A stretch of 64,000 nucleotides of DNA from Sphingobium sp. CR2-8. GTDB lineage: Bacteria > Pseudomonadota > Alphaproteobacteria > Sphingomonadales > Sphingomonadaceae. The notes under the pieces were generated by a model. The model saw only the letters and a program-made list of their open reading frames with translations, had not been told where the DNA came from and searched no databases. A program made the translations under genes and the position numbers. Shown piece after piece: positions 1-64,000 of this stretch; position 1 is the stretch's first letter; each line of letters begins with the position of its first letter. The DNA lies in the NCBI RefSeq assembly GCF_035818615.1, contig NZ_JAYKZY010000002.1:3226501-3290500 (forward strand). The letters run 5' to 3'.

Positions 1-87
1 AAATTCGTCGAGCGATTTGGGACGCAGCGCGGCGTCGACATCCTCTGGACGGCGCGCGGGGGTGATGAGGCGATCGTCGTCAGTCAT
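1..87 (-). CDS. ruvB: RuvB Holliday junction branch-migration helicase (5' end only)
   Basis: Only the first 29 codons are in the window; the gene runs off the left edge. The start ATG is the reverse complement of 85-87, and the peptide begins MTDDDRLITPARRPED and ends near LRPKSLDEF, the typical RuvB leader that precedes the FVGQ segment of the AAA+ domain. RuvB is the ATP-driven motor that works with RuvA on Holliday junctions. ruvA lies upstream on the same strand, but a GIY-YIG gene and its repeats separate the two. A G-rich tract (GAGGGACGGGGG on the coding strand) precedes the ATG and could be the ribosome binding site. Confidence 0.85.
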   Translation of the reverse strand, partial: MTDDDRLITPARRPEDVDAALRPKSLDEF

Positions 88-108
88 GGCCGACCCCCGT
101 CCCTCACG

Positions 109-134
109 TCATGCTGAACGTGTTTCAGCATCCA
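109..134. repeat. Left palindromic arm of the GIY-YIG element
   Basis: An imperfect palindrome reading ATGCTGAAC, two bases, then GTTTCAGCAT. It is the inverted counterpart of 482-507. The TGA stop codon of the GIY-YIG gene (125-127 on the minus strand) lies inside this arm, so gene and repeat are physically fused at the 3' end. Confidence 0.8.
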
Positions 135-451
135 TCGTGCCGCGCGCGCGGATCGAGCGGAGGAAGGCCAAGGTTGACGGCCAGATCTACCCATTGCGGG
201 TTTTCCGACTCGATCAGATTGATCTTCCATTGGCGATGCCAGCGTTTGAGTTGCTTTTCGCGCGGGATCGCTTGCTCCATCGTATCGCAGGGTTCGTAGC
301 GGACAAGGCGATGGACGCTGTATCTGCGCGTAAAGCCGGGTATCGTATCCGTGCGATGCTGGATCAGTCGGCCCAGCAGGTTGGACGTCACACCGATGTA
401 GAGCGTGCCATAGGGCTGGCTTGCGAGGATGTAGACGCAGGGTTCCTTCAT
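125..451 (-). CDS. Small single-domain GIY-YIG nuclease-family protein
   Basis: A 108-aa protein that is essentially one GIY-YIG domain of the small UPF0213/YhbQ-like type. Visible elements are VYILAS (residues 6-11, the GIY strand with Tyr7), LYIG (17-20), Arg28 in the following helix, Glu65 in PREKQLKRW as the expected metal ligand, and NPQW (84-87). The catalytic set looks complete. I chose the ATG at 449-451 because the domain begins there and GGAAGGGA lies upstream; an in-frame extension to 505 would run through the flanking repeat. Physiological role is unknown for this subfamily. The ruvA-ruvB position and repeat bracketing suggest an acquired gene. Substrate and activity cannot be read from sequence. 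Confidence 0.85.
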   Translation of the reverse strand: MKEPCVYILASQPYGTLYIGVTSNLLGRLIQHRTDTIPGFTRRYSVHRLVRYEPCDTMEQAIPREKQLKRWHRQWKINLIESENPQWVDLAVNLGLPPLDPRARHDGC

Positions 452-481
452 CCGCACATCCCTTCCGTGCGAGCGGCCTGA

Positions 482-507
482 TGGATGCTGAAACAAGTTC
501 AGCATGA
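482..507. repeat. Right palindromic arm of the GIY-YIG element
   Basis: A 26-bp imperfect palindrome, the inverted counterpart of 109-134. It starts TGGATGCTGAAAC and ends GTTCAGCATGA. It lies 16 bp beyond the ruvA stop codon and 30 bp before the GIY-YIG start, so it sits in the ruvA-ruvB transcript as a potential hairpin. Confidence 0.8.
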
Positions 508-523
508 CAGAAATGCGCGTTAC

Positions 524-1132
524 TCACTTCGACGCCTTCCGCAGCGCGAGCCGCACCAGCGCGTCGAGGCTGGCGCCTTCGCCCAAATCCTCTTCGGCCG
601 CAGCGACGGCGACGCTGGCCTCATGCGGTTTGAAGCCGAGATTCTGGAGCGCGGACAGGGCATCGGCGGCGAAGCTGCCGACTGGCATCGCCACCACGCC
701 GCCCACGCCGATCGGGCTGCCCACGGGGGCTGCGCCGATCTTGTCCTTCAGTTCGTTGACGATGCGCTGGGCCAGTTTCGGCCCCACCCCGTTCGCCCGC
801 GCGATCATCGCCTTGTCCCCCATGGCGACGGCGCGATGCAGGTCATGCGGCTCCAGCGCGGACAGGATCGCCAGTGCGACGCGCGATCCGACGCCCTGCA
901 CATGGGTCAGCAGCCGATACCAGTCGCGTTCGTCGGCGCGGGCGAAGCCGACCAGCCGGATCGAATCGGCCGCCACCAGCATTTCGGTATGGATCGTCAC
1001 CGCTTCGCCGACTGGCCCCAACGCGGCGAGCGTGCGCGACGACGCACCGACCAGATAGCCCACGCCGCCCACATCGATGATGGCATGGTCGATGCCGGTG
1101 CTGTCCAGCAGCCCTTTGAGTTTCGCGATCAT
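524..1132 (-). CDS. ruvA: RuvA Holliday junction DNA-binding subunit
   Basis: 202 aa, the usual RuvA length. It begins [10 protein letters not shown] (OB-fold domain I). Two helix-hairpin-helix motifs follow, QGVGSR around residues 79-84 and NGVGPK at 114-119 (domain II), and a C-terminal three-helix domain III ends RLALRKASK that contacts RuvB. RuvA binds four-way junctions and loads the RuvB motor. ruvC is not next to it in this window. The upstream 140 bp separate it from a divergent ClpP-fold gene, so its promoter should lie there. Downstream, the GIY-YIG element intervenes before ruvB. Confidence 0.97.
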
Positions 1133-1272
1133 CTGCCCCGTCTTTCGGCGTTGGCGCCTTTGGTCATGGTCTGTTCTTTACAGGCTCATACGCGGCGCGC
1201 CAGTCAAAAGCGCGGCACCTTTTCCCGGCCCAAGCGTAATGCAGCCACTTCCCCCTGCAAGGACGAGACTGA

Positions 1273-1848
1273 ATGTTGATGACCGCGCCGATGCTTTCGC
1301 CAAAGGATTTCGAATTTCCCGCGATCATGCTGTCGGGCGTGGTCGATCATGGCATGTATCTGCATTTCAAAAACTGCCTGTCCACCGCGCCCCAGCAGGG
1401 GCTGGTCGTCGTGGAACTGGCGACATTGGGCGGCGACCCTGAAATCGCCCGCCTGATGGGCGAAGATATCCGGTTCCATTCGGAGCTTTATCCCGATCGT
1501 CGGCTGGTTTTCATGGGGCGCACGGCGGTCTATTCGGCGGGCGCGACCTTCATGAGTTTCTTCGCGACCGAGAATCGCTATCTGACGCGCGGCACGCGGT
1601 TGATGATCCATGAGCGCATCATTACCAAGAATATCCATCTGGCCGGGCCGCTATCAACCTGTATCGCCACGTTGAAGGCGACCTTGAACGAAATTGAATC
1701 GTCGATCGTGATCCAGAATGAGGGGTTCCAGAATCTGATCCTGGGATCGGACGTGACGATGGACGAACTGCTGCTTAAAGCGCCGGAAAACTGGTATCTG
1801 GAAGCCAATGAGGCGCAGGCGCGCGGATTGATCGCCGCAGTGCTGTAA
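1273..1848 (+). CDS. ClpP/crotonase-fold serine protease-like protein
   Basis: 191 aa resembling the ClpP-like (SDH/S14-type) fold. GGDP at residues 53-56 corresponds to the glycine-rich loop. GRTAVYSAG (82-90) carries a candidate nucleophile Ser89. LMIHERI (110-116) carries His113 in the position of the ClpP catalytic histidine. It lacks the canonical ClpP MASMGA segment, so it is not housekeeping ClpP. The ATG at 1273 follows an AAGGA motif; ATG 1279 is an alternative. It is followed four bases later by the first possible start of a DUF1345 gene, so the two may be co-transcribed. Cytosolic; no signal peptide. Substrate unknown. Confidence 0.75.
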   Translation: MLMTAPMLSPKDFEFPAIMLSGVVDHGMYLHFKNCLSTAPQQGLVVVELATLGGDPEIARLMGEDIRFHSELYPDRRLVFMGRTAVYSAGATFMSFFATENRYLTRGTRLMIHERIITKNIHLAGPLSTCIATLKATLNEIESSIVIQNEGFQNLILGSDVTMDELLLKAPENWYLEANEAQARGLIAAVL

Positions 1849-1852
1849 GGAC

Positions 1853-2515
1853 TTGAACAGCGGCGATTTTGCGCCTTTGATGCCGGTGATGCGCACTTCG
1901 CCCCTCTTCCCCTGGCGCTATGGCATGTTCCTGGCTTTGCTGGGGACCATCGCGCCGTTGGCGTTGCTGCTGCCATGGCATGAAGCGGTGATGGCGGGGT
2001 TCGACTTGGCCGCTCTGGCCTTCATGGCGTCGGTCGCGCCGCTGATCGACGCCGCGCCCGCCACGATGCGGCGCAACGCGCAGAAGAATGACGCCAATCG
2101 CGGACTGATGCTGCTGCTGACCGGGATCGTCAGCCTGGTGATCCTGATCGCGGTGGGCGTGGCGACCAGCCAGCATGGCGGACCAGACGGGCCGACGATC
2201 GCCCTGTTGCTCGCGACGTTGCTGATCGCCTGGCTCTTTTCCAACCTCGTCTATGCGCTGCATTATGCGCATATTTTTTATCTGTCGGATCAGGCGGGGA
2301 AGGACCGGGGCGGGCTGGATTTCCCGGACAGCGACGAGCCGGGCTATTGGGATTTTCTCTATTTCGCCTTCACGCTGGGCATGACGTTCCAGACGTCGGA
2401 CGTGTCGGTGACGGCCACGGCGATGCGCCGGACCGTGCTGTTCCAATGCCTGGCCGCATTCCTGTTCAACCTCGGCATCCTGGCCTTCACCATCAATGTG
2501 CTGGGCGGCGGCTGA
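1853..2515 (+). CDS. DUF1345 family membrane protein
   Basis: Up to 220 aa with about five hydrophobic segments (near residues 25-41, 50-66, 86-104, 115-135 and 198-216) and the conserved C-terminal block FAFTLGMTFQTSDV typical of DUF1345 inner-membrane proteins. The open frame starts with TTG at 1853, but the only Shine-Dalgarno-like AAGGA lies too close to it. ATG 1880 or 1889 are equally plausible starts and remove only a short polar leader. Function is not established for the family. Adjacent to the ClpP-fold gene on the same strand and convergent with thiL only five bases downstream. Confidence 0.8.
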   Translation: MNSGDFAPLMPVMRTSPLFPWRYGMFLALLGTIAPLALLLPWHEAVMAGFDLAALAFMASVAPLIDAAPATMRRNAQKNDANRGLMLLLTGIVSLVILIAVGVATSQHGGPDGPTIALLLATLLIAWLFSNLVYALHYAHIFYLSDQAGKDRGGLDFPDSDEPGYWDFLYFAFTLGMTFQTSDVSVTATAMRRTVLFQCLAAFLFNLGILAFTINVLGGG

Positions 2516-2520
2516 AGGGG

Positions 2521-3435
2521 TCAGCCATGCTCCCAGCCCAGGCTGTCAGGCAAGGGGATGGCCGCGCCGTCGATCATCAGCGTCAAGCCGCTTCCTTGCC
2601 CGACATGGCCGACCGGAATGGCGCGCACCGGGGGCGCGACACCGCGCGGCAGGGTGAAGAGCAGTTCATAATCGTCGCCCGCCCGCGCCGCCGCGATCTG
2701 CACCGCCGTGCTGGCGCCGCGCACCTTTTCCAACGCGGGGGATAGCGGGACATGGTCGATGGTGATGGCCACCCCGCTGGCCTGCGCCATACGGGCAGCG
2801 TCGATCAGCAGGCCATCGGACACGTCCATCATCGCGCTGGCGAGCGGCGCGATCAGTCCGCCTTCGGCCAGGCGCGGACGCGGGCGACGATAGGCGTCCA
2901 CCAGTGGACCTGATGCAGACGGATCGACACGGGCGAGGCCCAGGCCGATACCCGCGTCCCCCACTGGGCCGGTGAGGTACAGGCGATCGCCCGGCCGCGC
3001 GCCGGTGCGCGTGGGAACTGCGCCGGTCGCTTCGCCGATGGCGGTGAGGCTGTAGCTGCGGGCCGATCCTGTCGGCATCTTCACCGTGTCACCGCCCAGC
3101 AGCGGCATGGCATGGCGGTCGAGCGCGTCGCCCAGCCCAGCGACAAAGGCTTCGTCCCAGCCATCGTCGCCCGACAGCGCATAGTTGAGCAGGCAGCCGA
3201 TCGGCTTCGCCCCCTTGGCGGCAAGATCGGACAGGTTCACCGCCGCCAGTTTCCAGCCCACATCCTGCGGCGGATCGGTGGCCAGATAATGGACGCCCTC
3301 GACCATCGTGTCGCTGGTGAGGATGAGGCGGTTGTCGCCGACGGGCAGGATCGCCACGTCGTCGCTCAGGCCCTGCGCGGCGGGATCATTCGCCAGCAGG
3401 CGCAGCAGGGTGATGAAGCGGGATTCGGCGGACAT
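2521..3435 (-). CDS. thiL: Thiamine-monophosphate kinase
   Basis: 304 aa. ThiL phosphorylates thiamine monophosphate to the active cofactor thiamine diphosphate. Diagnostic motifs are GLSDDVAI (22-29) and SDTMVEGVHY (41-50), which bind Mg-ATP and substrate. GGDTVKMP follows near 114, and MMDVSDGLLID lies near residue 200, the classical AIR-synthase/ThiL fold signatures. It is downstream of nusB on the same strand with an 84-bp gap, the common alphaproteobacterial nusB-thiL pairing. The ribH gene that often precedes nusB is elsewhere (19594). Confidence 0.96.
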   Translation of the reverse strand: MSAESRFITLLRLLANDPAAQGLSDDVAILPVGDNRLILTSDTMVEGVHYLATDPPQDVGWKLAAVNLSDLAAKGAKPIGCLLNYALSGDDGWDEAFVAGLGDALDRHAMPLLGGDTVKMPTGSARSYSLTAIGEATGAVPTRTGARPGDRLYLTGPVGDAGIGLGLARVDPSASGPLVDAYRRPRPRLAEGGLIAPLASAMMDVSDGLLIDAARMAQASGVAITIDHVPLSPALEKVRGASTAVQIAAARAGDDYELLFTLPRGVAPPVRAIPVGHVGQGSGLTLMIDGAAIPLPDSLGWEHG

Positions 3436-3519
3436 GCGCCATCCTACCGTCCAGACCGGGCGAAGTCGAAGCCCATCATCGATCGGGGCGCGACGCCGTC
3501 GTTCCGCCCCGCGTGGATT

Positions 3520-3966
3520 CTACTTACGCACGTCCTTCGACACGCCGTCGAGCAGGCCGTTGACGAAACCGGCCTCGCGCTTGTCGTAGAAAGCGTGGGC
3601 GACATCGACATATTCGCTGATGACCGTGCCGGTGCCGACATCGGCGCGGGCGAGCAGTTCGTACGTCCCCGCGCGCAATATCTGGCGCATCGGCTTGTCG
3701 AGGCGATCGAGGGTCCAGCCGCTCGACAGGCGGGCGGCGATCAGGCCGTCAATCTCGTCGCGACGACGATCCACGCCGGTCACGACATCGTCGAAAAAGG
3801 GTTCCTCCGCCGGTGCGTAGGTCACGTCCTCGATCGTCGCGCCCAGGCGATGCTGGTGAAATTCATGGAGCAGGACATGGACGGGCGTACCCTCCATTTC
3901 GAGCTGGTAGAGCGCCTGGACCGCGGCAAGGCGCGCGGCGGAGCGGGATTTGGAGCGGTCGTTCAT
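3520..3966 (-). CDS. nusB: Transcription antitermination factor NusB
   Basis: 148 aa, all-helical NusB. The N-terminal SRSAARLAAVQALYQLEM is the family hallmark, the Arg-rich segment that contacts boxA RNA. The C-terminal helix carries VISEYVDVAHAFYDKREAGFVNGLLD. With NusE/S10 it binds boxA in rRNA leader transcripts and suppresses premature termination. It precedes thiL on the minus strand and follows hisD, from which it is separated by a perfect 54-bp palindrome. Confidence 0.97.
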   Translation of the reverse strand: MNDRSKSRSAARLAAVQALYQLEMEGTPVHVLLHEFHQHRLGATIEDVTYAPAEEPFFDDVVTGVDRRRDEIDGLIAARLSSGWTLDRLDKPMRQILRAGTYELLARADVGTGTVISEYVDVAHAFYDKREAGFVNGLLDGVSKDVRK

Positions 3967-3980
3967 TATATGTCCCTACT

Positions 3981-4034
3981 CCGTTCAGTTCGAGCTTGTC
4001 GAGAACCGGTTCTCGACAAGCTCGAACTGAACGG
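3981..4034. repeat. Perfect 54-bp palindrome between hisD and nusB
   Basis: Positions 3981-4007 are exactly the reverse complement of 4008-4034, with no loop. Each half carries the motif TTCGAGCTTGTCGAGAAC (or its complement), a variant of the dispersed CTTCGACAGGCTCAG repeat that also appears singly at 61977-62000. It sits six bases past the hisD stop and 14 bases before nusB, so in RNA it would form a very stable hairpin at the end of hisD. Confidence 0.9.
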
Positions 4035-4039
4035 GATGT

Positions 4040-5329
4040 TTATGGCAAGCGCAGCGCCACCGAGGCGGCATGCGCTGGCAACCCTTCCGCCCGCGCCAGT
4101 GCGACGGCGGCGGGGCCGATCGCGCCGATCGCGGCGGCGTCGAGGCTGAGGAAGCTGGTGCGCTTCATGAAGTCGAGTACCGAAAGGCCCGACGAGAAGC
4201 GCGCGCGACGGCCGGTGGGCAGCACGTGATTCGGCCCGGCGACATAATCACCGACGGCTTCCGGCGTCATGCGGCCGAGGAACACCGACCCGGCGTGGCG
4301 GACCTGCGCGAAGAGCGGTTCGGGATCGTTCACGGCCAGTTCCAGATGTTCGGGCGCAAGCGCGTTCACCAGCGGCATGGCTTCATCCAGGTCGCGGACC
4401 AGGATGATCGCGCCATTGGCGTCCCAGCTGGTGCGCGCCACGGCGCTGGTCGACAGCGTCGGGATCTGGCGTTCCACGGCGGCGGCCACCGCGTCGGCAA
4501 AGGCTGCGTCGTCCGTGAAGAGGATCGACTGGCTGGTCGGGTCATGTTCCGACTGGCTGAGCAGGTCGGCGGCGGTCCATTCGGGATCATTCTGCCCGTC
4601 CGCGACGACGACGATCTCGGACGGTCCGGCGACCATGTCGATGCCGACCACGCCGTAGAGCTGGCGCTTGGCTTCGGCGACCCAGGCATTGCCGGGGCCG
4701 GTGACGACGTCCACCGGCCTGATGCGGTCGGTGCCATAGGCGAGCGCGGCGACGGCCTGCGCGCCGCCTACCCGCCAGATTTCTTCGATCCCCGCAATCT
4801 GCGCGGCGGCTAGGACGAGCGGATTGATCTCGCCGCCCGGCGTCGGCGTCACCATGGCGATGCGGCGGACACCCGCGACCTTGGCCGGGATCACGTTCAT
4901 CAGCAGCGAGCTGGGATAGGCGGCGCGCCCACCGGGCACATAGAGACCCGCTGCGTCCACCGCGCTCCAGCGTGCGCCCAGGCGGACACCGGCCGCATCC
5001 ACGCCGTCGCTGTCCACCGGCTTCTGCTTTTCATGATAGGTGGTGATGCGCGCGGCGGCGAGTTCGAGCGCGTCGCGCAATGTGGTGGAAATGCCGTTGA
5101 GCGCCGCGCGGGTTTCCGCAGGCGTTACCGCCCAGCCGCTGACGTCCAAGTCATGCCGGTCGAAGCGCTGGGTGTAGTCGGCGAGCGCCACATCGCCGCC
5201 TGCGCGCACCGCTTTCAGGATCGCGGTGACATCGCGCGACACATCCTCATCCGCTTCGCGGCGCGCATCGACCAGGGCGGTGAAGGCGGACGCGAAATCG
5301 GCGTCGCGGCTGTCGAGCCTAAGCGGCAT
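4040..5329 (-). CDS. hisD: Histidinol dehydrogenase
   Basis: 429 aa, normal HisD length. It catalyses the last two NAD-dependent oxidations from L-histidinol to L-histidine. Key segments are [11 protein letters not shown] (substrate/NAD loop), [17 protein letters not shown], and SQSEHDP with the Gln and His that ligand zinc. The C-terminal block APEHLEL and the [20 protein letters not shown] region complete the active site. Its start overlaps the end of hisG by 11 bp, so hisG-hisD form one minus-strand transcriptional unit, with nusB and thiL following after a palindrome. Confidence 0.97.
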
Positions 5330-5981
5330 TCTTCACCCCCACGGCGGCGCGGAACGCCTCCACCAGTGGCGACAGGTCGGCCGAGCGCATCTTGTAGGCG
5401 GCGCGGTTGACGATCAGGCGGGCGGAAATCGGCATGATGATGTCGGTTTCGACAAGCCCGTTGGCCTTGAGCGTCGCGCCAGAGGACACGAGATCGACGA
5501 TGCGGCGCGACAGGCCGAGCGAAGGCGCCAGTTCCATCGCGCCATTGAGCTTCACGCATTCGGCCTGCAACCCCTTCGCTTCATAATAGCGGCGGGTGAT
5601 GTGCGGATATTTGGTGGCGACGCGGACATGGCTCATCGCGGCCTGATCCTCGTCGGCGGCGTCGACCGGCTCGGCGACCGACAGGCGGCAATGGCCGATG
5701 TCGAGGTCCACGGGCGCATAAAGTTCGGAATAGCTGAACTCCTCGACCACGTCGGAGCCGACGATGCCGATCTGCGCCGCGCCATGGGCGACGAAGGTCG
5801 CGACGTCGAAGGCGCGCACCCGGATGATCGAGACATCGGGCCGGTTGGTGGCGAAGCGCAGCGCGCGGCTCTTCTTGTCGTGAAATTCCGCCTCCGGTTC
5901 GATACCGGCTTTGGCGAGCAGGGGCAGCGCTTCATCGAGGATGCGGCCCTTGGGGATGGCGAAGGTGAGCGGGCGAGTCAT
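5319..5981 (-). CDS. hisG: ATP phosphoribosyltransferase, short form
   Basis: 220 aa. It starts [18 protein letters not shown] after MTRP. It condenses ATP with PRPP in the first committed step of histidine synthesis. The phosphate-binding loop is seen as [14 protein letters not shown]. At 220 aa it lacks the C-terminal ACT-like regulatory domain of the long form, so activity and feedback normally depend on a HisZ partner, which is not in this window. It overlaps hisD by 11 bp. Upstream, a REPIN-like inverted repeat separates it from mnmA. Confidence 0.96.
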
Positions 5982-6036
5982 GACGCGCGGGCCTTACTTG
6001 GCGAGGCGCGAAAGGGCAAGGTTGTGGCACTACTTG

Positions 6037-6163
6037 CTCCCCTCCCTCTCAGGGAAGGGCTGGGGGTGGGTGCGCTGCCGAAGGCGGCGCTGCGCCCTAT
6101 CGAGATATTGCAAGGCCCGCTTCGCTCGCCACCCACCCCTGCCCCCTCCCTGAGAGGGAGGGG
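6037..6163. repeat. REPIN-like inverted repeat pair, GC-rich class (copy 1)
   Basis: Two arms in opposite orientation, 6037-6071 (CTCCCCTCCCTCTCAGGGAA then GGGCTGGGGGTGGGT) and 6131-6163, are separated by about 59 bp. Each arm also contains its own small hairpin around the CCCTCCCT/AGGGAGGG core. The same design recurs at 33241-33360. It sits between mnmA and hisG and occupies almost the whole gap. Confidence 0.8.
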
Positions 6164-6174
6164 AATATTAGGGA

Positions 6175-7290
6175 TCAAGCCGCTTCCGCCATCGCCGCTT
6201 GCGTGCTGGCGATCCAGCCGCCGCCCAGGATGCGCTCGCCTGCATACAACACCGCCGCCTGCCCCGGCGCGACGCCATATTCCGGCGCGTCGAACAGCAG
6301 ACGGTCGCCTTCCAGTCGGGCGGGCACCGGCTTGGCCATCGACCGCACCTTGGCCGTCAACGGCCCGGTAAAGTCGCCGCCCAGCCAGTTGATGTCGCTC
6401 AGCACCGCCCCCGACACCGCGAGCGCCGCTTTCGGTCCCACGATCACGCGCTTGCCCGCCGCGTCCAGACGCACGACATAGAGCGGATCGGGCTGGCCGC
6501 CGATATCCAGCCCCTTGCGCTGGCCCACGGTGAAATGGATCATCCCCTTGTGCCGACCCAGCACGCGGCCATCGATATGGACGATGTCGCCGCCCTCGTC
6601 CGCGTCGGGACGCAGCTTGCGCACGATCTTCGCATAATCGCCATCGGGAACGAAGCAGATGTCCTGGCTGTCGGGCTTGAGCGCGACCGAGAGGCCGAGT
6701 TCCGCCGCGATCTCGCGCACCTGCGGCTTGGGCAGGCCACCTAAAGGGAAACGCAGATAGTCGAGTTGCGCCTGTGTGGTAGCAAAGAGGAAATAGCTCT
6801 GGTCGCGCGCCGGATCGGCGGCGCGGTGCAGTTCCGCGCCATTCGGCCCCTCGACCCGCTGCACATAATGGCCGGTGGCGAGGCAATCGGCGCCGAGGTC
6901 GCGCGCGATCTGGAACAGGTCGGTGAACTTCACGCCCATATTGCACTTCACGCACGGGATGGGGGTGCGCCCGGCCATATATTCATCGGCGAAGTCGGCG
7001 ATCACCGATTCGCGAAAGGCGGTTTCATAATCGAAGACATAATGGGCGATGCCGATGCGGTCGGCGACCGCGCGTGCATCGCGAATATCCTGGCCCGCGC
7101 AGCAGCTGCCGGTGCGGCCCACCGCTGCGCCATGATCGTAAAGCTGGAGCGTGACGCCGATGACCTCGGCGCCGGTTTTGGCCGCGAGCGCCGCGACCAC
7201 GCTGGAATCCACGCCGCCGGACATGGCGACGACGATGCGCCGCGCGTCAAGCGGCTGCGGAAGCTGAAACTGAGGCTGCATGGCGCGCAT
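6175..7290 (-). CDS. mnmA: tRNA-specific 2-thiouridylase MnmA
   Basis: 371 aa. It thiolates U34 of tRNA Lys, Glu and Gln using ATP and a sulfur relay. The PP-loop SGGVDSS is at residues 24-30. SCCAGQD and [11 protein letters not shown] carry the catalytic and relay cysteines. GHYVQRV and FTVGQRKGL are conserved tRNA/adenylate segments. Start ATG 7288-7290; an internal ATG at 7281 is an alternative. Upstream 154 bp carry no gene I can support and should hold its promoter. Confidence 0.96.
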
Positions 7291-7444
7291 ATAGTGCAGC
7301 CGGGGCGGTGGCGCAAAAGTTAACGAAAGGTAGCGCCCTTTTGACCGAAATCGGGACGGATCGACGCGAAAGGGGGGTCGGACGAGTCACGAAAGCCGAC
7401 CCGAGTTTACCGACCCTTATCCATTCGCCCTTACACAGAGGGTC

Positions 7445-7741
7445 ATGGATCTGAGTTTCCTTCGGGGTGGCGGGCTGAAGCCGGGCACCCCAAGACCCTT
7501 CAGCCGGCCGCGCGTGCCGGCCTGGCCATTTCTGCGTGCCGCCACGGCGGCGGCGCAGGCGGCCAGTCCCACCGCGCAGGCGGTGGCGGGCGTCCTGCGG
7601 GGGCAGGGCGGAAGCGACGACTGGGTCCAGGAACTGGCGGGAGTTTTCGCGCCACGTTCCGGCGGCAAGATCGAAGCCGTGCGTCTCGCGGGAAGCTTTC
7701 ATCCGCTGATCGCGAGCCGTTTAGCCAGGGGGCAGGAATGA
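7445..7741 (+). CDS. Unknown 98-aa ORF upstream of sciP
   Basis: I do not recognise this product. It is a 98-aa open frame beginning MDLSFLRGGG with an Ala/Gly/Pro-rich first half and a more ordinary second half (DDWVQELAGVFAPRSGGKIEAV). No signal peptide or membrane segment is evident. A GAGGG precedes the ATG but only two bases away, so the start is doubtful. It lies 107 bp upstream of sciP on the same strand, and a long overlapping minus-strand frame exists, so it could be spurious. Genomes with the same gene order would settle this. Confidence 0.3.
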   Translation: MDLSFLRGGGLKPGTPRPFSRPRVPAWPFLRAATAAAQAASPTAQAVAGVLRGQGGSDDWVQELAGVFAPRSGGKIEAVRLAGSFHPLIASRLARGQE

Positions 7742-7848
7742 TGAAGGCAGTGTTTACCGTTCAGCTTCAGCCGTTCTTCAGGGCTGACGCAGATAAGGGG
7801 TTCCACTGTTGAATTCGGTAACGCCAGTGCCGCACTTTGAGGGTAAGA

Positions 7849-8148
7849 ATGATCGAGAACCAGAAAATCAGGCCGGCCCAGGTCGTAGGGCCACTTGGAG
7901 AATCCCTTACGCTGGACAGTCTGCCGCCCGCGGATACCACCCGCTGGGTCGTGCGGCGCAAGGCGGAAGTGGTTGCGGCGGTCAATGGCGGCCTGCTGAC
8001 CGTGGACGAAGCCTGCGCCCGCTATAATCTGACGCTGGAGGAGTTTGCCGGCTGGCAGCGCGCGGTCGACCGATCGGGCATGCATGGCCTGCGCGTCACA
8101 CGCATCCAATATTATAAGTCGCTCTACGAGCGGCAGCAGAAATATTAA
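7849..8148 (+). CDS. sciP: SciP-type CtrA modulator (DUF1153, HTH)
   Basis: 99 aa. The start IENQKIRPAQVVGPLGESLTL, the core RWVVRRKAEVVAAVNGGLL (32-50), the helix-turn-helix TVDEACARYNLTLEEFAGW (51-69) and the C-terminal VTRIQYYK are characteristic of the alphaproteobacterial DUF1153/SciP family. In Caulobacter, SciP binds CtrA or nearby DNA and blocks CtrA-driven transcription in G1. I chose ATG 7849 over the upstream TTG at 7837 because GAGGG lies at a good distance and the conserved sequence starts there. A strong terminator follows. Confidence 0.93.
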   Translation: MIENQKIRPAQVVGPLGESLTLDSLPPADTTRWVVRRKAEVVAAVNGGLLTVDEACARYNLTLEEFAGWQRAVDRSGMHGLRVTRIQYYKSLYERQQKY

Positions 8149-8181
8149 GCGGCCGCCCAAGCGATCGCTATCGATGGGATG

Positions 8182-8213
8182 AAGGGCCGACGGATGCCTA
8201 TCCGTCGGCCCTT
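8182..8213 (+). terminator. Rho-independent terminator of sciP
   Basis: A perfect 14-bp stem: AAGGGCCGACGGAT at 8182-8195, loop GCCT, and its complement at 8200-8213, followed by a T-rich stretch (TTTGCATTT). Confidence 0.85.
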
Positions 8214-8303
8214 TGCATTTGAAAAGGTTGGAAACCATCGACGGACGCGCACAAACAGCGCAAAGCCAAGATAGTTTCCAGTCCGGAATCATTTTTCGGC
8301 CAT

Positions 8304-8328
8304 GGAACGCGATGCCTTTTCCTCCGTT
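8304..8328 (+). promoter_or_regulatory. Candidate EcfG general-stress promoter
   Basis: GGAAC at 8304-8308 and CGTT at 8325-8328 are separated by exactly 16 bases, which matches the alphaproteobacterial sigma-EcfG consensus (GGAAC-N16/17-CGTT). It lies 45 bp upstream of the ATG of a GlsB/YeaQ-type stress gene, a sensible target. The call rests on the sequence match only. Confidence 0.6.
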
Positions 8329-8373
8329 GAATGCAGCACCCAACCCGCTGGGGGCGTGGTCAAGGAGAGTATT

Positions 8374-8631
8374 ATGGGCATTATCTTGTGGCTTATCGTC
8401 GGCGGCGTCATTGGCTGGCTCGCCAGCATGGTCATGCGCACCGACGCGCAGCAGGGCATCCTGCTCAACATCGTGGTCGGCATCGTCGGCGCGTTCATCG
8501 GCGGCCTGATTTTCAGCGGCGGCTCGATCAACAATGCCGGTCTGACGCTTTACAGCTTCCTGGTGTCGCTGGTTGGCGCCATCATCCTGCTAGCGATCGT
8601 CAATCTGGTCCGTCGTGGGTCGGTGCGATAA
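8374..8631 (+). CDS. GlsB/YeaQ/YmgE-family small membrane protein
   Basis: 85 aa, three hydrophobic helices with glycine-rich faces: MGIILWLIVGGVIGWLASMV, then GILLNIVVGIVGAFIGGLIF, then YSFLVSLVGAIILLAIVNLV. This is the transglycosylase-associated/GlsB-YeaQ family of small stress-associated inner-membrane proteins. The start at 8374 is well supported by AAGGAGAG just upstream, whereas the longer open frame from 8302 would begin within the promoter. An EcfG-type promoter precedes it, which suggests induction in the general stress response. A strong hairpin terminator follows. A second family member is encoded convergently at 8690-8938. Confidence 0.9.
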   Translation: MGIILWLIVGGVIGWLASMVMRTDAQQGILLNIVVGIVGAFIGGLIFSGGSINNAGLTLYSFLVSLVGAIILLAIVNLVRRGSVR

Positions 8632-8652
8632 ACGCAAAGACCTGCATCGATC

Positions 8653-8686
8653 AAAAAGGGTCGCGCCACGGCGCGGCCCTTTTTTT
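8653..8686. terminator. Bidirectional terminator between two GlsB-type genes
   Basis: AAAAAGGGTCGCGC and GCGCGGCCCTTTTT form a stem with one G-T pair and a short CACG loop. There are A and T tracts on both sides, so it can terminate both converging genes. Confidence 0.8.
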
Positions 8687-8689
8687 GTC

Positions 8690-8938
8690 CTATCGCCGCG
8701 CCGCGAACCAGCGATAAAGCGCGAGCACGGCCATCGCGCCCACGATGGCGGCGACAAATCCGGCGCGCTCGTCCGGCCGGTACAAGCCTGCGAGCCGCCC
8801 GACAAATCCGGCCAGTAATGCGCCGGCGATGCCCAGCAACAGGGTGACGATGCAGCCGCCAGGATCATGCCCGGGCATGAAGAACCGTGCGATCGCGCCC
8901 ACCAGCAGGCCGACCACGATCCATCCCAGTAAATCCAT
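8690..8938 (-). CDS. Second GlsB/YeaQ-family small membrane protein
   Basis: 82 aa beginning MDLLGWIVVGLLVGAIARFF, with the family motif FMPGHDPGG (20-28) and further hydrophobic segments at about 30-49 and 61-74. The PGxDPGG loop is a typical feature of YeaQ/YmgE-like proteins. The start is the ATG at 8936-8938. The much longer open frame in which it sits runs into unrelated upstream sequence. It converges on its paralog at 8374-8631 and shares a bidirectional terminator. Stress-related function is inferred from the family; no promoter motif was identified for this copy. Confidence 0.85.
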   Translation of the reverse strand: MDLLGWIVVGLLVGAIARFFMPGHDPGGCIVTLLLGIAGALLAGFVGRLAGLYRPDERAGFVAAIVGAMAVLALYRWFAARR

Positions 8939-9178
8939 GGCGCGATCCTCCCCGGCCGTTGCGCGCCGGATCGCCATTGCGACACAATCCAGCAATTTTG
9001 GCAAGGCCGCCCCATCCGAAAAGCAGAATTTGAACGCTGCGCCGCGCCCATCCCACCATCCATCGCGCATAATGGCTTTGCCGTCCCCCTTTGAACCGTG
9101 ATATTGGGACTTGAGGGCGGTGCTATATTCAGATAACACAGTCGCCAGATGGCGGAGCGCCGGAGAGATGGAAGCGGC

Positions 9179-10351
9179 ATGAATTACGAAACCCAGCTGA
9201 CGGGCGACTCGATGGTCGTCGTCGACGATTATGACGCGCGCCGTCGGCGCAAGCGTATGCTGATGATCGGCGGCGGCGCGGTAGTGCTGCTGGTGGTCGC
9301 GGCCGCCTGGACATCGATGCGCGGCGAAAAGGCGGCAGGACCTGCCACGCCGGTCGCGCAAGTGCCGGTCGTCACCGTGATTCGCCCCGGCCAGTCGGTC
9401 GTGGCGCGCACCATCAGCGCAACCGGGTCGCTTGCCGCGCGGATCGACATGCCGGTCGGTGTCGTGGGCGAAGGCGGCATGGTGACGCGCGTCCTGGTAC
9501 AGCCGGGCGACTGGGTACGCGCCGGACAGACGCTGGCCGTCATCGAACGGTCGGTGCAGACCGAACAGGGGCGATCGCTCGCAGCGCAGGTGGACGTGGC
9601 GCGCGCCGACGCCAAACTGGCGCAGGCGCAACTCGATCGCGCCAAGGCATTGGTCGGCCGGGGCTTCATCAGCGCCGCCGACATCGATCAGCGCACCGCG
9701 ACCCGCGACGCCGCGCAAGCGCGCGTCAGCGTGGCCGCGGCGCAGCTCGCCGAACAGCGCGCCCGCACCGGGCGGCTCGACATTCGCGCCCCGGCATCCG
9801 GCTTGGTGCTGACCCGCACGGTCGAACCGGGCCAGATCGTTCAGGCGGGCGGCGGCGTCCTGTTCCGCCTGGCCAAGGATGGCGAGATGGAGTTGCAGGC
9901 GCAGGTGGCCGAAGGCGATCTGGCGGTGCTGCGCCCCGGCAACAGCGCCATGGTGACGCCGATCGGCCATAGCGACCGGTTTGCAGGGCGCGTATGGCAG
10001 GTATCGCCGGTGATCGATCCGCAGACACGCCAGGGTATCGCGCGCATCGCCATCCCCTATAACCCCGCGATCCGGCCGGGCGGCTTTGCCGCCGCCGTCA
10101 TCACCAGCGGATCGGGCAGCGCGCCGCTGGTGCCGGAATCGGCGGTACAGAGCGATCCCAAAGGCAGCTATGTCTATGTGATCAACGGCAAGAATCAGGT
10201 GGAGCGCCACGACGTCACCCTCGGCCAGGTATCCGACGCCGGGGTGGCGGTGACCAGCGGGATCAATGGGACCGAAAGCATCGTCACGTCCGCCGCCGCC
10301 TTCCTGACCCCGGGGCAGAAGGTGAAGCCGGAATTGCTGAAAGCCAAATAG
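9179..10351 (+). CDS. RND efflux periplasmic adaptor (membrane fusion protein)
   Basis: 390 aa from ATG 9179. A short basic cytoplasmic tail (DARRRRKRM) is followed by one membrane anchor near residues 27-44. Then comes a split lipoyl domain, with MPVGVVGEGGMVTRVLVQPGDWVRAGQ in the first half and the LDIRAPASGLVLTRTVEPGQIV segment in the second. Between them is an Ala/Arg/Gln-rich helical hairpin. A beta-barrel and a membrane-proximal domain end at VKPELLKAK. It would link the inner-membrane pump encoded next (10494) to an outer-membrane channel. No channel gene is nearby, so a TolC-like protein from elsewhere is expected. Substrate unknown. Confidence 0.93.
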   Translation: MNYETQLTGDSMVVVDDYDARRRRKRMLMIGGGAVVLLVVAAAWTSMRGEKAAGPATPVAQVPVVTVIRPGQSVVARTISATGSLAARIDMPVGVVGEGGMVTRVLVQPGDWVRAGQTLAVIERSVQTEQGRSLAAQVDVARADAKLAQAQLDRAKALVGRGFISAADIDQRTATRDAAQARVSVAAAQLAEQRARTGRLDIRAPASGLVLTRTVEPGQIVQAGGGVLFRLAKDGEMELQAQVAEGDLAVLRPGNSAMVTPIGHSDRFAGRVWQVSPVIDPQTRQGIARIAIPYNPAIRPGGFAAAVITSGSGSAPLVPESAVQSDPKGSYVYVINGKNQVERHDVTLGQVSDAGVAVTSGINGTESIVTSAAAFLTPGQKVKPELLKAK

Positions 10352-10493
10352 GGCGACGGCGGACCTGCTCCGCCCGCCCTGCACGGCATGATGCGCGCGG
10401 CGATGTGCGCCGATTGGGTTGAATGGGACGCATGCCAGGCGTCCGGTACAGGTTGAACGGACGCGCTAGCGCATCCGGTGAGGGAAGCCCGTC

Positions 10494-13400
10494 ATGAATT
10501 TTCGCAATATTTCCGCATGGGCCATCCGCAACCCGGTAACGCCGCTCGTCCTGTTCGCCGCGCTGATGCTGGCGGGCGTCGTCAGCTTCATGCGGATGGA
10601 CGTCAACAACAATCCCGACGTCAGCTTCCCCTTCGTCAGCGTCACGGTGTCGCAGCCGGGCGCCGCGCCCAGCGAGCTGGAAACGCAGGTGACGCAGCGG
10701 ATCGAAGCGGCGATCCGTGGCGTCAGTGGCGTCGACGAACTCACCTCCATCGTGATGGAGGGCCAGTCGCGCACCAACGTCCAGTTCGTCATCGGCACGC
10801 CGGTCGACCGGGCGGTGAACGACGTCAAAAACGCCGTGGACCAGATCCGCAGCGACCTGCCCGACGGCATTTTGGAACCGCAGGTCACCCGCATCGACGT
10901 CGACGGCGGCCCGATCGCCTATTTCAGTGCCGAAGCGACCGACATGACGCTGGAGGAACTGTCCTGGTATGTGGATAATACCGTCGCCAAGCGATTGCTG
11001 TCGATCAGCGGCATGGCGGCGGTCAATCGCGGCGGCGGCGTCAGCCGAGAAATCCGCGTCATCCTGGACCCGGTCAAGTTGCAGGCGTTCGGCATCACCG
11101 CCGCGCAGGTGAACCAGCAACTGGTGCAGGTGAACCTGAACGCGGCGGGTGGCCGGACCGAAATCGCCGGGGCCGAGCAATCGATCCGCGTGCTGGGCAA
11201 TGCCCGCAACGCGCGCGACCTGGGCGAGACCCAGATCGCCATTTCGGGCGGGCGCACGGTCAAGCTGGCGGACATTGCCGACGTGCGCGACATGTATGCC
11301 GAACAGCGCAGCCTGGCCCTGATGAACGGGCGGCAGGTCACCAGTTTCAGCATGGAAAAGGCCAAGGGATCGTCGGACGTCACCGTCTATGACGAAGCCA
11401 TGAAGGTTCTGGACACGCTGAAGAAGGAAAATCCCAAGGTCCAGTTCAAGCAACTCTATACCAGCGTCGATTACACCAAGGGCCAATATCATTCGGCGAT
11501 GGCCGCGATGATCGAAGGCGCGGTGCTGGCGGTCGTCATCGTATTCCTGTTCCTGCGCGACTGGCGCGCGACGATGATTTCGGCGCTCGCCATCCCCTTG
11601 TCGGCGATCCCGTCCTTCTGGTTCATGGACATGATGGGCTTTACGCTGAACGGCATTTCGCTGCTGGCGCTCAGCTTGGTCGCGGGCGTGCTGGTCGACG
11701 ACGCGATCGTGGAGATCGAGAATATCGTGCGGCATATGCGGATGGGCAAATCCGCCTATCAGGCGTCGATCGACGCGGCCGACGAAATCGGCCTGGCGGT
11801 GCTCGCCACGACCATGGCGATCGTCGCGGTGTTCCTGCCCGTCGCGCTGATGCCGGGCCTGGCCGGGCAGTTCTTCATCCAGTTCGGCATGACCGTGGTC
11901 GTGTCGGTGCTGATGAGCCTGGCCGTCGCCCGCCTCATCACGCCGATGATCGCCGCCTATTTCCTCAAAGCCCATGGCGAGGCGAGCCATGGCGAAGGCT
12001 GGCTGATGGACCGCTATATGAGCGTGCTGCGCTGGTCCCTGAACAACGAGAAGGCGAAGACGCGCCGCGAACGCGGGGGTTTCCGCAACCGGCTGGCGGG
12101 CTTCTTCACCGATCATCGCGTCTGGACCCTGGGCGTCGGGATGCTGGCGTTCGTCGCCACGATCGCCGCCTTCGCCACCCTGCCGATGACGTTCCAGCCG
12201 ACCACCAACACCGATTTCAGCCAGGTGAAGATCGAAACGGTGCCAGGCAGCACGCTGGCGCAGACGACCGCGATCACGCGCAAGGTCGCGGATATGCTGG
12301 CCGCCGACACCGACACGGTCGAAGCCGCCTTCGCCGATATCGAGCCGACGACCGCCGACATCTTCCTGACGCTGAAGAAGGACCGGCCGATGTCCTCGGT
12401 CGAATGGGAACGCAAGGTCGCGCCCCAGTTCCAGACCGTCGCCGACGCGCGGGTCAATTTCCAATCGCAATCGGGTGGCGGGTTCGGCCGCGATATCATC
12501 ATGATGTTCGGCAGCGACGACCCCGCCAAGCTGGACGCGACCGCCAACCAGCTGGTGAAGGAACTGGCCGGTGTGGCCGAGATACGCGCGCCGCGCGTGG
12601 CGGGCGACCTGCAACGGCCCGAAATCATCATCAAGCCGCGCATGGACCTGGCCGCCAGCCTGGGCGTGACCACCGCCGCGCTGAGCCAGGCGATGCGCAT
12701 CGCCACGATCGGCGACATCGACCAGAACAGCGCGCGCTATTCGCTGTCCGACCGGCAGATTCCCATTCGCGTGTCGATCGCGGAGGAAAGTCGCAAGAGC
12801 CTGTCGACGATCGAGAATATGCCGGTGCCGACCGTCACGGGTGGTTCGGTGCCGCTCAAGGTCGTGGCCGACATCCACTTCGGCGCGGGGCCGACGCAGA
12901 TCCGCCGCTTTAACCAGATCCGCCGCGTCGTCGTGGGCGCGGACCTGGCGCCAGGGCTTGTGACGAGCCAGGCCATGGCGAAGATCAACGCGCTGCCCAC
13001 GATGAAGGCGATCAACGAAGGCCGTATCCAGGGCGTGCAGAAACTGACCGCAGGCGACAGCAAGTTCCAGGCGGAGATGTTGCAGAACTTCGTCGTCGCC
13101 GTCCTGTCCGGCATCATGCTGGTGCTGGCGGTGCTGGTGCTGCTCTACAAGCGGATCATGCCGCCCTTCGTCAATCTGGGGTCGTTGCTGCTGGCCCCGC
13201 TAGGCGGCGCGCTGGCGCTGCATATCGCGGGGCAACCGCTGTCGATGCCGGTGTTCATCGGCCTGCTGATGCTGCTGGGCATCGTCGCCAAAAACTCGAT
13301 CCTCGTCATCGACTTTGCGCTGGAGGAGATGGAGAAGGGCGTGCCCAAGAGAGAGGCGATCATCGACGCGGGTCACAAGCGCGCCCAGCCGATCGTCATG

Positions 13401-13661
13401 ACCACCGTGGCGATGGTGGCGGGCATGGTGCCGACCGCCCTGTCGCTGTCGGGCGACGCGGCCTGGCGTGCGCCGATGGGCATCACGGTGATCGGCGGGC
13501 TGATGCTGTCGACCGTGCTGACGTTGGTGATCGTGCCGGCGATATTCAGCCTGGCGATCGGCCTGGAAAGCTGGGTCGGGCCGCGCCTTGGCCGGGGATT
13601 GATGACCTACAGGCCAGGCGACGACAAGGATCGCCCCGCCCACCCCCACCCCGCCGAATGA
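10494..13661 (+). CDS. RND superfamily efflux pump, inner-membrane permease
   Basis: 1055 aa, full RND length. MNFRNISAWAIRNPVTPLVLFAALMLAG is the first transmembrane helix. Two large periplasmic loops follow TM1 and TM7. The TM4 pair of aspartates lies in GVLVDDAIVEIENIV, the proton-relay signature. The repeated half begins near FTDHRVWTLGVGML, and LGIVAKNSILVIDFALEEMEKG is the TM10-11 region. Proton-driven export of hydrophobic or amphipathic compounds is typical. It follows the adaptor gene by 142 bp on the same strand and probably belongs to the same transcription unit. A tail rich in Asp, Pro and His ends the protein. Confidence 0.95.
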   Translation: MNFRNISAWAIRNPVTPLVLFAALMLAGVVSFMRMDVNNNPDVSFPFVSVTVSQPGAAPSELETQVTQRIEAAIRGVSGVDELTSIVMEGQSRTNVQFVIGTPVDRAVNDVKNAVDQIRSDLPDGILEPQVTRIDVDGGPIAYFSAEATDMTLEELSWYVDNTVAKRLLSISGMAAVNRGGGVSREIRVILDPVKLQAFGITAAQVNQQLVQVNLNAAGGRTEIAGAEQSIRVLGNARNARDLGETQIAISGGRTVKLADIADVRDMYAEQRSLALMNGRQVTSFSMEKAKGSSDVTVYDEAMKVLDTLKKENPKVQFKQLYTSVDYTKGQYHSAMAAMIEGAVLAVVIVFLFLRDWRATMISALAIPLSAIPSFWFMDMMGFTLNGISLLALSLVAGVLVDDAIVEIENIVRHMRMGKSAYQASIDAADEIGLAVLATTMAIVAVFLPVALMPGLAGQFFIQFGMTVVVSVLMSLAVARLITPMIAAYFLKAHGEASHGEGWLMDRYMSVLRWSLNNEKAKTRRERGGFRNRLAGFFTDHRVWTLGVGMLAFVATIAAFATLPMTFQPTTNTDFSQVKIETVPGSTLAQTTAITRKVADMLAADTDTVEAAFADIEPTTADIFLTLKKDRPMSSVEWERKVAPQFQTVADARVNFQSQSGGGFGRDIIMMFGSDDPAKLDATANQLVKELAGVAEIRAPRVAGDLQRPEIIIKPRMDLAASLGVTTAALSQAMRIATIGDIDQNSARYSLSDRQIPIRVSIAEESRKSLSTIENMPVPTVTGGSVPLKVVADIHFGAGPTQIRRFNQIRRVVVGADLAPGLVTSQAMAKINALPTMKAINEGRIQGVQKLTAGDSKFQAEMLQNFVVAVLSGIMLVLAVLVLLYKRIMPPFVNLGSLLLAPLGGALALHIAGQPLSMPVFIGLLMLLGIVAKNSILVIDFALEEMEKGVPKREAIIDAGHKRAQPIVMTTVAMVAGMVPTALSLSGDAAWRAPMGITVIGGLMLSTVLTLVIVPAIFSLAIGLESWVGPRLGRGLMTYRPGDDKDRPAHPHPAE

Positions 13662-13717
13662 CGCGGTTAAAAGAGGGCTTTGCCTGAACGAAACGGCCGC
13701 GTAACCGTTGGACGGCC

Positions 13718-14983
13718 ATGACGCTGCTTCGCATCCCCCGGCCCAGAGGCGAATTCGCGCCCCATCCCGCGCGCACCATGCGGCTGGTGGCGACGGGGAT
13801 GCTGGTGGCGATGGCGGTGATCTTCGTCACGGCGCGCGCCACCGCGCATCTCCATCCCGCCATCGGCTTCGTCCAGGCCTTTGCCGAGGCCGCGATGGTA
13901 GGCGGCCTGGCCGACTGGTTCGCGGTCACCGCCCTGTTCCGCCACCCGATGGGCCTGCCCATCCCGCACACCGCGATCATCCCGCGCAACAAGGACCGGA
14001 TCGGCGATACGCTCGCCCTGTTCCTGCGCGACAATTTCCTGACGCCGGCCGTGATCGCGCGACGGATGCGCGGCATGGACGTCGCGGCGGCGGCAGGACG
14101 CTTCCTGGCCAGTCCGTCCGAAGGCGATGGGCGATTGCGCGAGGGCGCATCGCGGCTGGTCGCCGACATATTGGAGGCGCTGGACCAGGAACGGCTGGGC
14201 GGGATGGTGAAGGGCGCGATCGGCCAGCGGCTGCGCGCGATCCATGTCGGGCCATTAGCGGGGCAGGCAATCGAAGCGGCGATGCGCGACGGCCGCCATG
14301 CACCGGTGATGGACGGCATCATCCAATGGGCGGACCGCGCGCTGGAGGCGAACGAGCATCTGATCCGCCAGATGGTGCAGGAACGCGCGGGCAAGGTGCT
14401 GCGCTGGACCGGGCTGGACGAAAATCTGGCCAACGCCATCCTGTCTGGCCTGCGCAAGATGCTGGCGGACATGGCGGCCGACCCCGGCCACAGCCTGCGC
14501 CTGAAAGCCGAAGAGGGCATGGCGAAGCTCGCCTTCGACCTGCAATTCGATATCGAGATGCAGACCAAGGTGGCGAAGATCCGCGACGAGATCCTCGACA
14601 ATCCGGCGATGCAGCGCTGGATCGAGGGGATGTGGGAACAGGCGCGCGCCGGGCTGCTGCGCGCGGTGCGCGATCCGGGCAAGGCGATGGCGGGCCGCCT
14701 GGGCGAGGCGCTGCGCCAGCTGGGCGGCACGTTGCAACAGGAAGCACGGTTGCGGCTGGTCATCAACCGCTTCGTCCGCCGCGCGGCGGTCGGCGCGACG
14801 GCGACTTACGGCGACGCTATCGTGCGCCTCGTCAGCGACACGGTACGCGGCTGGGACGCGGGCACCGTTACCAGCCGCCTGGAAAATGCGGTCGGGCGCG
14901 ACCTGCAATATATTCGCGTCAACGGCACGCTGGTCGGCGGGCTGGTGGGCCTGGCGATCCATACGATCGACCGGCTGTTCTGA
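13718..14983 (+). CDS. DUF445 family inner-membrane protein (YjiN-like)
   Basis: 421 aa. After a basic N-terminus comes a membrane segment (RLVATGMLVAMAVIFVTARA), then the family signature GFVQAFAEAAMVGGLADWFAVTALFRHPMGLPIPHTAIIPRNKDRIG. The long middle is helical. The C-terminus ends with a second hydrophobic stretch (GTLVGGLVGLAIHTIDRLF). DUF445 proteins are membrane-tethered with large helical domains and unknown biochemistry. 56 bp downstream of the RND pump; linkage is possible but the family is not generally tied to efflux. Confidence 0.88.
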   Translation: MTLLRIPRPRGEFAPHPARTMRLVATGMLVAMAVIFVTARATAHLHPAIGFVQAFAEAAMVGGLADWFAVTALFRHPMGLPIPHTAIIPRNKDRIGDTLALFLRDNFLTPAVIARRMRGMDVAAAAGRFLASPSEGDGRLREGASRLVADILEALDQERLGGMVKGAIGQRLRAIHVGPLAGQAIEAAMRDGRHAPVMDGIIQWADRALEANEHLIRQMVQERAGKVLRWTGLDENLANAILSGLRKMLADMAADPGHSLRLKAEEGMAKLAFDLQFDIEMQTKVAKIRDEILDNPAMQRWIEGMWEQARAGLLRAVRDPGKAMAGRLGEALRQLGGTLQQEARLRLVINRFVRRAAVGATATYGDAIVRLVSDTVRGWDAGTVTSRLENAVGRDLQYIRVNGTLVGGLVGLAIHTIDRLF

Positions 14984-15127
14984 CGCCATATTGCCACGGC
15001 GGAGCTGCGCCAGGAGCGGTATTGAGACAGCGAAGTAGACAGTAGAATGACAAAGAAGCAGTGCGTCGCGGCGCCTGAAAGCAGGATCGCCGATCGCTCT
15101 GGCATCCCCGATCCACCTCCCTATGTC

Positions 15128-15180
15128 GTCATACAAAAATAATGTTGCAACATATCATCAAATGATGTTGTATCATTTCA
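15128..15180. promoter_or_regulatory. AT-rich palindromic control region upstream of tonB
   Basis: In an AT-rich island in GC-rich surroundings, ATGTTGCAACAT (15142-15153) is a perfect 12-bp palindrome. AATGAT-GTTGT-ATCATT (15161-15177) is an inverted repeat with six-base arms. The second resembles the dyads used by iron regulators of the Fur type. Position, about 80 bp before the tonB start, fits an operator and promoter. The identity of the regulator is inference. Confidence 0.5.
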
Positions 15181-15253
15181 TCGCGGTCACGCGTCCACGA
15201 TAGATAGGAGGACGCGAACCGGCGAGAGGATGCGACAGACGAGGAGCCAAGCG

Positions 15254-15958
15254 ATGCGACTCATGACCGTGCAGACAAAGGGACAGACGCAGGAAACAGC
15301 CGGACAATCACGTTATGGCGCGGGGCGCAAATCGCCGATCGGGTGGGGCGGCACCGTTGCGGTGCATGCGTTGCTGATCGGTGCGTTCCTGCTGATCCCC
15401 AAGCAAGTGATCGACTATGTCACCCCCACACCGCCGATCACGACCTATGCGGTCCCGGACGACCCGCCCCCGCCCGAACAGGTGCCGGAGGCGCAGGTCG
15501 ATACCAAGGTTCCAACCCAGCCCCAGCCGCAGCGGCCCACCGCTACCGACCCGACCATTCCACTGCCGCAGGGTGATACGGTGCTGACCGGCACGTCCAA
15601 TTCGGGCACCGGCATCGATCCCGGTCCCACGATCACCCTGCCCCCGGCCGATCCACCGCGCGAGCCGGTAGTCACCCAAGCGGCGATCGATCCGCGCGCG
15701 CTGTCGGCGTTCCAGCCCGATTATCCCGGCGCGATGATCCGCCAGGGGGCGGAAGGCACGGTCACGGTGCGCGTCACCATCAGCCCCGAAGGCCGCGTCA
15801 CCGATATCGAGCGGATATCGGCCACTGACGAGAGTTTCTGGCTGGCGACCCAGCGCCACGCGCTGCGCCAATGGCGGTTCCGGCCTGCCACGCGCGATGG
15901 CGTCGCGATCGGCTCGACCAAGGTGCTGACGGTGCGCTTCACCCTGACCGAAGGATAG
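15254..15958 (+). CDS. tonB: TonB-family energy transducer
   Basis: 234 aa from ATG 15254. It has a single N-terminal anchor (WGGTVAVHALLIGAFLLIP) and a long Pro-rich periplasmic linker (PDDPPPPEQVPEAQ; PTQPQPQRPTATDPT). A C-terminal TonB domain has AFQPDYPGAMIRQGAEGTVTV and ends near ALRQWRFRPATRDG. It transmits proton-motive force from ExbB/ExbD to outer-membrane receptors. I prefer 15254 over 15230 because GAGGAG precedes it. exbBD are not adjacent. Palindromic sites upstream suggest iron regulation. Confidence 0.9.
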   Translation: MRLMTVQTKGQTQETAGQSRYGAGRKSPIGWGGTVAVHALLIGAFLLIPKQVIDYVTPTPPITTYAVPDDPPPPEQVPEAQVDTKVPTQPQPQRPTATDPTIPLPQGDTVLTGTSNSGTGIDPGPTITLPPADPPREPVVTQAAIDPRALSAFQPDYPGAMIRQGAEGTVTVRVTISPEGRVTDIERISATDESFWLATQRHALRQWRFRPATRDGVAIGSTKVLTVRFTLTEG

Positions 15959-16029
15959 GGACGGATATTTCGGGGAAAGGCGTCATGGACCATTTTGCAT
16001 TGCCGCCCGCCCTGCCCTATAAGAGCGAC

Positions 16030-16509
16030 ATGGCGATCTTTCCCCGTCCCGTTTCCCCCAAAAATGCGCTTGGCGATTTCTGGGGCTATTTCAAACAGCA
16101 GCGGCAGCATAAATGGCCGTTGCTGGGTGTGTCCGCTGCGCTGACCTATGTGATCGTCTGGACGTTCATCGTCGACGCGAACACCAACACCATGCCGACG
16201 CGCAACAAGATTATCTATTTCCAGAGCTGGGACGCCGACCGGTCCGACGCGGCGATCATCCTGCAACAGAAGATCGATTTCGCGAAGCGCGAGGCGGCGT
16301 TGCAGAAGCAGCAGAAGAAGATGCAGGGCTATGCCGACGCCTTCGGCATCGAATGGCGGGCCGAGGAAGCGCGCAACACCGCCAAGCGCAAGGAAGCCGT
16401 CAAGCAGATCGACGCGCTGCTGGACGACCGGCTGGCCAAGGCGGAGGCCGTGGCACCGACCGCCGCCGCCAAGCCTGCGGCGCAGCCGACGACCACCGCA
16501 CGACCCTGA
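16030..16509 (+). CDS. Small single-pass membrane protein upstream of ribD
   Basis: 159 aa from ATG 16030 (ATG 15985 is an in-frame alternative with AAAGG upstream). I do not recognise a named family. The N-terminus contains PKNALGDFWGYFKQQRQHKW, then one hydrophobic helix (PLLGVSAALTYVIVWTFIV), then a largely helical, charged region. The stretch KREAALQKQQKKMQGYAD is a likely coiled coil, and the tail is Ala/Pro/Thr-rich. It ends 5 bp before ribD, so it is probably co-transcribed with it. Function unknown; no link to riboflavin is evident beyond position. Confidence 0.7.
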   Translation: MAIFPRPVSPKNALGDFWGYFKQQRQHKWPLLGVSAALTYVIVWTFIVDANTNTMPTRNKIIYFQSWDADRSDAAIILQQKIDFAKREAALQKQQKKMQGYADAFGIEWRAEEARNTAKRKEAVKQIDALLDDRLAKAEAVAPTAAAKPAAQPTTTARP

Positions 16510-16514
16510 ACCGC

Positions 16515-17513
16515 ATGACGGCGCCCGTGCAGGAGTCGTCGGCGCAGGATCGACGCTATATGGCCGCCGCCATCGCCCTGTCGGGGCGCGGCCGGGGCCT
16601 TTCGACCCCCAATCCCAATGTCGGCTGCCTGATCGTGCGGGACGGACGGATCGTCGGGCGCGGCTGGACCCAGCGCGGCGGCCGCCCCCATGCCGAAGCG
16701 CAGGCGCTGGACCAGGCGATGGACCGGGCGGCGGGGGCGACGGCCTATGTGACATTGGAACCCTGTTTTCACCTGTCGCCACGCGGGCCGCGCTGCGCCG
16801 ACCTGATGGCGCGCGCGGGCATCGCGCGCATGGTGATCGCGCTGCGCGATCCCGATCCCCGCACCGATGGACAGGGCGCCGCCTGGCTGCGCGACCGGGG
16901 CGTGACGGTCGACATGGGCCTGATGGCGGAGGAGGCCGCCCGGGCCATGGCGGGTTTCGTGCTGCGCCAGACGCTGGGCCGCCCGCATGTGACGTTGAAG
17001 CTGGGCCTGTCGCTCGACGGACGAATCGCGCTGGCGGACGGATCGAGCCGGTGGATCACCGGGCCGGACGCGCGCGCGCATGCGCATATGGAACGGGCGC
17101 GGCATGACGCGATACTGGTGGGCGGCGGCACGTTGCGCGCCGATGCGCCCCGTCTGGACGTGCGGCTGGCGGGACTGGCGGATCGATCGCCGCGCCGGGT
17201 GCTGCTGAGCCGGGGCGATGCCCCCGCCGGTTGGGAACGGATCGGCGCGCCGCAGGAGATCGCCGCGCTGGACCGCGTCGACCATCTGCTGGTCGAGGGC
17301 GGCGCGGAGACGGCGGCGGCCTTCCTGCGCGCGGACCTGGTCGACCGGTTGCTGCTCTATCGCGCGCCGATCGTCATCGGGTCCGGGCTGGCCGGGATCG
17401 GCGACATCGGCCTGCCCGATCTGGCCGCCGCGCATGGCCGCTGGCGGATGACCGATACGCGCCGACTGGGCGTCGACCGGCTGGAGGTTTACGAGGCGGC
17501 GCGGAGCGCCTAA
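16515..17513 (+). CDS. ribD: Bifunctional deaminase/reductase RibD
   Basis: 332 aa. The N-terminal cytidine-deaminase-like domain has the zinc ligands in PHAEAQAL and PCFHLSPRGPRC. The C-terminal reductase domain starts around PHVTLKLGLSLDGRIA and carries ARHDAILVGGGTLRADAPRL and VDHLLVEGGAETA. It converts the GTP-cyclohydrolase II product into 5-amino-6-ribitylaminouracil 5'-phosphate. First gene of a ribD-ribE-ribBX-ribH run. Start ATG 16515 lies five bases after the preceding stop. Confidence 0.96.
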   Translation: MTAPVQESSAQDRRYMAAAIALSGRGRGLSTPNPNVGCLIVRDGRIVGRGWTQRGGRPHAEAQALDQAMDRAAGATAYVTLEPCFHLSPRGPRCADLMARAGIARMVIALRDPDPRTDGQGAAWLRDRGVTVDMGLMAEEAARAMAGFVLRQTLGRPHVTLKLGLSLDGRIALADGSSRWITGPDARAHAHMERARHDAILVGGGTLRADAPRLDVRLAGLADRSPRRVLLSRGDAPAGWERIGAPQEIAALDRVDHLLVEGGAETAAAFLRADLVDRLLLYRAPIVIGSGLAGIGDIGLPDLAAAHGRWRMTDTRRLGVDRLEVYEAARSA

Positions 17514-17555
17514 GTCCGCATTCCCATTCTTCCGTTCGGTAACTAGGACCAACGC

Positions 17556-18164
17556 ATGTTCACTGGCATCATCACCGACATCGGGACCATCCGCAGCCAC
17601 GAACAGCGCGGCGACCTGCGGCTCGTCATCGGATGCGGTTATGCCATGGACAGCGTCGCCATCGGCGCGTCGATCGCCTGTTCGGGCGCCTGTCTGACGG
17701 TGGTGGAAAAGGGCGCGGACTGGTTCGCGGTCGACCTGTCGGCGGAGACGGTGACGCGCACCGCGCCGGGCCTGTGGAACGAAGGCGGACGGCTGAACCT
17801 GGAACGCGCGCTCAAGGTCGGCGACGAACTGGGCGGGCATATCGTGACCGGCCATGTCGACGGCATCGGCCATCTGGTGTCGGCGACGCATGAGGGCGAT
17901 TCGATCCGGCTGGTCATCAGCGCGCCTGCCGACCTCGCCGCCGCGCTGGCTGCCAAGGGATCGATCACGCTCGACGGTATTTCGCTGACCGTGAACAGCG
18001 TGGAGGATCAGGCCGATGGCAGCGTCCATTTCGGGCTGAACATCATCCCGCACACGGCCGCCGCGACGACGCTGGACGCGCTGCCTGAGGGGCGGACGTT
18101 CAACCTGGAGATCGACGTGCTGGCCCGTTATCTCGACCGGATGCAGAGTCTGCGCAACCGTTGA
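17556..18164 (+). CDS. ribE: Riboflavin synthase, alpha subunit
   Basis: 202 aa. MFTGIITDIGTI is the hallmark N-terminus. The two internally repeated beta-barrel halves are visible as VAIGASIACSGACLTVV plus GGHIVTGHVDGIG, and LAAKGSITLDGISLTVN plus FGLNIIPHTAAATTL. It dismutates two molecules of 6,7-dimethyl-8-ribityllumazine to riboflavin. 42 bp after ribD. No FMN riboswitch was seen upstream of this gene or of ribBX. Confidence 0.96.
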   Translation: MFTGIITDIGTIRSHEQRGDLRLVIGCGYAMDSVAIGASIACSGACLTVVEKGADWFAVDLSAETVTRTAPGLWNEGGRLNLERALKVGDELGGHIVTGHVDGIGHLVSATHEGDSIRLVISAPADLAAALAAKGSITLDGISLTVNSVEDQADGSVHFGLNIIPHTAAATTLDALPEGRTFNLEIDVLARYLDRMQSLRNR

Positions 18165-18220
18165 TCGGGCGGGAACCAGGTCTTCCCGACCCGACGGCCA
18201 TGCCCGCAGGATGATCATAT

Positions 18221-18259
18221 TGTGATTTCTCACTTGAAATAATCACACTGTAATGTGAT
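18221..18259. promoter_or_regulatory. Cluster of TGTGAT/ATCACA half-sites upstream of ribBX
   Basis: Within an AT-rich patch, TGTGAT lies at 18221-18226, ATCACA at 18242-18247 and TGTGAT at 18254-18259. The last two form the dyad ATCACA-N6-TGTGAT. GTGATTTCTCAC (18222-18233) is a second, overlapping dyad. It ends 38 bp before the ribBX start, so an operator is plausible. The bound factor is unknown. Confidence 0.5.
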
Positions 18260-18297
18260 ATTTGACGCCTGCCCGATCCTGGGAAGGAGTCGTTTTC

Positions 18298-19581
18298 ATG
18301 TCGTCCGCGCTTCTCGATACCGTCCGCAACCTCGTCACCGGTGGCGGCATGTCCCGCTCCGGCCTCGCGCGCGCCGCTGGCCTGCACGCCAATTCGCTGC
18401 GGAAGCTGGGCGAAAGCGACTGGAACCCGACCGCCGACACGCTGGGCAAGCTGGAATCCTATCTGCTGAAGCGGGAGGGCGGCACCGCGCTCGCCAGCCC
18501 CGAGGAAATCATCAACGAAGCGCGCAACGGCCGCATGTTCATCCTGGTCGATGACGAGGATCGCGAGAATGAAGGCGATCTGGTCATCCCGGCGCAGATG
18601 GCGACGCCCGACGCGATCAATTTCATGGCGACCCATGGCCGTGGCCTGATCTGCCTGGCGCTGACCAAGGACCGGGTCGACCAGCTGGGCCTGGACCTGA
18701 TGAGCCGCAACAACGGCACCCGTCACGAAACCGCCTTCACCGTATCGATCGAGGCGCGCGAGGGCGTCGACACCGGCATCAGCGCCGCCGACCGCGCGCG
18801 CACCGTATCGGTCGCGATCGACGCGTCGAAGACCCGCGCCGACATCGTGACGCCGGGCCATGTCTTCCCGCTGATCGCGCGCGACGGCGGCGTGCTGGTC
18901 CGCACCGGCCATACCGAAGCGGCGGTGGACGTTGCGCGCCTGGCCGGCCTCAATCCGTCGGGCGTCATCTGCGAAGTGATGAAGGACGACGGCACGATGG
19001 CGCGCCTGGACGACCTGATCGTCTTTGCGCAAAAGCACAAGATGAAGATCGGCACGATCCGCGACCTGATCGCCTATCGCCGCCGCTACGACCATATGAT
19101 CGAGCGCCGCGCCGAAACCACCTTCAAGAGCCAGTGGGGCGGCGACTGGAAGGCGATCAGCTTCTATAATCGCGCGACCCAGGCGGAACAGCTGGTGCTG
19201 CAAAAAGGCCATGTCGTCCCCGACCAGCCGACTCTGGTGCGCATGCATCAACTCTCGCTGCTGGACGATGTCTATGGCGCGGTGGGTACGCGGTCCGGGC
19301 TGCTGGCCAAGTCGATGGAGATCATCGGCAACGAAGGATCGGGCCTGATCGTGATCCTGACCGGCAATGAGGATGGCGATTTCGTCAGCCGTTGCGTGCA
19401 GAGCCATGCCGGCCTGGCGCCTGCGGGCATGGATGAATTGCGCAACTATGGCGCGGGCGCGCAGATCCTGGCGGACATGGGCGTGCATGACATGGTCCTG
19501 CTGACCAACAGCCATCACAGCCTGATCGCGCTTGACGGCTACGACCTGGCCGTGGTTGGGCAGCGCCCGATCGAGCTGTAA
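18298..19581 (+). CDS. ribB: DHBP synthase fused to an HTH domain and a degenerate GTP cyclohydrolase II domain (RibBX type)
   Basis: 427 aa in three parts. Residues 1-57 look like an XRE-type helix-turn-helix ([19 protein letters not shown]). About 66-270 is 3,4-dihydroxy-2-butanone 4-phosphate synthase, with [14 protein letters not shown] (81-94), THGRG (112-116) and the TPGHVF plus GHTEAAVD active-site segments. About 285-427 resembles GTP cyclohydrolase II, but its three zinc cysteines are absent. The segment [20 protein letters not shown] (314-333) aligns with the usual C-x10-C-x-C region without a single Cys. The protein should therefore make DHBP but not open GTP, like the RibBX hybrids described in Proteobacteria. 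A separate RibA is needed. ATG 18298 follows GGAAGGAG. Confidence 0.92.
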
Positions 19582-19593
19582 GGACAAAGCATC

Positions 19594-20016
19594 ATGGCAA
19601 AATTCCTCATCGTGGAAGCCCGCTTCTACGACCATCTGAACGACCTGCTGATCGAAGGCGCGAAAGCCGCGCTGGATGAAGCGGGCCACAAATATGAGGT
19701 GGTGACGGTGCCGGGCGCGCTGGAAATCCCCGGCGCGATCGCGCTGGCGGCGGAAAGCGGCCGTTATGACGGCTTCGTCGCGATCGGCGTGGTGATCCGC
19801 GGCGAAACCTATCATTTCGAAGTGGTGTCGAACGAAAGCGCCCGCGGCCTGATGGCGCTCAGCATGGACGCCATCGCCATCGGCAATGGCATCCTGACGG
19901 TCGAAAATGAAGCGCAGGCGCTGACCCGCGCCAAGCCGACCGAAAAGGACAAGGGCGGCGAAGCGGCGAAAGCGGCGATCGCGATGCTGGCGCTGCGCGA
20001 ACGGTTCGGGATGTAG
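19594..20016 (+). CDS. ribH: 6,7-dimethyl-8-ribityllumazine synthase
   Basis: 140 aa, slightly shorter than many RibH proteins. [40 protein letters not shown] contains the substrate loop and the catalytic His of the TYHFE segment. [13 protein letters not shown] follows. It condenses DHBP with the ribityl-pyrimidine to give the riboflavin precursor. The start lies 12 bp after ribBX, so the two are surely co-transcribed. Last gene of the riboflavin cluster; a hairpin-rich repeat region follows. Confidence 0.95.
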
Positions 20017-20025
20017 AATCCGCGG

Positions 20026-20133
20026 CTGTTCCCCGGCCCTTCGACTGCCTGCCAAGGCAGGCGATCAGAAAGGCCGTAAGCCGGGGAACAGGTTAAAGCA
20101 TGGGACTGGACCCCGGCCTGCGCCGGGGAACAG
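20026..20133. repeat. Nested hairpins after ribH, with CCGGGGAACA repeats
   Basis: CTGTTCCCCGGC (20026-20037) pairs with GCCGGGGAACAG (20080-20091). Inside lies GCCTGCCAAGGCAGGC (20047-20062). A further hairpin CCCCGGC-CTGC-GCCGGGG lies at 20111-20128, next to another CCGGGGAACA. It sits between convergent ribH and an OYE gene, so it may serve as a terminator. The C4-G4 hairpins resemble dispersed intergenic repeats (compare 26007-26030). Confidence 0.65.
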
Positions 20134-20138
20134 CTATG

Positions 20139-21230
20139 TCAGGCGTCTGCCTTTTCCTGCGCGAGCGTGGGATAGTCGGTATAGCCCTTCTCGCCCGGCG
20201 CGTACCAGGTCGGCATGGCCTGCAAGGCGTTGAGCGACGCCCCTTCGCGCAGGCGCTCCACCAGATCGGGATTGGCCATGAAGGGTCGACCGAAGCTGAT
20301 CGCATCGGCCAGCCCGCTGTCCAGGTCCGCCTGCGCCCGCGCCGCATCATAATCGCTGTTCAGGATCAGCGGCCCCTTGAAATGCTGGCGGATGCGCGGC
20401 GACTGGCGCGGCACGTCCGTCGCGCCGAACGTACCGTCCGGTCCCGGCTCCCGCAGTTCGAGCGAGGCGATGCCGATGGCGTCCAGCACGGCGGCGGCAT
20501 GGGCGAAGAGGCTGGCAGGATCGCTGTCGTCCACGCCCTGGCTGTCGCCATTGGGGGACAGGCGCACCGATACGCGATCCGCGCCGATCGCGTCGACCAC
20601 CGCCTGCGTCACGTCCTTGAGTAACCGCACCCGGTTTTCGACGCTGCCGCCATAGATGTCGGTGCGGAAATTGGCGTTGTCGCGCAGGAACTGGTCGATC
20701 AGATAGCCGTTAGCGGCATGGATCTGGATCCCGTCGAAACCGGCGGCGATGGCGTTGTGCGCGGCGCGGACATAGGTGTCGATCAGGCCGGTAATTTCCT
20801 CGACCGTCAGAGGGCGCGCCGTCTCGAACGGCTTCTTGCCCTCATAGGTATGCGCGTCGCCGGCCGTGGCGGTCGCGCTCGATGATACGGGCTGCTCGCC
20901 GGTCACGCTGCTATGCACCTGGCGGCCCATATGCCAGAGCTGGACGATGATCCGCCCGCCCGCGTCATGCACCGCTTGCGTCACCGGCTGCCATGCGGCA
21001 ACCTGTTCGTCGGACCAGATGCCCGGCGCATGGGGCCAGCCCAGCCCCTGCCGCGAAATGCCGGTCGCTTCGCTGATGATGAGGCCGGCCGAAGCGCGCT
21101 GGCGATAATAGTCCACCATGATCGGGGTGGGCACATCGCGGGTGGCGCGGCCACGGGTCAGCGGGGCCATCAGGATGCGGTTGGGCGCATCGATGGCGCC
21201 GATCTGGACGGGATCGAACAGGCTGGGCAT
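20139..21230 (-). CDS. Old yellow enzyme-family alkene reductase (NemA-like)
   Basis: 363 aa from ATG 21228-21230. The FMN-dependent TIM barrel of the OYE family is seen in LFDPVQIGAIDAPNRILMAPLTRGRA at the start. RIIVQLWHMGRQVHSS, and FDGIQIHAANGYLIDQFLRD with the His/Asn substrate pair, follow. NFRTDIYGGSVENRVRLL and ADAISFGRPFMANPDLVERL complete the barrel. These enzymes reduce activated C=C bonds (enones, maleimides, nitro-esters) with NAD(P)H. An upstream in-frame ATG at 21263 would add 11 non-conserved residues. Divergent from the EamA transporter gene. Confidence 0.93.
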   Translation of the reverse strand: MPSLFDPVQIGAIDAPNRILMAPLTRGRATRDVPTPIMVDYYRQRASAGLIISEATGISRQGLGWPHAPGIWSDEQVAAWQPVTQAVHDAGGRIIVQLWHMGRQVHSSVTGEQPVSSSATATAGDAHTYEGKKPFETARPLTVEEITGLIDTYVRAAHNAIAAGFDGIQIHAANGYLIDQFLRDNANFRTDIYGGSVENRVRLLKDVTQAVVDAIGADRVSVRLSPNGDSQGVDDSDPASLFAHAAAVLDAIGIASLELREPGPDGTFGATDVPRQSPRIRQHFKGPLILNSDYDAARAQADLDSGLADAISFGRPFMANPDLVERLREGASLNALQAMPTWYAPGEKGYTDYPTLAQEKADA

Positions 21231-21299
21231 GGAAACTCCGTCATTAAAAGTTGCATATTGCAACGGGACTTGATGCGCAAAGCGAGCTAGGGAGCCGCC

Positions 21300-22181
21300 A
21301 TGTCCAGTTCAACCCCCGCAGCGCCAATTCCTATCCCGCGCATGGCCTTTCCCGCGCTGCTGCTGGCGAACCTGATCCTGCCGCTGGGACCGGTGCTGGT
21401 GCGCCTGTCCGATGTCGGGCCGGTGGCGGCGGCCTTCTGGCGGTTGATGCTGGCCGTGCCGTTCCTGCTGCTGCTGGCGTGGCCCGGCCTCAAACGCAGG
21501 CCGCCGACGCGCCGCGAAGGGACGGCGCTGATCCTGTCGGGGCTGGTGTTCGCCGCCGACCTGGCGGCCTGGCATCTGGGCATCCTCTATACCAAGGTCG
21601 CCAATGCGACGATCTTCGGCAATATGAGCGCGCTGTTCCTGCCCGCCTGGGGCATGCTGGTGCTGCGCCAGAAGCCCAAGGGCATGCAGGCGGCGGCGCT
21701 GCTGCTGGCAGGCGCGGGCGCGCTGGTGATGATGGGGGGCAGTTACGAACTGTCGATCGGCAATCTGAAGGGGGACCTGCTCTGCCTGCTCGCGGGCGTC
21801 CTCTACACCGCCTATCTGCTGATCGTGCAGAAGGCGCGCGGGCGGCTGGACAGCTGGTCGGTGCTGGCGGTGTCGAGCGTGGTGAGCGCGCCTGCCCTGC
21901 TGCTATGCGCGCTCGCGCTGGACGAACGGGTAATGCCGGGCGACTGGACGCCGCTGATCGTCCTGGCCCTGTCCAGCCAGTTGGTGGGACAGGGGTTGCT
22001 GACCTATGCGATCGGCTGGTTTTCACCGCTGGTGCTGGGGGTCAGCCTGCTGCTGCAACCCGCCGTCGCGGCGGTGCTGGGCTGGCTGTTGTTCGGCGAA
22101 TGGCTTGGCCCCGTCGATATGATCGGCACGGTGGCGGTCGCGGCCGCGCTGGTGCTTGTGCGCCTGCCGTCGCGGGCCTAG
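21300..22181 (+). CDS. EamA/DMT-family transporter
   Basis: 293 aa with about ten hydrophobic helices arranged as two EamA halves. FPALLLANLILPLGPVLVRL starts the first and GDLLCLLAGVLYTAYLLIV the second. GVSLLLQPAVAAVLGWLLFGEWLG is the typical penultimate EamA segment. Substrate is not predictable; members export amino acids and other metabolites. It starts 69 bp from the divergently read OYE gene and ends 10 bp before the COQ9 gene, which is read the same way. Confidence 0.9.
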   Translation: MSSSTPAAPIPIPRMAFPALLLANLILPLGPVLVRLSDVGPVAAAFWRLMLAVPFLLLLAWPGLKRRPPTRREGTALILSGLVFAADLAAWHLGILYTKVANATIFGNMSALFLPAWGMLVLRQKPKGMQAAALLLAGAGALVMMGGSYELSIGNLKGDLLCLLAGVLYTAYLLIVQKARGRLDSWSVLAVSSVVSAPALLLCALALDERVMPGDWTPLIVLALSSQLVGQGLLTYAIGWFSPLVLGVSLLLQPAVAAVLGWLLFGEWLGPVDMIGTVAVAAALVLVRLPSRA

Positions 22182-22191
22182 ATAGTGAGCC

Positions 22192-22848
22192 ATGACCGAG
22201 ACATCCGACCTGACCCTGGACGAAATCCGCGCGCTGCTGGCGCCGCTCTTGCCGCGCCACGCCGCGTTCGACGGCTGGCGGCCGCAGGCCGTGGCGATGG
22301 CGGCGGCGGAACAGGGCATCGATCCGGATATCGCCGCGCTCGCCTTTGCCGATGGACCGGTCGACATGATCGACGCCTGGTTCGCCAGCATCGACGCGCG
22401 CATGGTCGAGGCATTGCCGGTCGAGGCACTGGCGGCGCTGTCGATCCGACGGAAGATCGTCGTCCTGATCGAGGCGCGGCTGACGCTGCTCGCCCCCGAC
22501 CGGGAAGCGCTCCGCCGCGCCATCGCGATTCTGGCGCTGCCGACCAACGCGGCCCGCGCGGCCCGGTTGGGCTGGCGCGCAGCCGATACGATGTGGCGCG
22601 CGGCGGGCGACAGCGCGACCGACCTCAACCATTATAGCAAGCGCATGACGCTGACCGCCATCTATGCGGCGACGATGCTGGTGTTCGTCGATGACGACAG
22701 CGACAATCATACCGATAGCCGCGCCTTCCTGGCCCGGCGGATCGACAATCTGATGCAGTTCGAAAAGGCGAAGGCGAGGTTCAAGGGCGACGGTGAACGG
22801 CTGAGCCTGTCCCGCTTCATTGGACGACTGCGCTATCCCGCGATCTGA
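22192..22848 (+). CDS. COQ9-family protein
   Basis: 218 aa. It has the COQ9 layout: a TetR-like helical N-terminal half (FDGWRPQAVAMAAAEQGIDP). The C-terminal lipid-binding helix region includes MTLTAIYAATMLVFVDD and LARRIDNLMQFEKAKA. In mitochondria COQ9 presents ubiquinone intermediates to COQ7, and alphaproteobacterial members are believed to act similarly. No other ubiquinone gene is adjacent. Ten bp after the EamA gene. Confidence 0.9.
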   Translation: MTETSDLTLDEIRALLAPLLPRHAAFDGWRPQAVAMAAAEQGIDPDIAALAFADGPVDMIDAWFASIDARMVEALPVEALAALSIRRKIVVLIEARLTLLAPDREALRRAIAILALPTNAARAARLGWRAADTMWRAAGDSATDLNHYSKRMTLTAIYAATMLVFVDDDSDNHTDSRAFLARRIDNLMQFEKAKARFKGDGERLSLSRFIGRLRYPAI

Positions 22849-22911
22849 CGCTGACGCGTAGGCGCCGCGATCCCGCGGAAATGCGTTTTTTGTGGCGTTA
22901 ACCAGCCGGTA

Positions 22912-22928
22912 TTGATAGTCACTCGCAA
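22912..22928. promoter_or_regulatory. Fur-box-like dyad upstream of feoA
   Basis: On the minus strand it reads TTGCGAGTGACTATCAA, close to the TTGCGA-N5-TCNCAA style of Fur boxes seen before alphaproteobacterial iron genes. It lies ten bases upstream of the feoA start, which suits repression by Fur. A match by eye only. Confidence 0.45.
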
Positions 22929-22937
22929 AACCAGCCT

Positions 22938-23222
22938 GTGAGTCCCCTTTCCTTGCTCCTGACCGAATTGCCGCTACGCCAGCCCGCCTATGTCGACCTG
23001 ATCGACTGGGCGGCCATCACCCCGTCGGAGGGCCAGCGCCTGCGCGAATTCGGCCTGTGCGAAGGGGCCAGCGTCGAGGCGCTGCATCACGGCGGCATCG
23101 TCTTCAAGGGACCGATCGCCTGCCGGATCGGCCGCATGACCATCGCCATGCGGCGCAGCCATGCCGCCGCCGTCACCGTCCGCACCGGGCCGGAGCCATC
23201 CGGGCGGGAGGCGGCGGCATGA
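22938..23222 (+). CDS. feoA: Ferrous iron transport accessory protein FeoA
   Basis: 94 aa with a GTG start. It has an SH3-like FeoA core: SEGQRLREFGLCEGASVEALHHG, then GGIVFKGPIACRIGRMTIAMRRSHA. The N-terminus is extended by about 20 residues. It assists FeoB in Fe(II) uptake. Its stop codon overlaps the feoB start (ATGA at 23219-23222), which shows translational coupling. A weak ribosome binding site precedes the GTG, so the start is not certain. A Fur-like box lies directly upstream. Confidence 0.88.
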   Translation: MSPLSLLLTELPLRQPAYVDLIDWAAITPSEGQRLREFGLCEGASVEALHHGGIVFKGPIACRIGRMTIAMRRSHAAAVTVRTGPEPSGREAAA

Positions 23223-25072
23223 GCGCCCTGCCGCTGGTCGCGCTGGTCGGCAATCCCAATGCCGGGAAGAGCGCGCTGTTCAACGCGCTGACCGGCGCGC
23301 GGCAGAAACTGGGCAATTATCCCGGCGTCACCGTGGAGCGCAAGGCGGGGCGGCTGGCCCTGTCGGATGGTCGCCCGATCGAACTGGTCGACCTGCCCGG
23401 CACCTACAGCCTGAACCCCAACAGCCCCGATGAACAAGTGACGCGCGATGTCGTGCTGGGCAAACAGGATGGCGAAAAGCTGCCCGACGCACTGGTGATC
23501 GTGGTCGATGCGGCGAACCTGGATAATCATCTGCGGTTCGCGCTGGAACTGATCGCGCTGGGACTGCCCACCATCGTGGCGCTCAACATGGTCGATCTGG
23601 CGACGCGCGACGGGCTGGAACTGGACGCAGCGATATTGGCGCGCGAACTGGGCGTGCCGGTGGTGCCGACGGTGGCGGTGCGCAAGCGCGGGCTGGATCA
23701 TCTGAAAACCGAACTGGAAGGCGTTCTGGGCGCCGGGCCAGTGCCGTTGCGTGCTGGCGAGCCGCAGGATTTCGACGCGGTGCGCCGCAATGCCGGGCGG
23801 ATCGCGCGCGCCACGATCGTCCGGGAAACGCCGTCGCGCCGGTTGACGGCGGCGGTGGACCGGGTGGCGCTGCATCCCTTTTTCGGGCTGATCCTGCTGC
23901 TGGGCTTGTTGTTCGTCATGTTCCAGGCGGTGTTCGCCTGGGCCGCTGTGCCTGCCGACATGCTGGAAGGATGGGTGACGGCGCTGGGCGAAGCAGTGAC
24001 AGCGCTGCTGCCGCCGGGCATCCTGCACGATTTCCTGTTGCAGGGCGTCGTCGGCGGGGTGGGCGCGGTGATCGTGTTCCTGCCGCAGATCCTGATCCTG
24101 TTCTTCTTCGTCCTGATGCTGGAGGCAACCGGCTATATGGCGCGGGCGGGCTTTATGATGGACGGCATCATGGCGCGGGTCGGCCTGTCCGGGCGGGCGT
24201 TCATTCCGCTGCTGTCCTCCTTTGCCTGCGCGGTGCCGGGCATCATGGCGACGCGTACGATCAGCGACCCCAAGGACCGGCTGACCACCATATTGATTGC
24301 GCCGCTGATGACCTGTTCGGCGCGGCTGCCGGTCTATGGCCTGATCATCGCTGCGTTCATTCCCCCGCGCGAGGTGGCCGGCGGGATCGGCTTGCAGGGG
24401 CTGGTGCTGTTCATGCTCTATGTCGCCGGGATCGTTGGCGCGATGCTGGCCGCCTGGGCGCTGCGGCTGACGGTGGCCAAGGGCACGAGCAGCGGATTCC
24501 TGATGGAAATGCCCAAATATCAGTGGCCCCGGCCGCAGGATATCGCGATCGGCCTGTGGCAGCGCGGGGTCATATTCCTGAAGCGCGCAGGCACGATCAT
24601 CCTGCTAACCAATGTCATATTGTGGGTGCTGGCCAGTTTCCCCCATGCGCCCGCTGGCGTGAAGCAAAGCGAGTACAGCATCGCCGGGCGGATCGCGGGC
24701 GGGATCAACGTGCTGGTCGAGCCGATCGGGTTCAACCGCGACATTTCGCTGGCGCTGTTGCCGACCATGGCCGCGCGCGAGGTCGCCGTGTCTGCCATCG
24801 CCACCGTCTATGCGATCGACGCGGGGGATGACGAGGATGCGCTGAGCCGGACGCTGGGCGAAAGGCTGGCCGGGCGGTGGAGTCTGGCGACGGCGCTCGC
24901 CTTCCTCGCCTGGTTCGTGTTCGCGCCGCAGTGCATTTCCACCATCGCCGTGACCCGGCGGGAGACGAACGGATGGAAATGGCCGCTATTCATGGTCGGC
25001 TATCTGTTCGCGCTGGCCTATGTCGCGGCGGGCATCACCTACTGGACCGCAACCGCGATGGGTTTGGGGTAG
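23219..25072 (+). CDS. feoB: Ferrous iron transporter FeoB
   Basis: 617 aa. The cytosolic N-terminal G domain has G1 GNPNAGKS (10-17), the switch region NYPGVTVE, G3 DLPGTYSL and G4 NMVD. The membrane core follows, with two Gate-type halves; FIPLLSSFACAVPGI in the first carries the conserved cysteine of the pore. It imports Fe(II). ATGA-coupled to feoA. No feoC-like gene follows; ssb comes next after 64 bp. Confidence 0.96.
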   Translation: MSALPLVALVGNPNAGKSALFNALTGARQKLGNYPGVTVERKAGRLALSDGRPIELVDLPGTYSLNPNSPDEQVTRDVVLGKQDGEKLPDALVIVVDAANLDNHLRFALELIALGLPTIVALNMVDLATRDGLELDAAILARELGVPVVPTVAVRKRGLDHLKTELEGVLGAGPVPLRAGEPQDFDAVRRNAGRIARATIVRETPSRRLTAAVDRVALHPFFGLILLLGLLFVMFQAVFAWAAVPADMLEGWVTALGEAVTALLPPGILHDFLLQGVVGGVGAVIVFLPQILILFFFVLMLEATGYMARAGFMMDGIMARVGLSGRAFIPLLSSFACAVPGIMATRTISDPKDRLTTILIAPLMTCSARLPVYGLIIAAFIPPREVAGGIGLQGLVLFMLYVAGIVGAMLAAWALRLTVAKGTSSGFLMEMPKYQWPRPQDIAIGLWQRGVIFLKRAGTIILLTNVILWVLASFPHAPAGVKQSEYSIAGRIAGGINVLVEPIGFNRDISLALLPTMAAREVAVSAIATVYAIDAGDDEDALSRTLGERLAGRWSLATALAFLAWFVFAPQCISTIAVTRRETNGWKWPLFMVGYLFALAYVAAGITYWTATAMGLG

Positions 25073-25136
25073 CTTCCGCCTAGACGGCGAAAGTGGCGGG
25101 TCTATAAGAGCCGCTTTATAAGCTTTCGGAGGAATC

Positions 25137-25712
25137 ATGGCAGGGTCTGTCAACAAGGTCATTCTGGTCGGCAATCTGGGCGCCGATCCGGAGGTCAAGA
25201 GCTTCCAGAATGGCGGCAAGGTATGCAACCTGCGCATCGCGACGTCCGAAAGCTGGAAGGACCGGATGACCGGAGAAAAGAAAGAGCGCACCGAATGGCA
25301 TACGGTCGCGATCTTTTCCGAAGGGCTGGTCGGCGTGGCTGAACGCTTCCTGCGCAAGGGCAGCAAGGTCTATATCGAAGGCCAGCTGCGCACCCGCAAA
25401 TGGCAGGACCAGTCGGGTAACGACCGCTATTCGACCGAAGTCGTGTTGCAGGGCCTGGGGTCGGTGCTGACCATGCTGGACGGCGCACCGGGCGGCGGCG
25501 GTGGCCGTTCGCAGCAGGGCGTCAGCGACTGGCAGGGCGGATCGTCCGGCTTTGGCGGCGGCGACTATGACGATTTCGGCGGCGGCCAAGGCGGCGGATC
25601 AAGCGGCGGCGGCTTTGGCGGCGGTCGTTCGCAGGGCGGCGCCGGTGGCGGTTCGAGCCGCGCGGGCAGCCCCAATTTCGACAACGACCTGGACGATGAA
25701 GTACCGTTCTGA
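25137..25712 (+). CDS. ssb: Single-stranded DNA-binding protein
   Basis: 191 aa. The OB fold spans residues 1-112, beginning [21 protein letters not shown] and ending around [15 protein letters not shown] long, disordered Gly/Ser/Gln-rich linker follows. The acidic tip DLDDEVPF recruits replication and repair partners. GGAGG just before ATG 25137 supports the start. A clear terminator follows. Confidence 0.97.
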
Positions 25713-25735
25713 ACGGCCCTGTCAGCATGAATCAC

Positions 25736-25768
25736 AAGAGGCGGCTTCCCATGGAGGCCGCCTCTTTT
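25736..25768 (+). terminator. Terminator of ssb
   Basis: AAGAGGCGGC and GCCGCCTCTT form a 10-bp stem around TTCCCATGGAG, followed by a T run (TTTTAT). Confidence 0.85.
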
Positions 25769-25803
25769 ATTGATCGATCCGATCGGTCCGTCTGAACGGG
25801 ACG

Positions 25804-25977
25804 ATGCGTGAGACAAAGGGCACCGGCGCGCCCATATCGATCCGCATGACAAAGCTTGAAAACGCCATCGCCGTGCCGGTTCGGCAGATCGTTCACCCCG
25901 TCGAACTGGCGATCGGCGGCGCCATCGCCCTGTCGGGACTCGCGCTGCTGATCGGGCGGTTGCTACCCGCCTTCTGA
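25804..25977 (+). CDS. Possible 57-aa membrane peptide
   Basis: A short frame of 57 codons from ATG 25804 (or 43 codons from ATG 25846). It ends in one convincing hydrophobic helix, PVELAIGGAIALSGLALLIGRL. Unrecognised. It lies between the ssb terminator and a repeat hairpin before galU. The single membrane helix and ordinary codon use make it plausible, but no ribosome binding site is strong. Confidence 0.35.
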   Translation: MRETKGTGAPISIRMTKLENAIAVPVRQIVHPVELAIGGAIALSGLALLIGRLLPAF

Positions 25978-26006
25978 CAGCAGTCGCTGCATAAGAAATT
26001 GGGCAC

Positions 26007-26030
26007 GTACCCCAGCCTTCGCCGGGGCAC
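26007..26030. repeat. C4/G4 intergenic hairpin near galU end
   Basis: GTACCCCAGCCTTCGCCGGGGCAC contains the core CCCC-N10-GGGG with an internal GCCTTCGCC. It is the same kind of single-hairpin intergenic repeat as at 20111-20128, and it lies ten bases beyond the galU stop codon. Confidence 0.55.
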
Positions 26031-26039
26031 TGCCTGCTT

Positions 26040-26915
26040 TCAGCGGGCTAGTTCTTCCGTCGCGAAAGCGCGGATATGGTCGCCCAGCCCCTCGCGCTCC
26101 AGCGCCAGCGCCAGATTGGCCTCGATATAGCCGGCCTTGGACCCGCAATCGAAGCGACGTCCCTCGAACGTGACGCCATGGAAGGCCTGCTGCCCGATCA
26201 TCTGCGCCATGGCGTCGGTCAACTGGATCTCGCCGCCTGCGCCCTTTTCCTGCGTTTCCAGGATCTTCATCACTTCGGGCTGGAGAATATAGCGGCCCGG
26301 CACGATCAGGTTGGACGGCGCCGTGCCCGGCGCGGGCTTTTCGACCAGCCCCTTCACTTCCGTCAGCGCGCCATCGCGCGCGCCCGGATCGATCACGCCA
26401 TAGTTGGGCGTCTGATCGGCCGGAATTTCCAGTGCGCAGACCAGATTGCCGCCCACCTTTTCATAGGCGTCGACCATCTGCTTCATGCAGCCATTGCCAC
26501 TCTGCCCCTTCATGAACTCGTCGGGCAGCAGGATGGCGAAGGGTTCGTCGCCGATGATGTCGCGGGCGACCCAGATGGCATGGCCCAGGCCCAGCGGCTC
26601 CTGCTGGCGCAGGAACACGGCATGGCCGGGCGAAAGACGCGTGCCGTCTAGCGCGGACAGATCCTTCCCCCGTTCGCGCTGGGTGGCTTCCGCCTCATAG
26701 GCGATGTCGAAATAATCCTCGATCGCGCCCTTGCCGCGCCCGGTGACGAAGATCATCTGCTCGATCCCCGCCTCGCGCGCTTCGTCAACGGCATATTGGA
26801 TCAGCGGACGGTCGACGACGGGCAGCAATTCCTTGGGCACCGCCTTCGTCGCGGGCAGGAAGCGCGTGCCGAGGCCCGCGACAGGGAAAATGGCTTTACG
26901 AATCGGCTTAGTCAA
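26040..26915 (-). CDS. galU: UTP-glucose-1-phosphate uridylyltransferase
   Basis: 291 aa from a TTG start at 26913-26915, which has AGGGGAT upstream. The frame stays open to 26966, but that leader is not conserved-looking. Nucleotidyltransferase motifs are AIFPVAGLGTRFLPATKAVPKELLPVVDRPLIQ, then ILLPDEF near the middle and EIQLTDAM toward the end. It makes UDP-glucose for surface polysaccharides. Monocistronic on present evidence. Confidence 0.95.
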   Translation of the reverse strand: MTKPIRKAIFPVAGLGTRFLPATKAVPKELLPVVDRPLIQYAVDEAREAGIEQMIFVTGRGKGAIEDYFDIAYEAEATQRERGKDLSALDGTRLSPGHAVFLRQQEPLGLGHAIWVARDIIGDEPFAILLPDEFMKGQSGNGCMKQMVDAYEKVGGNLVCALEIPADQTPNYGVIDPGARDGALTEVKGLVEKPAPGTAPSNLIVPGRYILQPEVMKILETQEKGAGGEIQLTDAMAQMIGQQAFHGVTFEGRRFDCGSKAGYIEANLALALEREGLGDHIRAFATEELAR

Positions 26916-26996
26916 AGTCTGGATCCCCTTTTCGCTTGCGCGACCGGCCACTGGATCGCTGCACATGCGAGAAAGGTCAAGGGCCGCGCGCGGCGA

Positions 26997-27464
26997 TCAG
27001 ACCGCGAGCAGGCGATTGGCCACGACTTCCAGGGCTGCGATCTCGCTCTCGAGATGCTCCAGCGCAATATGCTGCAAATTGTTCCGCCCGTCGCGACAGG
27101 TGAAGCCGCCCGGTTCGGGCTGGTGGAAGCCCTGGATGATCAGCCCGCGGAAACGGTCGATCCGCTGCATGGCCCGTTCTATGTCCGCAATTTCGGTAAG
27201 GGCGCTGGCGTTGCGCCGGTCGCGCATCGCCACCATCGTGCGCAATTCGGTCATCAGCTTGTTCATGCTGGGCCGCGTCCGCGCGCCCACCGTCCGCACG
27301 TCGCCCATGGCTTCGCGCAATTGCGATATCTTCGTTTCCAGGCTTTGTTCGAGCATGGTCCAGGCGCACACCAGCCTGCCCACCGCACACAGCAACGCTG
27401 CATCTTCCGGCGTATAGTCCGAAACCGTCTTCATATTCATGTCAGAAACCAGATACACACCCAC
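26997..27464 (-). CDS. Conserved-looking hypothetical helical protein
   Basis: 155 aa, unrecognised. It is almost entirely helical with WTMLEQSLETKISQLREAMG and IERAMQRIDRFRGLIIQGF, and it ends LEVVANRLLAV. It looks like a compact soluble helical bundle. No signal or membrane segment and no catalytic motif is visible. The frame starts GTG at 27464, with ATG 27440 and 27434 as alternatives. It is on the same strand as galU and upstream of it, with 81 bp between, so co-transcription is possible but function cannot be inferred. Confidence 0.65.
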   Translation of the reverse strand: MGVYLVSDMNMKTVSDYTPEDAALLCAVGRLVCAWTMLEQSLETKISQLREAMGDVRTVGARTRPSMNKLMTELRTMVAMRDRRNASALTEIADIERAMQRIDRFRGLIIQGFHQPEPGGFTCRDGRNNLQHIALEHLESEIAALEVVANRLLAV

Positions 27465-27603
27465 GCCCCGATACTCCCTAAGCGTGCCGAGCCTGCACGG
27501 TTAACGGGAAAAAAGGCCAGACATGCCGTCATCGCTCCTCCCGCAAGGGGCACGGATCATCGGGGGACGTGCATAATCGACGGCGAGCCGTGCGGGCGAA
27601 GGG

Positions 27604-27777
27604 TCAGAAATCTATCGCGATTCCCTTTCGTTCCCAGTCGCCATAGCGCACCGGGCTGAGCTCTTCCTGATGGCGCGAGGGCGCGTCGGGCGCGTCGCCC
27701 TGCGGCACCGGCGGGCTTTTGGACAGGTGCGCGGGCGGCTTCACATGCGCCGGGCGTTTGCCGTTGAACGTTCCCAT
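27604..27777 (-). CDS. SdhAF4 homolog (DUF1674), succinate dehydrogenase assembly factor
   Basis: 57 aa, shorter than most annotation cut-offs. It begins [18 protein letters not shown]. It ends with the diagnostic DUF1674/SdhAF4 block [17 protein letters not shown] (residues 41-57). In mitochondria SdhAF4 protects and matures the FAD-bearing SdhA subunit, and alphaproteobacteria carry the ancestral form. The start ATG is at 27775-27777. It lies in the gap between a hypothetical gene and the divergent htpX. No sdh genes are in the window. Confidence 0.88.
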
Positions 27778-27867
27778 GAAAGCGGCCTTTCGATTTGCGA
27801 ACGGGGTCGATCCACCCCATATTCCATGAATTACCCGCTATCTGGGCCGCGAAGGAGGCAAGTGCAA

Positions 27868-28797
27868 GTGAACGGGATGAAGACAGCGATGCTGCTGGCG
27901 GCGCTGACGGCGCTGTTCATGGCGCTGGGCTATACGCTGGGCGGCAGCGGCGGGGCCGTCATCGCGCTGCTGGCGGCGGCGGGCATGAACCTCTTCACCT
28001 TCTGGAACGCCGACAAGATCGTGCTTCGCATGCATGACGCGCGGGAGGTCGATGCGCACAGCGCGCCCGACTTCTACAATCTGGTCCGCGACCTGGCGCA
28101 GCGCGCGCACTTGCCGATGCCGCGCGTCTATATCATCGACCAGGACGCGCCCAACGCCTTCGCCACCGGCCGCAATCCGGAAAACGCCGCCGTCGCCGCC
28201 ACCAGCGGCCTGCTGGCAATGCTGAGCCGCGAGGAGGTGGCAGGCGTGATGGCGCATGAACTGGGCCATGTGAAGCATCGCGATACGCTCATCATGACGA
28301 TGGTCGCCACGATCGCGGGCGCGATTGCGATGCTGGCCAATTTCGGCCTCTTCTTTCGCGGTGGCGATCGGGAGGGGCATGGCAATATGATCGCCAGCCT
28401 GATGGCGGTGATCGTCGCGCCCTTCGCCGCGATGATCGTGCAGATGGCGATCAGCCGCACCCGCGAATATGGCGCCGATCGCGCCGGGGCGGAAATCAGC
28501 GGCAATCCCCATGCGCTGGCCTCCGCCCTTGCAAAGATTGCGGGGCAGGCTGAGCGCATCCCCAATCCGGTGGCGCAGCGTAATCCGGCCACCGCGCAGC
28601 TCTATATCGTGCCGACCCATGTCAGCGAACTCTTCTCCACCCATCCCGCGACCGAAAAGCGCATCGCCGCCTTGCAGGATATGGCGGCGGACATGGGCGC
28701 GCCCATGATGACGGCCGCGCCCCGCGCATCGGCGCTTTCGCCCGTCAGCGCGCCAAAGCGCCGCCGCAGCGCGCTGGACCCGCATGGGCGCGGCTGA
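27868..28797 (+). CDS. htpX: HtpX membrane zinc metalloprotease
   Basis: 309 aa from GTG 27868, chosen because GAAGGAGG lies nine bases upstream; ATG 27877 is an alternative. Membrane helices lie near residues 5-22 and 28-46. The zinc motif HELGH is at 130-134, with [14 protein letters not shown] carrying the third ligand. It degrades damaged membrane proteins alongside FtsH. The C-terminus is extended and basic ([14 protein letters not shown]). 67 bp upstream of rsmB, possibly co-transcribed. Confidence 0.95.
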
Positions 28798-28864
28798 ACC
28801 GCTCCCCCGGCCGTCTCGCACGAACGGAGGTTTCTTTTTGGCCAATTTCTCCTAGGGACGGGCG

Positions 28865-30155
28865 ATGGCCCGCAAACCCGCAATCCGCCCCGAAGATGTC
28901 CCCGGCCTTCCCGCCCGCCGCGCGGCGCTCAAACTGCTCGATGCGGTGCTGCGCCGGGGCGATCCGCTGGAACTGGCGCTGCATGGCGCGGCGCAGGGCC
29001 TGCCCCCGCCGATCGCGCGCTGGTCCACGCCATCGCCGCCGAAACGCTGCGCCACCTGCCCGATCTCGACGCGCTGATCGACGGCGCGACCCAACAGATC
29101 CTGCCGCCCGACGCGAAGGCGCGGATGGTGCTGCGCATCGCGCTCATACAGACGCTGGTGCTCGACACCCCGGCCCATGCCGCCATCGCCACGGCGTTGC
29201 CGCTGGTCGACGGCGGGCCGCGCAAGCTGGTCCATGGCGTATTCGGCACGGTGACGCGCGGCGAACCCACGCTGCCCGTCCCCCGACCCTGCCTGCCCAA
29301 GTCGCCGAACGCTGGAGCGCGCAATGGGGCGAAGCGATGCCGCAGGCCGCCGCCCATGCCTATGCCATCCGGCCGCCGGTCGACATCAGCCTGCGCGACC
29401 CTAATGAGACAGCGAAGTGGACAGCTGAACTAAACGGCACGTCCTTCGCGCCGGGCCATGTGCGACTGCCCGACAGCGTGGCCATCCCGACCCTGCCCGG
29501 CTTTGCCGAAGGGGCCTGGTGGGTGCAGGATGTCGCCGCATCCTGCGCCGCGCGGCTGTTGGGACCGGGCGAGGGCCGCCACGTGCTGGACCTGTGCGCC
29601 GCGCCGGGCGGCAAGGCGATGCAACTGGCGGCGGCGGGCTGGCGCGTCACCGCGATCGACCAGTCAAAGAAGCGTCTGGAGCGCATGCGCGAAAATCTGG
29701 CGCGCACCGCCCTGACTGCCGATGTGCTGGCGGCGGACCTGCGCCAGTGGCAGCCGGACGCGCCGGTCGACGCGATCCTGCTCGACGCGCCCTGCACCGC
29801 GACCGGCATCTACCGCCGCCATCCCGACGTGCTGCACCGCATCGGCCCGCGCCAGATCGCCGAACTCGCCGAATTGCAGGGCGAACTGCTGGCCCGCGCC
29901 GCCGACTGGCTGAAGCCGGGTGGCCGCATCATCTACGCCACCTGTTCGCTGGAACGCGCCGAGGGCGAGGATCAGGTCGACCGCTTCCTGGCCGCACGGC
30001 CCGACTTCGCGCTGATCCCCGCCGAACCGGCCGAACTGCCGGACGGGATCGCCCCCACGCAGCAGGGCTGGCTGCGCACCCTGCCTGACACGCTGGCCGC
30101 GCAGGGCGGCGCCGACGGTTTCTTCATCGCGCGGCTTGCAAAAAGGGCGAACTAA
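28865..30155 (+). pseudogene. rsmB: rRNA (cytosine-C5) methyltransferase RsmB, two frameshifts
   Basis: Three consecutive frames give one RsmB. Frame 1 (28865-about 29007) encodes MARKPAIRPEDVPGLPARRAALKLLDAV. Frame 2 (about 29008-29284) encodes DRALVHAIAAETLRHLPDLD and continues to RKLVHGVFGTVTRGEP. Frame 3 (to 30155) has LPAQVAERWSAQW, the SAM site DLCAAPGGKAMQL, the motif IV DAPCTATG, and ATCSLE with the catalytic Cys. Both breaks are at runs of five C (29003-29007 and 29280-29284), and one extra C at each restores a 430-codon gene. RsmB makes m5C967 in 16S rRNA. Either sequence errors or a true lesion; the former is more likely because the rest is well kept. Confidence 0.9.
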
Positions 30156-30206
30156 GCCTTAACCATAAAGGACTTAGAGAGGCTCTCCCCGCGTGAAAGG
30201 TGGCCT

Positions 30207-30698
30207 ATGCGTCCGATCGAGCCTCTTCCCCTGCACCATAGCTGGCCGCTCTACGATCTGCGCGAACATCTCGCCCCGGTCCTGCTCGATTCCAGCATCG
30301 CGCGCAACGACGCCGCGCTGGCCGAGCGGGGGCTGGGCCTGTGGCATTGCGACCTGACCGATAACAGCATCAGCTGGACCGCAGGGGTCTATGACATATT
30401 CGGGCTGGAGCGGGACAGCGACATATCCCGGCCGCTCTCCGTCTCGCTCTATGCGCCGGAGTCGCGCGACGCGATGGAGCGGCTGCGCGCCTATGCCATT
30501 CAGCACCGGCGCGGCTTCACCCTGGACGTCGACATCAACCAGATCGACGGCGCGGGCCAGTGCGCGATGCGGCTGATCGCCGCGCCGGTGCTGGACGATG
30601 ACGGCGCGGTCGTGGGCCTGCATGGCGTCAAACAGTTGCTGCCGCGCGGCGCGCCCGCTTCCCGGCGGCTGGACCCCACGATTTTCGTGATGCTCTGA
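30207..30698 (+). CDS. Single PAS-domain protein
   Basis: 163 aa. The region from about 40 to 145 looks like a PAS_3-type fold: LGLWHCDLTDNSISWTAGVYDIFGLERD, then SLYAPESRDAMERLRAYAIQHRRGFTLDVDI, ending with RLIAAPVLDDDGAVVGLHGVKQ. There is no kinase, GGDEF or DNA-binding domain, so it would act as a stand-alone sensor or adaptor. Ligand unknown. 51 bp after rsmB; a short imperfect hairpin (CTAAG...CTTAG near 30154-30177) lies between. Confidence 0.8.
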   Translation: MRPIEPLPLHHSWPLYDLREHLAPVLLDSSIARNDAALAERGLGLWHCDLTDNSISWTAGVYDIFGLERDSDISRPLSVSLYAPESRDAMERLRAYAIQHRRGFTLDVDINQIDGAGQCAMRLIAAPVLDDDGAVVGLHGVKQLLPRGAPASRRLDPTIFVML

Positions 30699-30787
30699 CC
30701 CGGTCGCGCGGGTCATCGACAAAGATCGCGACTCGCCTGCAAATCTCCGTTGCCCTCGCCCCCGGCCGCGATTAAGGCGAACGGTTA

Positions 30788-31450
30788 ATGACCCGTTCCA
30801 TTCTCATCTCGCCCTCCATCCTCTCCGCCGACTTCGCCCGCCTGGGCGAAGAGGTGCGCGCCATCGACGCCGCAGGCTGCGACTGGGTGCATATCGATGT
30901 CATGGACGGCCATTTCGTGCCCAACATCACCATCGGCCCGGCCGTGGTGAAGGCGCTGCGCCCACATACGACCAAGATTTTCGACGTCCATCTGATGATC
31001 TCTCCGGTCGATCAATATCTCGAAGCCTTCGTGGCGGCCGGGTCCGACATCATCACCGTCCATCCCGAAGCCGGGCCGCACATCCACCGCACCGTCCAGC
31101 ATATCAAGTCGCTGGGCGTGAAGGCGGGCGTGGTGCTGAATCCCGGCACCCCGGCCAAGATGCTCGACTATCTGATCGACGACGTCGACCTGATCCTGGT
31201 GATGAGCGTCAACCCCGGTTTCGGCGGGCAGAGCTTCATCGAGAACCAGCTGCGCAAGATCGAATCGATCCGCAAGATGATCGACAAGACTGGCCGGGAC
31301 ATCCACCTCCAGGTCGATGGCGGCATCGATTTCACCACCGCGCCCAAGGCGATCGACGCGGGCGCCGACGTGCTGGTGGCGGGCACCGCCACGTTCCGCG
31401 GCGGCCAGCCAGCCTATGCCGACAATATCCGGAAGCTGCGGGGCGGGTGA
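30788..31450 (+). CDS. rpe: Ribulose-phosphate 3-epimerase
   Basis: 220 aa TIM barrel. [35 protein letters not shown] with the metal-binding His and Asp, FDVHLMI, and [12 protein letters not shown] near the middle are all diagnostic. [13 protein letters not shown] follows near the end. It interconverts ribulose-5-P and xylulose-5-P. Its stop overlaps the GTG start of the following heparinase-family gene (GTGA at 31447-31450). Confidence 0.96.
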
Positions 31451-33212
31451 ACGGCCCCCGGCGCATCCCGACCCGCTCCACGCCCGACGCCGCCCCGGAG
31501 ACTGGCGACGATGGCATAGAGCAGGGCAAGCGGCTCATCCGCGTCGCGGATGACAAGGGGCTGTCGCTGGCGCAGAAGATTGCCAACCAATTTTATCTGC
31601 TCAGCTGGAAGACGCCGATCCACGGGCGCAAGCTGCGCGGCAAATATCCCCTGAAGCTGCTGGCGGTGCCCGACGACGAGATCGCGGGCGACGCCCGTGC
31701 CGGCGCGGCGATCCGCGCGGGCTATTTCCTGTTGCGCGGGCAGAAGGTGGCGATCGACACGCTCGATTTCGCCCGGCCATCGGTCGGCCCCGCCTTCTCG
31801 GACTATCTGCACGGCTTTCGCTGGTTGCGCGACCTGTCCAGCGCCGCGTCGCGCGAACAGGGTGCGCCGATCGCCGAAACCGTGATGCGCAAATGGCTGA
31901 GCGTCCATGCCGAAACGCCCAGCGAACCCGCGTGGCGCGCGGACAATGCGGGCTGGCGGCTGCTGTTCTGGACCGCCCATGCGCCGCTGATCCTCTCGTC
32001 CAGCGACCTGGTCTATCGCTCGCTGGTGCTCAACTGCATCGCGCGGACCGCGCGCCATCTGGACCGCAGCGCCGACAAGGCGCCGATGGGCCTGCCCCGG
32101 CTCGTCGCCTGGTGCGGGATCGTCGCCGCCGCGCTGCTGATCCCGGGCGGGGGGCCGCGCAAGCTGTTCGGCGAAGCGGGCCTCAAGCGGGCGATCGACA
32201 GCGGTTTCCACCCCGATGGCGGCATCGTGTCGCGATCCCCGCTGGCGCAGACGGAGGCGGTGATGCTGCTGTCCATGCTGCGCGCGGTCTATGACGTGCG
32301 GCGCGAACCTCCCCCGCCTGCCTGACCGAAGGGCTTGCCCGCGCGGTCCCGGCGCTGCTGGGGCTTACGCATGGCGATGGCGGCCTTGGCAGCTGGCAGG
32401 GCGCAGGCGCGATCGCGCCGGAAACCGTCGCGGCGGTGATCGCGGCCAGCCGGGTGCGCGCCCGGCCGCTGCGGCAGGCGCGCGACTGGGGCTATCAGCG
32501 GATCGCGGCCGGATCGACCGTGGTGCAGATCGACGCCGCCCCGCCACCGGTCGCACGCCTCGCCGAAGCGGGGTGCGCCTCCACTGGCGCGATCGAGATC
32601 AGCGACGGGCCGCTGCGCCTGGTCGTCAATTGCGGCGGCGCGGCGCTGGAGGGCGCATGGATACCCCGCGACCTGGCGCAGGGGCTGCGCACCACGGCCG
32701 CGCACAGCACATTGGTGCTGAGCGACAATAATTCGACCGCCTTGCTGCCCGACGGGACGCTGGGCAAGGGCGTGACCGAAGTCGAGCTGAACCGGCAGGA
32801 GCTGGACAATGGCAGTCGCCTCGACCTCTCCCACGACGGCTATGTCCGGCGCATGGGCTATGTCCACCGCCGCCTGCTGATGATGAATGGCGACGGCAAG
32901 GAAATCCGGGGCGAGGATATGCTGACTCCGGCCGAACGCCGCCGCAAGCCTGCCAAACAGCCGGTGCAGCTGCGCTTCCATCTGGCGCCCGGCGTCGAGC
33001 CGACGCTGACCGCCGACAATATGGGCGCGCTGCTGCGCATCGATCTGGGCGCACTCTGGCAGTTCCGTACCGGCGCGGGCGTATTGAGCGTCGAGGATAG
33101 CCTGTGGGTCGACGCCGACGGCCGCCCGCATCCGACCAAGCAACTGGTGGTGACGGGCGAAGCGCTGCCCGGCGGGTCGAGCATCGGCTGGATCTTCAAG
33201 CGCGTCGGGTGA
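31447..33212 (+). pseudogene. Heparinase II/III-family protein, one frameshift
   Basis: Two frames join into a 588-codon gene. The first (31447-about 32315) is the helical toroid part with GPAFSDYLHGFRWLRDLSSA and AGWRLLFWTAHAPLILSS. The second (to 33212) holds the beta-rich C-terminal domain with LVVNCGGAALEG, TTAAHSTLVLSDNNS and VRRMGYVHRRLLMM. The break is at a run of five C (32311-32315), and a sixth C restores the frame. The family includes polysaccharide lyases and envelope-associated proteins. Substrate here is unknown. Start GTG overlaps the rpe stop; purH follows after a REPIN-like repeat. Confidence 0.82.
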
Positions 33213-33240
33213 CGGGTAAAAGGGTGATGGCGGTCCTAAG

Positions 33241-33360
33241 CCCCTCCCTTTTAGGGAGGGGTTGGGGTGGGTAGTGAGCGCAGCGAACTCCAGCCCAACA
33301 TAGAGTAGAGCGCCGCTTGCGCGGCGCACCCACCCCCAGCCCCTCCCTAGAAGGGAGGGG
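33241..33360. repeat. REPIN-like inverted repeat pair, GC-rich class (copy 2)
   Basis: The arms 33241-33272 (CCCCTCCCTTTTAGGGAGGG then GTTGGGGTGGGT) and 33328-33360 are inverted with about 55 bp between. The architecture and arm sequence match 6037-6163. It lies between the heparinase-family gene and purH. Confidence 0.8.
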
Positions 33361-33674
33361 AGTAGAAGAGGCGCTGTCCGATCGACAGCCACCCCACCGC
33401 CTGTCCTATTCGCGCTGCATCTGCTCTACCCTGCGACATGAAACCGCGCTTCATTCCAAGCCATACCGCCTTTTCTGCGGCACCGTCTCTCAGGCGGCGC
33501 GTCGCAGGCGCTTTGCGGACGCCACCGCCCCCTTCTGCCCGACAACGGTGTGAACTTCGCCCTGCCATGGGATGTCGTGCCGCCTGCGCGCACGGGGCTG
33601 TATTTTTGCGCCATCCCGTCTATGGGGCTGGCGCAAAGCCGTCCTGCCCTTCGCCTGTAGAAAGCGCCCGCCTC
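33361..33674. other. Unexplained 314-bp stretch before purH
   Basis: No gene is convincing here. The purH frame is open through it, but the translation is not PurH-like before ATG 33675. It contains ACAACGGTGTGAACTTCGC (33542-33560), whose last 18 bases recur at 43827-43844. The purH promoter or a small RNA could lie here. Confidence 0.4.
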
Positions 33675-35264
33675 ATGACCGACTATCCCATCAAACGCGC
33701 CCTTCTGTCCGTGTCCGACAAGGCGGGCCTCGTCGAACTGGGGCAGGCACTGGGCCAGCATGGCGTCGAACTGGTGTCGACCGGCGGCACGGCGAAGGCG
33801 CTGCGCGAAGCCGGGCTTGAGGTGAAGGATATTTCCGACCTCACCGGCTTTCCCGAAATGATGGACGGCCGCGTCAAGACGCTGCACCCCAAGGTCCATG
33901 GCGGCCTGCTCGCCGTGCGGGGCAATCCGGAGCATGTCGCGTCGATGGACGAGCATGCGATCGGCGCGATCGACCTGGTGGTCGTCAACCTCTACCCCTT
34001 CGCCGCGACCGTCGCCAAGGGCGCGGAGCGCGCGGAGATCATCGAGAATATCGATATCGGCGGCCCGTCCATGGTCCGCTCCGCCGCGAAAAATCATGAG
34101 AGCGTCGCGATCGTGACCGACCCCGCCGACTATGCCCGGCTGATCGCCGAGATGGCGGAAAAGAACGGCGCGACCAGCTACGACTTCCGCCGGATGCTGG
34201 CGGCCAAGGCCTATGCCGCCACCGCCGCCTATGATTCGATGATCGCCAGCTGGTTCGCCTTCGCCGATCAGGGCGTCGCTTTCCCCGAAACGCTCGCGGT
34301 GGCAAGCACGCTCTCCACTACGCTGCGCTACGGCGAAAACCCGCACCAGTCGGCTGCGCTCTATCTGCCCACCAGCCCGTCGGCCAACGGCATCGCACAG
34401 GCCAGCCAGATCCAGGGCAAGGAACTCTCCTACAATAATTACAACGACGCCGACGCCGCGCTGGAACTGGTCAGCGAATTTCGCGACGGCCCGCCGACCG
34501 TCGTCATCGTCAAACACGCCAACCCCTGTGGCGTGGCGACCGGCGCAACGCTGATCGAAGCCTATGAAGCCGCGCTCGCCTGCGACAGCGTGTCGGCCTT
34601 CGGCGGCATCATCGCGGTCAACCGCCCGCTCGACGGCCCCACCGCCGAAGCGATCAGCGGCATCTTCACCGAAGTCGTCGCCGCGCCCGACGCAGACGAC
34701 GACGCCAGGGCGATTTTTGCGAAGAAGAAGAATCTGCGCCTGCTGCTGACCGGCGACCTGCCCGATCCGGCGCGTCCCGGCTTGCAGATCAAGAGCATAG
34801 CGGGCGGCCTGCTGGTCCAGAGCCGCGACAATGGCCAGGTGACGCAAGACGCGTTGAAGGTCGTGACCAAGCGCGCGCCGACCGAGCAGGAACTCAAGGA
34901 CTGCCTGTTCGCCTGGACCGTGGCCAAGCATGTGAAGTCGAACGCGATCGTCTATGCCAAGGATGGCAGCACCGCGGGCGTCGGCGCAGGCCAGATGAAC
35001 CGTCTGGAATCGGCGCGCATCGCCGCGTGGAAGGCGAAGGACGCGGCTGAAAAGGCGGGCTGGGCCACCCCCCGCACGATCGGCTCGGCCGTCGCTTCCG
35101 ATGCTTTCTTCCCCTTCGCCGACGGGCTGCTGGCGGCGGTGGAAGCGGGCGCCACGGCGGTGATCCAGCCGGGCGGATCGATCCGCGACGAAGACGTGAT
35201 CGCCGCCGCCGACGAAGCGGGCCTGGCGATGGTCTTTACCGGCATGCGCCACTTCCGGCACTGA
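33675..35264 (+). CDS. purH: Bifunctional AICAR transformylase/IMP cyclohydrolase
   Basis: 529 aa. The N-terminal IMP cyclohydrolase domain has [33 protein letters not shown] and [16 protein letters not shown]. The C-terminal AICAR transformylase domain has KQLxxNN-type [18 protein letters not shown], the KHANPCGVA catalytic Lys-His, and [10 protein letters not shown] near the end. It carries out the last two steps of IMP synthesis. ATG 33675 is chosen because PurH homology begins there. A stem-loop follows the stop. Confidence 0.96.
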
Positions 35265-35273
35265 TGACGTGAT

Positions 35274-35304
35274 GCGGGTGCGAAGCTGATCCCTTCGCAC
35301 CCGC
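35274..35304 (+). terminator. Hairpin after purH
   Basis: GCGGGTGCGAAG and CTTCGCACCCGC form a perfect 12-bp stem around a seven-base loop. It is followed by AAAATAACGCTTTT rather than a clean T run, so terminator function is likely but not certain. Confidence 0.65.
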
Positions 35305-35441
35305 AAAATAACGCTTTTCAGCCAATTTTTGTCAACTGGCCTCTTTTCAACAACAGCCTGTGCGCTTATTTAGAGCGGGACCCTGTTTCCACGTCAGACG
35401 CGGGGCAGACAATCAGAACAATGTTCGACAGGAGATACAGG

Positions 35442-35774
35442 ATGACCAAGAAAACGTGGGTGGCGATGGCCGCCGCCATGACCCTTGCGCTGCCGGGCGT
35501 CGCGAGCGCCGGTAGCAACGACATGAACGTGATCGTCGACGGCCATGCCGGCACCGAAACCCGCGCCATTGCGGTGTCGGTGGCCGATCTCAACCTTGCC
35601 AGCACCAACGGCATGCGCCGCGCCGATTCGCGCGTGACCCGCGCCGCCAAGCAGGTGTGCGGCTTCGTCAACGGATCGGTCCTGCCCGTGACCGACGATT
35701 ACCGCAATTGCTTCGGCAGCGCGATCGAGGGCGCACGCAGCGACCTCAACACACTGGCGCAGCGGATGAGCTGA
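35442..35774 (+). CDS. UrcA family secreted protein
   Basis: 110 aa from ATG 35442, with AGGAG seven bases upstream. A signal peptide (MTKKTWVAMAAAMTLALPGVASA) is followed by a small domain with ISVADLNL-like text (IAVSVADLNLASTNGMRR). It also has two cysteines, in AAKQVCGFV and YRNCFGSAI, the pattern of the UrcA family found mainly in sphingomonads and Caulobacterales. Periplasmic; function unknown. Flanked by hairpins on both sides, so likely its own transcript. Confidence 0.85.
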   Translation: MTKKTWVAMAAAMTLALPGVASAGSNDMNVIVDGHAGTETRAIAVSVADLNLASTNGMRRADSRVTRAAKQVCGFVNGSVLPVTDDYRNCFGSAIEGARSDLNTLAQRMS

Positions 35775-35807
35775 CGGCATCCGGCCGTCCCGCACAAAGA
35801 TGCGTAT

Positions 35808-35843
35808 CGAAGGGTCGCTCCACAGCCGTGGCGCGGCCCTTCG
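35808..35843 (+). terminator. Hairpin after the UrcA gene
   Basis: CGAAGGGTCGC (35808-35818) pairs with GCGGCCCTTCG (35833-35843) with one G-T pair. An inner CCAC/GTGG stem extends it. A short T-poor tail follows. Confidence 0.55.
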
Positions 35844-35928
35844 TCATGCTTACCGCCCGTTAACCACTCCTTAGAGGATTTCCTGCACTCCGGCAGGCAC
35901 GAACGATCTTCCGGGGGAATAGCCTGCC

Positions 35929-37452
35929 ATGCCGCGTACCGACCGACATGTGGATGTCGCCATCATCGGCGCTGGCCCGGCGGGTCTGACGGCCGCCTAT
36001 CTGCTGACCAAGCAGGGGCTGAACGTCACGGTGATCGAAAAAGACCCGGTCTATGTCGGCGGCATCAGCCGCACGGTGGAACTGGACGGTTTTCGATTCG
36101 ACATTGGCGGGCATCGCTTCTTTTCCAAGTCGCAGCAGGTCGTGGACCTGTGGAACGAGATACTGCCAGACGACTTCATCCAGCGCCCGCGGATGAGCCG
36201 CATCTATTATGAGGGCAAATATTACAGCTATCCCCTGCGCGCGTTCGAGGCCCTGTGGAACCTCGGCATCTGGCGCTCGACGCTGTGCATGGCAAGCTTC
36301 GCCAAGGCCAGGCTGCTGCCGAACCGCAACGTCCGCTCCTTCCAGGACTGGACCGTCAACGCCTTCGGCCACAAACTCTTCTCCATCTTCTTCAAGACCT
36401 ACACCGAAAAAGTCTGGGGCATGCCCTGCAACGAAATGTCGGCGGACTGGGCGGCGCAGCGGATCAAGGGCCTGTCGCTGTGGAGCGCGGTGGTCGATGG
36501 CCTCAAACGCTCGCTCGGCCTCAACAAAAAGCCCAATGACGGCATGGCGACCAAGACGCTGCTGGAAACCTTCCGCTATCCGCGCCTTGGCCCCGGCATG
36601 ATGTGGGAGGCCGCGCGCGACAAGGTGGTCGCTGGCGGCAACAATGTGCTGATGGCGCACAGCTTCAAGCGGCTGGAGGAGGACAAGGCGAACGGCGCAT
36701 GGCGCCTGATCGCCACCGGCCCGCAAGGCGACGTCGCCATCACCGCCACCCATGTGATTTCATCTGCGCCGATGCGCGAACTGGCGGGGCGCATCCATCC
36801 CCTGCCCGACACGCTGCCCCAGGCGATGGACCTCAAATATCGCGACTTCATGACCGTGGCGCTGATGGTGAAGGGCGAGGATATCTTCCCCGACAACTGG
36901 ATCTATATCCACGACAGCAAGGTACAGGTCGGCCGCATCCAGAATTTCCGCAGCTGGTCGCCCGAAATGGTGCCAGATCCTTCGCTCGCCTGCGTGGGGC
37001 TGGAATATTTCTGTTTCGAGGGGGACGGCCTCTGGTCCGCGTCCGACGCCGACCTGATCGCGCTCGCCACGCGCGAGATGGCGCAGTTGGGCCTGTGCAA
37101 CCCCGAAGACGTCGTGGGCGGCGCGGTGGTGCGGCAGGAAAAGGCTTATCCGGTCTATGACGACGACTATGCCGCCAATGTGCTGGCGATGCGCAGCGAG
37201 TTGGAAGCGCGCTATCCCACGCTGCACATGGTCGGCCGCAACGGCATGCACCGTTACAATAATCAGGACCATGCGATGATGACGGCGATGCTGACCGTGC
37301 GCAACATCGTCGCGGGCGCGCGCATCCACGACGTGTGGAGCGTCAACGAGGATGCCGAATATCATGAGGCAGGCGAGGAAGGCCAGGACGCCGACGCGCA
37401 GGCGGCCCTTGCCAGCGTCCGCGCCGTGCCCTCCCGGTTGAAGGCCGCCTGA
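35929..37452 (+). CDS. UDP-galactopyranose mutase-like FAD-dependent oxidoreductase
   Basis: 507 aa. The Rossmann FAD motif VAIIGAGPAGLTAAYLL (10-26) is followed by VTVIEKDPVYVGGISRT. The segment GFRFDIGGHRFFSKSQQV and the later YSYPLRAFEAL and KTYTEKVWGMPCNEMSADWAAQRIKGLSL follow. This pattern belongs to the Glf-related/protoporphyrinogen-oxidase-like flavoproteins found in polysaccharide loci. The C-terminal GRNGMHRYNNQDHAMMTA binds FAD. The next two genes encode GtrA and a GT-C-like membrane protein, so a role in a lipid-linked sugar pathway is likely. Exact reaction unknown. Confidence 0.85.
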   Translation: MPRTDRHVDVAIIGAGPAGLTAAYLLTKQGLNVTVIEKDPVYVGGISRTVELDGFRFDIGGHRFFSKSQQVVDLWNEILPDDFIQRPRMSRIYYEGKYYSYPLRAFEALWNLGIWRSTLCMASFAKARLLPNRNVRSFQDWTVNAFGHKLFSIFFKTYTEKVWGMPCNEMSADWAAQRIKGLSLWSAVVDGLKRSLGLNKKPNDGMATKTLLETFRYPRLGPGMMWEAARDKVVAGGNNVLMAHSFKRLEEDKANGAWRLIATGPQGDVAITATHVISSAPMRELAGRIHPLPDTLPQAMDLKYRDFMTVALMVKGEDIFPDNWIYIHDSKVQVGRIQNFRSWSPEMVPDPSLACVGLEYFCFEGDGLWSASDADLIALATREMAQLGLCNPEDVVGGAVVRQEKAYPVYDDDYAANVLAMRSELEARYPTLHMVGRNGMHRYNNQDHAMMTAMLTVRNIVAGARIHDVWSVNEDAEYHEAGEEGQDADAQAALASVRAVPSRLKAA

Positions 37453-37457
37453 CCGCC

Positions 37458-37856
37458 ATGGCGAAGACCATCGGCGCGCTGTTGGCGCGGCTGATGTTCG
37501 CCCGTTATCTGCTGGCGAGCATCTGCGCGCTGGCGAGCGATCTCAGCCTATTCCTGACGCTCGACCATGGCGGCGCGTCCCCGGCGATCGCGACGCTGGG
37601 CGGCTATGCCATAGGCCTTGTTGTCCATTGGGTCATCAGCACCCGCTTCGTCTTCGACCTGCAAAATGGGCCGACCCATGCCCAGCGCCTGGGCTTCGTG
37701 GTCAGCGCGGCGGTCGGCATGGGCATCACATTGGCGCTGGTCACGCTGCTCAGCGCCGTTGGCATGGCCCCGGCGATCGCGAAGCTGTTGTCGGTGCCGG
37801 TCAGCTTCCTATCCGTCTATGCGATCCGCAAATATGGCATCTTTGCGCGCGCCTGA
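37458..37856 (+). CDS. GtrA-family membrane protein
   Basis: 132 aa, four transmembrane helices: FARYLLASICALASDLSLFLTL, ATLGGYAIGLVVHWVISTRFVF, GFVVSAAVGMGITLALVTLLS and AKLLSVPVSFLSVYAIRKYGIF. The TRFVF and RKYGIF motifs are typical of GtrA. GtrA-type proteins are thought to flip undecaprenyl- or polyprenyl-linked sugars. It starts 5 bp after the flavoprotein gene and is followed within bases by the GT-C-like gene. Confidence 0.92.
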   Translation: MAKTIGALLARLMFARYLLASICALASDLSLFLTLDHGGASPAIATLGGYAIGLVVHWVISTRFVFDLQNGPTHAQRLGFVVSAAVGMGITLALVTLLSAVGMAPAIAKLLSVPVSFLSVYAIRKYGIFARA

Positions 37857-37857
37857 C

Positions 37858-39591
37858 GTGCCACGCGCAGCCATGTGGGCGGCGCTGCTGTGGCTGGTGT
37901 GCAGCCTGGCGATGCTGTGGCTGTTCCGGGGTGATTTTTCCGCGCTGGCCTTTCGCGATCCCGACGATGCGATGCGGCTGGCGCAGGTCCGCGACTGGAT
38001 CGGCGGGCAGGCCTTTTGGGACGTCAGCCAGCATCGGGTGAATCCGCCGGTCGGCGGCCCGATGCATTGGTCGCGGATCGTGGACATGCCGATCGCCGCG
38101 CTCATCCTGCTGCTGCGGCCGATGATCGGCGCGGCGGGGGCGGATATCATCGCCTGCGTCACCGTCCCGCTGCTGCTGCTGGGCGGCCTCACCGCCGCGC
38201 TGCTCGTCGCGGCACGGCGCGTGGCGGGCAGCGGCATCGCCCTACTCAGCGTCGCCCTGCTGCTGACCAACCCCAGCATATTGGTGCAGTTCACGCCGTT
38301 GCGGATCGACCATCATGGTTGGCAGATCGCTATGGCAGCGCTGGCGCTGTGCGGCGCGCTCGATGCGCGGGCGGTGCGGGGCGGGATCGTTGCGGGGCTG
38401 GCGCTCGCCATCTGGCTCCAGATTTCGAGCGAGGCGCTGCCCTATGCCGCACTGTTCGCCGCCACCTTCGCGCTGCGCCACTGGATGGCGCGGGATCAGG
38501 CGGGACGGTTCATCGCCTTTGCGACTGTGCTGGGCGGCGCCGCGCTGGTGCTGCTCGCCCTGCTGCATGGTCCCGACGCCTTGCTGGCGCGCCAGTGCGA
38601 CGCCCTGTCCTTCGTCTATCTCTGGCCGCTGGTCGCGCTGGCCCTAGCGACGGGCGGCGCGGCCCGATTTATCGGCACCGCGACGGGCGGACGCCGTTTC
38701 CTGATCGCCGCTATCGGCGGCGGGGCGGCGTTGACGACCTTCCTTGTCACCGGCGGGCCATGCCTGTCGGGCGATCCCTTCACCGCGCTGGGGCCGCTGG
38801 CCTATAAGCTCTGGTATCTCCAGGTGATGGAAGGACGGCCGATCTGGGAACAGAGCCTGGAACTGCGGGGCGTGATCCTGTTGCCGCCGCTCCTAGGCCT
38901 CTGCACCAGCCTGATGGCGGCGCGCGCCCATCAGGGCGAAGCGCGGACGCGCTGGCTGGTGCTTGCGCTGCTGCTGGCCGGATCGACGCTGTTGGCGATG
39001 CTGGTGATGCGCGCGCTGTCGGTCGCCCATGTCTTTGCGCTGCCGGGCATCGCCTGGCTGCTGGCGCGGCTGTTCGTTCGGGTTCAGGCCTCGCGCGCCG
39101 CGCCGGTGCGGATCTTCGGATCGGTCGCGCTGGTGCTGCTGACCCCGGCCGGGCTGTCCGCGGTCTGGGTGGCGGGGACGGCGCGAACGGAACCGGCCAA
39201 AGCCGCCAGCGCCAACTGCCGCGCCGCCCACGTGCTGGCACCATTGCGGGCGCTACCGCCCGCCACGCTGTTCGCCCCGCTGGACATGGGGCCGGACATA
39301 TTGGTGCAGACCCGCCATGCAGTGATCGGCACGGCGCATCATCGCAACGCCGCGGGCATCACGGCGGTGATCGCGGGCTTCGTCGACGCGCCGGACACGG
39401 CCCGCGCCGTCATAGCGCGCACCGGCGCCGCCTATGTCGTCACCTGCGACGGGCTGACCGAATATCGCCTCTATGGCCGCGAAAATCGCGTCGGGCTGGC
39501 CGCGCTGCTGGCGAAGGGAACGGTCCCGGACTGGCTGGAACCGCTGCCGGGCAAGGGGCCGCTGCGCATTTGGCGGATCAGGCGGGAATGA
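37858..39591 (+). CDS. GT-C-like polytopic membrane protein
   Basis: 577 aa from GTG 37858 (ATG 37834, overlapping gtrA, or ATG 37873 are alternatives). About a dozen hydrophobic helices are seen. The first extracytoplasmic loop carries AFRDPDDAMRLAQVRDWIGGQAFWDV and then NPPVGGPMHWSRIVDMPIA. This acidic-residue pattern recalls STT3/AglB-type and other GT-C glycosyltransferases. RIDHHGWQ is a further conserved-looking segment. It probably uses a polyprenyl-linked sugar flipped by the adjacent GtrA. It overlaps msrB by 14 bp tail to tail. Specificity is inference. Confidence 0.75.
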   Translation: MPRAAMWAALLWLVCSLAMLWLFRGDFSALAFRDPDDAMRLAQVRDWIGGQAFWDVSQHRVNPPVGGPMHWSRIVDMPIAALILLLRPMIGAAGADIIACVTVPLLLLGGLTAALLVAARRVAGSGIALLSVALLLTNPSILVQFTPLRIDHHGWQIAMAALALCGALDARAVRGGIVAGLALAIWLQISSEALPYAALFAATFALRHWMARDQAGRFIAFATVLGGAALVLLALLHGPDALLARQCDALSFVYLWPLVALALATGGAARFIGTATGGRRFLIAAIGGGAALTTFLVTGGPCLSGDPFTALGPLAYKLWYLQVMEGRPIWEQSLELRGVILLPPLLGLCTSLMAARAHQGEARTRWLVLALLLAGSTLLAMLVMRALSVAHVFALPGIAWLLARLFVRVQASRAAPVRIFGSVALVLLTPAGLSAVWVAGTARTEPAKAASANCRAAHVLAPLRALPPATLFAPLDMGPDILVQTRHAVIGTAHHRNAAGITAVIAGFVDAPDTARAVIARTGAAYVVTCDGLTEYRLYGRENRVGLAALLAKGTVPDWLEPLPGKGPLRIWRIRRE

Positions 39592-40054
39592 ACTTCATCG
39601 CCACGCCGTTCATGCAGTAGCGTTTGCCGGTCGGCCTTGGCCCATCGTCGAACACATGCCCCAGATGACCGCCGCAGCGGGCGCAATGGACTTCGGTCCG
39701 CACTTCGCCCAGCCCCAGGTCGCGGCTGGTGCCCACGGCCTTGGGCAGGGGCGCCCAGAAGCTGGGCCAGCCGGTTCCGCTGTCGAACTTGGTCTTGAAA
39801 CTGAACAAGGGCTGCGCGCACCCGGCGCAGGCGAACACGCCCGCGCGATGTTCATTGTTGAGCGGGCTGCTGCCGGCAAATTCAGTCGCCTGCTGGCGCA
39901 GCACCTTATAGGCCCAGGGGCTGAGCCGCTTTTTCCATTCCGCGTCGCTGAGCGTAAAGGGATAGGCCGCCTGCGCGGGTTCGGGCAGAAACTGCCAGAG
40001 GGCCAGAGCCACCGCGCCGGTCGTGACGCCACCCAGGAAATGCCGTCTATCCAT
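39578..40054 (-). CDS. msrB: Methionine-R-sulfoxide reductase with export signal
   Basis: 158 aa. The N-terminus MDRRHFLGGVTTGAVALALW with cleavage near PAQAA looks like a Tat/Sec signal, so the enzyme is probably periplasmic. The MsrB domain has two zinc CxxC pairs (CAGC and CARC) and FDSGTGWPSFW, then HLGHVFDDGP. The catalytic Cys lies in RYCMNGVAMKF. It repairs R-Met-sulfoxide in proteins. Convergent with, and overlapping by 14 bp, the GT-C-like gene. Confidence 0.94.
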   Translation of the reverse strand: MDRRHFLGGVTTGAVALALWQFLPEPAQAAYPFTLSDAEWKKRLSPWAYKVLRQQATEFAGSSPLNNEHRAGVFACAGCAQPLFSFKTKFDSGTGWPSFWAPLPKAVGTSRDLGLGEVRTEVHCARCGGHLGHVFDDGPRPTGKRYCMNGVAMKFIPA

Positions 40055-40072
40055 CGCTTCCCTTTAGCCTCA

Positions 40073-41266
40073 TCAGCCTGTCGCAGGCCTGAACAGGTTT
40101 TTCCACCAACTGCCGCCCGACTGCATGACATGCCGCCGGAACAGCAACACGCCCACGCGGATGATGAGCGCCACGAACGCCCCCTGCCACAGCAATGCGA
40201 CCAGATGCGGCCAGATCGCCCCGTCCTGCGCCGCCCGCGCGATCATCGCGAAGGGGGAGCTGAACGGAAAGATGCAGGCGCCCAGTTCGGCGGGCGATCC
40301 CATATGATCGACGGCATAGCTGGCGAAGAAGAAGATCAGCATCTGCCCCATGGTGATCGGCATATTCAATGTCTGCACTTCGCGCACCGTCGCCGCCTGC
40401 GCGCCGATCCCCAGGAACAGCGAGCCGAGCAGCGTATAGGCCATGCCGAAATAGAGCACCGCCAGCATCAGAAAGAACGGCCAGCCCACCGCGGGCGCGG
40501 GCAAGGCGCTGCTGCTGCCGTCGTGCAGCGCCAGGAAGATCGCGAAGGCCGTGCCGCCCCAGAAGGTGATGCCGACAAAGCTCATCGCCAGCATCGCCAT
40601 CAGCTTGCCCAGGAAAATCGCGTCGATCGGCACTGCGGCGGCCAGGATTTCGATGATCTTGTTGGTCTTTTCCTCGACCAGATTGGACAGGATCATGCCC
40701 GCCAGCAATATGGTGAGGAAGAACATCACCACCTGCGCCACACGCCCGATCAGCAACCGCGCCTGCGCCTGCGCGCCCAGGCTGGTCGCCACTTCCTGCC
40801 GTTCGACGGTCACGAACTGCAACGTGCGTTCGGCCATGGCGGCGGTGGAGAGCAGGCTGATATCCCCCTGCAACTTGTCCAGATCCTCCGCCTTGCCGGT
40901 CAGCACCGGACGGGCGATCGAGCCCGACAAGATCGCCACGACGGCGGAATCGGGGTGCGCCAGCTGCACACGCGGGCTGGGGGTAGACGCCACCCGGCGC
41001 AGCCTCGGCAGCGCCTGGTCGCCCATGCGCCGGGTCAGTCGGTCATGCGCCCGCTCCAGCGCGGCGGCATCGCGCGCGGACATCGCCACGCCGACGACCG
41101 GGCGCAGGTCGGTGCTGGAAATCTTGTCGCCCAGCCCCCCGAACGCCATGCCGATCAGGATCGGCAGCAACGGCCCCAGCAGGAAGAGGATGAAGGTGCG
41201 CGACAGCACGACGGCGGTGAAATCCCGCCGGGCGATGACCAGCGCGGCGCGCCACAATTCCATCAT
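40073..41266 (-). CDS. ABC-2 type exporter permease (NatB-like)
   Basis: 397 aa. One N-terminal helix (TFILFLLGPLLPILIGMAF) is followed by a large extracytoplasmic domain with AILSGSIARPVLTGKAEDLD. Five or six clustered C-terminal helices follow, starting VAQVVMFFLTILLAGMILSNLVEEKTNKIIEIL, the signature of the NatB/YhaP ABC-2 group. It starts with ATG 41264-41266, overlapping the ATPase stop (ATGA). Exported substrate unknown. Confidence 0.9.
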   Translation of the reverse strand: MMELWRAALVIARRDFTAVVLSRTFILFLLGPLLPILIGMAFGGLGDKISSTDLRPVVGVAMSARDAAALERAHDRLTRRMGDQALPRLRRVASTPSPRVQLAHPDSAVVAILSGSIARPVLTGKAEDLDKLQGDISLLSTAAMAERTLQFVTVERQEVATSLGAQAQARLLIGRVAQVVMFFLTILLAGMILSNLVEEKTNKIIEILAAAVPIDAIFLGKLMAMLAMSFVGITFWGGTAFAIFLALHDGSSSALPAPAVGWPFFLMLAVLYFGMAYTLLGSLFLGIGAQAATVREVQTLNMPITMGQMLIFFFASYAVDHMGSPAELGACIFPFSSPFAMIARAAQDGAIWPHLVALLWQGAFVALIIRVGVLLFRRHVMQSGGSWWKNLFRPATG

Positions 41267-42276
41267 GCCGCCTCCTCCGGCGCAGGCTGCCCCTGCATCT
41301 GCTGCGCGGCGGCCGCGCCCGCGATCGCCACGAAGGCGTCGTGCAGGCCGGGCCGTTCGATCGACAGGCTCTCGATCCCCGCCTGCCCGTCCAGCAGCGC
41401 GCGCAGCAGCGGCTCTATGCCTTCGTCGGGCAGATCGAAATGCCATGTGCCGTCATTGGCGACCGTATCGGCGGGCAAGGCGCGCCGCCACGCGCCGTCG
41501 CTGATCCGGGTGCGCAACCGCACCTGCGGGCGCAGCCGGTCGCGCGCCTGAGCAGGCGTCCCCTCGAACCGGATGCGACCGCCCGCGACGATGGCGATGC
41601 GTTCGCACAAACGTTCGGCATGGGCGATGACATGGGTGGAAAAGACGATGGTCACGCCCTGACGCGCCTGCTGCCTGATCAGCGCCTCCAGCTTTTCCTG
41701 GTTGATCGCGTCCAGGCCGGAAAAGGGTTCGTCCAGCACGATCAGCCGGGGTTCGTGGATGATGGTGCCGAACAGCTGGACGGTCTGGGCCATGCCCTTG
41801 GACAATTGGCGGATCGGCTTGTCGGCCGCCGCGCCCATGCCATGCCCCTCCAGCAAGGCCCGCGCGCGCTCCCGCCCTTGCCTGAGCGGCAGGCCGCGCA
41901 GCGCCCCCATGAAGGCGATGGCCTCAAACGCCTTCATCGAGGGATAGAGGCCGCGTTCCTCGGGCAGATAGCCCACCTGCCGCGCCATGCGCAGCGGTTG
42001 CGCCTCGCCCAGCAGCGTCCGCCGCCCCTCGTCCGGGTCGATGATGCCCAGTAGCGTGCGCAGCAGCGTGGTCTTGCCCGCGCCATTGGGGCCGAGCACG
42101 CCATAGATGGTGCCCGCGGGCACGGCGATGTCGATGCCGTCGACCGCGCGGAAACTGCCGAACGTCTTGACAAGCCCCTGCCCTTCGATGGCATGGGACG
42201 CCGCCGGGAAGGGCGCTGGAAGTGGCGCTGGAACGGGCGCTGAAACAGGGGGTGGAGCCGGGGTGTCGCCGATCAT
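41263..42276 (-). CDS. ABC exporter ATP-binding protein (NatA-like)
   Basis: 337 aa from ATG 42274-42276. The N-terminus is unusual, about 28 residues of Pro/Ala (PAPPPVSAPVPAPLPAPFPA) before the ATPase begins at LVKTFGSFRAV. Walker A is GPNGAGKT (62-69). The signature is LSKGMAQTVQ and Walker B LIVLDEPFSGLD, and STHVIAHAERLCERI holds the switch His. The C-terminal domain is the extended NatA type. It pairs with the permease downstream. The start lies 22 bp from divergent queG; an ATG at 42300 would make the two starts overlap. Confidence 0.92.
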   Translation of the reverse strand: MIGDTPAPPPVSAPVPAPLPAPFPAASHAIEGQGLVKTFGSFRAVDGIDIAVPAGTIYGVLGPNGAGKTTLLRTLLGIIDPDEGRRTLLGEAQPLRMARQVGYLPEERGLYPSMKAFEAIAFMGALRGLPLRQGRERARALLEGHGMGAAADKPIRQLSKGMAQTVQLFGTIIHEPRLIVLDEPFSGLDAINQEKLEALIRQQARQGVTIVFSTHVIAHAERLCERIAIVAGGRIRFEGTPAQARDRLRPQVRLRTRISDGAWRRALPADTVANDGTWHFDLPDEGIEPLLRALLDGQAGIESLSIERPGLHDAFVAIAGAAAAQQMQGQPAPEEAA

Positions 42277-42298
42277 CCCGTCCTGATAGTCTGGACCC

Positions 42299-43372
<1,074 letters not shown>

Positions 43373-43421
43373 AGGCACAGGAATGTGTCCAGTCGATCGA
43401 CATGGACCCTATTTTCCATCG

Positions 43422-43508
43422 TCACCCTGAACTTGTTTCAGGGTCCATCTATCCTCTTCGATCAAGGCACCCGGCGGCGGGATGGATGCTGAAACACGTT
43501 CAGCATGA
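43422..43508. repeat. Gene-less copy of the GIY-YIG-type repeat pair
   Basis: The arms 43422-43447 and 43483-43508 are inverted and 35 bp apart. The right arm (TGGATGCTGAAAC ... GTTCAGCATGA) matches the arms at 482-507 and 109-134. The left arm has changed ATG/CAT ends to ACC/GGT, with both sides changed together, so the small hairpin is kept. It has the architecture of a REPIN. Confidence 0.8.
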
Positions 43509-43866
43509 CGGATAAGGCGTGATAGCCAGCCATCATCAGCCAGATATCGGGCTGAAAGAAGACCTCGCCCCACACCTCGAATCCCCGGCATCTCCACCCC
43601 ATCCTATTTGCTTCCAAAATAGGATTTCGTCTGATCTATCCTGTCGGATGAACCCGTACGCTCGCCTTTCCGCACCGTTGCGCAGCCGTGACCCGATCGT
43701 GACCCACATGTCGCTTGGCTGTCGCGTCGCCGTGACCCTAGCGGCGCGTCGGTGGTGCATCGCGCACGCTTCGGCGGCGCGTACCTGTCGCCATGCCGCC
43801 AAAAAACCGCGGGAAACGCAACCCTGCAACGGTGTGAACTTCGCGACCGTGACCCTGTCGGTCGCT
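43509..43866. other. Convergent intergenic stretch with short repeats
   Basis: No gene is supported here. ATCCTATTT and AAATAGGAT form a hairpin at 43601-43625. CGTGACCC occurs four times on the plus strand (43687, 43698, 43731, 43848), the first two one helical turn apart. CAACGGTGTGAACTTCGC at 43827-43844 is shared with the region before purH. queG and the lipoprotein gene converge here. Confidence 0.45.
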
Positions 43867-44238
43867 TTACTTCGCCTGCAACGCGCTCGCACAGGCGGCC
43901 GGATCGACATCGCTGCCCGTGGGGCTACGCGCATCGACATGCGTCACCACCGGCTCCTTGCCGCGCGCCTGGGCGTAGAGATAGGCGTCGAGGATGCAGC
44001 GGCCATTGGCGAACTGCAATTTGCGCACCGTCGTTTCGCGGATGTCCAGCCGGGGCTGACCGAACATCTGGGTCAGCGCCCGCGCGTCCGACCCCAGCAA
44101 CGGCCCCTGCTTCATGAAGGCGCTGGCGGGTGGCCCGGCGGGTGGCGGGGTATAGCCCGTCCTGGGCACCACGCCGCCACCGCAGGCGGCCAGCGGCAGG
44201 GCGAGGCAGGCGCTCCCCAGAAAACGCAGGAAGGTCAT
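43867..44238 (-). CDS. Small lipoprotein
   Basis: 123 aa from ATG 44236-44238. The lipoprotein signal MTFLRFLGSACLALPLAACGGG has the lipobox LAAC, with the modified Cys near residue 19. The mature part is Pro-rich at first, then has LGSDARALTQMFGQPRLDIRETTVRKLQFANGRCILDAYLYA. This resembles small SmpA/OmlA-like assembly-associated folds, but I cannot name a family. Its ATG overlaps the stop of the EI24 gene (ATGA), so the pair is co-translated. Confidence 0.8.
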   Translation of the reverse strand: MTFLRFLGSACLALPLAACGGGVVPRTGYTPPPAGPPASAFMKQGPLLGSDARALTQMFGQPRLDIRETTVRKLQFANGRCILDAYLYAQARGKEPVVTHVDARSPTGSDVDPAACASALQAK

Positions 44239-44900
44239 GATGATGTCTTTCGCCCAAGCAACATATGGACCGCCATAGCCGCGCTCCACACCGGCGCAAG
44301 CAGGTTGACCAGCGGAATGAGGAACATGAGCGCCGAAGCGAGGCCCATGAGCCACCGGCTGCTGCGGGATAGCGGCGGCAGCGCGGGATGACGCGGTTCC
44401 ACCATGTCGGCCATGTCGCGGCCCAGCAGATAGGCGTTGAGGATCAGGAACAGGCCGATCGTGCCCACCCCCGTCACCAGCAGCAGGATATAGGCGGGCA
44501 GCGCGAGCAGGTTCCAGCCCAGCGTCCGCGTGAGCGAGGCGAAGGCGAAGCGGAGGCTGCGCGCCCAGCCGACCGGGCGGGCGGCGAGCGCGGCCTGCGG
44601 ATAGCGGTCGCGCTCCACCGCTTCCACGATGTCGTCGGCGAACAGCCCCATCACCGCCATCGCGGTGGCGCGGAACAACAGCCAGCCCGCGCCGACAACC
44701 AGCAGCACGGTCGCGCCCGCTTCGGCCACACCGCCACCGCCCCAGCCGAAATGGAGCCGCAGCGCATGAAACCCCGCCCAGAGCGCGGCGGCCAAGGCGG
44801 CGAACAGCAGCAGGGTCAATATCAGCGTCTTGGCCAGCAGGCGCAGCGCCGCACCGTGGAAGATGGAGGGAAAGGCGCGCAAGGCGGCGGTCAGGACCAT
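44235..44900 (-). CDS. EI24/CysZ-type membrane protein
   Basis: 221 aa from ATG 44898-44900. Several long hydrophobic segments are seen: LILTLLLFAALAAALWAGF, TVLLVVGAGWLLFRATAMAVMGLF, LALPAYILLLVTGVGTIGLFLILNAYLLGRDMADMV and ASALMFLIPLVNLLAPVWSAAMAVHM. The layout and NAYLLGRD segment match the EI24 domain that includes CysZ. A sulfate role is not established for this subgroup. ATGA-coupled to the lipoprotein gene. Confidence 0.85.
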   Translation of the reverse strand: MVLTAALRAFPSIFHGAALRLLAKTLILTLLLFAALAAALWAGFHALRLHFGWGGGGVAEAGATVLLVVGAGWLLFRATAMAVMGLFADDIVEAVERDRYPQAALAARPVGWARSLRFAFASLTRTLGWNLLALPAYILLLVTGVGTIGLFLILNAYLLGRDMADMVEPRHPALPPLSRSSRWLMGLASALMFLIPLVNLLAPVWSAAMAVHMLLGRKTSS

Positions 44901-45013
44901 GGCACCGCTATCCTCCCGCCGGGGCGCAAGGTCAATCAGCGCCGTTGCATGCGGCAGCGCGGGCCGATAAAGGCGACGAAATTTTATTCCATTCCCCGAT
45001 TTAAGGAAATTGC

Positions 45014-46027
45014 GTGACCGCTTCTGTCCCCACGCTGCCCGCCACACTAGACGTCGTCGCGATCGGCAATGCCATCGTCGACGTGCTGGCCCGCAGCGAC
45101 GACGCTTTCCTGGCCGAACATACGCTGACCAAAGGCGGCATGCAGCTGATCGACGCCGCCATGGCGGAGGCCCTGTACGCCGACATGCCCCAGGCGAAGG
45201 AAATCAGCGGCGGGTCGGCCGCCAATACGCTGGCGGGCCTGGCCGCGCTCGGCAAGACATGCGGCTTCATCGGCCAGGTCAATGACGACCAGCTGGGCGC
45301 GGTCTTCGCCCATGACGTTCATGCGCTGGGCATCCGGTTCGACACGGCCGTCATGCATGGCGAGGTGCCCACCGCCCGCTGCCTGATCCTGGTGACGCCG
45401 GATGCGCAGCGCACGATGAACACCTTCCTGGGCGCGTCGCAGTTCCTGCCGAAAGCAGCGGTCGATTTCGACCTGATCCGATCGGCCAAAATCCTGTATC
45501 TGGAAGGCTATCTGTGGGACCCCGAACAGCCGCGTGCCGCGATGCGGGCGGCGATCGACGCGGCGCGGGGCGCGGGGCGCAAGGTCGCCTTCACCCTGTC
45601 GGACAATTTCGTGATCGACCGGCATCGCGCCGACTTCATCGATCTGATCGACAATGGCCAGATCGACATTCTCTTCTCGAACGAGGGCGAAATCCAGTCA
45701 CTGGCGCAAGTCGATGATTTCGAAGGCGCGCTGGCCCGCTTCGCCGACAAGGTGCCGGTGCTGGTGTCGACCCGTGGCGAGCAGGGCGCCGTCGCCATCG
45801 TCGATGGCGTGCGCCACGAAGCCCCAGCCGCGCCGGTGGCGCAGATCATCGATACGACGGGCGCGGGCGACCTGTTCGCCGCCGGTTTCCTCGCCGCCCA
45901 TCTCGACGGGCGCAGCGTGGAAGACGCGCTGGCGCTGGGTGCGGCGGCGGCGGCCGAAGTGATATCGCACTGGGGCGCGCGCCCGGAAGACGATCTGGGC
46001 GTGATCCGCGACGCACTGTTCGCCTGA
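45014..46027 (+). CDS. PfkB-family kinase, probably adenosine kinase
   Basis: 337 aa from GTG 45014, with AAGGAA upstream. PfkB motifs are GGSAANTLAGLAALG near residue 66 and DTTGAGDLFAAGFLAAHLDG near 278, the latter with the catalytic Asp. LDVVAIGNAIVDVLARSDDAFL at the start is typical of the adenosine/ribokinase group. It phosphorylates a nucleoside or sugar with ATP; adenosine is the likeliest substrate by overall resemblance. A strong terminator follows. Confidence 0.88.
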   Translation: MTASVPTLPATLDVVAIGNAIVDVLARSDDAFLAEHTLTKGGMQLIDAAMAEALYADMPQAKEISGGSAANTLAGLAALGKTCGFIGQVNDDQLGAVFAHDVHALGIRFDTAVMHGEVPTARCLILVTPDAQRTMNTFLGASQFLPKAAVDFDLIRSAKILYLEGYLWDPEQPRAAMRAAIDAARGAGRKVAFTLSDNFVIDRHRADFIDLIDNGQIDILFSNEGEIQSLAQVDDFEGALARFADKVPVLVSTRGEQGAVAIVDGVRHEAPAAPVAQIIDTTGAGDLFAAGFLAAHLDGRSVEDALALGAAAAAEVISHWGARPEDDLGVIRDALFA

Positions 46028-46046
46028 CCATATAACCTGACCATAT

Positions 46047-46084
46047 AAAAAGCCCCGTCGCTGCGATCAGCGACGGGGCTTTTT
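46047..46084. terminator. Strong bidirectional terminator
   Basis: AAAAAGCCCCGTCGCTG (46047-46063) pairs perfectly with its complement (46068-46084) around CGAT. A and T tracts on both sides serve the kinase gene and the convergent flippase gene. GACCATATAA is repeated in tandem just before it. Confidence 0.9.
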
Positions 46085-46109
46085 ACTGTCCTACAGCCGA
46101 TGGGATCGG

Positions 46110-47630
46110 CTATCCCGCCTTCTGCTTGCGGAAGAGGGTGCGGTCTTCGGGACCGAAGCCCCAGCGCCAGATGACGACGCCATAGGCGCCCAATATCGCC
46201 CAGACGCCGACCACCAGTTCGACCCATTCCAGGCTGGGCGGCAAGGCGACGAAGCCCGCGCCGACGATGCAGGCGACGCCCGCCGCGCTCAGCAACGGCC
46301 AGCGCCAGGCATTGATCGGCGCATCGAGCAGGCGGGCAAGCAGCCGCGCCTTGACGAACGCCCCAACCGTCAGCGCCAGGCAGAGCGCCAGCGCAGGCGC
46401 GGCAGCGATCCACATGACCGGCATCGCCAATCGGCGCGCGACCAGAATGAGCGCAAAGCTGAAGCCCGCCTGCAACCCGATCATGACGAGGGAGATCATC
46501 AGATTGCGATGGCGGGCGATATAGACCAGCGCCGATTCGCTGACCACGGCGGTGGCGGCGACTACTTCGGCCAGCAGCAGGAAGGCCAGCGCACCGGTGC
46601 CGCCGACGAAATGCGGGCCGACCAGGCCCATCACCGCTTCGCCCGGAATGCCGAGCGCCAGCGCGATCCCCGCCTGCGCGGCGATGATCCAGAAACCGAC
46701 CTGGCTGACCTGCCGGGCGATGGCGGCCAGATTATTGTCGGCCAGATTGCGGGTGATGACCGGGCCGAGGATGGGGTCGAAGCTGGTTTTCAGTTTCTGC
46801 GGCAAGGAGGCGACCTGTTGCGCGACATAATAGATGCCGATCACCGCCGGACTGACGAACAGGCCCAATATCGCCATGTCCAGCCGCCGCGATCCCCATT
46901 CGACGCCATCGGCCGCCGCCAGCGGCAGGTTGCGCCGCGCCAGCCGCCAGAGCCGCCCGAAGTCGGGCGTCCAGCCGCGCGGGCGACCATAATGGCGAAC
47001 CATGGGAATGATCGACGCCACAAAGGCCGCGATCATCGATACGGCATAGGAGAGGATGAGGCCGTCGCGGGTCGAGTAGAAGGCGAAGGCGAAAGCACCG
47101 ATGCTGATCGCCCAGGGTTCGATGATCGAGCGCGCCCGCACGGTCGCCCCCACGTCGAAGCGATAGGCGCAGGCGGCCAGCGCGACATCGGACCCCGCCA
47201 CCGCGATCACGACCAGCGCCAGCAACCGGTCGAGGCCGTTGATGCCGCTGTTGGGGAACATCGCCTGCGGAAAGGCGATCAATATGCCTGCGCCGACCAG
47301 CGACGCCAGCATCGTCACGAATATGGCGTCGGCCACGACATGGGCATGGGGTCGTTCGGTCTGGCTGAGCGCGCCTGCAAGGCCACGCTTGAGACCCAGC
47401 GTCGCGATCTGCGCGACGAACTCCACCACCAGCACGGCATAGGCGAAACGACCCAACGCCTCGGCGCCATAGACGCGCCCGGCGATGAACAGGAAGGGCA
47501 GGCGCGCGGCGAGCCGCAGCAGAAAGCCGAATATGTTGGTCCGCCCGCCCTTGGCCAGGGCGGCGATGTCATCCTGATCCTTGGATGGGGGCGCTTGCGT
47601 CGCCAAAGAACCCTGAACCCCTTGCGTCAT
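46110..47630 (-). CDS. Polysaccharide flippase (MATE/Wzx-type)
   Basis: 506 aa from ATG 47628-47630. A soluble start is followed by about 12-14 hydrophobic helices. GGRTNIFGFLLRLAARLPFLFIAGRVYGAEALGRFAYAVLVVEF is the usual N-terminal motif of oligosaccharide flippases. DMAILGLFVSPAVIGIYYVAQQVASLPQKLKTSFDPILGPVI is the middle one. It probably moves lipid-linked saccharides across the inner membrane. It follows gpsA by 49 bp on the same strand, though no polysaccharide cluster surrounds it. Confidence 0.88.
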   Translation of the reverse strand: MTQGVQGSLATQAPPSKDQDDIAALAKGGRTNIFGFLLRLAARLPFLFIAGRVYGAEALGRFAYAVLVVEFVAQIATLGLKRGLAGALSQTERPHAHVVADAIFVTMLASLVGAGILIAFPQAMFPNSGINGLDRLLALVVIAVAGSDVALAACAYRFDVGATVRARSIIEPWAISIGAFAFAFYSTRDGLILSYAVSMIAAFVASIIPMVRHYGRPRGWTPDFGRLWRLARRNLPLAAADGVEWGSRRLDMAILGLFVSPAVIGIYYVAQQVASLPQKLKTSFDPILGPVITRNLADNNLAAIARQVSQVGFWIIAAQAGIALALGIPGEAVMGLVGPHFVGGTGALAFLLLAEVVAATAVVSESALVYIARHRNLMISLVMIGLQAGFSFALILVARRLAMPVMWIAAAPALALCLALTVGAFVKARLLARLLDAPINAWRWPLLSAAGVACIVGAGFVALPPSLEWVELVVGVWAILGAYGVVIWRWGFGPEDRTLFRKQKAG

Positions 47631-47679
47631 GATCTTTTCTATTTCTGCTGTAGGCGCAATGTGGCGACGGCGCGATGGC

Positions 47680-48651
47680 TTATTCGGGCCGCAGCGGCCG
47701 GGCGAGGAGCGCATCGATCACGTCGGCGAGCGGCGCCGCGTCGGCCAGCAGCGCGCACACCGCCTCCACCACCGGCATCTCGACGCCTGCGGCATGGGCG
47801 GCATCGCGCAGGACTGGCGCGGTATAGGCCCCTTCCGCCACGGTGCGGCGGTTGGCGAGCAGATCGGCGGCGGCCTGCCCTTCGCCCAGGCCCTTGCCCA
47901 GCGAGAAGTTGCGCGAATTGGTGGAGGAGCAGGTGAGGACGAGATCGCCCAGGCCCGACAGGCCGCCCAGCGTTTCCGCCCGCGCCCCCCGCGCCAGGCC
48001 GAAGCGGGTCATTTCCGCAAAGCCCCGGCTGATCAGCGCGGCGCGGGCGTTGAGGCCGAGGCCCGCCCCCTCCGCGACGCCGCAGGCGATGGCGAGCACA
48101 TTCTTGACCGCACCACCGATTTCCGCGCCGATGACATCGTCGGACAGATAGGGGCGAAAGGCGGGCCGGGCGATGCGGGCGGCCAGACGCTGACCCAAGG
48201 CCCGGTCTTCGCAAGCCAAAGTGATGGCGGTCGGCAGGCCCTTGGCCACTTCATGGGCGAAGGTCGGGCCGGACAGGACGGCAATGGGCGACGTTGGCTG
48301 CGCCTGTTGCGCGACCTGCGACATCAACAGGCTGGTGCCCGCCTCGATCCCCTTGGAGCAGAGAACAAGCGGCACACCGGCGGGTGCCTGCGCCACGACG
48401 CTGCGCAGATGCTGGGCGGGGCTGACGACCAGCAGCAGGTCGCAGTCGGCAAGGTCGGCCATCGCCCCGGTCGCACGAACCGAAGGCGAAAGCATGATAT
48501 TGGGCAGATAGAGCGGGTTTTCACAGGTCGCATTGATGGCGTTGACCACGTCCGGCTCCAGCGCCCAGAGCGTCACATCCTGTCCATCGCTGGCCAGCAG
48601 TTGCGCCAATGCCGTGCCCCAGGCGCCCGCGCCGATGACTCCTGCCCTCAT
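47680..48651 (-). CDS. gpsA: NAD(P)H-dependent glycerol-3-phosphate dehydrogenase
   Basis: 323 aa. [17 protein letters not shown] is the NAD(P) Rossmann motif. [31 protein letters not shown] and [15 protein letters not shown] with the catalytic Lys are diagnostic. [20 protein letters not shown] comes later. It makes sn-glycerol-3-phosphate for phospholipids. Its ATG overlaps the tsaD stop (ATGA), so the pair is translationally coupled. Confidence 0.96.
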
Positions 48652-49694
48652 GCCTTCACTCCTGCGCCGCGCGCCTTTTCCGCCGCCGGGTCGAGCGGCC
48701 AGCGCGGCCGGGCAGGGACGGTGAGATCGTCGATCAGCCCGACCGCATAGCGTTCCGCCCCGGCCCACGCGATCATCGCTGCATTGTCGGTGCAAAGCCA
48801 CAGCGGCGGCGCGACGAAGGGCAGGCCATGGTCGGCGGCGAGCCGTTCGAGCGCGGCGCGGATCGGCTGATTGGCGGCCACGCCCCCCGCCACGACCAGC
48901 GCGGTAACGCCGTTACTGTGGCCCAACGCCTTGCGCGTACGGTCGACCAGACAGTCGATCACCGCCTGCTGGAAGGAAGCGGCGATGTCCTGCGTCGCAT
49001 ATCGGCCGGACTGGACGGCGCGCATCACCGCGCTTTTCAGGCCAGCGAAGGAAAAATGCGGTTCGTCGGTGTGGATGAGCGGGCGCGGCAGCGGGACGGC
49101 CCTGGGATCGCCCTGCGCTGCCGCTTTTTCGACCTGCGGACCGCCGGGATAACCGAGGCCCAGCAGCTTGGCCGTTTTGTCGAAGGCTTCGCCCGCCGCA
49201 TCGTCGATGGTGGTGGCGAGGCGGGCATAGTCGCCCGGCCCTTTGACATGAAGCAGCTGGCAATGGCCGCCCGACACCAGCAGCAGAAGATAAGGGAATT
49301 GCAATGTGGGATCGGCGAGGCGCGGTGAGAGCGCATGCCCCTCCAGATGGTTGACCGCGATCAACGGCTTGCCCGCCGCATGGGCCAGCGCCTTGCCGGT
49401 GACGAGGCCGACCATGACGCCGCCGATCAGGCCCGGCCCGGCGGTGGCGGCGATCACATCCACGTCCGCCAGCGTCATCTTCGCGTCCGCCAGCGCCGCT
49501 TCGACCAGGGGGCTAAGCGCCTCCACATGCGCGCGGGCCGCGATTTCGGGCACGACGCCGCCATAGGGGCGGTGCGCTTCCTCCTGCGTGGCGAGGCGGT
49601 GCGCCAATATCCGGCCGTCGGCGCTCACCAGCGCGGCTGCGGTTTCGTCGCAGCTTGATTCCAGGCCAAGGATGATCGTCATTGTCGCTTCCAT
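48648..49694 (-). CDS. tsaD: tRNA t6A threonylcarbamoyltransferase subunit TsaD
   Basis: 348 aa. [16 protein letters not shown] at the start, [32 protein letters not shown] and [12 protein letters not shown] with the metal-binding His pair are all diagnostic. [10 protein letters not shown] and [10 protein letters not shown] complete the ASKHA fold. With TsaB and TsaE it adds the threonylcarbamoyl group to A37 of ANN-decoding tRNAs. Start ATG 49694, or 49682 (MTIILG). Divergent from hemC with 32 bp between, first gene of tsaD-gpsA-flippase. Confidence 0.97.
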
Positions 49695-49726
49695 CTAAAG
49701 GTCGTGGCTATTAGAGCAAGCCGCAT

Positions 49727-50653
49727 ATGATTTTGCCCGATCGACCGTTGCGCCTCGGCACCAGAGGTTCTCCTCTCGCCCTCGCCCAGGCCCGCATGAC
49801 CGCCCGCGCCCTGTGCGCTGCCCATGGCTGGGCCGACGACGCCGTGACGATCGTTACCGTCCAGACCAGCGGCGACAGGATACAGGACCGGGCGCTGGCC
49901 GACATCGGCGGCAAGGCGCTGTGGACCAAGGAACTGGACCGGGCGCTGGTCGAGGGCGAGATCGATTTCGCGGTCCACAGCATGAAGGATGTGGAGACGC
50001 TGCGGCCCGAGGCCATCCATATCGCCGCCATGCTGCCCCGCGCCGATGTGCGCGACCGGCTGGTGGGCGTGACCGATTTTGCCGCCCTGCCCGCCAACCC
50101 GATCGTCGGCACCAGCTCTCCACGCCGCGCGGCACAGGTGAAGCGATTGCGGCCCGACGCGACGATCACCCTGTTCCGGGGCAATGTCGCCACGCGCCTG
50201 GCCAAGCTGGCGGCGGGGGAGGTGCATGCGACGCTGCTGGCTGCGGCAGGGCTGGACCGGTTGGGCCAGGGGGATGTCGGCGTCCCCATCGCGATCGACG
50301 TCATGCTGCCCGCCCCGTCGCAAGGCGCGGTCGGGATCGAGACGCTGGGCGCCAACGCCGCCATGGTCGCGGCGTTGGCGGCGATCAACGATCGCGACAC
50401 GAGCGACGCGGTGATGACCGAGCGCGCGGTGCTGAAGGGGCTGGGCGGCAGCTGCCATTCGCCGATCGCCGCGCTGGCGCGGGTCGAGGACGGCGGGCTG
50501 CATTTGATCGCCGAGATCATCAGCCCCGACGGACAGGAAACGGTGCGCGAGGTGGCGCGCCTCACGCGCGGGGACGACGCGGCGGCGGAAGCGGTAGGGC
50601 GCAGGTTGCTGGGGCGTGCCAGTCCTGCGCTGCGCGCGCTGTTCGACGCGTGA
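49727..50653 (+). CDS. hemC: Hydroxymethylbilane synthase
   Basis: 308 aa. RLGTRGSPLALAQA, DIGGKALWTKELDRALVEGEIDFAVHSMKDVET and GTSSPRRAAQV are family blocks. FRGNVATRLAKL follows. The dipyrromethane cofactor Cys is in KGLGGSCHSPIA. It joins four porphobilinogens into the linear tetrapyrrole. Its stop overlaps the GTG start of hemD (GTGA at 50650-50653). Confidence 0.96.
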   Translation: MILPDRPLRLGTRGSPLALAQARMTARALCAAHGWADDAVTIVTVQTSGDRIQDRALADIGGKALWTKELDRALVEGEIDFAVHSMKDVETLRPEAIHIAAMLPRADVRDRLVGVTDFAALPANPIVGTSSPRRAAQVKRLRPDATITLFRGNVATRLAKLAAGEVHATLLAAAGLDRLGQGDVGVPIAIDVMLPAPSQGAVGIETLGANAAMVAALAAINDRDTSDAVMTERAVLKGLGGSCHSPIAALARVEDGGLHLIAEIISPDGQETVREVARLTRGDDAAAEAVGRRLLGRASPALRALFDA

Positions 50654-51321
50654 CCCGCATCCTCATCCTGCGGCCCGAACCGGCGGCGGGCAGGACGGCG
50701 GAGAAGGCGGCCGCGCTGGGACTGGAGGTGCGGCGGCACCCGCTGTTCGCGCCGCAGCCCGTCGACTGGTCGCCGCCGACGCCCGACCGGTTCGACGCGC
50801 TGCTGCTGACCAGTGCCAATGGCGTGCGCCTGGCCGGACCGGACTTGGAGCGCTATCGTGCCCTACCCGCCTATGCCGTGGGTCAGGCGACGGCGCGGGT
50901 GTTGGAGGCGGCAGGCTTTTCTACCGTGATCGCGGGCACCAGTGACGGCTCCGAAATCGCCGCGCGGATCGCGGCGGACGGGCATCGCCGCGTGCTGCAT
51001 CTGGCGGGCACGACCGTCGCGCCGATGGAAACGGGGGCGGTCGATGTGATGCGGATCGCCGTCTACAGCATGGCGACGCTGCCGCCGGACCCGGCGCTGA
51101 TCGCGGATGCGACGCCCGGCACGGTGCTGCTGGTCCACTCGCCGCGCGCGGGGGAAAGGCTGGCCGAACGGATCGAAGCCACGGACCGCGCAGCGCTGTA
51201 TATCGTCGCGATCAGCCCGTCGGCGCTGGCGGCCTGCGGCGTCGGCTGGGCCAGTGGTCAGGCCGCTGCATTACCGGACGATGACGAGATGCTGGCCCTC
51301 GCCGCGCGATTGTGCGAATGA
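50650..51321 (+). CDS. hemD: Uroporphyrinogen-III synthase
   Basis: 223 aa from GTG 50650. HemD sequences diverge widely. Support is the position right after hemC and the two-lobed pattern: ILILRPEPAAGRTAEKAAALGLEV, FDALLLTSANGVRLAG, YAVGQATARVLEAAGFSTV and VLLVHSPRAGERLAERI. It closes and isomerises the tetrapyrrole. ATGA-coupled on both sides, to hemC and to the mitofilin-like gene. Confidence 0.9.
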   Translation: MTRILILRPEPAAGRTAEKAAALGLEVRRHPLFAPQPVDWSPPTPDRFDALLLTSANGVRLAGPDLERYRALPAYAVGQATARVLEAAGFSTVIAGTSDGSEIAARIAADGHRRVLHLAGTTVAPMETGAVDVMRIAVYSMATLPPDPALIADATPGTVLLVHSPRAGERLAERIEATDRAALYIVAISPSALAACGVGWASGQAAALPDDDEMLALAARLCE

Positions 51322-52237
51322 CGGGCATGGTGACAGACGAAGGGGCCAGTATGCGCGAAGAGGATGGGGTTGGCAGCGTAATCGTACCGCCAGCGCCGCC
51401 GCGTCGTCGCACCGTCCTGCCGCTGTTGATCCTGACCCTGCTCGCCTTTGCCCTGGGCGTAGGCCTCACCGTCTGGGCCTGGCCGCAGATACAGCGCCGC
51501 TGGGGCGATCCGCAGACGCCTGCGCAGCAAAATGTGCGTGTACCGGCGCAGGGGCTGATTACCGGAAGCGGGACCGGCGCGGCCGTCCAGCCGCTGACCA
51601 CCAATGCGGCGCAAATGTTGGACAGCCGCGTCATCCAGCTGGAAGAGCGGCTCAACCGGATCACGGTGGAAGCGCAGGCCGCGTCGGGCAACGCTGCCCG
51701 CGCGGAAGGATTGCTGGTCGCCTTTGCCGCGCGGCGCGCACTCGATAGCGGTACGCCGCTCGGCTATGTGGAGGGGCAATTGCGGCTGCGTTTCGGCCAG
51801 GCCCAGCCCCGCGCCGTCGCCGCCATCATCAATGCGGCGCGTGAGCCGATCACCCTGGCGGACCTGCGCGGGGGACTAACCGACATTGCGGGCCAATTGA
51901 CCACGCCGCCGGCCGAATCCGGCTGGTGGGATGCGCTGGAGCATGAGGCGCGCGAGCTGGTCACCATTCGCAAGGCATCGACACCCTCCCCCGCCCGCAA
52001 GTGGCGATGGATCGCGCCATGCGCTATATTGACGGTGGCCGAGTGAGCGCTGCGCTGGCCGAGGTGGAGCGGTTGCCAGGCCGTGCGGCGGCGGACCGCT
52101 GGATGCAATATGCGCGCCGCTATCTGGAAGCGCGGCGCGCGCTGGATCTTATAGAAACGGCAGCGATCTTGGAACCGCGCCAATTGCGCGGCACCGAAGG
52201 GACGCCGGTGAACCAGACGTCGCCGCTCGCACCCTGA
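51318..52237 (+). pseudogene. Mitofilin-like inner-membrane protein in the heme operon, one frameshift
   Basis: Two frames join into a 306-codon gene. The first (51318-about 51992) has a Pro-rich start, one membrane helix (LPLLILTLLAFALGVGLTVWAW), a coiled coil with DSRVIQLEERLNRITVEAQAA and a helical domain. The second (to 52237) has AMDRAMRYIDGGRVSAALAEVE and WMQYARRYLEARRALDLIETAAI, a COG4223/mitofilin-type C-terminus. The break is at a run of five C (51988-51992), and a sixth C repairs it. Alphaproteobacterial mitofilins often follow hemCD and help shape intracytoplasmic membranes. The ATG overlaps the hemD stop. Confidence 0.82.
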
Positions 52238-52375
52238 GCTAACTCCTTAACCACTGTCACAAACGACGAACCGTTAATCGCATGAGGCGAAACCGATGGA
52301 CGATCCGATCGTTTGTCACGACAATGTCATCTTTTCCCGTCGCGTCACCTGACGGGGTTCAGGGATATCATCGTC

Positions 52376-53128
52376 GTGCCGCCTTACGCCCAAGCCGTCA
52401 GCAGTTTTTGGAAGGATCGCCTGGCGACCGGACCGCGCGCGGCGCAGCTTCCACCCCTGCAGCAACTGCTCGGCAATCTTACTGTTCCCTTCGATCTGGC
52501 GCGAACGAAGGCTCAGGCGACCATGCTGGCGGGTCAGATGCAAGGCGACGGCCGATCCGTTCTGCTGATTCCCGGCCTGATGGCGTCGGAACAGCGTATG
52601 GGCTGGCTGCGCGATATCCTCAATCTGGCGGGCTATGACGCGCATGACTGGGGCATGGGCCGCAATTTCGGGCCACGACCCGACAGTCTGAGCCGGATCG
52701 ACGCCCGCGTTGACGCTATCCGCAAAGATAATGGCGCACCGGTCATACTGGTCGGATGGAGCCTGGGCGGACTATATGCGCGGGAATATGCCAAGTTTGC
52801 GACCGATAAGGTTGGCGGCGTGGTGACCATGGGCACGCCCTTTTCCGGCGATCCACGTGCCAATCATGCCTGGCGGCTTTATCAGCTTGTATCGGGCTTT
52901 CCGGTCGATCGCCCGCCCTTCCCTTGCACGCGCGAAGACAAACCGCCGGTGCCGACCGTGGCGCTCTGGTCGCAACGCGACGGCGTGATCCTGCCCGAAT
53001 GCGCCAAGGGGCGCGCCCGCGAGCGCGACAGAGCGATCGAAGTGGACTGCACCCATATGGGCTTTGCCGCATCGCCGGAGGGTATCGCGGCGGTGGGCAA
53101 GGCATTGGAAGCGATCACTCGCGCCTGA
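52376..53128 (+). CDS. Alpha/beta-hydrolase (lipase-like)
   Basis: About 250 aa from GTG 52376; the frame is open from TTG 52313. The nucleophile elbow GWSLGG is clear, preceded by SVLLIPGLMASEQRMGWLR (oxyanion region). WSQRDGVILPE supplies the acid and EVDCTHMGF the His. It lacks a signal peptide. VTMGTPFSGDP suggests a lipase/esterase of the PGAP1/LipA-like type. Natural substrate unknown. It stands alone, with gltX convergent downstream. Confidence 0.85.
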   Translation: MPPYAQAVSSFWKDRLATGPRAAQLPPLQQLLGNLTVPFDLARTKAQATMLAGQMQGDGRSVLLIPGLMASEQRMGWLRDILNLAGYDAHDWGMGRNFGPRPDSLSRIDARVDAIRKDNGAPVILVGWSLGGLYAREYAKFATDKVGGVVTMGTPFSGDPRANHAWRLYQLVSGFPVDRPPFPCTREDKPPVPTVALWSQRDGVILPECAKGRARERDRAIEVDCTHMGFAASPEGIAAVGKALEAITRA

Positions 53129-53168
53129 TCTGACGGTTCAGGCTATCGTCGTGAAATGACGCGAGGCG

Positions 53169-54497
53169 TTACGGTTTCAGCCTCGCCAGCGCCTCATCCC
53201 GGCCGATGAGCGGCAGCAGCTGCCCCATGTCCGGGCCGTGATCCAGCCCGGTCAGCGCGCGGCGCAGCGGCAGGAACAGGGTCTTGCCCTTGCGACCCGT
53301 CTCCTCCTTCAAAGTGCCGGTCAACGTGCGCCAGATGTCGCCGTCGAAGGGCGCGTCAGTGAGAATGCGGTGCCCAGCGGTCAGGAAATCGCGATCCTCT
53401 TCTGCTACCAACGGCGCATCGATCGGCCCGGTGACGATGCGCCACCAGTCGGCCGCACCTGCCACCGTTTCGAGATTGGGACGGATGGCTGCCCAGGCGG
53501 CTTCATCCATGCCCTGCGGCAGACGGTCGGCCACGTCCGCATAGGGCAGGATGTGGACGATCTTCTGGTTGAGCGTCGCCAGTTCGCCTTCATCGAAGCG
53601 CGCGGGGGCACGGCCGAAATACGCGAAGTCGAAACTGTCGATGAGTGGCGCCATGTCCAGGAAGGGCTCGATCGACTGCGAACTGCCCAAGCGTGCGAGC
53701 AAGGACGCGATCGCCATCGGCTCCAGGCCGATCTCGCGGAAATGGGCGACGCCCAGCGAACCCAGCCGCTTGGACAGCTTGCCCTCGCTGCCGGTCAGCA
53801 GCGCTTCGTGCGCGAAGGCGGGGAGTGGTGCACCCAATGCCGCAAACATCTGAATTTGCGTCGCGGTGTTGGACACATGATCCTCCCCGCGCAACACGTG
53901 GGTGACGCCCATATCCACATCGTCGATCACCGAGGGCAGCATGTAGAGCCAGCTGCCGTCGGCGCGGCGGATCACGGGGTCCGACAGCAATTTGGGATCG
54001 AAGCGCTGGTCGCCGCGGATGCGGTCGGTCCAAGTGATGGGCTGATCATGATCCAGTTTGAAGCGCCAGTGCGGGGTGCGGCCTTCGGCTTCATAGGCGG
54101 CGATCTGGTCCGGTGTCAGCGACAGGGCCGCGCGGTCATAGACAGGTGGCAGACCGCGCCCCAGCAACACCTTGCGGCGCAGGTCCAGTTCCTGGCTCGT
54201 CTCATAGGCGGGATAGACGTGACCCGAAGCCTTGAGCGCTTCGAACTTGGCTTCATAGAGCGCAAAGCGGTCGGACTGTTTTTCCTCGCCGTCCCAATGG
54301 AGGCCGAGCCATCGCAGGTCGGCCTTGATCAATTCGGCATATTCGGGGCGCGAGCGTTCCAGGTCGGTGTCGTCCAGACGCAGCAGGAAGCGGCCGCCCG
54401 ATTTGCGCGCCCACAGCCAGTTATGGAGCGCGGCACGGATATTGCCGACATGAAGATTGCCGGTGGGCGACGGGGCGAAGCGGGTGATGACGGTCAT
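53169..54497 (-). CDS. gltX: Glutamate-tRNA ligase
   Basis: 442 aa. RFAPSPTGNLHVGNIRAALHNWL contains the HIGH-type motif (HVGN), and EGKLSKRLGS is the KMSKS-type loop. YMLPSVIDDVDMGVTHVLRGEDH and the shorter anticodon-binding domain indicate a bacterial GluRS. Alphaproteobacteria often carry two copies, one specialised for tRNA-Gln mischarging before GatCAB, so which one this is cannot be decided here. Eight bp downstream of nadE on the same strand. Confidence 0.95.
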   Translation of the reverse strand: MTVITRFAPSPTGNLHVGNIRAALHNWLWARKSGGRFLLRLDDTDLERSRPEYAELIKADLRWLGLHWDGEEKQSDRFALYEAKFEALKASGHVYPAYETSQELDLRRKVLLGRGLPPVYDRAALSLTPDQIAAYEAEGRTPHWRFKLDHDQPITWTDRIRGDQRFDPKLLSDPVIRRADGSWLYMLPSVIDDVDMGVTHVLRGEDHVSNTATQIQMFAALGAPLPAFAHEALLTGSEGKLSKRLGSLGVAHFREIGLEPMAIASLLARLGSSQSIEPFLDMAPLIDSFDFAYFGRAPARFDEGELATLNQKIVHILPYADVADRLPQGMDEAAWAAIRPNLETVAGAADWWRIVTGPIDAPLVAEEDRDFLTAGHRILTDAPFDGDIWRTLTGTLKEETGRKGKTLFLPLRRALTGLDHGPDMGQLLPLIGRDEALARLKP

Positions 54498-54505
54498 GGC
54501 GGCCC

Positions 54506-56167
54506 TTACAGGGTGCGGAAGGCATTGGTGATCGGGTAACGGCGGTCGCGGCCGAAATTGCGGGTGCCGAGCTTTACGCCCGGCGGCGACTGGCGGCGCT
54601 TATATTCGGCGATGTAGAGCAATCGCTCGATCCGGGCCACGGTGTCGCGATCGAAACCGCGCGCGACCAGTTGCTCGACCGACAATTCCTCCTCGACCAG
54701 GCCATAGAGGATCGGGTCCAGCACTTCATAGGGGGGCAGGCTGTCGTCGTCGCGCTGGTTGTCGCGCAGTTCGGCGCTGGGGGGCTTGGTGATGACACGG
54801 TCCGGCATGACCGGACCGGCAGGACCAAAGCCTTCGCCGAGCGAGGGGAGATGGTCGTTGCGCCAGCGGCAAAGGTCGAAGACGGTGGTCTTATACGCAT
54901 CCTTGAGCACCGAGTAGCCGCCCGCCATGTCGCCATAGATGGTGGCATAGCCCACCGACATCTCGCTCTTGTTGCCGGTGGTCAGCAACATGTGGCCGAA
55001 CTTGTTGGATAGGGCCATCAGGGTGAGGCCCCGGATACGCGACTGGATATTTTCTTCGGCCAGGTCGCGCTGGCGCCCCTCGAACGCGGGAGCCAACATC
55101 GTGTCGAAGGCGTCGACCGCCGGTTCGATCGGGATCGTGTCGTAGCGAACGCCGAGCAGGCGCGCGCATTCCACCGCGTCGTCCAGACTGTCCTGGCTGG
55201 TGAAGCGCGAGGGCATCATCACGCACCAGACCCGGTCGGCGCCAAGCGCGTCGACGGCGACGGCTGCGGACAGCGCGGAATCGATGCCGCCCGACAGGCC
55301 CAGCACTACGCCGGGGAAGCGGTTGCGGTTCACATAGTCGCGCAGGCCCAGCACCATGGCGTTGTAGATATCGGCCGGATGCTCATCCAGTGCGTGCGGC
55401 TCGCCGGGTAGGCATATCCATCGGCCGTCCGATTTTTCCCATGTCGTCAGCACCAGCGCTTCCTCCCAATCGGGAAGTTGCTGCGCGACGCTCACATCGC
55501 CGTTCATCACGAAGGATGCGCCGTCGAAGACGATTTCGTCCTGCCCGCCAACGCGATTGAGATAGACGAGCGGCAGGCCGGTTTCGCGTACGCGCGTGCC
55601 CGCGACGGCATTGAGGCGGCGGTCGTCCTTGTCGATCTCATAGGGACTGCCATTGGGGCTGATCAGGATCTCCGCGCCTTCGCTGCGCAGATGCGCGGTG
55701 ACGAAGGGAAACCAGATATCCTCGCAGATCGGCACGCCGATCTTCACGCCCTTGAAATCGATCGGCGTAGGCAGCGGGCCGGGCGCGAACAGCCGCTTTT
55801 CATCGAAGGTGCCGTAATTGGGCAGTTCGCGCTTCTGCCGGATGGCTGTGACCGCGCCATCCTCCAGCAAGGCGACGACGTTGAATAGCACGCCCTGCGA
55901 CGCGACGACGGTGCCGACCAGCATCGCCGGGCCGCCGTCCGCAGTCGCCTGCGCCAGACGGTCCAGTTCCTGATTGGCGCGATCGACAAGGGCGGGTTTC
56001 AGCACCAGATCCTCTGGCGGATAACCGATCAGTTGCAGTTCGGGATAGACGATGAGGTCCGCGCCCTGCGCCCGCTCGCGCCAGGCCAGCATGGCGTCGG
56101 CATTGGCGGCAAGGTCGCCCACGGACTGGGTCATCTGGGCAAGCGCGATCACGAGTTTGTCGGTCAT
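54506..56167 (-). CDS. nadE: Glutamine-dependent NAD+ synthetase
   Basis: 553 aa in two domains. The N-terminal nitrilase-type glutaminase has VYPELQLIGYPPEDL (Glu), QKRELPNYGTFDEKRLF (Lys) and VPICEDIWFP (Cys). The C-terminal synthetase has the ATP PP-loop LGLSGGIDSALSAAVA. TTGNKSEMSVGYATIYGDMAGGYSVLKDAYKT follows. It makes NAD from deamido-NAD. Co-directional with gltX. Upstream lies an intergenic block of AAAATGCTC repeats. Confidence 0.97.
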   Translation of the reverse strand: MTDKLVIALAQMTQSVGDLAANADAMLAWRERAQGADLIVYPELQLIGYPPEDLVLKPALVDRANQELDRLAQATADGGPAMLVGTVVASQGVLFNVVALLEDGAVTAIRQKRELPNYGTFDEKRLFAPGPLPTPIDFKGVKIGVPICEDIWFPFVTAHLRSEGAEILISPNGSPYEIDKDDRRLNAVAGTRVRETGLPLVYLNRVGGQDEIVFDGASFVMNGDVSVAQQLPDWEEALVLTTWEKSDGRWICLPGEPHALDEHPADIYNAMVLGLRDYVNRNRFPGVVLGLSGGIDSALSAAVAVDALGADRVWCVMMPSRFTSQDSLDDAVECARLLGVRYDTIPIEPAVDAFDTMLAPAFEGRQRDLAEENIQSRIRGLTLMALSNKFGHMLLTTGNKSEMSVGYATIYGDMAGGYSVLKDAYKTTVFDLCRWRNDHLPSLGEGFGPAGPVMPDRVITKPPSAELRDNQRDDDSLPPYEVLDPILYGLVEEELSVEQLVARGFDRDTVARIERLLYIAEYKRRQSPPGVKLGTRNFGRDRRYPITNAFRTL

Positions 56168-56178
56168 GCCCGCGCCCT

Positions 56179-56267
56179 AGAGCATTTTTTGCTACAGCCA
56201 AAATGCTCTGTTTTTCGATGCCGCATTTTCGAACCCAACGACCGCGTGGCGACCGTTCTGAAAATGC
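56179..56267. repeat. Nested inverted repeats with an AAAATGCTC core
   Basis: AGAGCATTTT (56179-56188) pairs with AAAATGCTCT (56200-56209), followed by GTTTTT. GCATTTTCGAAC (56223-56234) pairs with GTTCTGAAAATGC (56255-56267). The core appears in alternating orientation four times in about 90 bp between divergent nadE and prs. Confidence 0.75.
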
Positions 56268-56389
56268 TCCGGCCATTTTACCCGATGGCGCAAAAGCGCC
56301 TTTCCACATCGGACCGACACCGCTAAAGGGGCCGCGTTTCGCGCATCGTCATCAATTCGTCACGCCAATCAGTTTGGGGGGTTTTCGCC

Positions 56390-57326
56390 ATGAAACTCAT
56401 GACCGGCAATTCGAACAAGCCGCTTGCGGCCGCCATCGCCGACTATATCGAGATTCCCCTGACCGACGCCAGCGTCCGCCGTTTCGCGGATGAGGAAGTG
56501 TTCGTGGAAATCCATGAAAATGTCCGTGGCGAAGACGTGTTCGTCATCCAGTCGACGGCCTATCCGACCAACGACAATCTGATGGAATTGCTGATCATGA
56601 TCGATGCGCTGAAACGCGCGTCGGCCAAGCGAATCACCGCCGTCGTCCCCTATTTCGGCTATGCCCGGCAGGATCGGAAGCCCGGTCCCCGCACCCCGAT
56701 CAGCGCCAAGCTGGTCGCCAACCTCATCACCACGGCTGGCGCCGACCGCGTCCTGTCGGTCGATCTGCATGCCGGGCAGATCCAGGGCTTTTTCGATATT
56801 CCGACCGACAATCTGTTCGGTGCACCGGTGATGTCGGCCGACATCCAGGCGCGGTTCGGCGACAAGAATATCATGGTCGTGTCGCCCGACGTCGGCGGCG
56901 TGGTGCGCGCCCGCGCGCTGGCGAAGCGACTCGACAACGCGCCGCTCGCCATCGTCGACAAGCGCCGCGAGCGCGCGGGCGAATCGGAAGTGATGAACAT
57001 CATTGGCGACGTGAAGGGGCGTTTCTGCATCCTGATCGACGATATCGTCGATTCGGCCGGTACGCTGTGCAACGCCGCTGCGGCGCTGAAGGCGGCCGGC
57101 GCGGAAGACGTGATCGCCTATGTCAGCCATGGCGTGTTGTCGGGCGGCGCAGTCGCGCGGGTCGAAGCGTCGGAGCTGCTGGAACTGGTCATCACCGATT
57201 TCGATCCAGGGCACCGATGCGGTGATCGATGCCAAGCATATCCGCCATCTGCCCATCGCCCCGCTGCTGGGCGAAGCGATCAAGCGCATCGCAGATGAAA
57301 GTTCGGTGTCCAGCCTGTTTGACTGA
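56390..57326 (+). pseudogene. prs: Ribose-phosphate pyrophosphokinase, one frameshift near the 3' end
   Basis: The first frame gives [41 protein letters not shown] and the metal-binding [18 protein letters not shown]. The PRPP loop [17 protein letters not shown] and LELVITD follow. The expected next residues, [21 protein letters not shown] to SSVSSLFD, are in the +1-shifted frame to 57326. The cause is one extra T in the TTT at 57199-57201; with TT the gene is 311 aa, the normal length. PRPP synthase is essential in most bacteria, so a sequence error is much more likely than a dead gene. It feeds hisG, purines, pyrimidines and NAD. Confidence 0.93.
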
Positions 57327-57332
57327 GGACGG

Positions 57333-57569
57333 TCAGGCGGCTGGCAGCAGGACCAGCGGCACCGTCAATATCATGACGAGCGCGATGACGATCCGCTGAC
57401 CGCGCGATACGCCGAGCGGCTTGTCGCGCCAGATCATGGGGCAGGCAAGCAGCGCAAAGACCAGCAGCATGTTGGACAGCGTCACCGATCCACCGATCGG
57501 GAGATCCTGACGCAAGGCCAGGCCCGCGAACAGGCCGACGAAGCTCAATATCCAGCCGACGATCGCCAT
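57333..57569 (-). CDS. Small hypothetical membrane protein
   Basis: 78 aa from ATG 57567-57569, which is better placed after the AAAGGGG motif than ATG 57575. There are three hydrophobic segments, IVGWILSFVGLFAGLAL, SNMLLVFALLACPMIW and QRIVIALVMILTVPLVLLP. Unrecognised. Convergent with prs, with six bases between stops, and upstream of the VOC gene's stop. Confidence 0.7.
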   Translation of the reverse strand: MAIVGWILSFVGLFAGLALRQDLPIGGSVTLSNMLLVFALLACPMIWRDKPLGVSRGQRIVIALVMILTVPLVLLPAA

Positions 57570-57635
57570 GTACATGCCCCTTTCTTGTCGGAGCCTAGAA
57601 CGGCCGGGTTGCCGAAGGCTTAACCGGCGCAGGGC

Positions 57636-58055
57636 CTAATGCCAGGGATCGTAGCTGCCGAAGCTCCAGACATTACCCTCCGGATCGAGCGCAGTGTAGC
57701 CGCGCCCCGGATAGCCGTCATTATCCTGGGGTTCCTGCACCACCACCGCGCCTTCGTTGCGGGCATGGAGGCAATGGGCGTCGGGATCGTGGACGACGAC
57801 ATAGACACTTGCGGTGACCGCGCCGAGATCGCGGGCGGTGCCCCAGGTGTAGAGCGATTCGCCCGCCATGTCCCGGATGCTGCCCACCATGATCATGCCA
57901 TCACCCAGCACCAGTTGCGCATGATGGATGATGGTGGGATCGGTGTCGTCGGGATAGACGGCGTGGCGCGCAAAGCCGAAGGCGTCGCACAGGAAATAGA
58001 TCGCGGCGGGGGCGTCGGCGTAGCGCAGGCATGGGATGACGGGTGAACCGGGCAT
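57636..58055 (-). CDS. VOC-superfamily (glyoxalase/bleomycin-resistance-like) protein
   Basis: 139 aa. One VOC module pair: VIPCLRYADAPAAIYFLCDAFGFARHAVYPDD, then HHAQLVLGDGMIMVGS, YVVVHDPDAHCLHARNEGAVV and YTALDPEGNVWSFGSYDPWH. This is the PhnB/YdfO-like type of glyoxalase-fold protein. Metal use and substrate are unknown. Divergent from hisN with 68 bp between starts. Confidence 0.88.
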   Translation of the reverse strand: MPGSPVIPCLRYADAPAAIYFLCDAFGFARHAVYPDDTDPTIIHHAQLVLGDGMIMVGSIRDMAGESLYTWGTARDLGAVTASVYVVVHDPDAHCLHARNEGAVVVQEPQDNDGYPGRGYTALDPEGNVWSFGSYDPWH

Positions 58056-58123
58056 CGTCCTCTCCTTCTCGGCATCTGCCGTTCAGTCTAGCGCATCCCC
58101 GTCCGAGCCGCTAGGCGAAGGGC

Positions 58124-58944
58124 ATGACCACCCGCGACGACCTGACCCTCGCCAACCGCCTTGCCGACGCCGCCGGCGCCGCCATCCGCCCCTTTTTCCG
58201 CGCGCGCTACGATCTGGAGATCAAGGCGGACAAGTCGCCGGTGACGGAAGCGGACCGCGCCGCAGAAGCCGCGATCCGCGCGATCCTGGAAAAAGAGCGC
58301 CCGGACGACGGCATCATCGGGGAGGAATATGGGTCGATACGCGAAAATGCCGAGCGGGTGTGGATTCTCGATCCGATCGACGGCACGCGCAGCTTCATTG
58401 CCGGACGACCGATCTTCGGCACGCTAATCGCGCTGACGCAGGGGGGATGGCCGACCATCGGCATCATCGACCAGCCGATCGCGCAGGAACGCTGGGCGGG
58501 GATGAGCGGGCAGCCCACGACCTTCAACGGCAAGCCGGTGCGGACCCGAGCGTGCAAGGCGCTGGAGGGCGCGGGCATCGCCACGACCAGCCCGCATCTC
58601 TTCGCCGACGACGACGTGCCGCATTATATGGCGCTGGTTGCCGCCGTGTCCGGGGCGCGCCGCGCCAGGGGCCGGTCTATGGCGGGGACTGCTATAATTA
58701 CGGCCTGCTGGCGTCGGGCTTCCTGGATATCGTCATCGAATCGGGCCTGCAAAGCTATGATTTCGCGGCACTGGTGCCCGTGGTCGAGGGCGCGGGCGGC
58801 CTGATGTGCGACTGGAACGGCGAGCCGTTGACGGCGGATAGCGAGGGCCATGTCCTGGCGCTGGGCGACCCGGCCCGGCTGGAGGATGTGCTGGAGGCGC
58901 TGCATGCCGCCGGACATCATGACGGCCATGGTCACGATCACTGA
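58124..58944 (+). pseudogene. hisN: Histidinol-phosphatase of the inositol-monophosphatase family, one frameshift
   Basis: The first frame gives VTEADRAAEAAIRAIL, GIIGEEYGS and the metal motif ILDPIDGTRSFIAGRPIFGTLIAL. It runs to HYMALVAAVSG (about 58654). The shifted frame continues RQGPVYGGDCYNYGLLASGF, DFAALVPVVEGAGGLMCDWNG and a His-rich tail AAGHHDGHGHDH. A G run of four at 58651-58654 that was five would restore a 273-codon gene. It dephosphorylates histidinol phosphate; hisG and hisD are 52 kb away. Likely a homopolymer error. Confidence 0.88.
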
Positions 58945-58986
58945 CCAACCTGGCTAAAGCAGCCGCCCGCTAGCGGCACGCTGCCA

Positions 58987-61137
58987 TCAGAAGATGCCCA
59001 GGAATTTCTTGTCCTGCCGCTTCTGCTCGCCCTGGCTGCCCTTCCCCTTTTCGTCCTTGGCCGTGGTGCCGCGCCCGACATCGTCGCGCGGCTGCCCATC
59101 CTTGGTCCGCTGCGCCTGCGCCTGTGCGCCCGCCAGGACGGGGCCGCAAGCCGCGCCCTTGGCGTCGCCTGCATCGATGAAGGCAATGAGCGACGCGATG
59201 GGCGTGCCCACGATGCCCAATGCCACCGCCGCGCCACCGCGCGACAACAGTTCAGGGCTGATCACGCTGATGCCGGGCTTGGCGAAATAGCCGTTAATGC
59301 CGATGGGCGACTGGCCGGAAAAGAGGCTGATCTTCTTGGCGTCGGCGCGGAAGGCCAGGTCCAGGCTTTCGTTCTTGAATGAAAAGCCGCCGCGCCCGAT
59401 CATGACATTCTTCTTCGTATCGATCAGGATCGGGTCGGCCGCCGCCACGCCGTTGCGCACGGTGAAGGCGATCAGGCCGCAGTTGATCTCGACCGGCTGC
59501 TTCAGCTTACCCGAAAACATCTTGGTCGCGAAGGTCCCGATGTCGAGCTCCGAAAGCTGGACGTTGCGCGCCCACATGGAGCCGGCCGGCAGCACCACAG
59601 CGATCCGCCCGTTCGCCGCGGCCAGCGAATCATGCAGCGAATCGCCGATGCCGGTCATCTGAATTCGCCCCTTGATCGTGCCGTTGGTGCCCGAATCGGC
59701 CACGCCCCAGCGCGCCAGCAGCTTGCCCATGGGGGTGGGCGACAGGCGGATGTCGTAGGTGGTGCGCACCGGCTGTTTGCGCGCGTCAATCTCTATGTCC
59801 GACGCCACATGCCCGCCGGACATATCGAACGTGAGCGGCGACAGGACGAGCAGGCTGTTGTCCAGTTTGACCGTCACCGCTCCGTTGGAAATGGGCAGAT
59901 TGGGCGCGCGGATGGTGCGCGCCGTGTAACGGACGTTGGCGTCGAAATTGCGGATCGCCTCCACCCGGAGCGGCGTGTCCGGCAGGACGCGCGGCGCGCC
60001 GCCGATTTGCTCGATAGCGCCGGCCGCGCCCTGCGCCGCCAGTCGTTCAGGATCATAGCCGAAGAAGGGACCGGCATCGACGATGTCCATCTTTTGCGTG
60101 GCGAGATCGGCGTCGATCAGCAGCCGCCCCTTGGGCAGCGAAACGGTCATCTTGCCCGCCAGGTCGCTGTCGCCGAATGTGCCCTTCAAATGGGTGAAGC
60201 GCCACTCCTCTCCGACCTTGGTCAGCGCGGAGGTGAAGCGGTAGCGCCGCGTGTCGGGGATAGCGACGCCCAGGAAATCGAACAACAGGCTGAGATTGGG
60301 ACCATGAGTGACGAGACGCAGGTCGCTGCCTTCCAATTCGGTAGCCCCCGGCAGCGTGCCCGTAACCTCCAGCACCGTGGCGCCTGCGACCGCGCGCATG
60401 GACAGGGCGTTCTTGCCCCGGCTGATGGTCTGGTTGGGCGACAACAGCCCGCCCATGACCTTGAAGGGGCGACCGCGCATCGTCCCCGTGCCGGAAAAGC
60501 GCACATCGCTGGCGAAGCGCGTGTCCTGCGCCTTCACCGTCTCGAACCCGATATCGGTGGCGAGCTGCATCCGGGGATCGCGATAGCGCAGCGTCGTGCC
60601 CGCCAGCAGCGCGCGGCGCACCAGCGGCAGGTTGAGCGGCTCGCCCTTTTTGCCAGGATCGCCGAATGTCCACGTGTTACTGGCATGATCGCGCGACCAT
60701 TCCAGATCGACAGCACCATTGCGCAATTCCAGCCAGGGCACGCGATATTTGCGGCCGAAGAGCAGGCTGAACGGCGCGATCCGGCTGTCGATCAGGTCGG
60801 CGCGGAACAGGTCCGGGCGGCTGGCCCAGGCCGGATTGGCAACGCGCATGTCCTGAGCCAGGAACTTGATGCTGAACGGTGCGAAATAGAGCTGGAAATC
60901 CCCGCCAACGTGCACCGGTCGTTGCAACTGGCCGGTGACGATCCGCTCGAACGGCCTTTTCAGGAACCGGCCCTTGGTGATGAACAGGATCAGCCACAGC
61001 GCGAAGAGGATGCCGACGATCCACAGGATGATCCGCAACGGCAGTGGCAGGCGGCGGTAGCGATCATGGGCGCGTAGCATATGGGCATGCACGCCGCCGG
61101 ATGGCGCAACGGATGGATTGGGATCGATGTCGGCCAT
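58987..61137 (-). CDS. AsmA-family envelope protein
   Basis: 716 aa. An N-terminal cytosolic stretch and one membrane helix ([20 protein letters not shown]) are followed by a very long periplasmic beta-rich region. [20 protein letters not shown] near the start and [31 protein letters not shown] toward the C-terminus are the AsmA-type blocks. The tail is charged and low-complexity ([20 protein letters not shown]). These proteins act in outer-membrane lipid homeostasis, as proposed for AsmA/TamB-like lipid bridges. No neighbour explains its role. Confidence 0.88.
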
Positions 61138-61179
61138 GGCAGGCGTAACGCCGCGCCTTGCGCTTTAGGTCCGAATCGT

Positions 61180-61208
61180 CTTGCTTTCCAGCCATCGTCC
61201 GACTATGC
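61180..61208 (+). promoter_or_regulatory. Candidate sigma-70-type promoter of rpmI-rplT
   Basis: CTTGCT (61180-61185) and CTATGC (61203-61208) are spaced by 17 bases, about 90 bp upstream of the rpmI start. Moderate match to the alphaproteobacterial housekeeping consensus. No competing gene starts here. Confidence 0.4.
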
Positions 61209-61296
61209 GCGCCGTTCGCGAGTATTCAGTGAGACCGCCCGGCTAACTAGGGCTGCCGGGGCTGTCTGTAATCGTCGCGCAGATAAGGAGACGAAA

Positions 61297-61500
61297 ATGC
61301 CCAAGATGAAGACCAAGAGCGGTGTGAAGAAGCGCTTCAAGTTCACCGCGACCGGCAAGGTCAAGCACGGCGTCGCTGGCAAGCGTCACCGCCTGATCAG
61401 CCATAACGCAAAATATATTCGCCAGAACCGTGGCACTTCCGTGCTGTCCGATGCCGACGTGGCTCACGTCCGCCTCTGGGCACCCTACGGCCTGAAGTAA
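61297..61500 (+). CDS. rpmI: Ribosomal protein bL35
   Basis: 67 aa. [20 protein letters not shown] and [27 protein letters not shown] are unmistakable bL35. ATG 61297 has AAGGAG seven bases upstream; the longer open frame back to 61081 is not coding. Followed by rplT after 13 bp. The infC gene that heads this operon in many bacteria is not here. Confidence 0.98.
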
Positions 61501-61513
61501 GGAGTAGAGGACA

Positions 61514-61876
61514 ATGGCACGCGTAAAACGTGGTGTAACCACCAAGGCGAAGCATAAGCGGTTGCTGGTTCAGGCGAAGGGCTATTATGGCCGTCGCAAG
61601 AACACCATCCGTATCGCTCGCCAGGCCGTCGAAAAGGCCGGCCAGTACGCCTATCGCGATCGTAAGGTTAAGAAGCGTTCGTTCCGTGGTCTGTGGATCC
61701 AGCGCATCAACGCGGGTGTCCGCGCCGAAGGCCTGACCTATTCGCAGTTCATGCACGGCCTCAAGCTCGCCGGTGTGCAGCTGGACCGTAAGGTTCTGGC
61801 CGACATTGCGATGCACGAAGGCGAGGCGTTTAGCGCCATCATCGCCCAGGCGAAGGCTGCGCTGCCCGCAGCCTGA
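61514..61876 (+). CDS. rplT: Ribosomal protein bL20
   Basis: 120 aa. [51 protein letters not shown] is diagnostic, with the long basic N-terminal helix that threads into 23S rRNA. The globular end contains [20 protein letters not shown]. Co-transcribed with rpmI; a terminator follows. Confidence 0.98.
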
Positions 61877-61900
61877 GCGGACTGATCGCAAGATCGTCTC

Positions 61901-61940
61901 AAGGGGCGCCGGGGCAGATGCTTCCGGCGCCCTTTTTGTT
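61901..61940 (+). terminator. Terminator of rpmI-rplT
   Basis: GGGCGCCGG (61904-61912) pairs with CCGGCGCCC (61924-61932), followed by TTTTTGTTTTT. Confidence 0.9.
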
Positions 61941-61976
61941 TTTATGCCTCCTTTCGACCAGAGCGAAGGCGGGGGG

Positions 61977-62000
61977 CTTCGACAGGCTCAGCCCGAACGG
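61977..62000. repeat. Single dispersed repeat of the CTTCGACAGGCTCAG family
   Basis: CTTCGACAGGCTCAGCCCGAACGG lies between rplT and the LysE gene. It shares CGACA-GCTC and GAACGG with each half of the 54-bp palindrome at 3981-4034, in the sense of a half-element. Confidence 0.55.
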
Positions 62001-62038
62001 ATTTGAGGCTGACCGGATATGCCAGAGGGACCAATCCC

Positions 62039-62656
62039 ATGTCGCTGCATCTTTGGTGGTTGTATGTTACGGCGGTTTTCCTGATCTCGGCCACGCCGGG
62101 GCCAAACATGCTGCATGTGATGACGCAGAGCATCGCCCATGGCGCGCGCAAGGCACTGGCGACGATGGCGGGCCTGATGAGCGCGGTGCTGCTCTGCCTG
62201 GTCGCGTCGGCGCTGGGTCTGGGCGCGCTGCTCAAGGCCTCGCCCGGGCTGTTCGACATATTGCGCTATGTCGGTGTCGCCTATCTGCTGTGGCTCGGCA
62301 TCAAGGCGTGGCGTGCGCCGGTAGGGGACAGCACGGTGCGCGCGACGAACGCCCGTTCGGCCCGCGCGCTCTACGGCACGGGGCTGCTGACCGGCCTCGC
62401 CAACCCCAAGCTCATCATCTTTGCTGCCGCACTCTTCCCCCAGTTCATCGACCTGCACCGCCCCTTCTGGTTGCAGCTGACGATCCTGATCGCCAGTTTC
62501 GTGGTGATCGAAAGCTTCTGGTACGCCGTCTATGCGCTGGGCGGTCTGCGCCTGGCGCGCTGGCTGGAACCGGCGAACCGGCAGAGATTGTTCAATCGCG
62601 GCACCGGCTTGCTGTTCATCGGCTTTGGCGGCGCGCTGCTGGGCGCGCGGGCGTAA
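62039..62656 (+). CDS. LysE-family exporter
   Basis: 205 aa from ATG 62039; the frame extends to 62003 but LysE homology starts at LHLWWLYVTAVFLISATPGPNML. The TPGPNM motif, the GLANPKLIIFAAALFPQF block and six hydrophobic helices identify the LysE/RhtB family, which exports amino acids or homoserine lactones. Specificity cannot be read. Stand-alone gene between the ribosomal operon and pheS. Confidence 0.93.
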   Translation: MSLHLWWLYVTAVFLISATPGPNMLHVMTQSIAHGARKALATMAGLMSAVLLCLVASALGLGALLKASPGLFDILRYVGVAYLLWLGIKAWRAPVGDSTVRATNARSARALYGTGLLTGLANPKLIIFAAALFPQFIDLHRPFWLQLTILIASFVVIESFWYAVYALGGLRLARWLEPANRQRLFNRGTGLLFIGFGGALLGARA

Positions 62657-62737
62657 GCTTTCCCGGCCCTTTCCTTGATCGCCCAGCGTCGCTAAGGCCG
62701 CGGGCATGTTTCCGCCACAACATGCTCTGGAAGAAGA

Positions 62738-63832
62738 ATGACCGAAATTAGCGCATTGAAAGCCGGCCTGATCGCCGACATCGCCGCCGCCGACACGCTG
62801 GATGCCGTCGAGGCGTTGCGCGTGGGCGCGCTGGGCAAGAGCGGGGTCGTCACCGGCCTGTTGAAGACGCTGGGCCCGATGTCGCCGGAAGAGCGGATGG
62901 CGAAAGGCCCGCCGATCCAGGATCTGCGCGAAAGCGTGACGGCCGCCTTGGCAGAGAAGAAGGCCGCGTTGGAGCAGGCGGCGCTCGACGCCCGGCTCGC
63001 GTCCGAGCGCATCGACATGACCCTGCCCGCCGATCTTGGAGCGCAAGGATCGGTGCACCCGGTTGCCCAAGTGATGGACGAACTGGCGGAAATCTTTGCC
63101 GATCTCGGCTTCTCGGTCGCCACCGGGCCGGAGATCGAGGACGACTGGCATAACTTCACCGCGCTCAATATCCCGGAGACGCACCCGGCGCGCGCGATGC
63201 ACGACACCTTCTACTTCCCCGATGAGGAAGGCCAAAAGAAGATGCTGCTGCGCACCCACACGTCGCCGGTGCAGATCCGCACGATGATGAATGGCACGCC
63301 CCCGCCGATCCGAATCATCGCGCCCGGCCGCGTCTACCGCAGCGACTCAGATGCGACCCATACGCCGATGTTCCACCAGATCGAAGGCCTTGTCATCGAC
63401 AAGGATATTACGCTGGGGCACCTCAAATGGACGCTGGAGACGTTCCTCAAGGCGTTCTTCGAGCGGGAAGACATCGTCCTGCGCCTGCGCCCCAGCTATT
63501 TTCCCTTCACCGAACCATCGGTCGAGGTCGATGTCGGCTACACGCTGACCAACGGCCAGCGCGTCATCGGCGGGGACGGCGATGCGGCGGGTGGCGGCTG
63601 GCTGGAAGTGTTGGGTAGCGGCATGGTCAACCGCAAGGTGATCGAGGCCTGCGGGCTGGACCCTGACGAATGGCAGGGCTTCGCCTTCGGCACCGGGGTC
63701 GATCGCCTCGCCATGCTCAAATATGGGATGAACGACTTGCGCGCTTTCTTCGACGGCGATCTGCGCTGGCTGAAACATTATGGTTTTTCGGCGCTGGACG
63801 TACCCACGCTGAGCGGAGGAGTGGGCGCATGA
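62738..63832 (+). CDS. pheS: Phenylalanine-tRNA ligase alpha subunit
   Basis: 364 aa. An N-terminal coiled-coil arm includes [21 protein letters not shown]. The class-II catalytic core has [29 protein letters not shown] (motif 1 region). [13 protein letters not shown] (motif 2) and [16 protein letters not shown] (motif 3) follow. It forms the alpha2beta2 enzyme with PheT, whose ATG overlaps the pheS stop (ATGA at 63829-63832). Confidence 0.97.
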
Positions 63833-64000
63833 AGTTCACCCTGAGCTGGCTCAAGACGCATCTGGCGACCGATGCGGACCTTGCCACCATCCTCAAGACG
63901 CTGAACGCCATCGGGCTGGAGGTCGAGGGCGTCGAGAACCCGGCCGAAAAGCTGGCCGGGTTCAAGATCGCTAGGGTCCTGACGGCGGAGCGTCATCCGC
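63829..64000 (+). CDS. pheT: Phenylalanine-tRNA ligase beta subunit (5' end only)
   Basis: 57 codons before the right edge. [21 protein letters not shown] and [26 protein letters not shown] are the typical start of bacterial PheT, leading into the tRNA-binding EMAP-like domain. Translationally coupled to pheS. Confidence 0.95.

Follow-up and report, generated by a model that had tools for sequence, protein, structure and literature searches.

In the REPIN/RAYT system (the REPtron), an inverted pair of REPs with a GTAG tag surrounds a single enzyme gene, that of an HUH/Y1 tyrosine transposase, and gene-less dimers are found elsewhere. Another class of REPs was described by Di Nocera et al. (2013, PMC3733652) and has a CGTC or TGTC tag, a stem of 8-9 bp, a loop of 4-5 nt and a CCA-like tail. 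These repeats form head-to-head dimers, are mostly intergenic and were described in five phyla, mainly in alphaproteobacteria; their hosts include Sphingobium chlorophenolicum, Azospirillum lipoferum, Sinorhizobium meliloti and Neisseria. The main text of that paper reports no associated or dedicated transposase genes for the class, and the string "GIY" does not appear in it.

Slx1 and ANKLE1 are described as cutting branched DNA. Work by Chenal et al. in Nat Commun in 2025 reportedly describes Ssn, small GIY-YIG site-specific single-strand nucleases that, in Neisseria and widely elsewhere, go with a sequence repeated in the genome. The pair reported below would resemble Ssn in combining a small GIY-YIG nuclease with repeated sites. 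The CGTC repeat class is already known, and the pairing of a GIY-YIG enzyme with repeated sites has reportedly been published too. A full-text literature search returned, among the matches listed, no paper that joins GIY-YIG nucleases with REPs; the Ssn paper lies outside the searched literature, so this is a weak negative.

A GIY-YIG gene between inverted REPs at ruvA-ruvB

The locus lies near one end of a 64,000-nt stretch of DNA (the window), and its features are collected in Table 1. The first-pass annotation had described two inverted palindromes of 26 bp bracketing a complete 108-aa GIY-YIG gene, with the stop codon inside one arm and the whole unit separating ruvA from ruvB. This description holds in every respect but the arm length, which is 28 nt by the CGTC definition; the stop codon occupies positions 127-125. 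All three genes are co-directional, and an alternative upstream ATG within the 5' arm would give a protein of 126 aa.

Table 1. Features of the REP-flanked unit and related elements in the window
Feature	Positions	Strand	Remarks
Whole REP-GIY-REP unit in the ruvA-ruvB gap	107..509	-	Other genomes have no unit there; ruvA and ruvB overlap by four bases in 17 of 30
CGTC-tagged REP arm, 3' side of the gene	107..134	+	CGTC tag; contains the gene's stop codon
CGTC-class REP arm, 5' side of the gene	482..509	-	TGTC tag
GIY-YIG nuclease gene, 108 aa, single-domain	125..451	-	Core domain 179-442
ruvA, upstream neighbour	524..1132	-	
Start of ruvB, downstream neighbour	1..87	-	Continues beyond the window
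91-bp head-to-head REP dimer (REPIN-like), same family, gene-less	43420..43510	.	Arm-pattern match 43486-43509 (-)

The arms are embedded in an inverted repeat of 45 nt with 89% match. In computed folds each arm has a stem of 8 bp closed by a loop of 5 nt, and both the 4-nt tag at its 5' end and the CCA tail stay unpaired. The arm pattern was found three times in the window against 0.00 expected from 100 shuffles, which excludes a chance origin of the matches.

The arms have the tag, the 8-9 bp stem, the 4-5 nt loop and the tail of the CGTC REP superfamily, and like its members they are multicopy and form head-to-head dimers (PMC3733652). The four hosts named above are also among the carriers of GIY-YIG genes found here. 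The difference is that the main text of that description reports no associated transposase genes, whereas here the arms go with a GIY-YIG gene. We considered membership in the RAYT/REPtron group (HUH/Y1, IS200/IS605, GTAG REPs) and rejected it, the protein matching PF01541 and the tag being CGTC or TGTC.

The GIY-YIG protein

The 108-aa protein matched Pfam PF01541 (GIY-YIG) at E 9e-14, and no NCBIfam model matched it. Residues Y8, Y19, R29, E66 and N85, which we take to be catalytic, were invariant across 39 sequences, and an AlphaFold2 model reached a mean pLDDT of 92.6. The nearest solved folds were UPF0213 (E 0.007), Slx1 and UvrC, all weak and none at E<=1e-3. By Pfam match, catalytic Y/Y/R/E/N and fold, the last through weak matches, the protein belongs to the GIY-YIG superfamily. 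It shares domain, catalytic residues and predicted fold with UPF0213, the UvrC N-domain and Slx1, with weak sequence and structure matches in each case; these nucleases are not known to have flanking palindromes. Over 92 aa the window protein shares 59% identity with the sole homologue found in one N. gonorrhoeae record; that gene is presumably ssn.

At the same-genus ruvAB loci the median dN/dS was about 0.10, with synonymous sites near saturation. This value comes from 17 of the 20 loci, leaving out the window's own copy, which is intact, and L038 and L041, the two copies of the 20 with a stop in the core domain. Some GIY-YIG copies contain one in-frame stop (TGA; TAA in L018); they include L018 and L020 of the window's own genome as well as copies in G007, G024-G026, G034, G054 and G079, and those of type B still keep their arms. 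Such copies may be relics moved in trans, or may use a downstream start.

Related genes are bracketed by CGTC hairpins

A gene was scored as bracketed when a strict CGTC hairpin, with its tag pointing outward, lay within 200 bp on both sides, and control windows were drawn from the same loci. The window's own genome has nine GIY-YIG matches, seven placed in clade 1 and two in a more distant clade 2. All seven clade-1 genes are surrounded by an inverted match of at least 14, with three arm types between them, and six have the CGTC hairpin on both sides (control 0/84). A same-genus search gave a GIY-YIG match at E 0.001 in 87 of 94 genomes, clade 2 included; among the best 29 loci from other genomes, hairpins were present on both sides in 24 and on one side in 5 (control 0/348). 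For a phylum sample, in which 184 of 398 genomes had a match, we scored 69 loci, one per genome (29 among the matches listed plus the next 40 genomes in list order), and found hairpins on both sides in 35, on one side in 15 and on neither in 19, with 2/828 control windows bracketed. A set of 80 named loci, which overlaps the same-genus set in 11 genes, gave 63, 15 and 2, respectively (control 3/960). Pooled over these four clade-1 sets, 5 of 2220 control windows were bracketed.

The association proposed in the first-pass annotation therefore extends well past this locus: bracketing is far commoner at relatives of the gene than in control windows, and the arms accompany such genes at other loci. 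A further 21 same-genus genes (L124-L143), kept out of the same-genus counts above, had the hairpin on both sides in 13 cases and on one side in 1. The seven among them without a strict CGTC hairpin have palindromes whose tags or loops differ, and so do several of the 19 such phylum loci, where the tag is another one or the loop is longer.

Eight loci from plasmid-collection records were scored for the same hairpins. Both sides were occupied in A. lipoferum (in the sufB-sufC gap), S. meliloti, a Rhizobium and a Sphingobium plasmid, and one side only in Neisseria gonorrhoeae and Aeromonas caviae; no arm was found at the Photobacterium and Planktothrix loci (one record each). The N. gonorrhoeae (2.17 Mb, L353) and A. 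caviae (4.9 Mb, L355) records are of chromosome size but filed as plasmids. On the Planktothrix agardhii plasmid (L359), the GIY-YIG relative has a type IIL restriction enzyme gene on one side and the DISARM gene drmA on the other, with GTCATTCTGAG-type repeats nearby.

Dispersal of the arms

Counting the arm sequence showed a dispersed family, present mostly as head-to-head pairs. The 4.5-Mb own genome contains 15 distinct arm sites at <=2 mismatches, with none for the reversed-pattern control; ten of these sites have a partner hairpin no more than about 300 bp away, and two further sites are the unit's own arms. Seven gene-less head-to-head heterodimers of 90-92 bp were found, ending in CGTC...GACG (with a TGTC tag in one), and their flanks look unrelated to one another. 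In two sister genomes, several dimers (L245, L246, L254, L365) share at least 12 bases past the tags, so the dimer border is not sharp there. A pyrimidine precedes the tag in 193 of 221 GIY-YIG arms. Comparisons of close genomes for REP insertions gave differing gaps and no clean recent insertion, target duplication or resolved target site; four copies in G026 with equal scores sit at the ends of contigs and were unusable for borders. An arm string also occurs in the text of a Neisseria paper (PMC2527323).

Arms and protein vary together

Arm distance was correlated with protein distance across 154 proteins from which near-duplicates had been removed (Mantel 0.68, 0/2000 permutations, uncorrected for host descent); before dropping the 11 near-duplicates shared by two sets the value was 0.70 (n=165). 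For the 50 phylum-sample loci with an arm, the corresponding value was 0.34 (0/2000 permutations, likewise uncorrected for host descent). To separate co-variation from host descent, paralogues of one genome were compared with the nearest relative in another genome, with seven genes omitted for want of a strict arm (L135, L136, L139, L140, two in L141, L142). The arms followed the protein in 18 of 24 ordered comparisons, which are not independent since 22 come from the own genome and 2 from G024. All six failures trace to L020, a single locus that shares 52% identity with its closest relative in the set.

Copy number was compared between genomes with and without this subtype, defined as a GIY-YIG match at >=70% identity. 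The 26 genomes with it have a median of 7 type-A arm copies vs 0.5 in the 68 without (P 2e-10, uncorrected for host descent), and the excess persists after removing the unit's own arms (P 4e-8, again uncorrected for host descent). Exceptions exist: among the 68 genomes without the subtype, 34 have one or more type-A copies, and G054 alone has 29. Arms and nuclease are probably a working pair, since the repeat flanks the gene, is scattered in the genome and changes in step with the enzyme in relatives. Judged from these sequence comparisons, the pairing of the GIY-YIG nuclease with CGTC hairpins is well supported.

The ruvA-ruvB junction as a recurrent home

The ruvA-ruvB gap holds 20 of the best 30 same-genus loci, the window's own included, and in all 20 the gene is co-directional with ruvA. 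Of the 40 arms at these loci, 38 pass the strict test; the spacers diverge. Junctions without the unit, whose existence the first-pass annotation had left open, do occur in same-genus genomes, and the gene is not kept at ruvAB throughout the genomes examined. Of 30 same-genus genomes chosen for lacking such a locus at ruvAB, 17 have a four-base overlap of the ruvA stop with the ruvB start (GTGA in 14, ATGA in 3), and the remaining junctions hold a short spacer (2), a lone REP (1) or other DNA (10).

Among the named loci, 37 of 80 lie between ruvA and ruvB, 12 co-directional with and 25 opposite to these genes. On the protein tree (88 columns, bootstrap not settled), ruvAB occupancy has to change 12 times, and well-supported branches force at least five of these changes, which makes the gap a recurrent home. 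The unit would have arrived there repeatedly, been lost, or flipped between its inverted arms. The 80 named loci fall into 26 neighbourhood groups, which speaks against the single host site of a homing endonuclease gene, yet the 37 loci do share one gap. In the L175, L183 and L196 junctions an unrelated small gene, by eye of ParD-type antitoxin appearance, sits between ruvA and ruvB. The junction thus tolerates several kinds of insertion, since some same-genus genomes have the ParD-like gene there.

Proposed role of the nuclease and competing explanations

The explanation that we consider likely is that the GIY-YIG nuclease acts on its own target sites, with the REP-gene-REP unit and the dimers as a mobile or selfish form. 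The nuclease would recognise the CGTC-tagged hairpin when it is single-stranded, during replication, repair or uptake, and would cut at the unpaired tag or close to it. A minimal selfish or mobile unit would be delimited by the inverted arms, the gene-less dimers of 90-92 bp would be its non-autonomous forms, and cutting would drive the spread of the repeats. Recognition of a single-stranded hairpin fits the inverted arms, the strand-specific tag and a fold known for branched DNA. Hydrolysis of DNA by GIY-YIG enzymes involves no covalent link, so RAYT-style transposition is not an obvious route. The analogy with REPINs drawn in the first-pass annotation stands in that bracketing, co-variation and dispersal tie the repeat family to a GIY-YIG gene rather than a Y1 transposase; the mobilising role we infer, together with recognition and cutting. 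Counted against this explanation are the loci without a strict CGTC hairpin, the failure to find a clean recent insertion or target duplication, the type-A copies in genomes without the subtype, the stops in L038 and L041 and the unsharp dimer borders.

The same cognate pair might instead serve to cut or mark single-stranded DNA in uptake, recombination or repair, the arms acting in regulation or self-protection and the nuclease spreading nothing. In its favour, conservation at ruvAB extends to the arms as well as the protein, and the same-genus genes there all run with ruvA; a neisserial GIY-YIG relative modulates transformation, and the window protein resembles the N. gonorrhoeae homologue. 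We regard this as a serious but unlikely account: it does not need the higher REP copy number of gene-bearing genomes or the unit's changes of neighbourhood over time, and the gene is opposite to ruvA and ruvB in 25 of the 37 named ruvAB loci. Accidental bracketing, in which CGTC REPs land in intergenic gaps and happen to enclose a small intergenic gene, draws on the abundance of REPs in some genomes and on the mostly intergenic position of the class (PMC3733652). It is very improbable and, as it stands, refuted by the control windows, only 5 of 2220 being bracketed; moreover, the arms follow the protein inside one genome, two GIY-YIG clades have different palindrome classes, and distant GIY-YIG rows lack such arms (inverted match >=14 in 0/8). 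Least credible is a role of the arms as ordinary terminators of the gene or as hairpins that stabilise its mRNA. They do lie near the start and stop of the gene, but the unpaired tag and tail are kept outside the stem, arms also occur gene-less as dimers, and the window copy, read from its sequence, has no T-run after the arm 3' of the gene.

A consistent, co-varying nuclease partner, if real, would explain the origin of the CGTC REPs, for which the main text of the original description names no dedicated transposase (PMC3733652). REP spread would then be testable with an enzyme of roughly 100 aa and short oligos, and the pairing could yield many site-specific nucleases with predictable targets.

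A second GIY-YIG clade with a different palindrome

Clade 2 is a more distant, URI-like GIY-YIG clade of the same genus (61 genomes searched), and its genes are accompanied by the palindrome CGTTCG-nnCTGAG...CGAAG. We had considered the URI-like proteins as a negative control; they were dropped, having palindromes of their own, and weak distant rows were used instead. At 31 clade-2 loci the GTTCG-type palindrome was present on both sides in 16, on one side in 11 and on neither in 4. The CGTC hairpin was found on both sides at 0/31 of these loci and on one side at 3/31, all three being one and the same GGTC hairpin; conversely, the GTTCG type occurred on one side at 1/105 clade-1 loci and at 0/80 named loci. 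Eight distant weak GIY-YIG rows (L402-L408, L410), scored without control windows of their own, showed no inverted match of at least 14; a ninth, L409, is a clade-1 gene and was not counted among them. Strong clade-2 members of the phylum sample had an inverted match of at least 14 in 15 of 20 cases, often with a core like CCTGAG...CGAAGG, and the GTTCG pattern itself in 2 of 20, on one side only.

The second clade with its own palindrome class provides a built-in specificity control. It also allows a broader proposal, which we hold only tentatively and think somewhat doubtful: GIY-YIG nucleases would be the missing dedicated enzymes of the CGTC REPs, a separate clade would serve the GTTCG superfamily, and both would propagate REPIN-like dimers through strand cleavage followed by repair, without a transposase, the ruvA-ruvB gap being a home that is occupied repeatedly.

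The own genome contains 105 GTTCG-type sites (control 0), many of them paired about 50 bp apart. In single-stranded folding, the two simple GTTCG-type palindromes performed worse than the CGTC arms, with z values of -0.9 and -1.0 vs -3 to -4.6. One GTTCG-tagged palindrome lies in the window at 61987 (-); this family is commoner in the own genome than type A and is often head-to-head. Some clade-2 arms (L165, L171) look nested, with one GTTCG-type hairpin in the loop of another.
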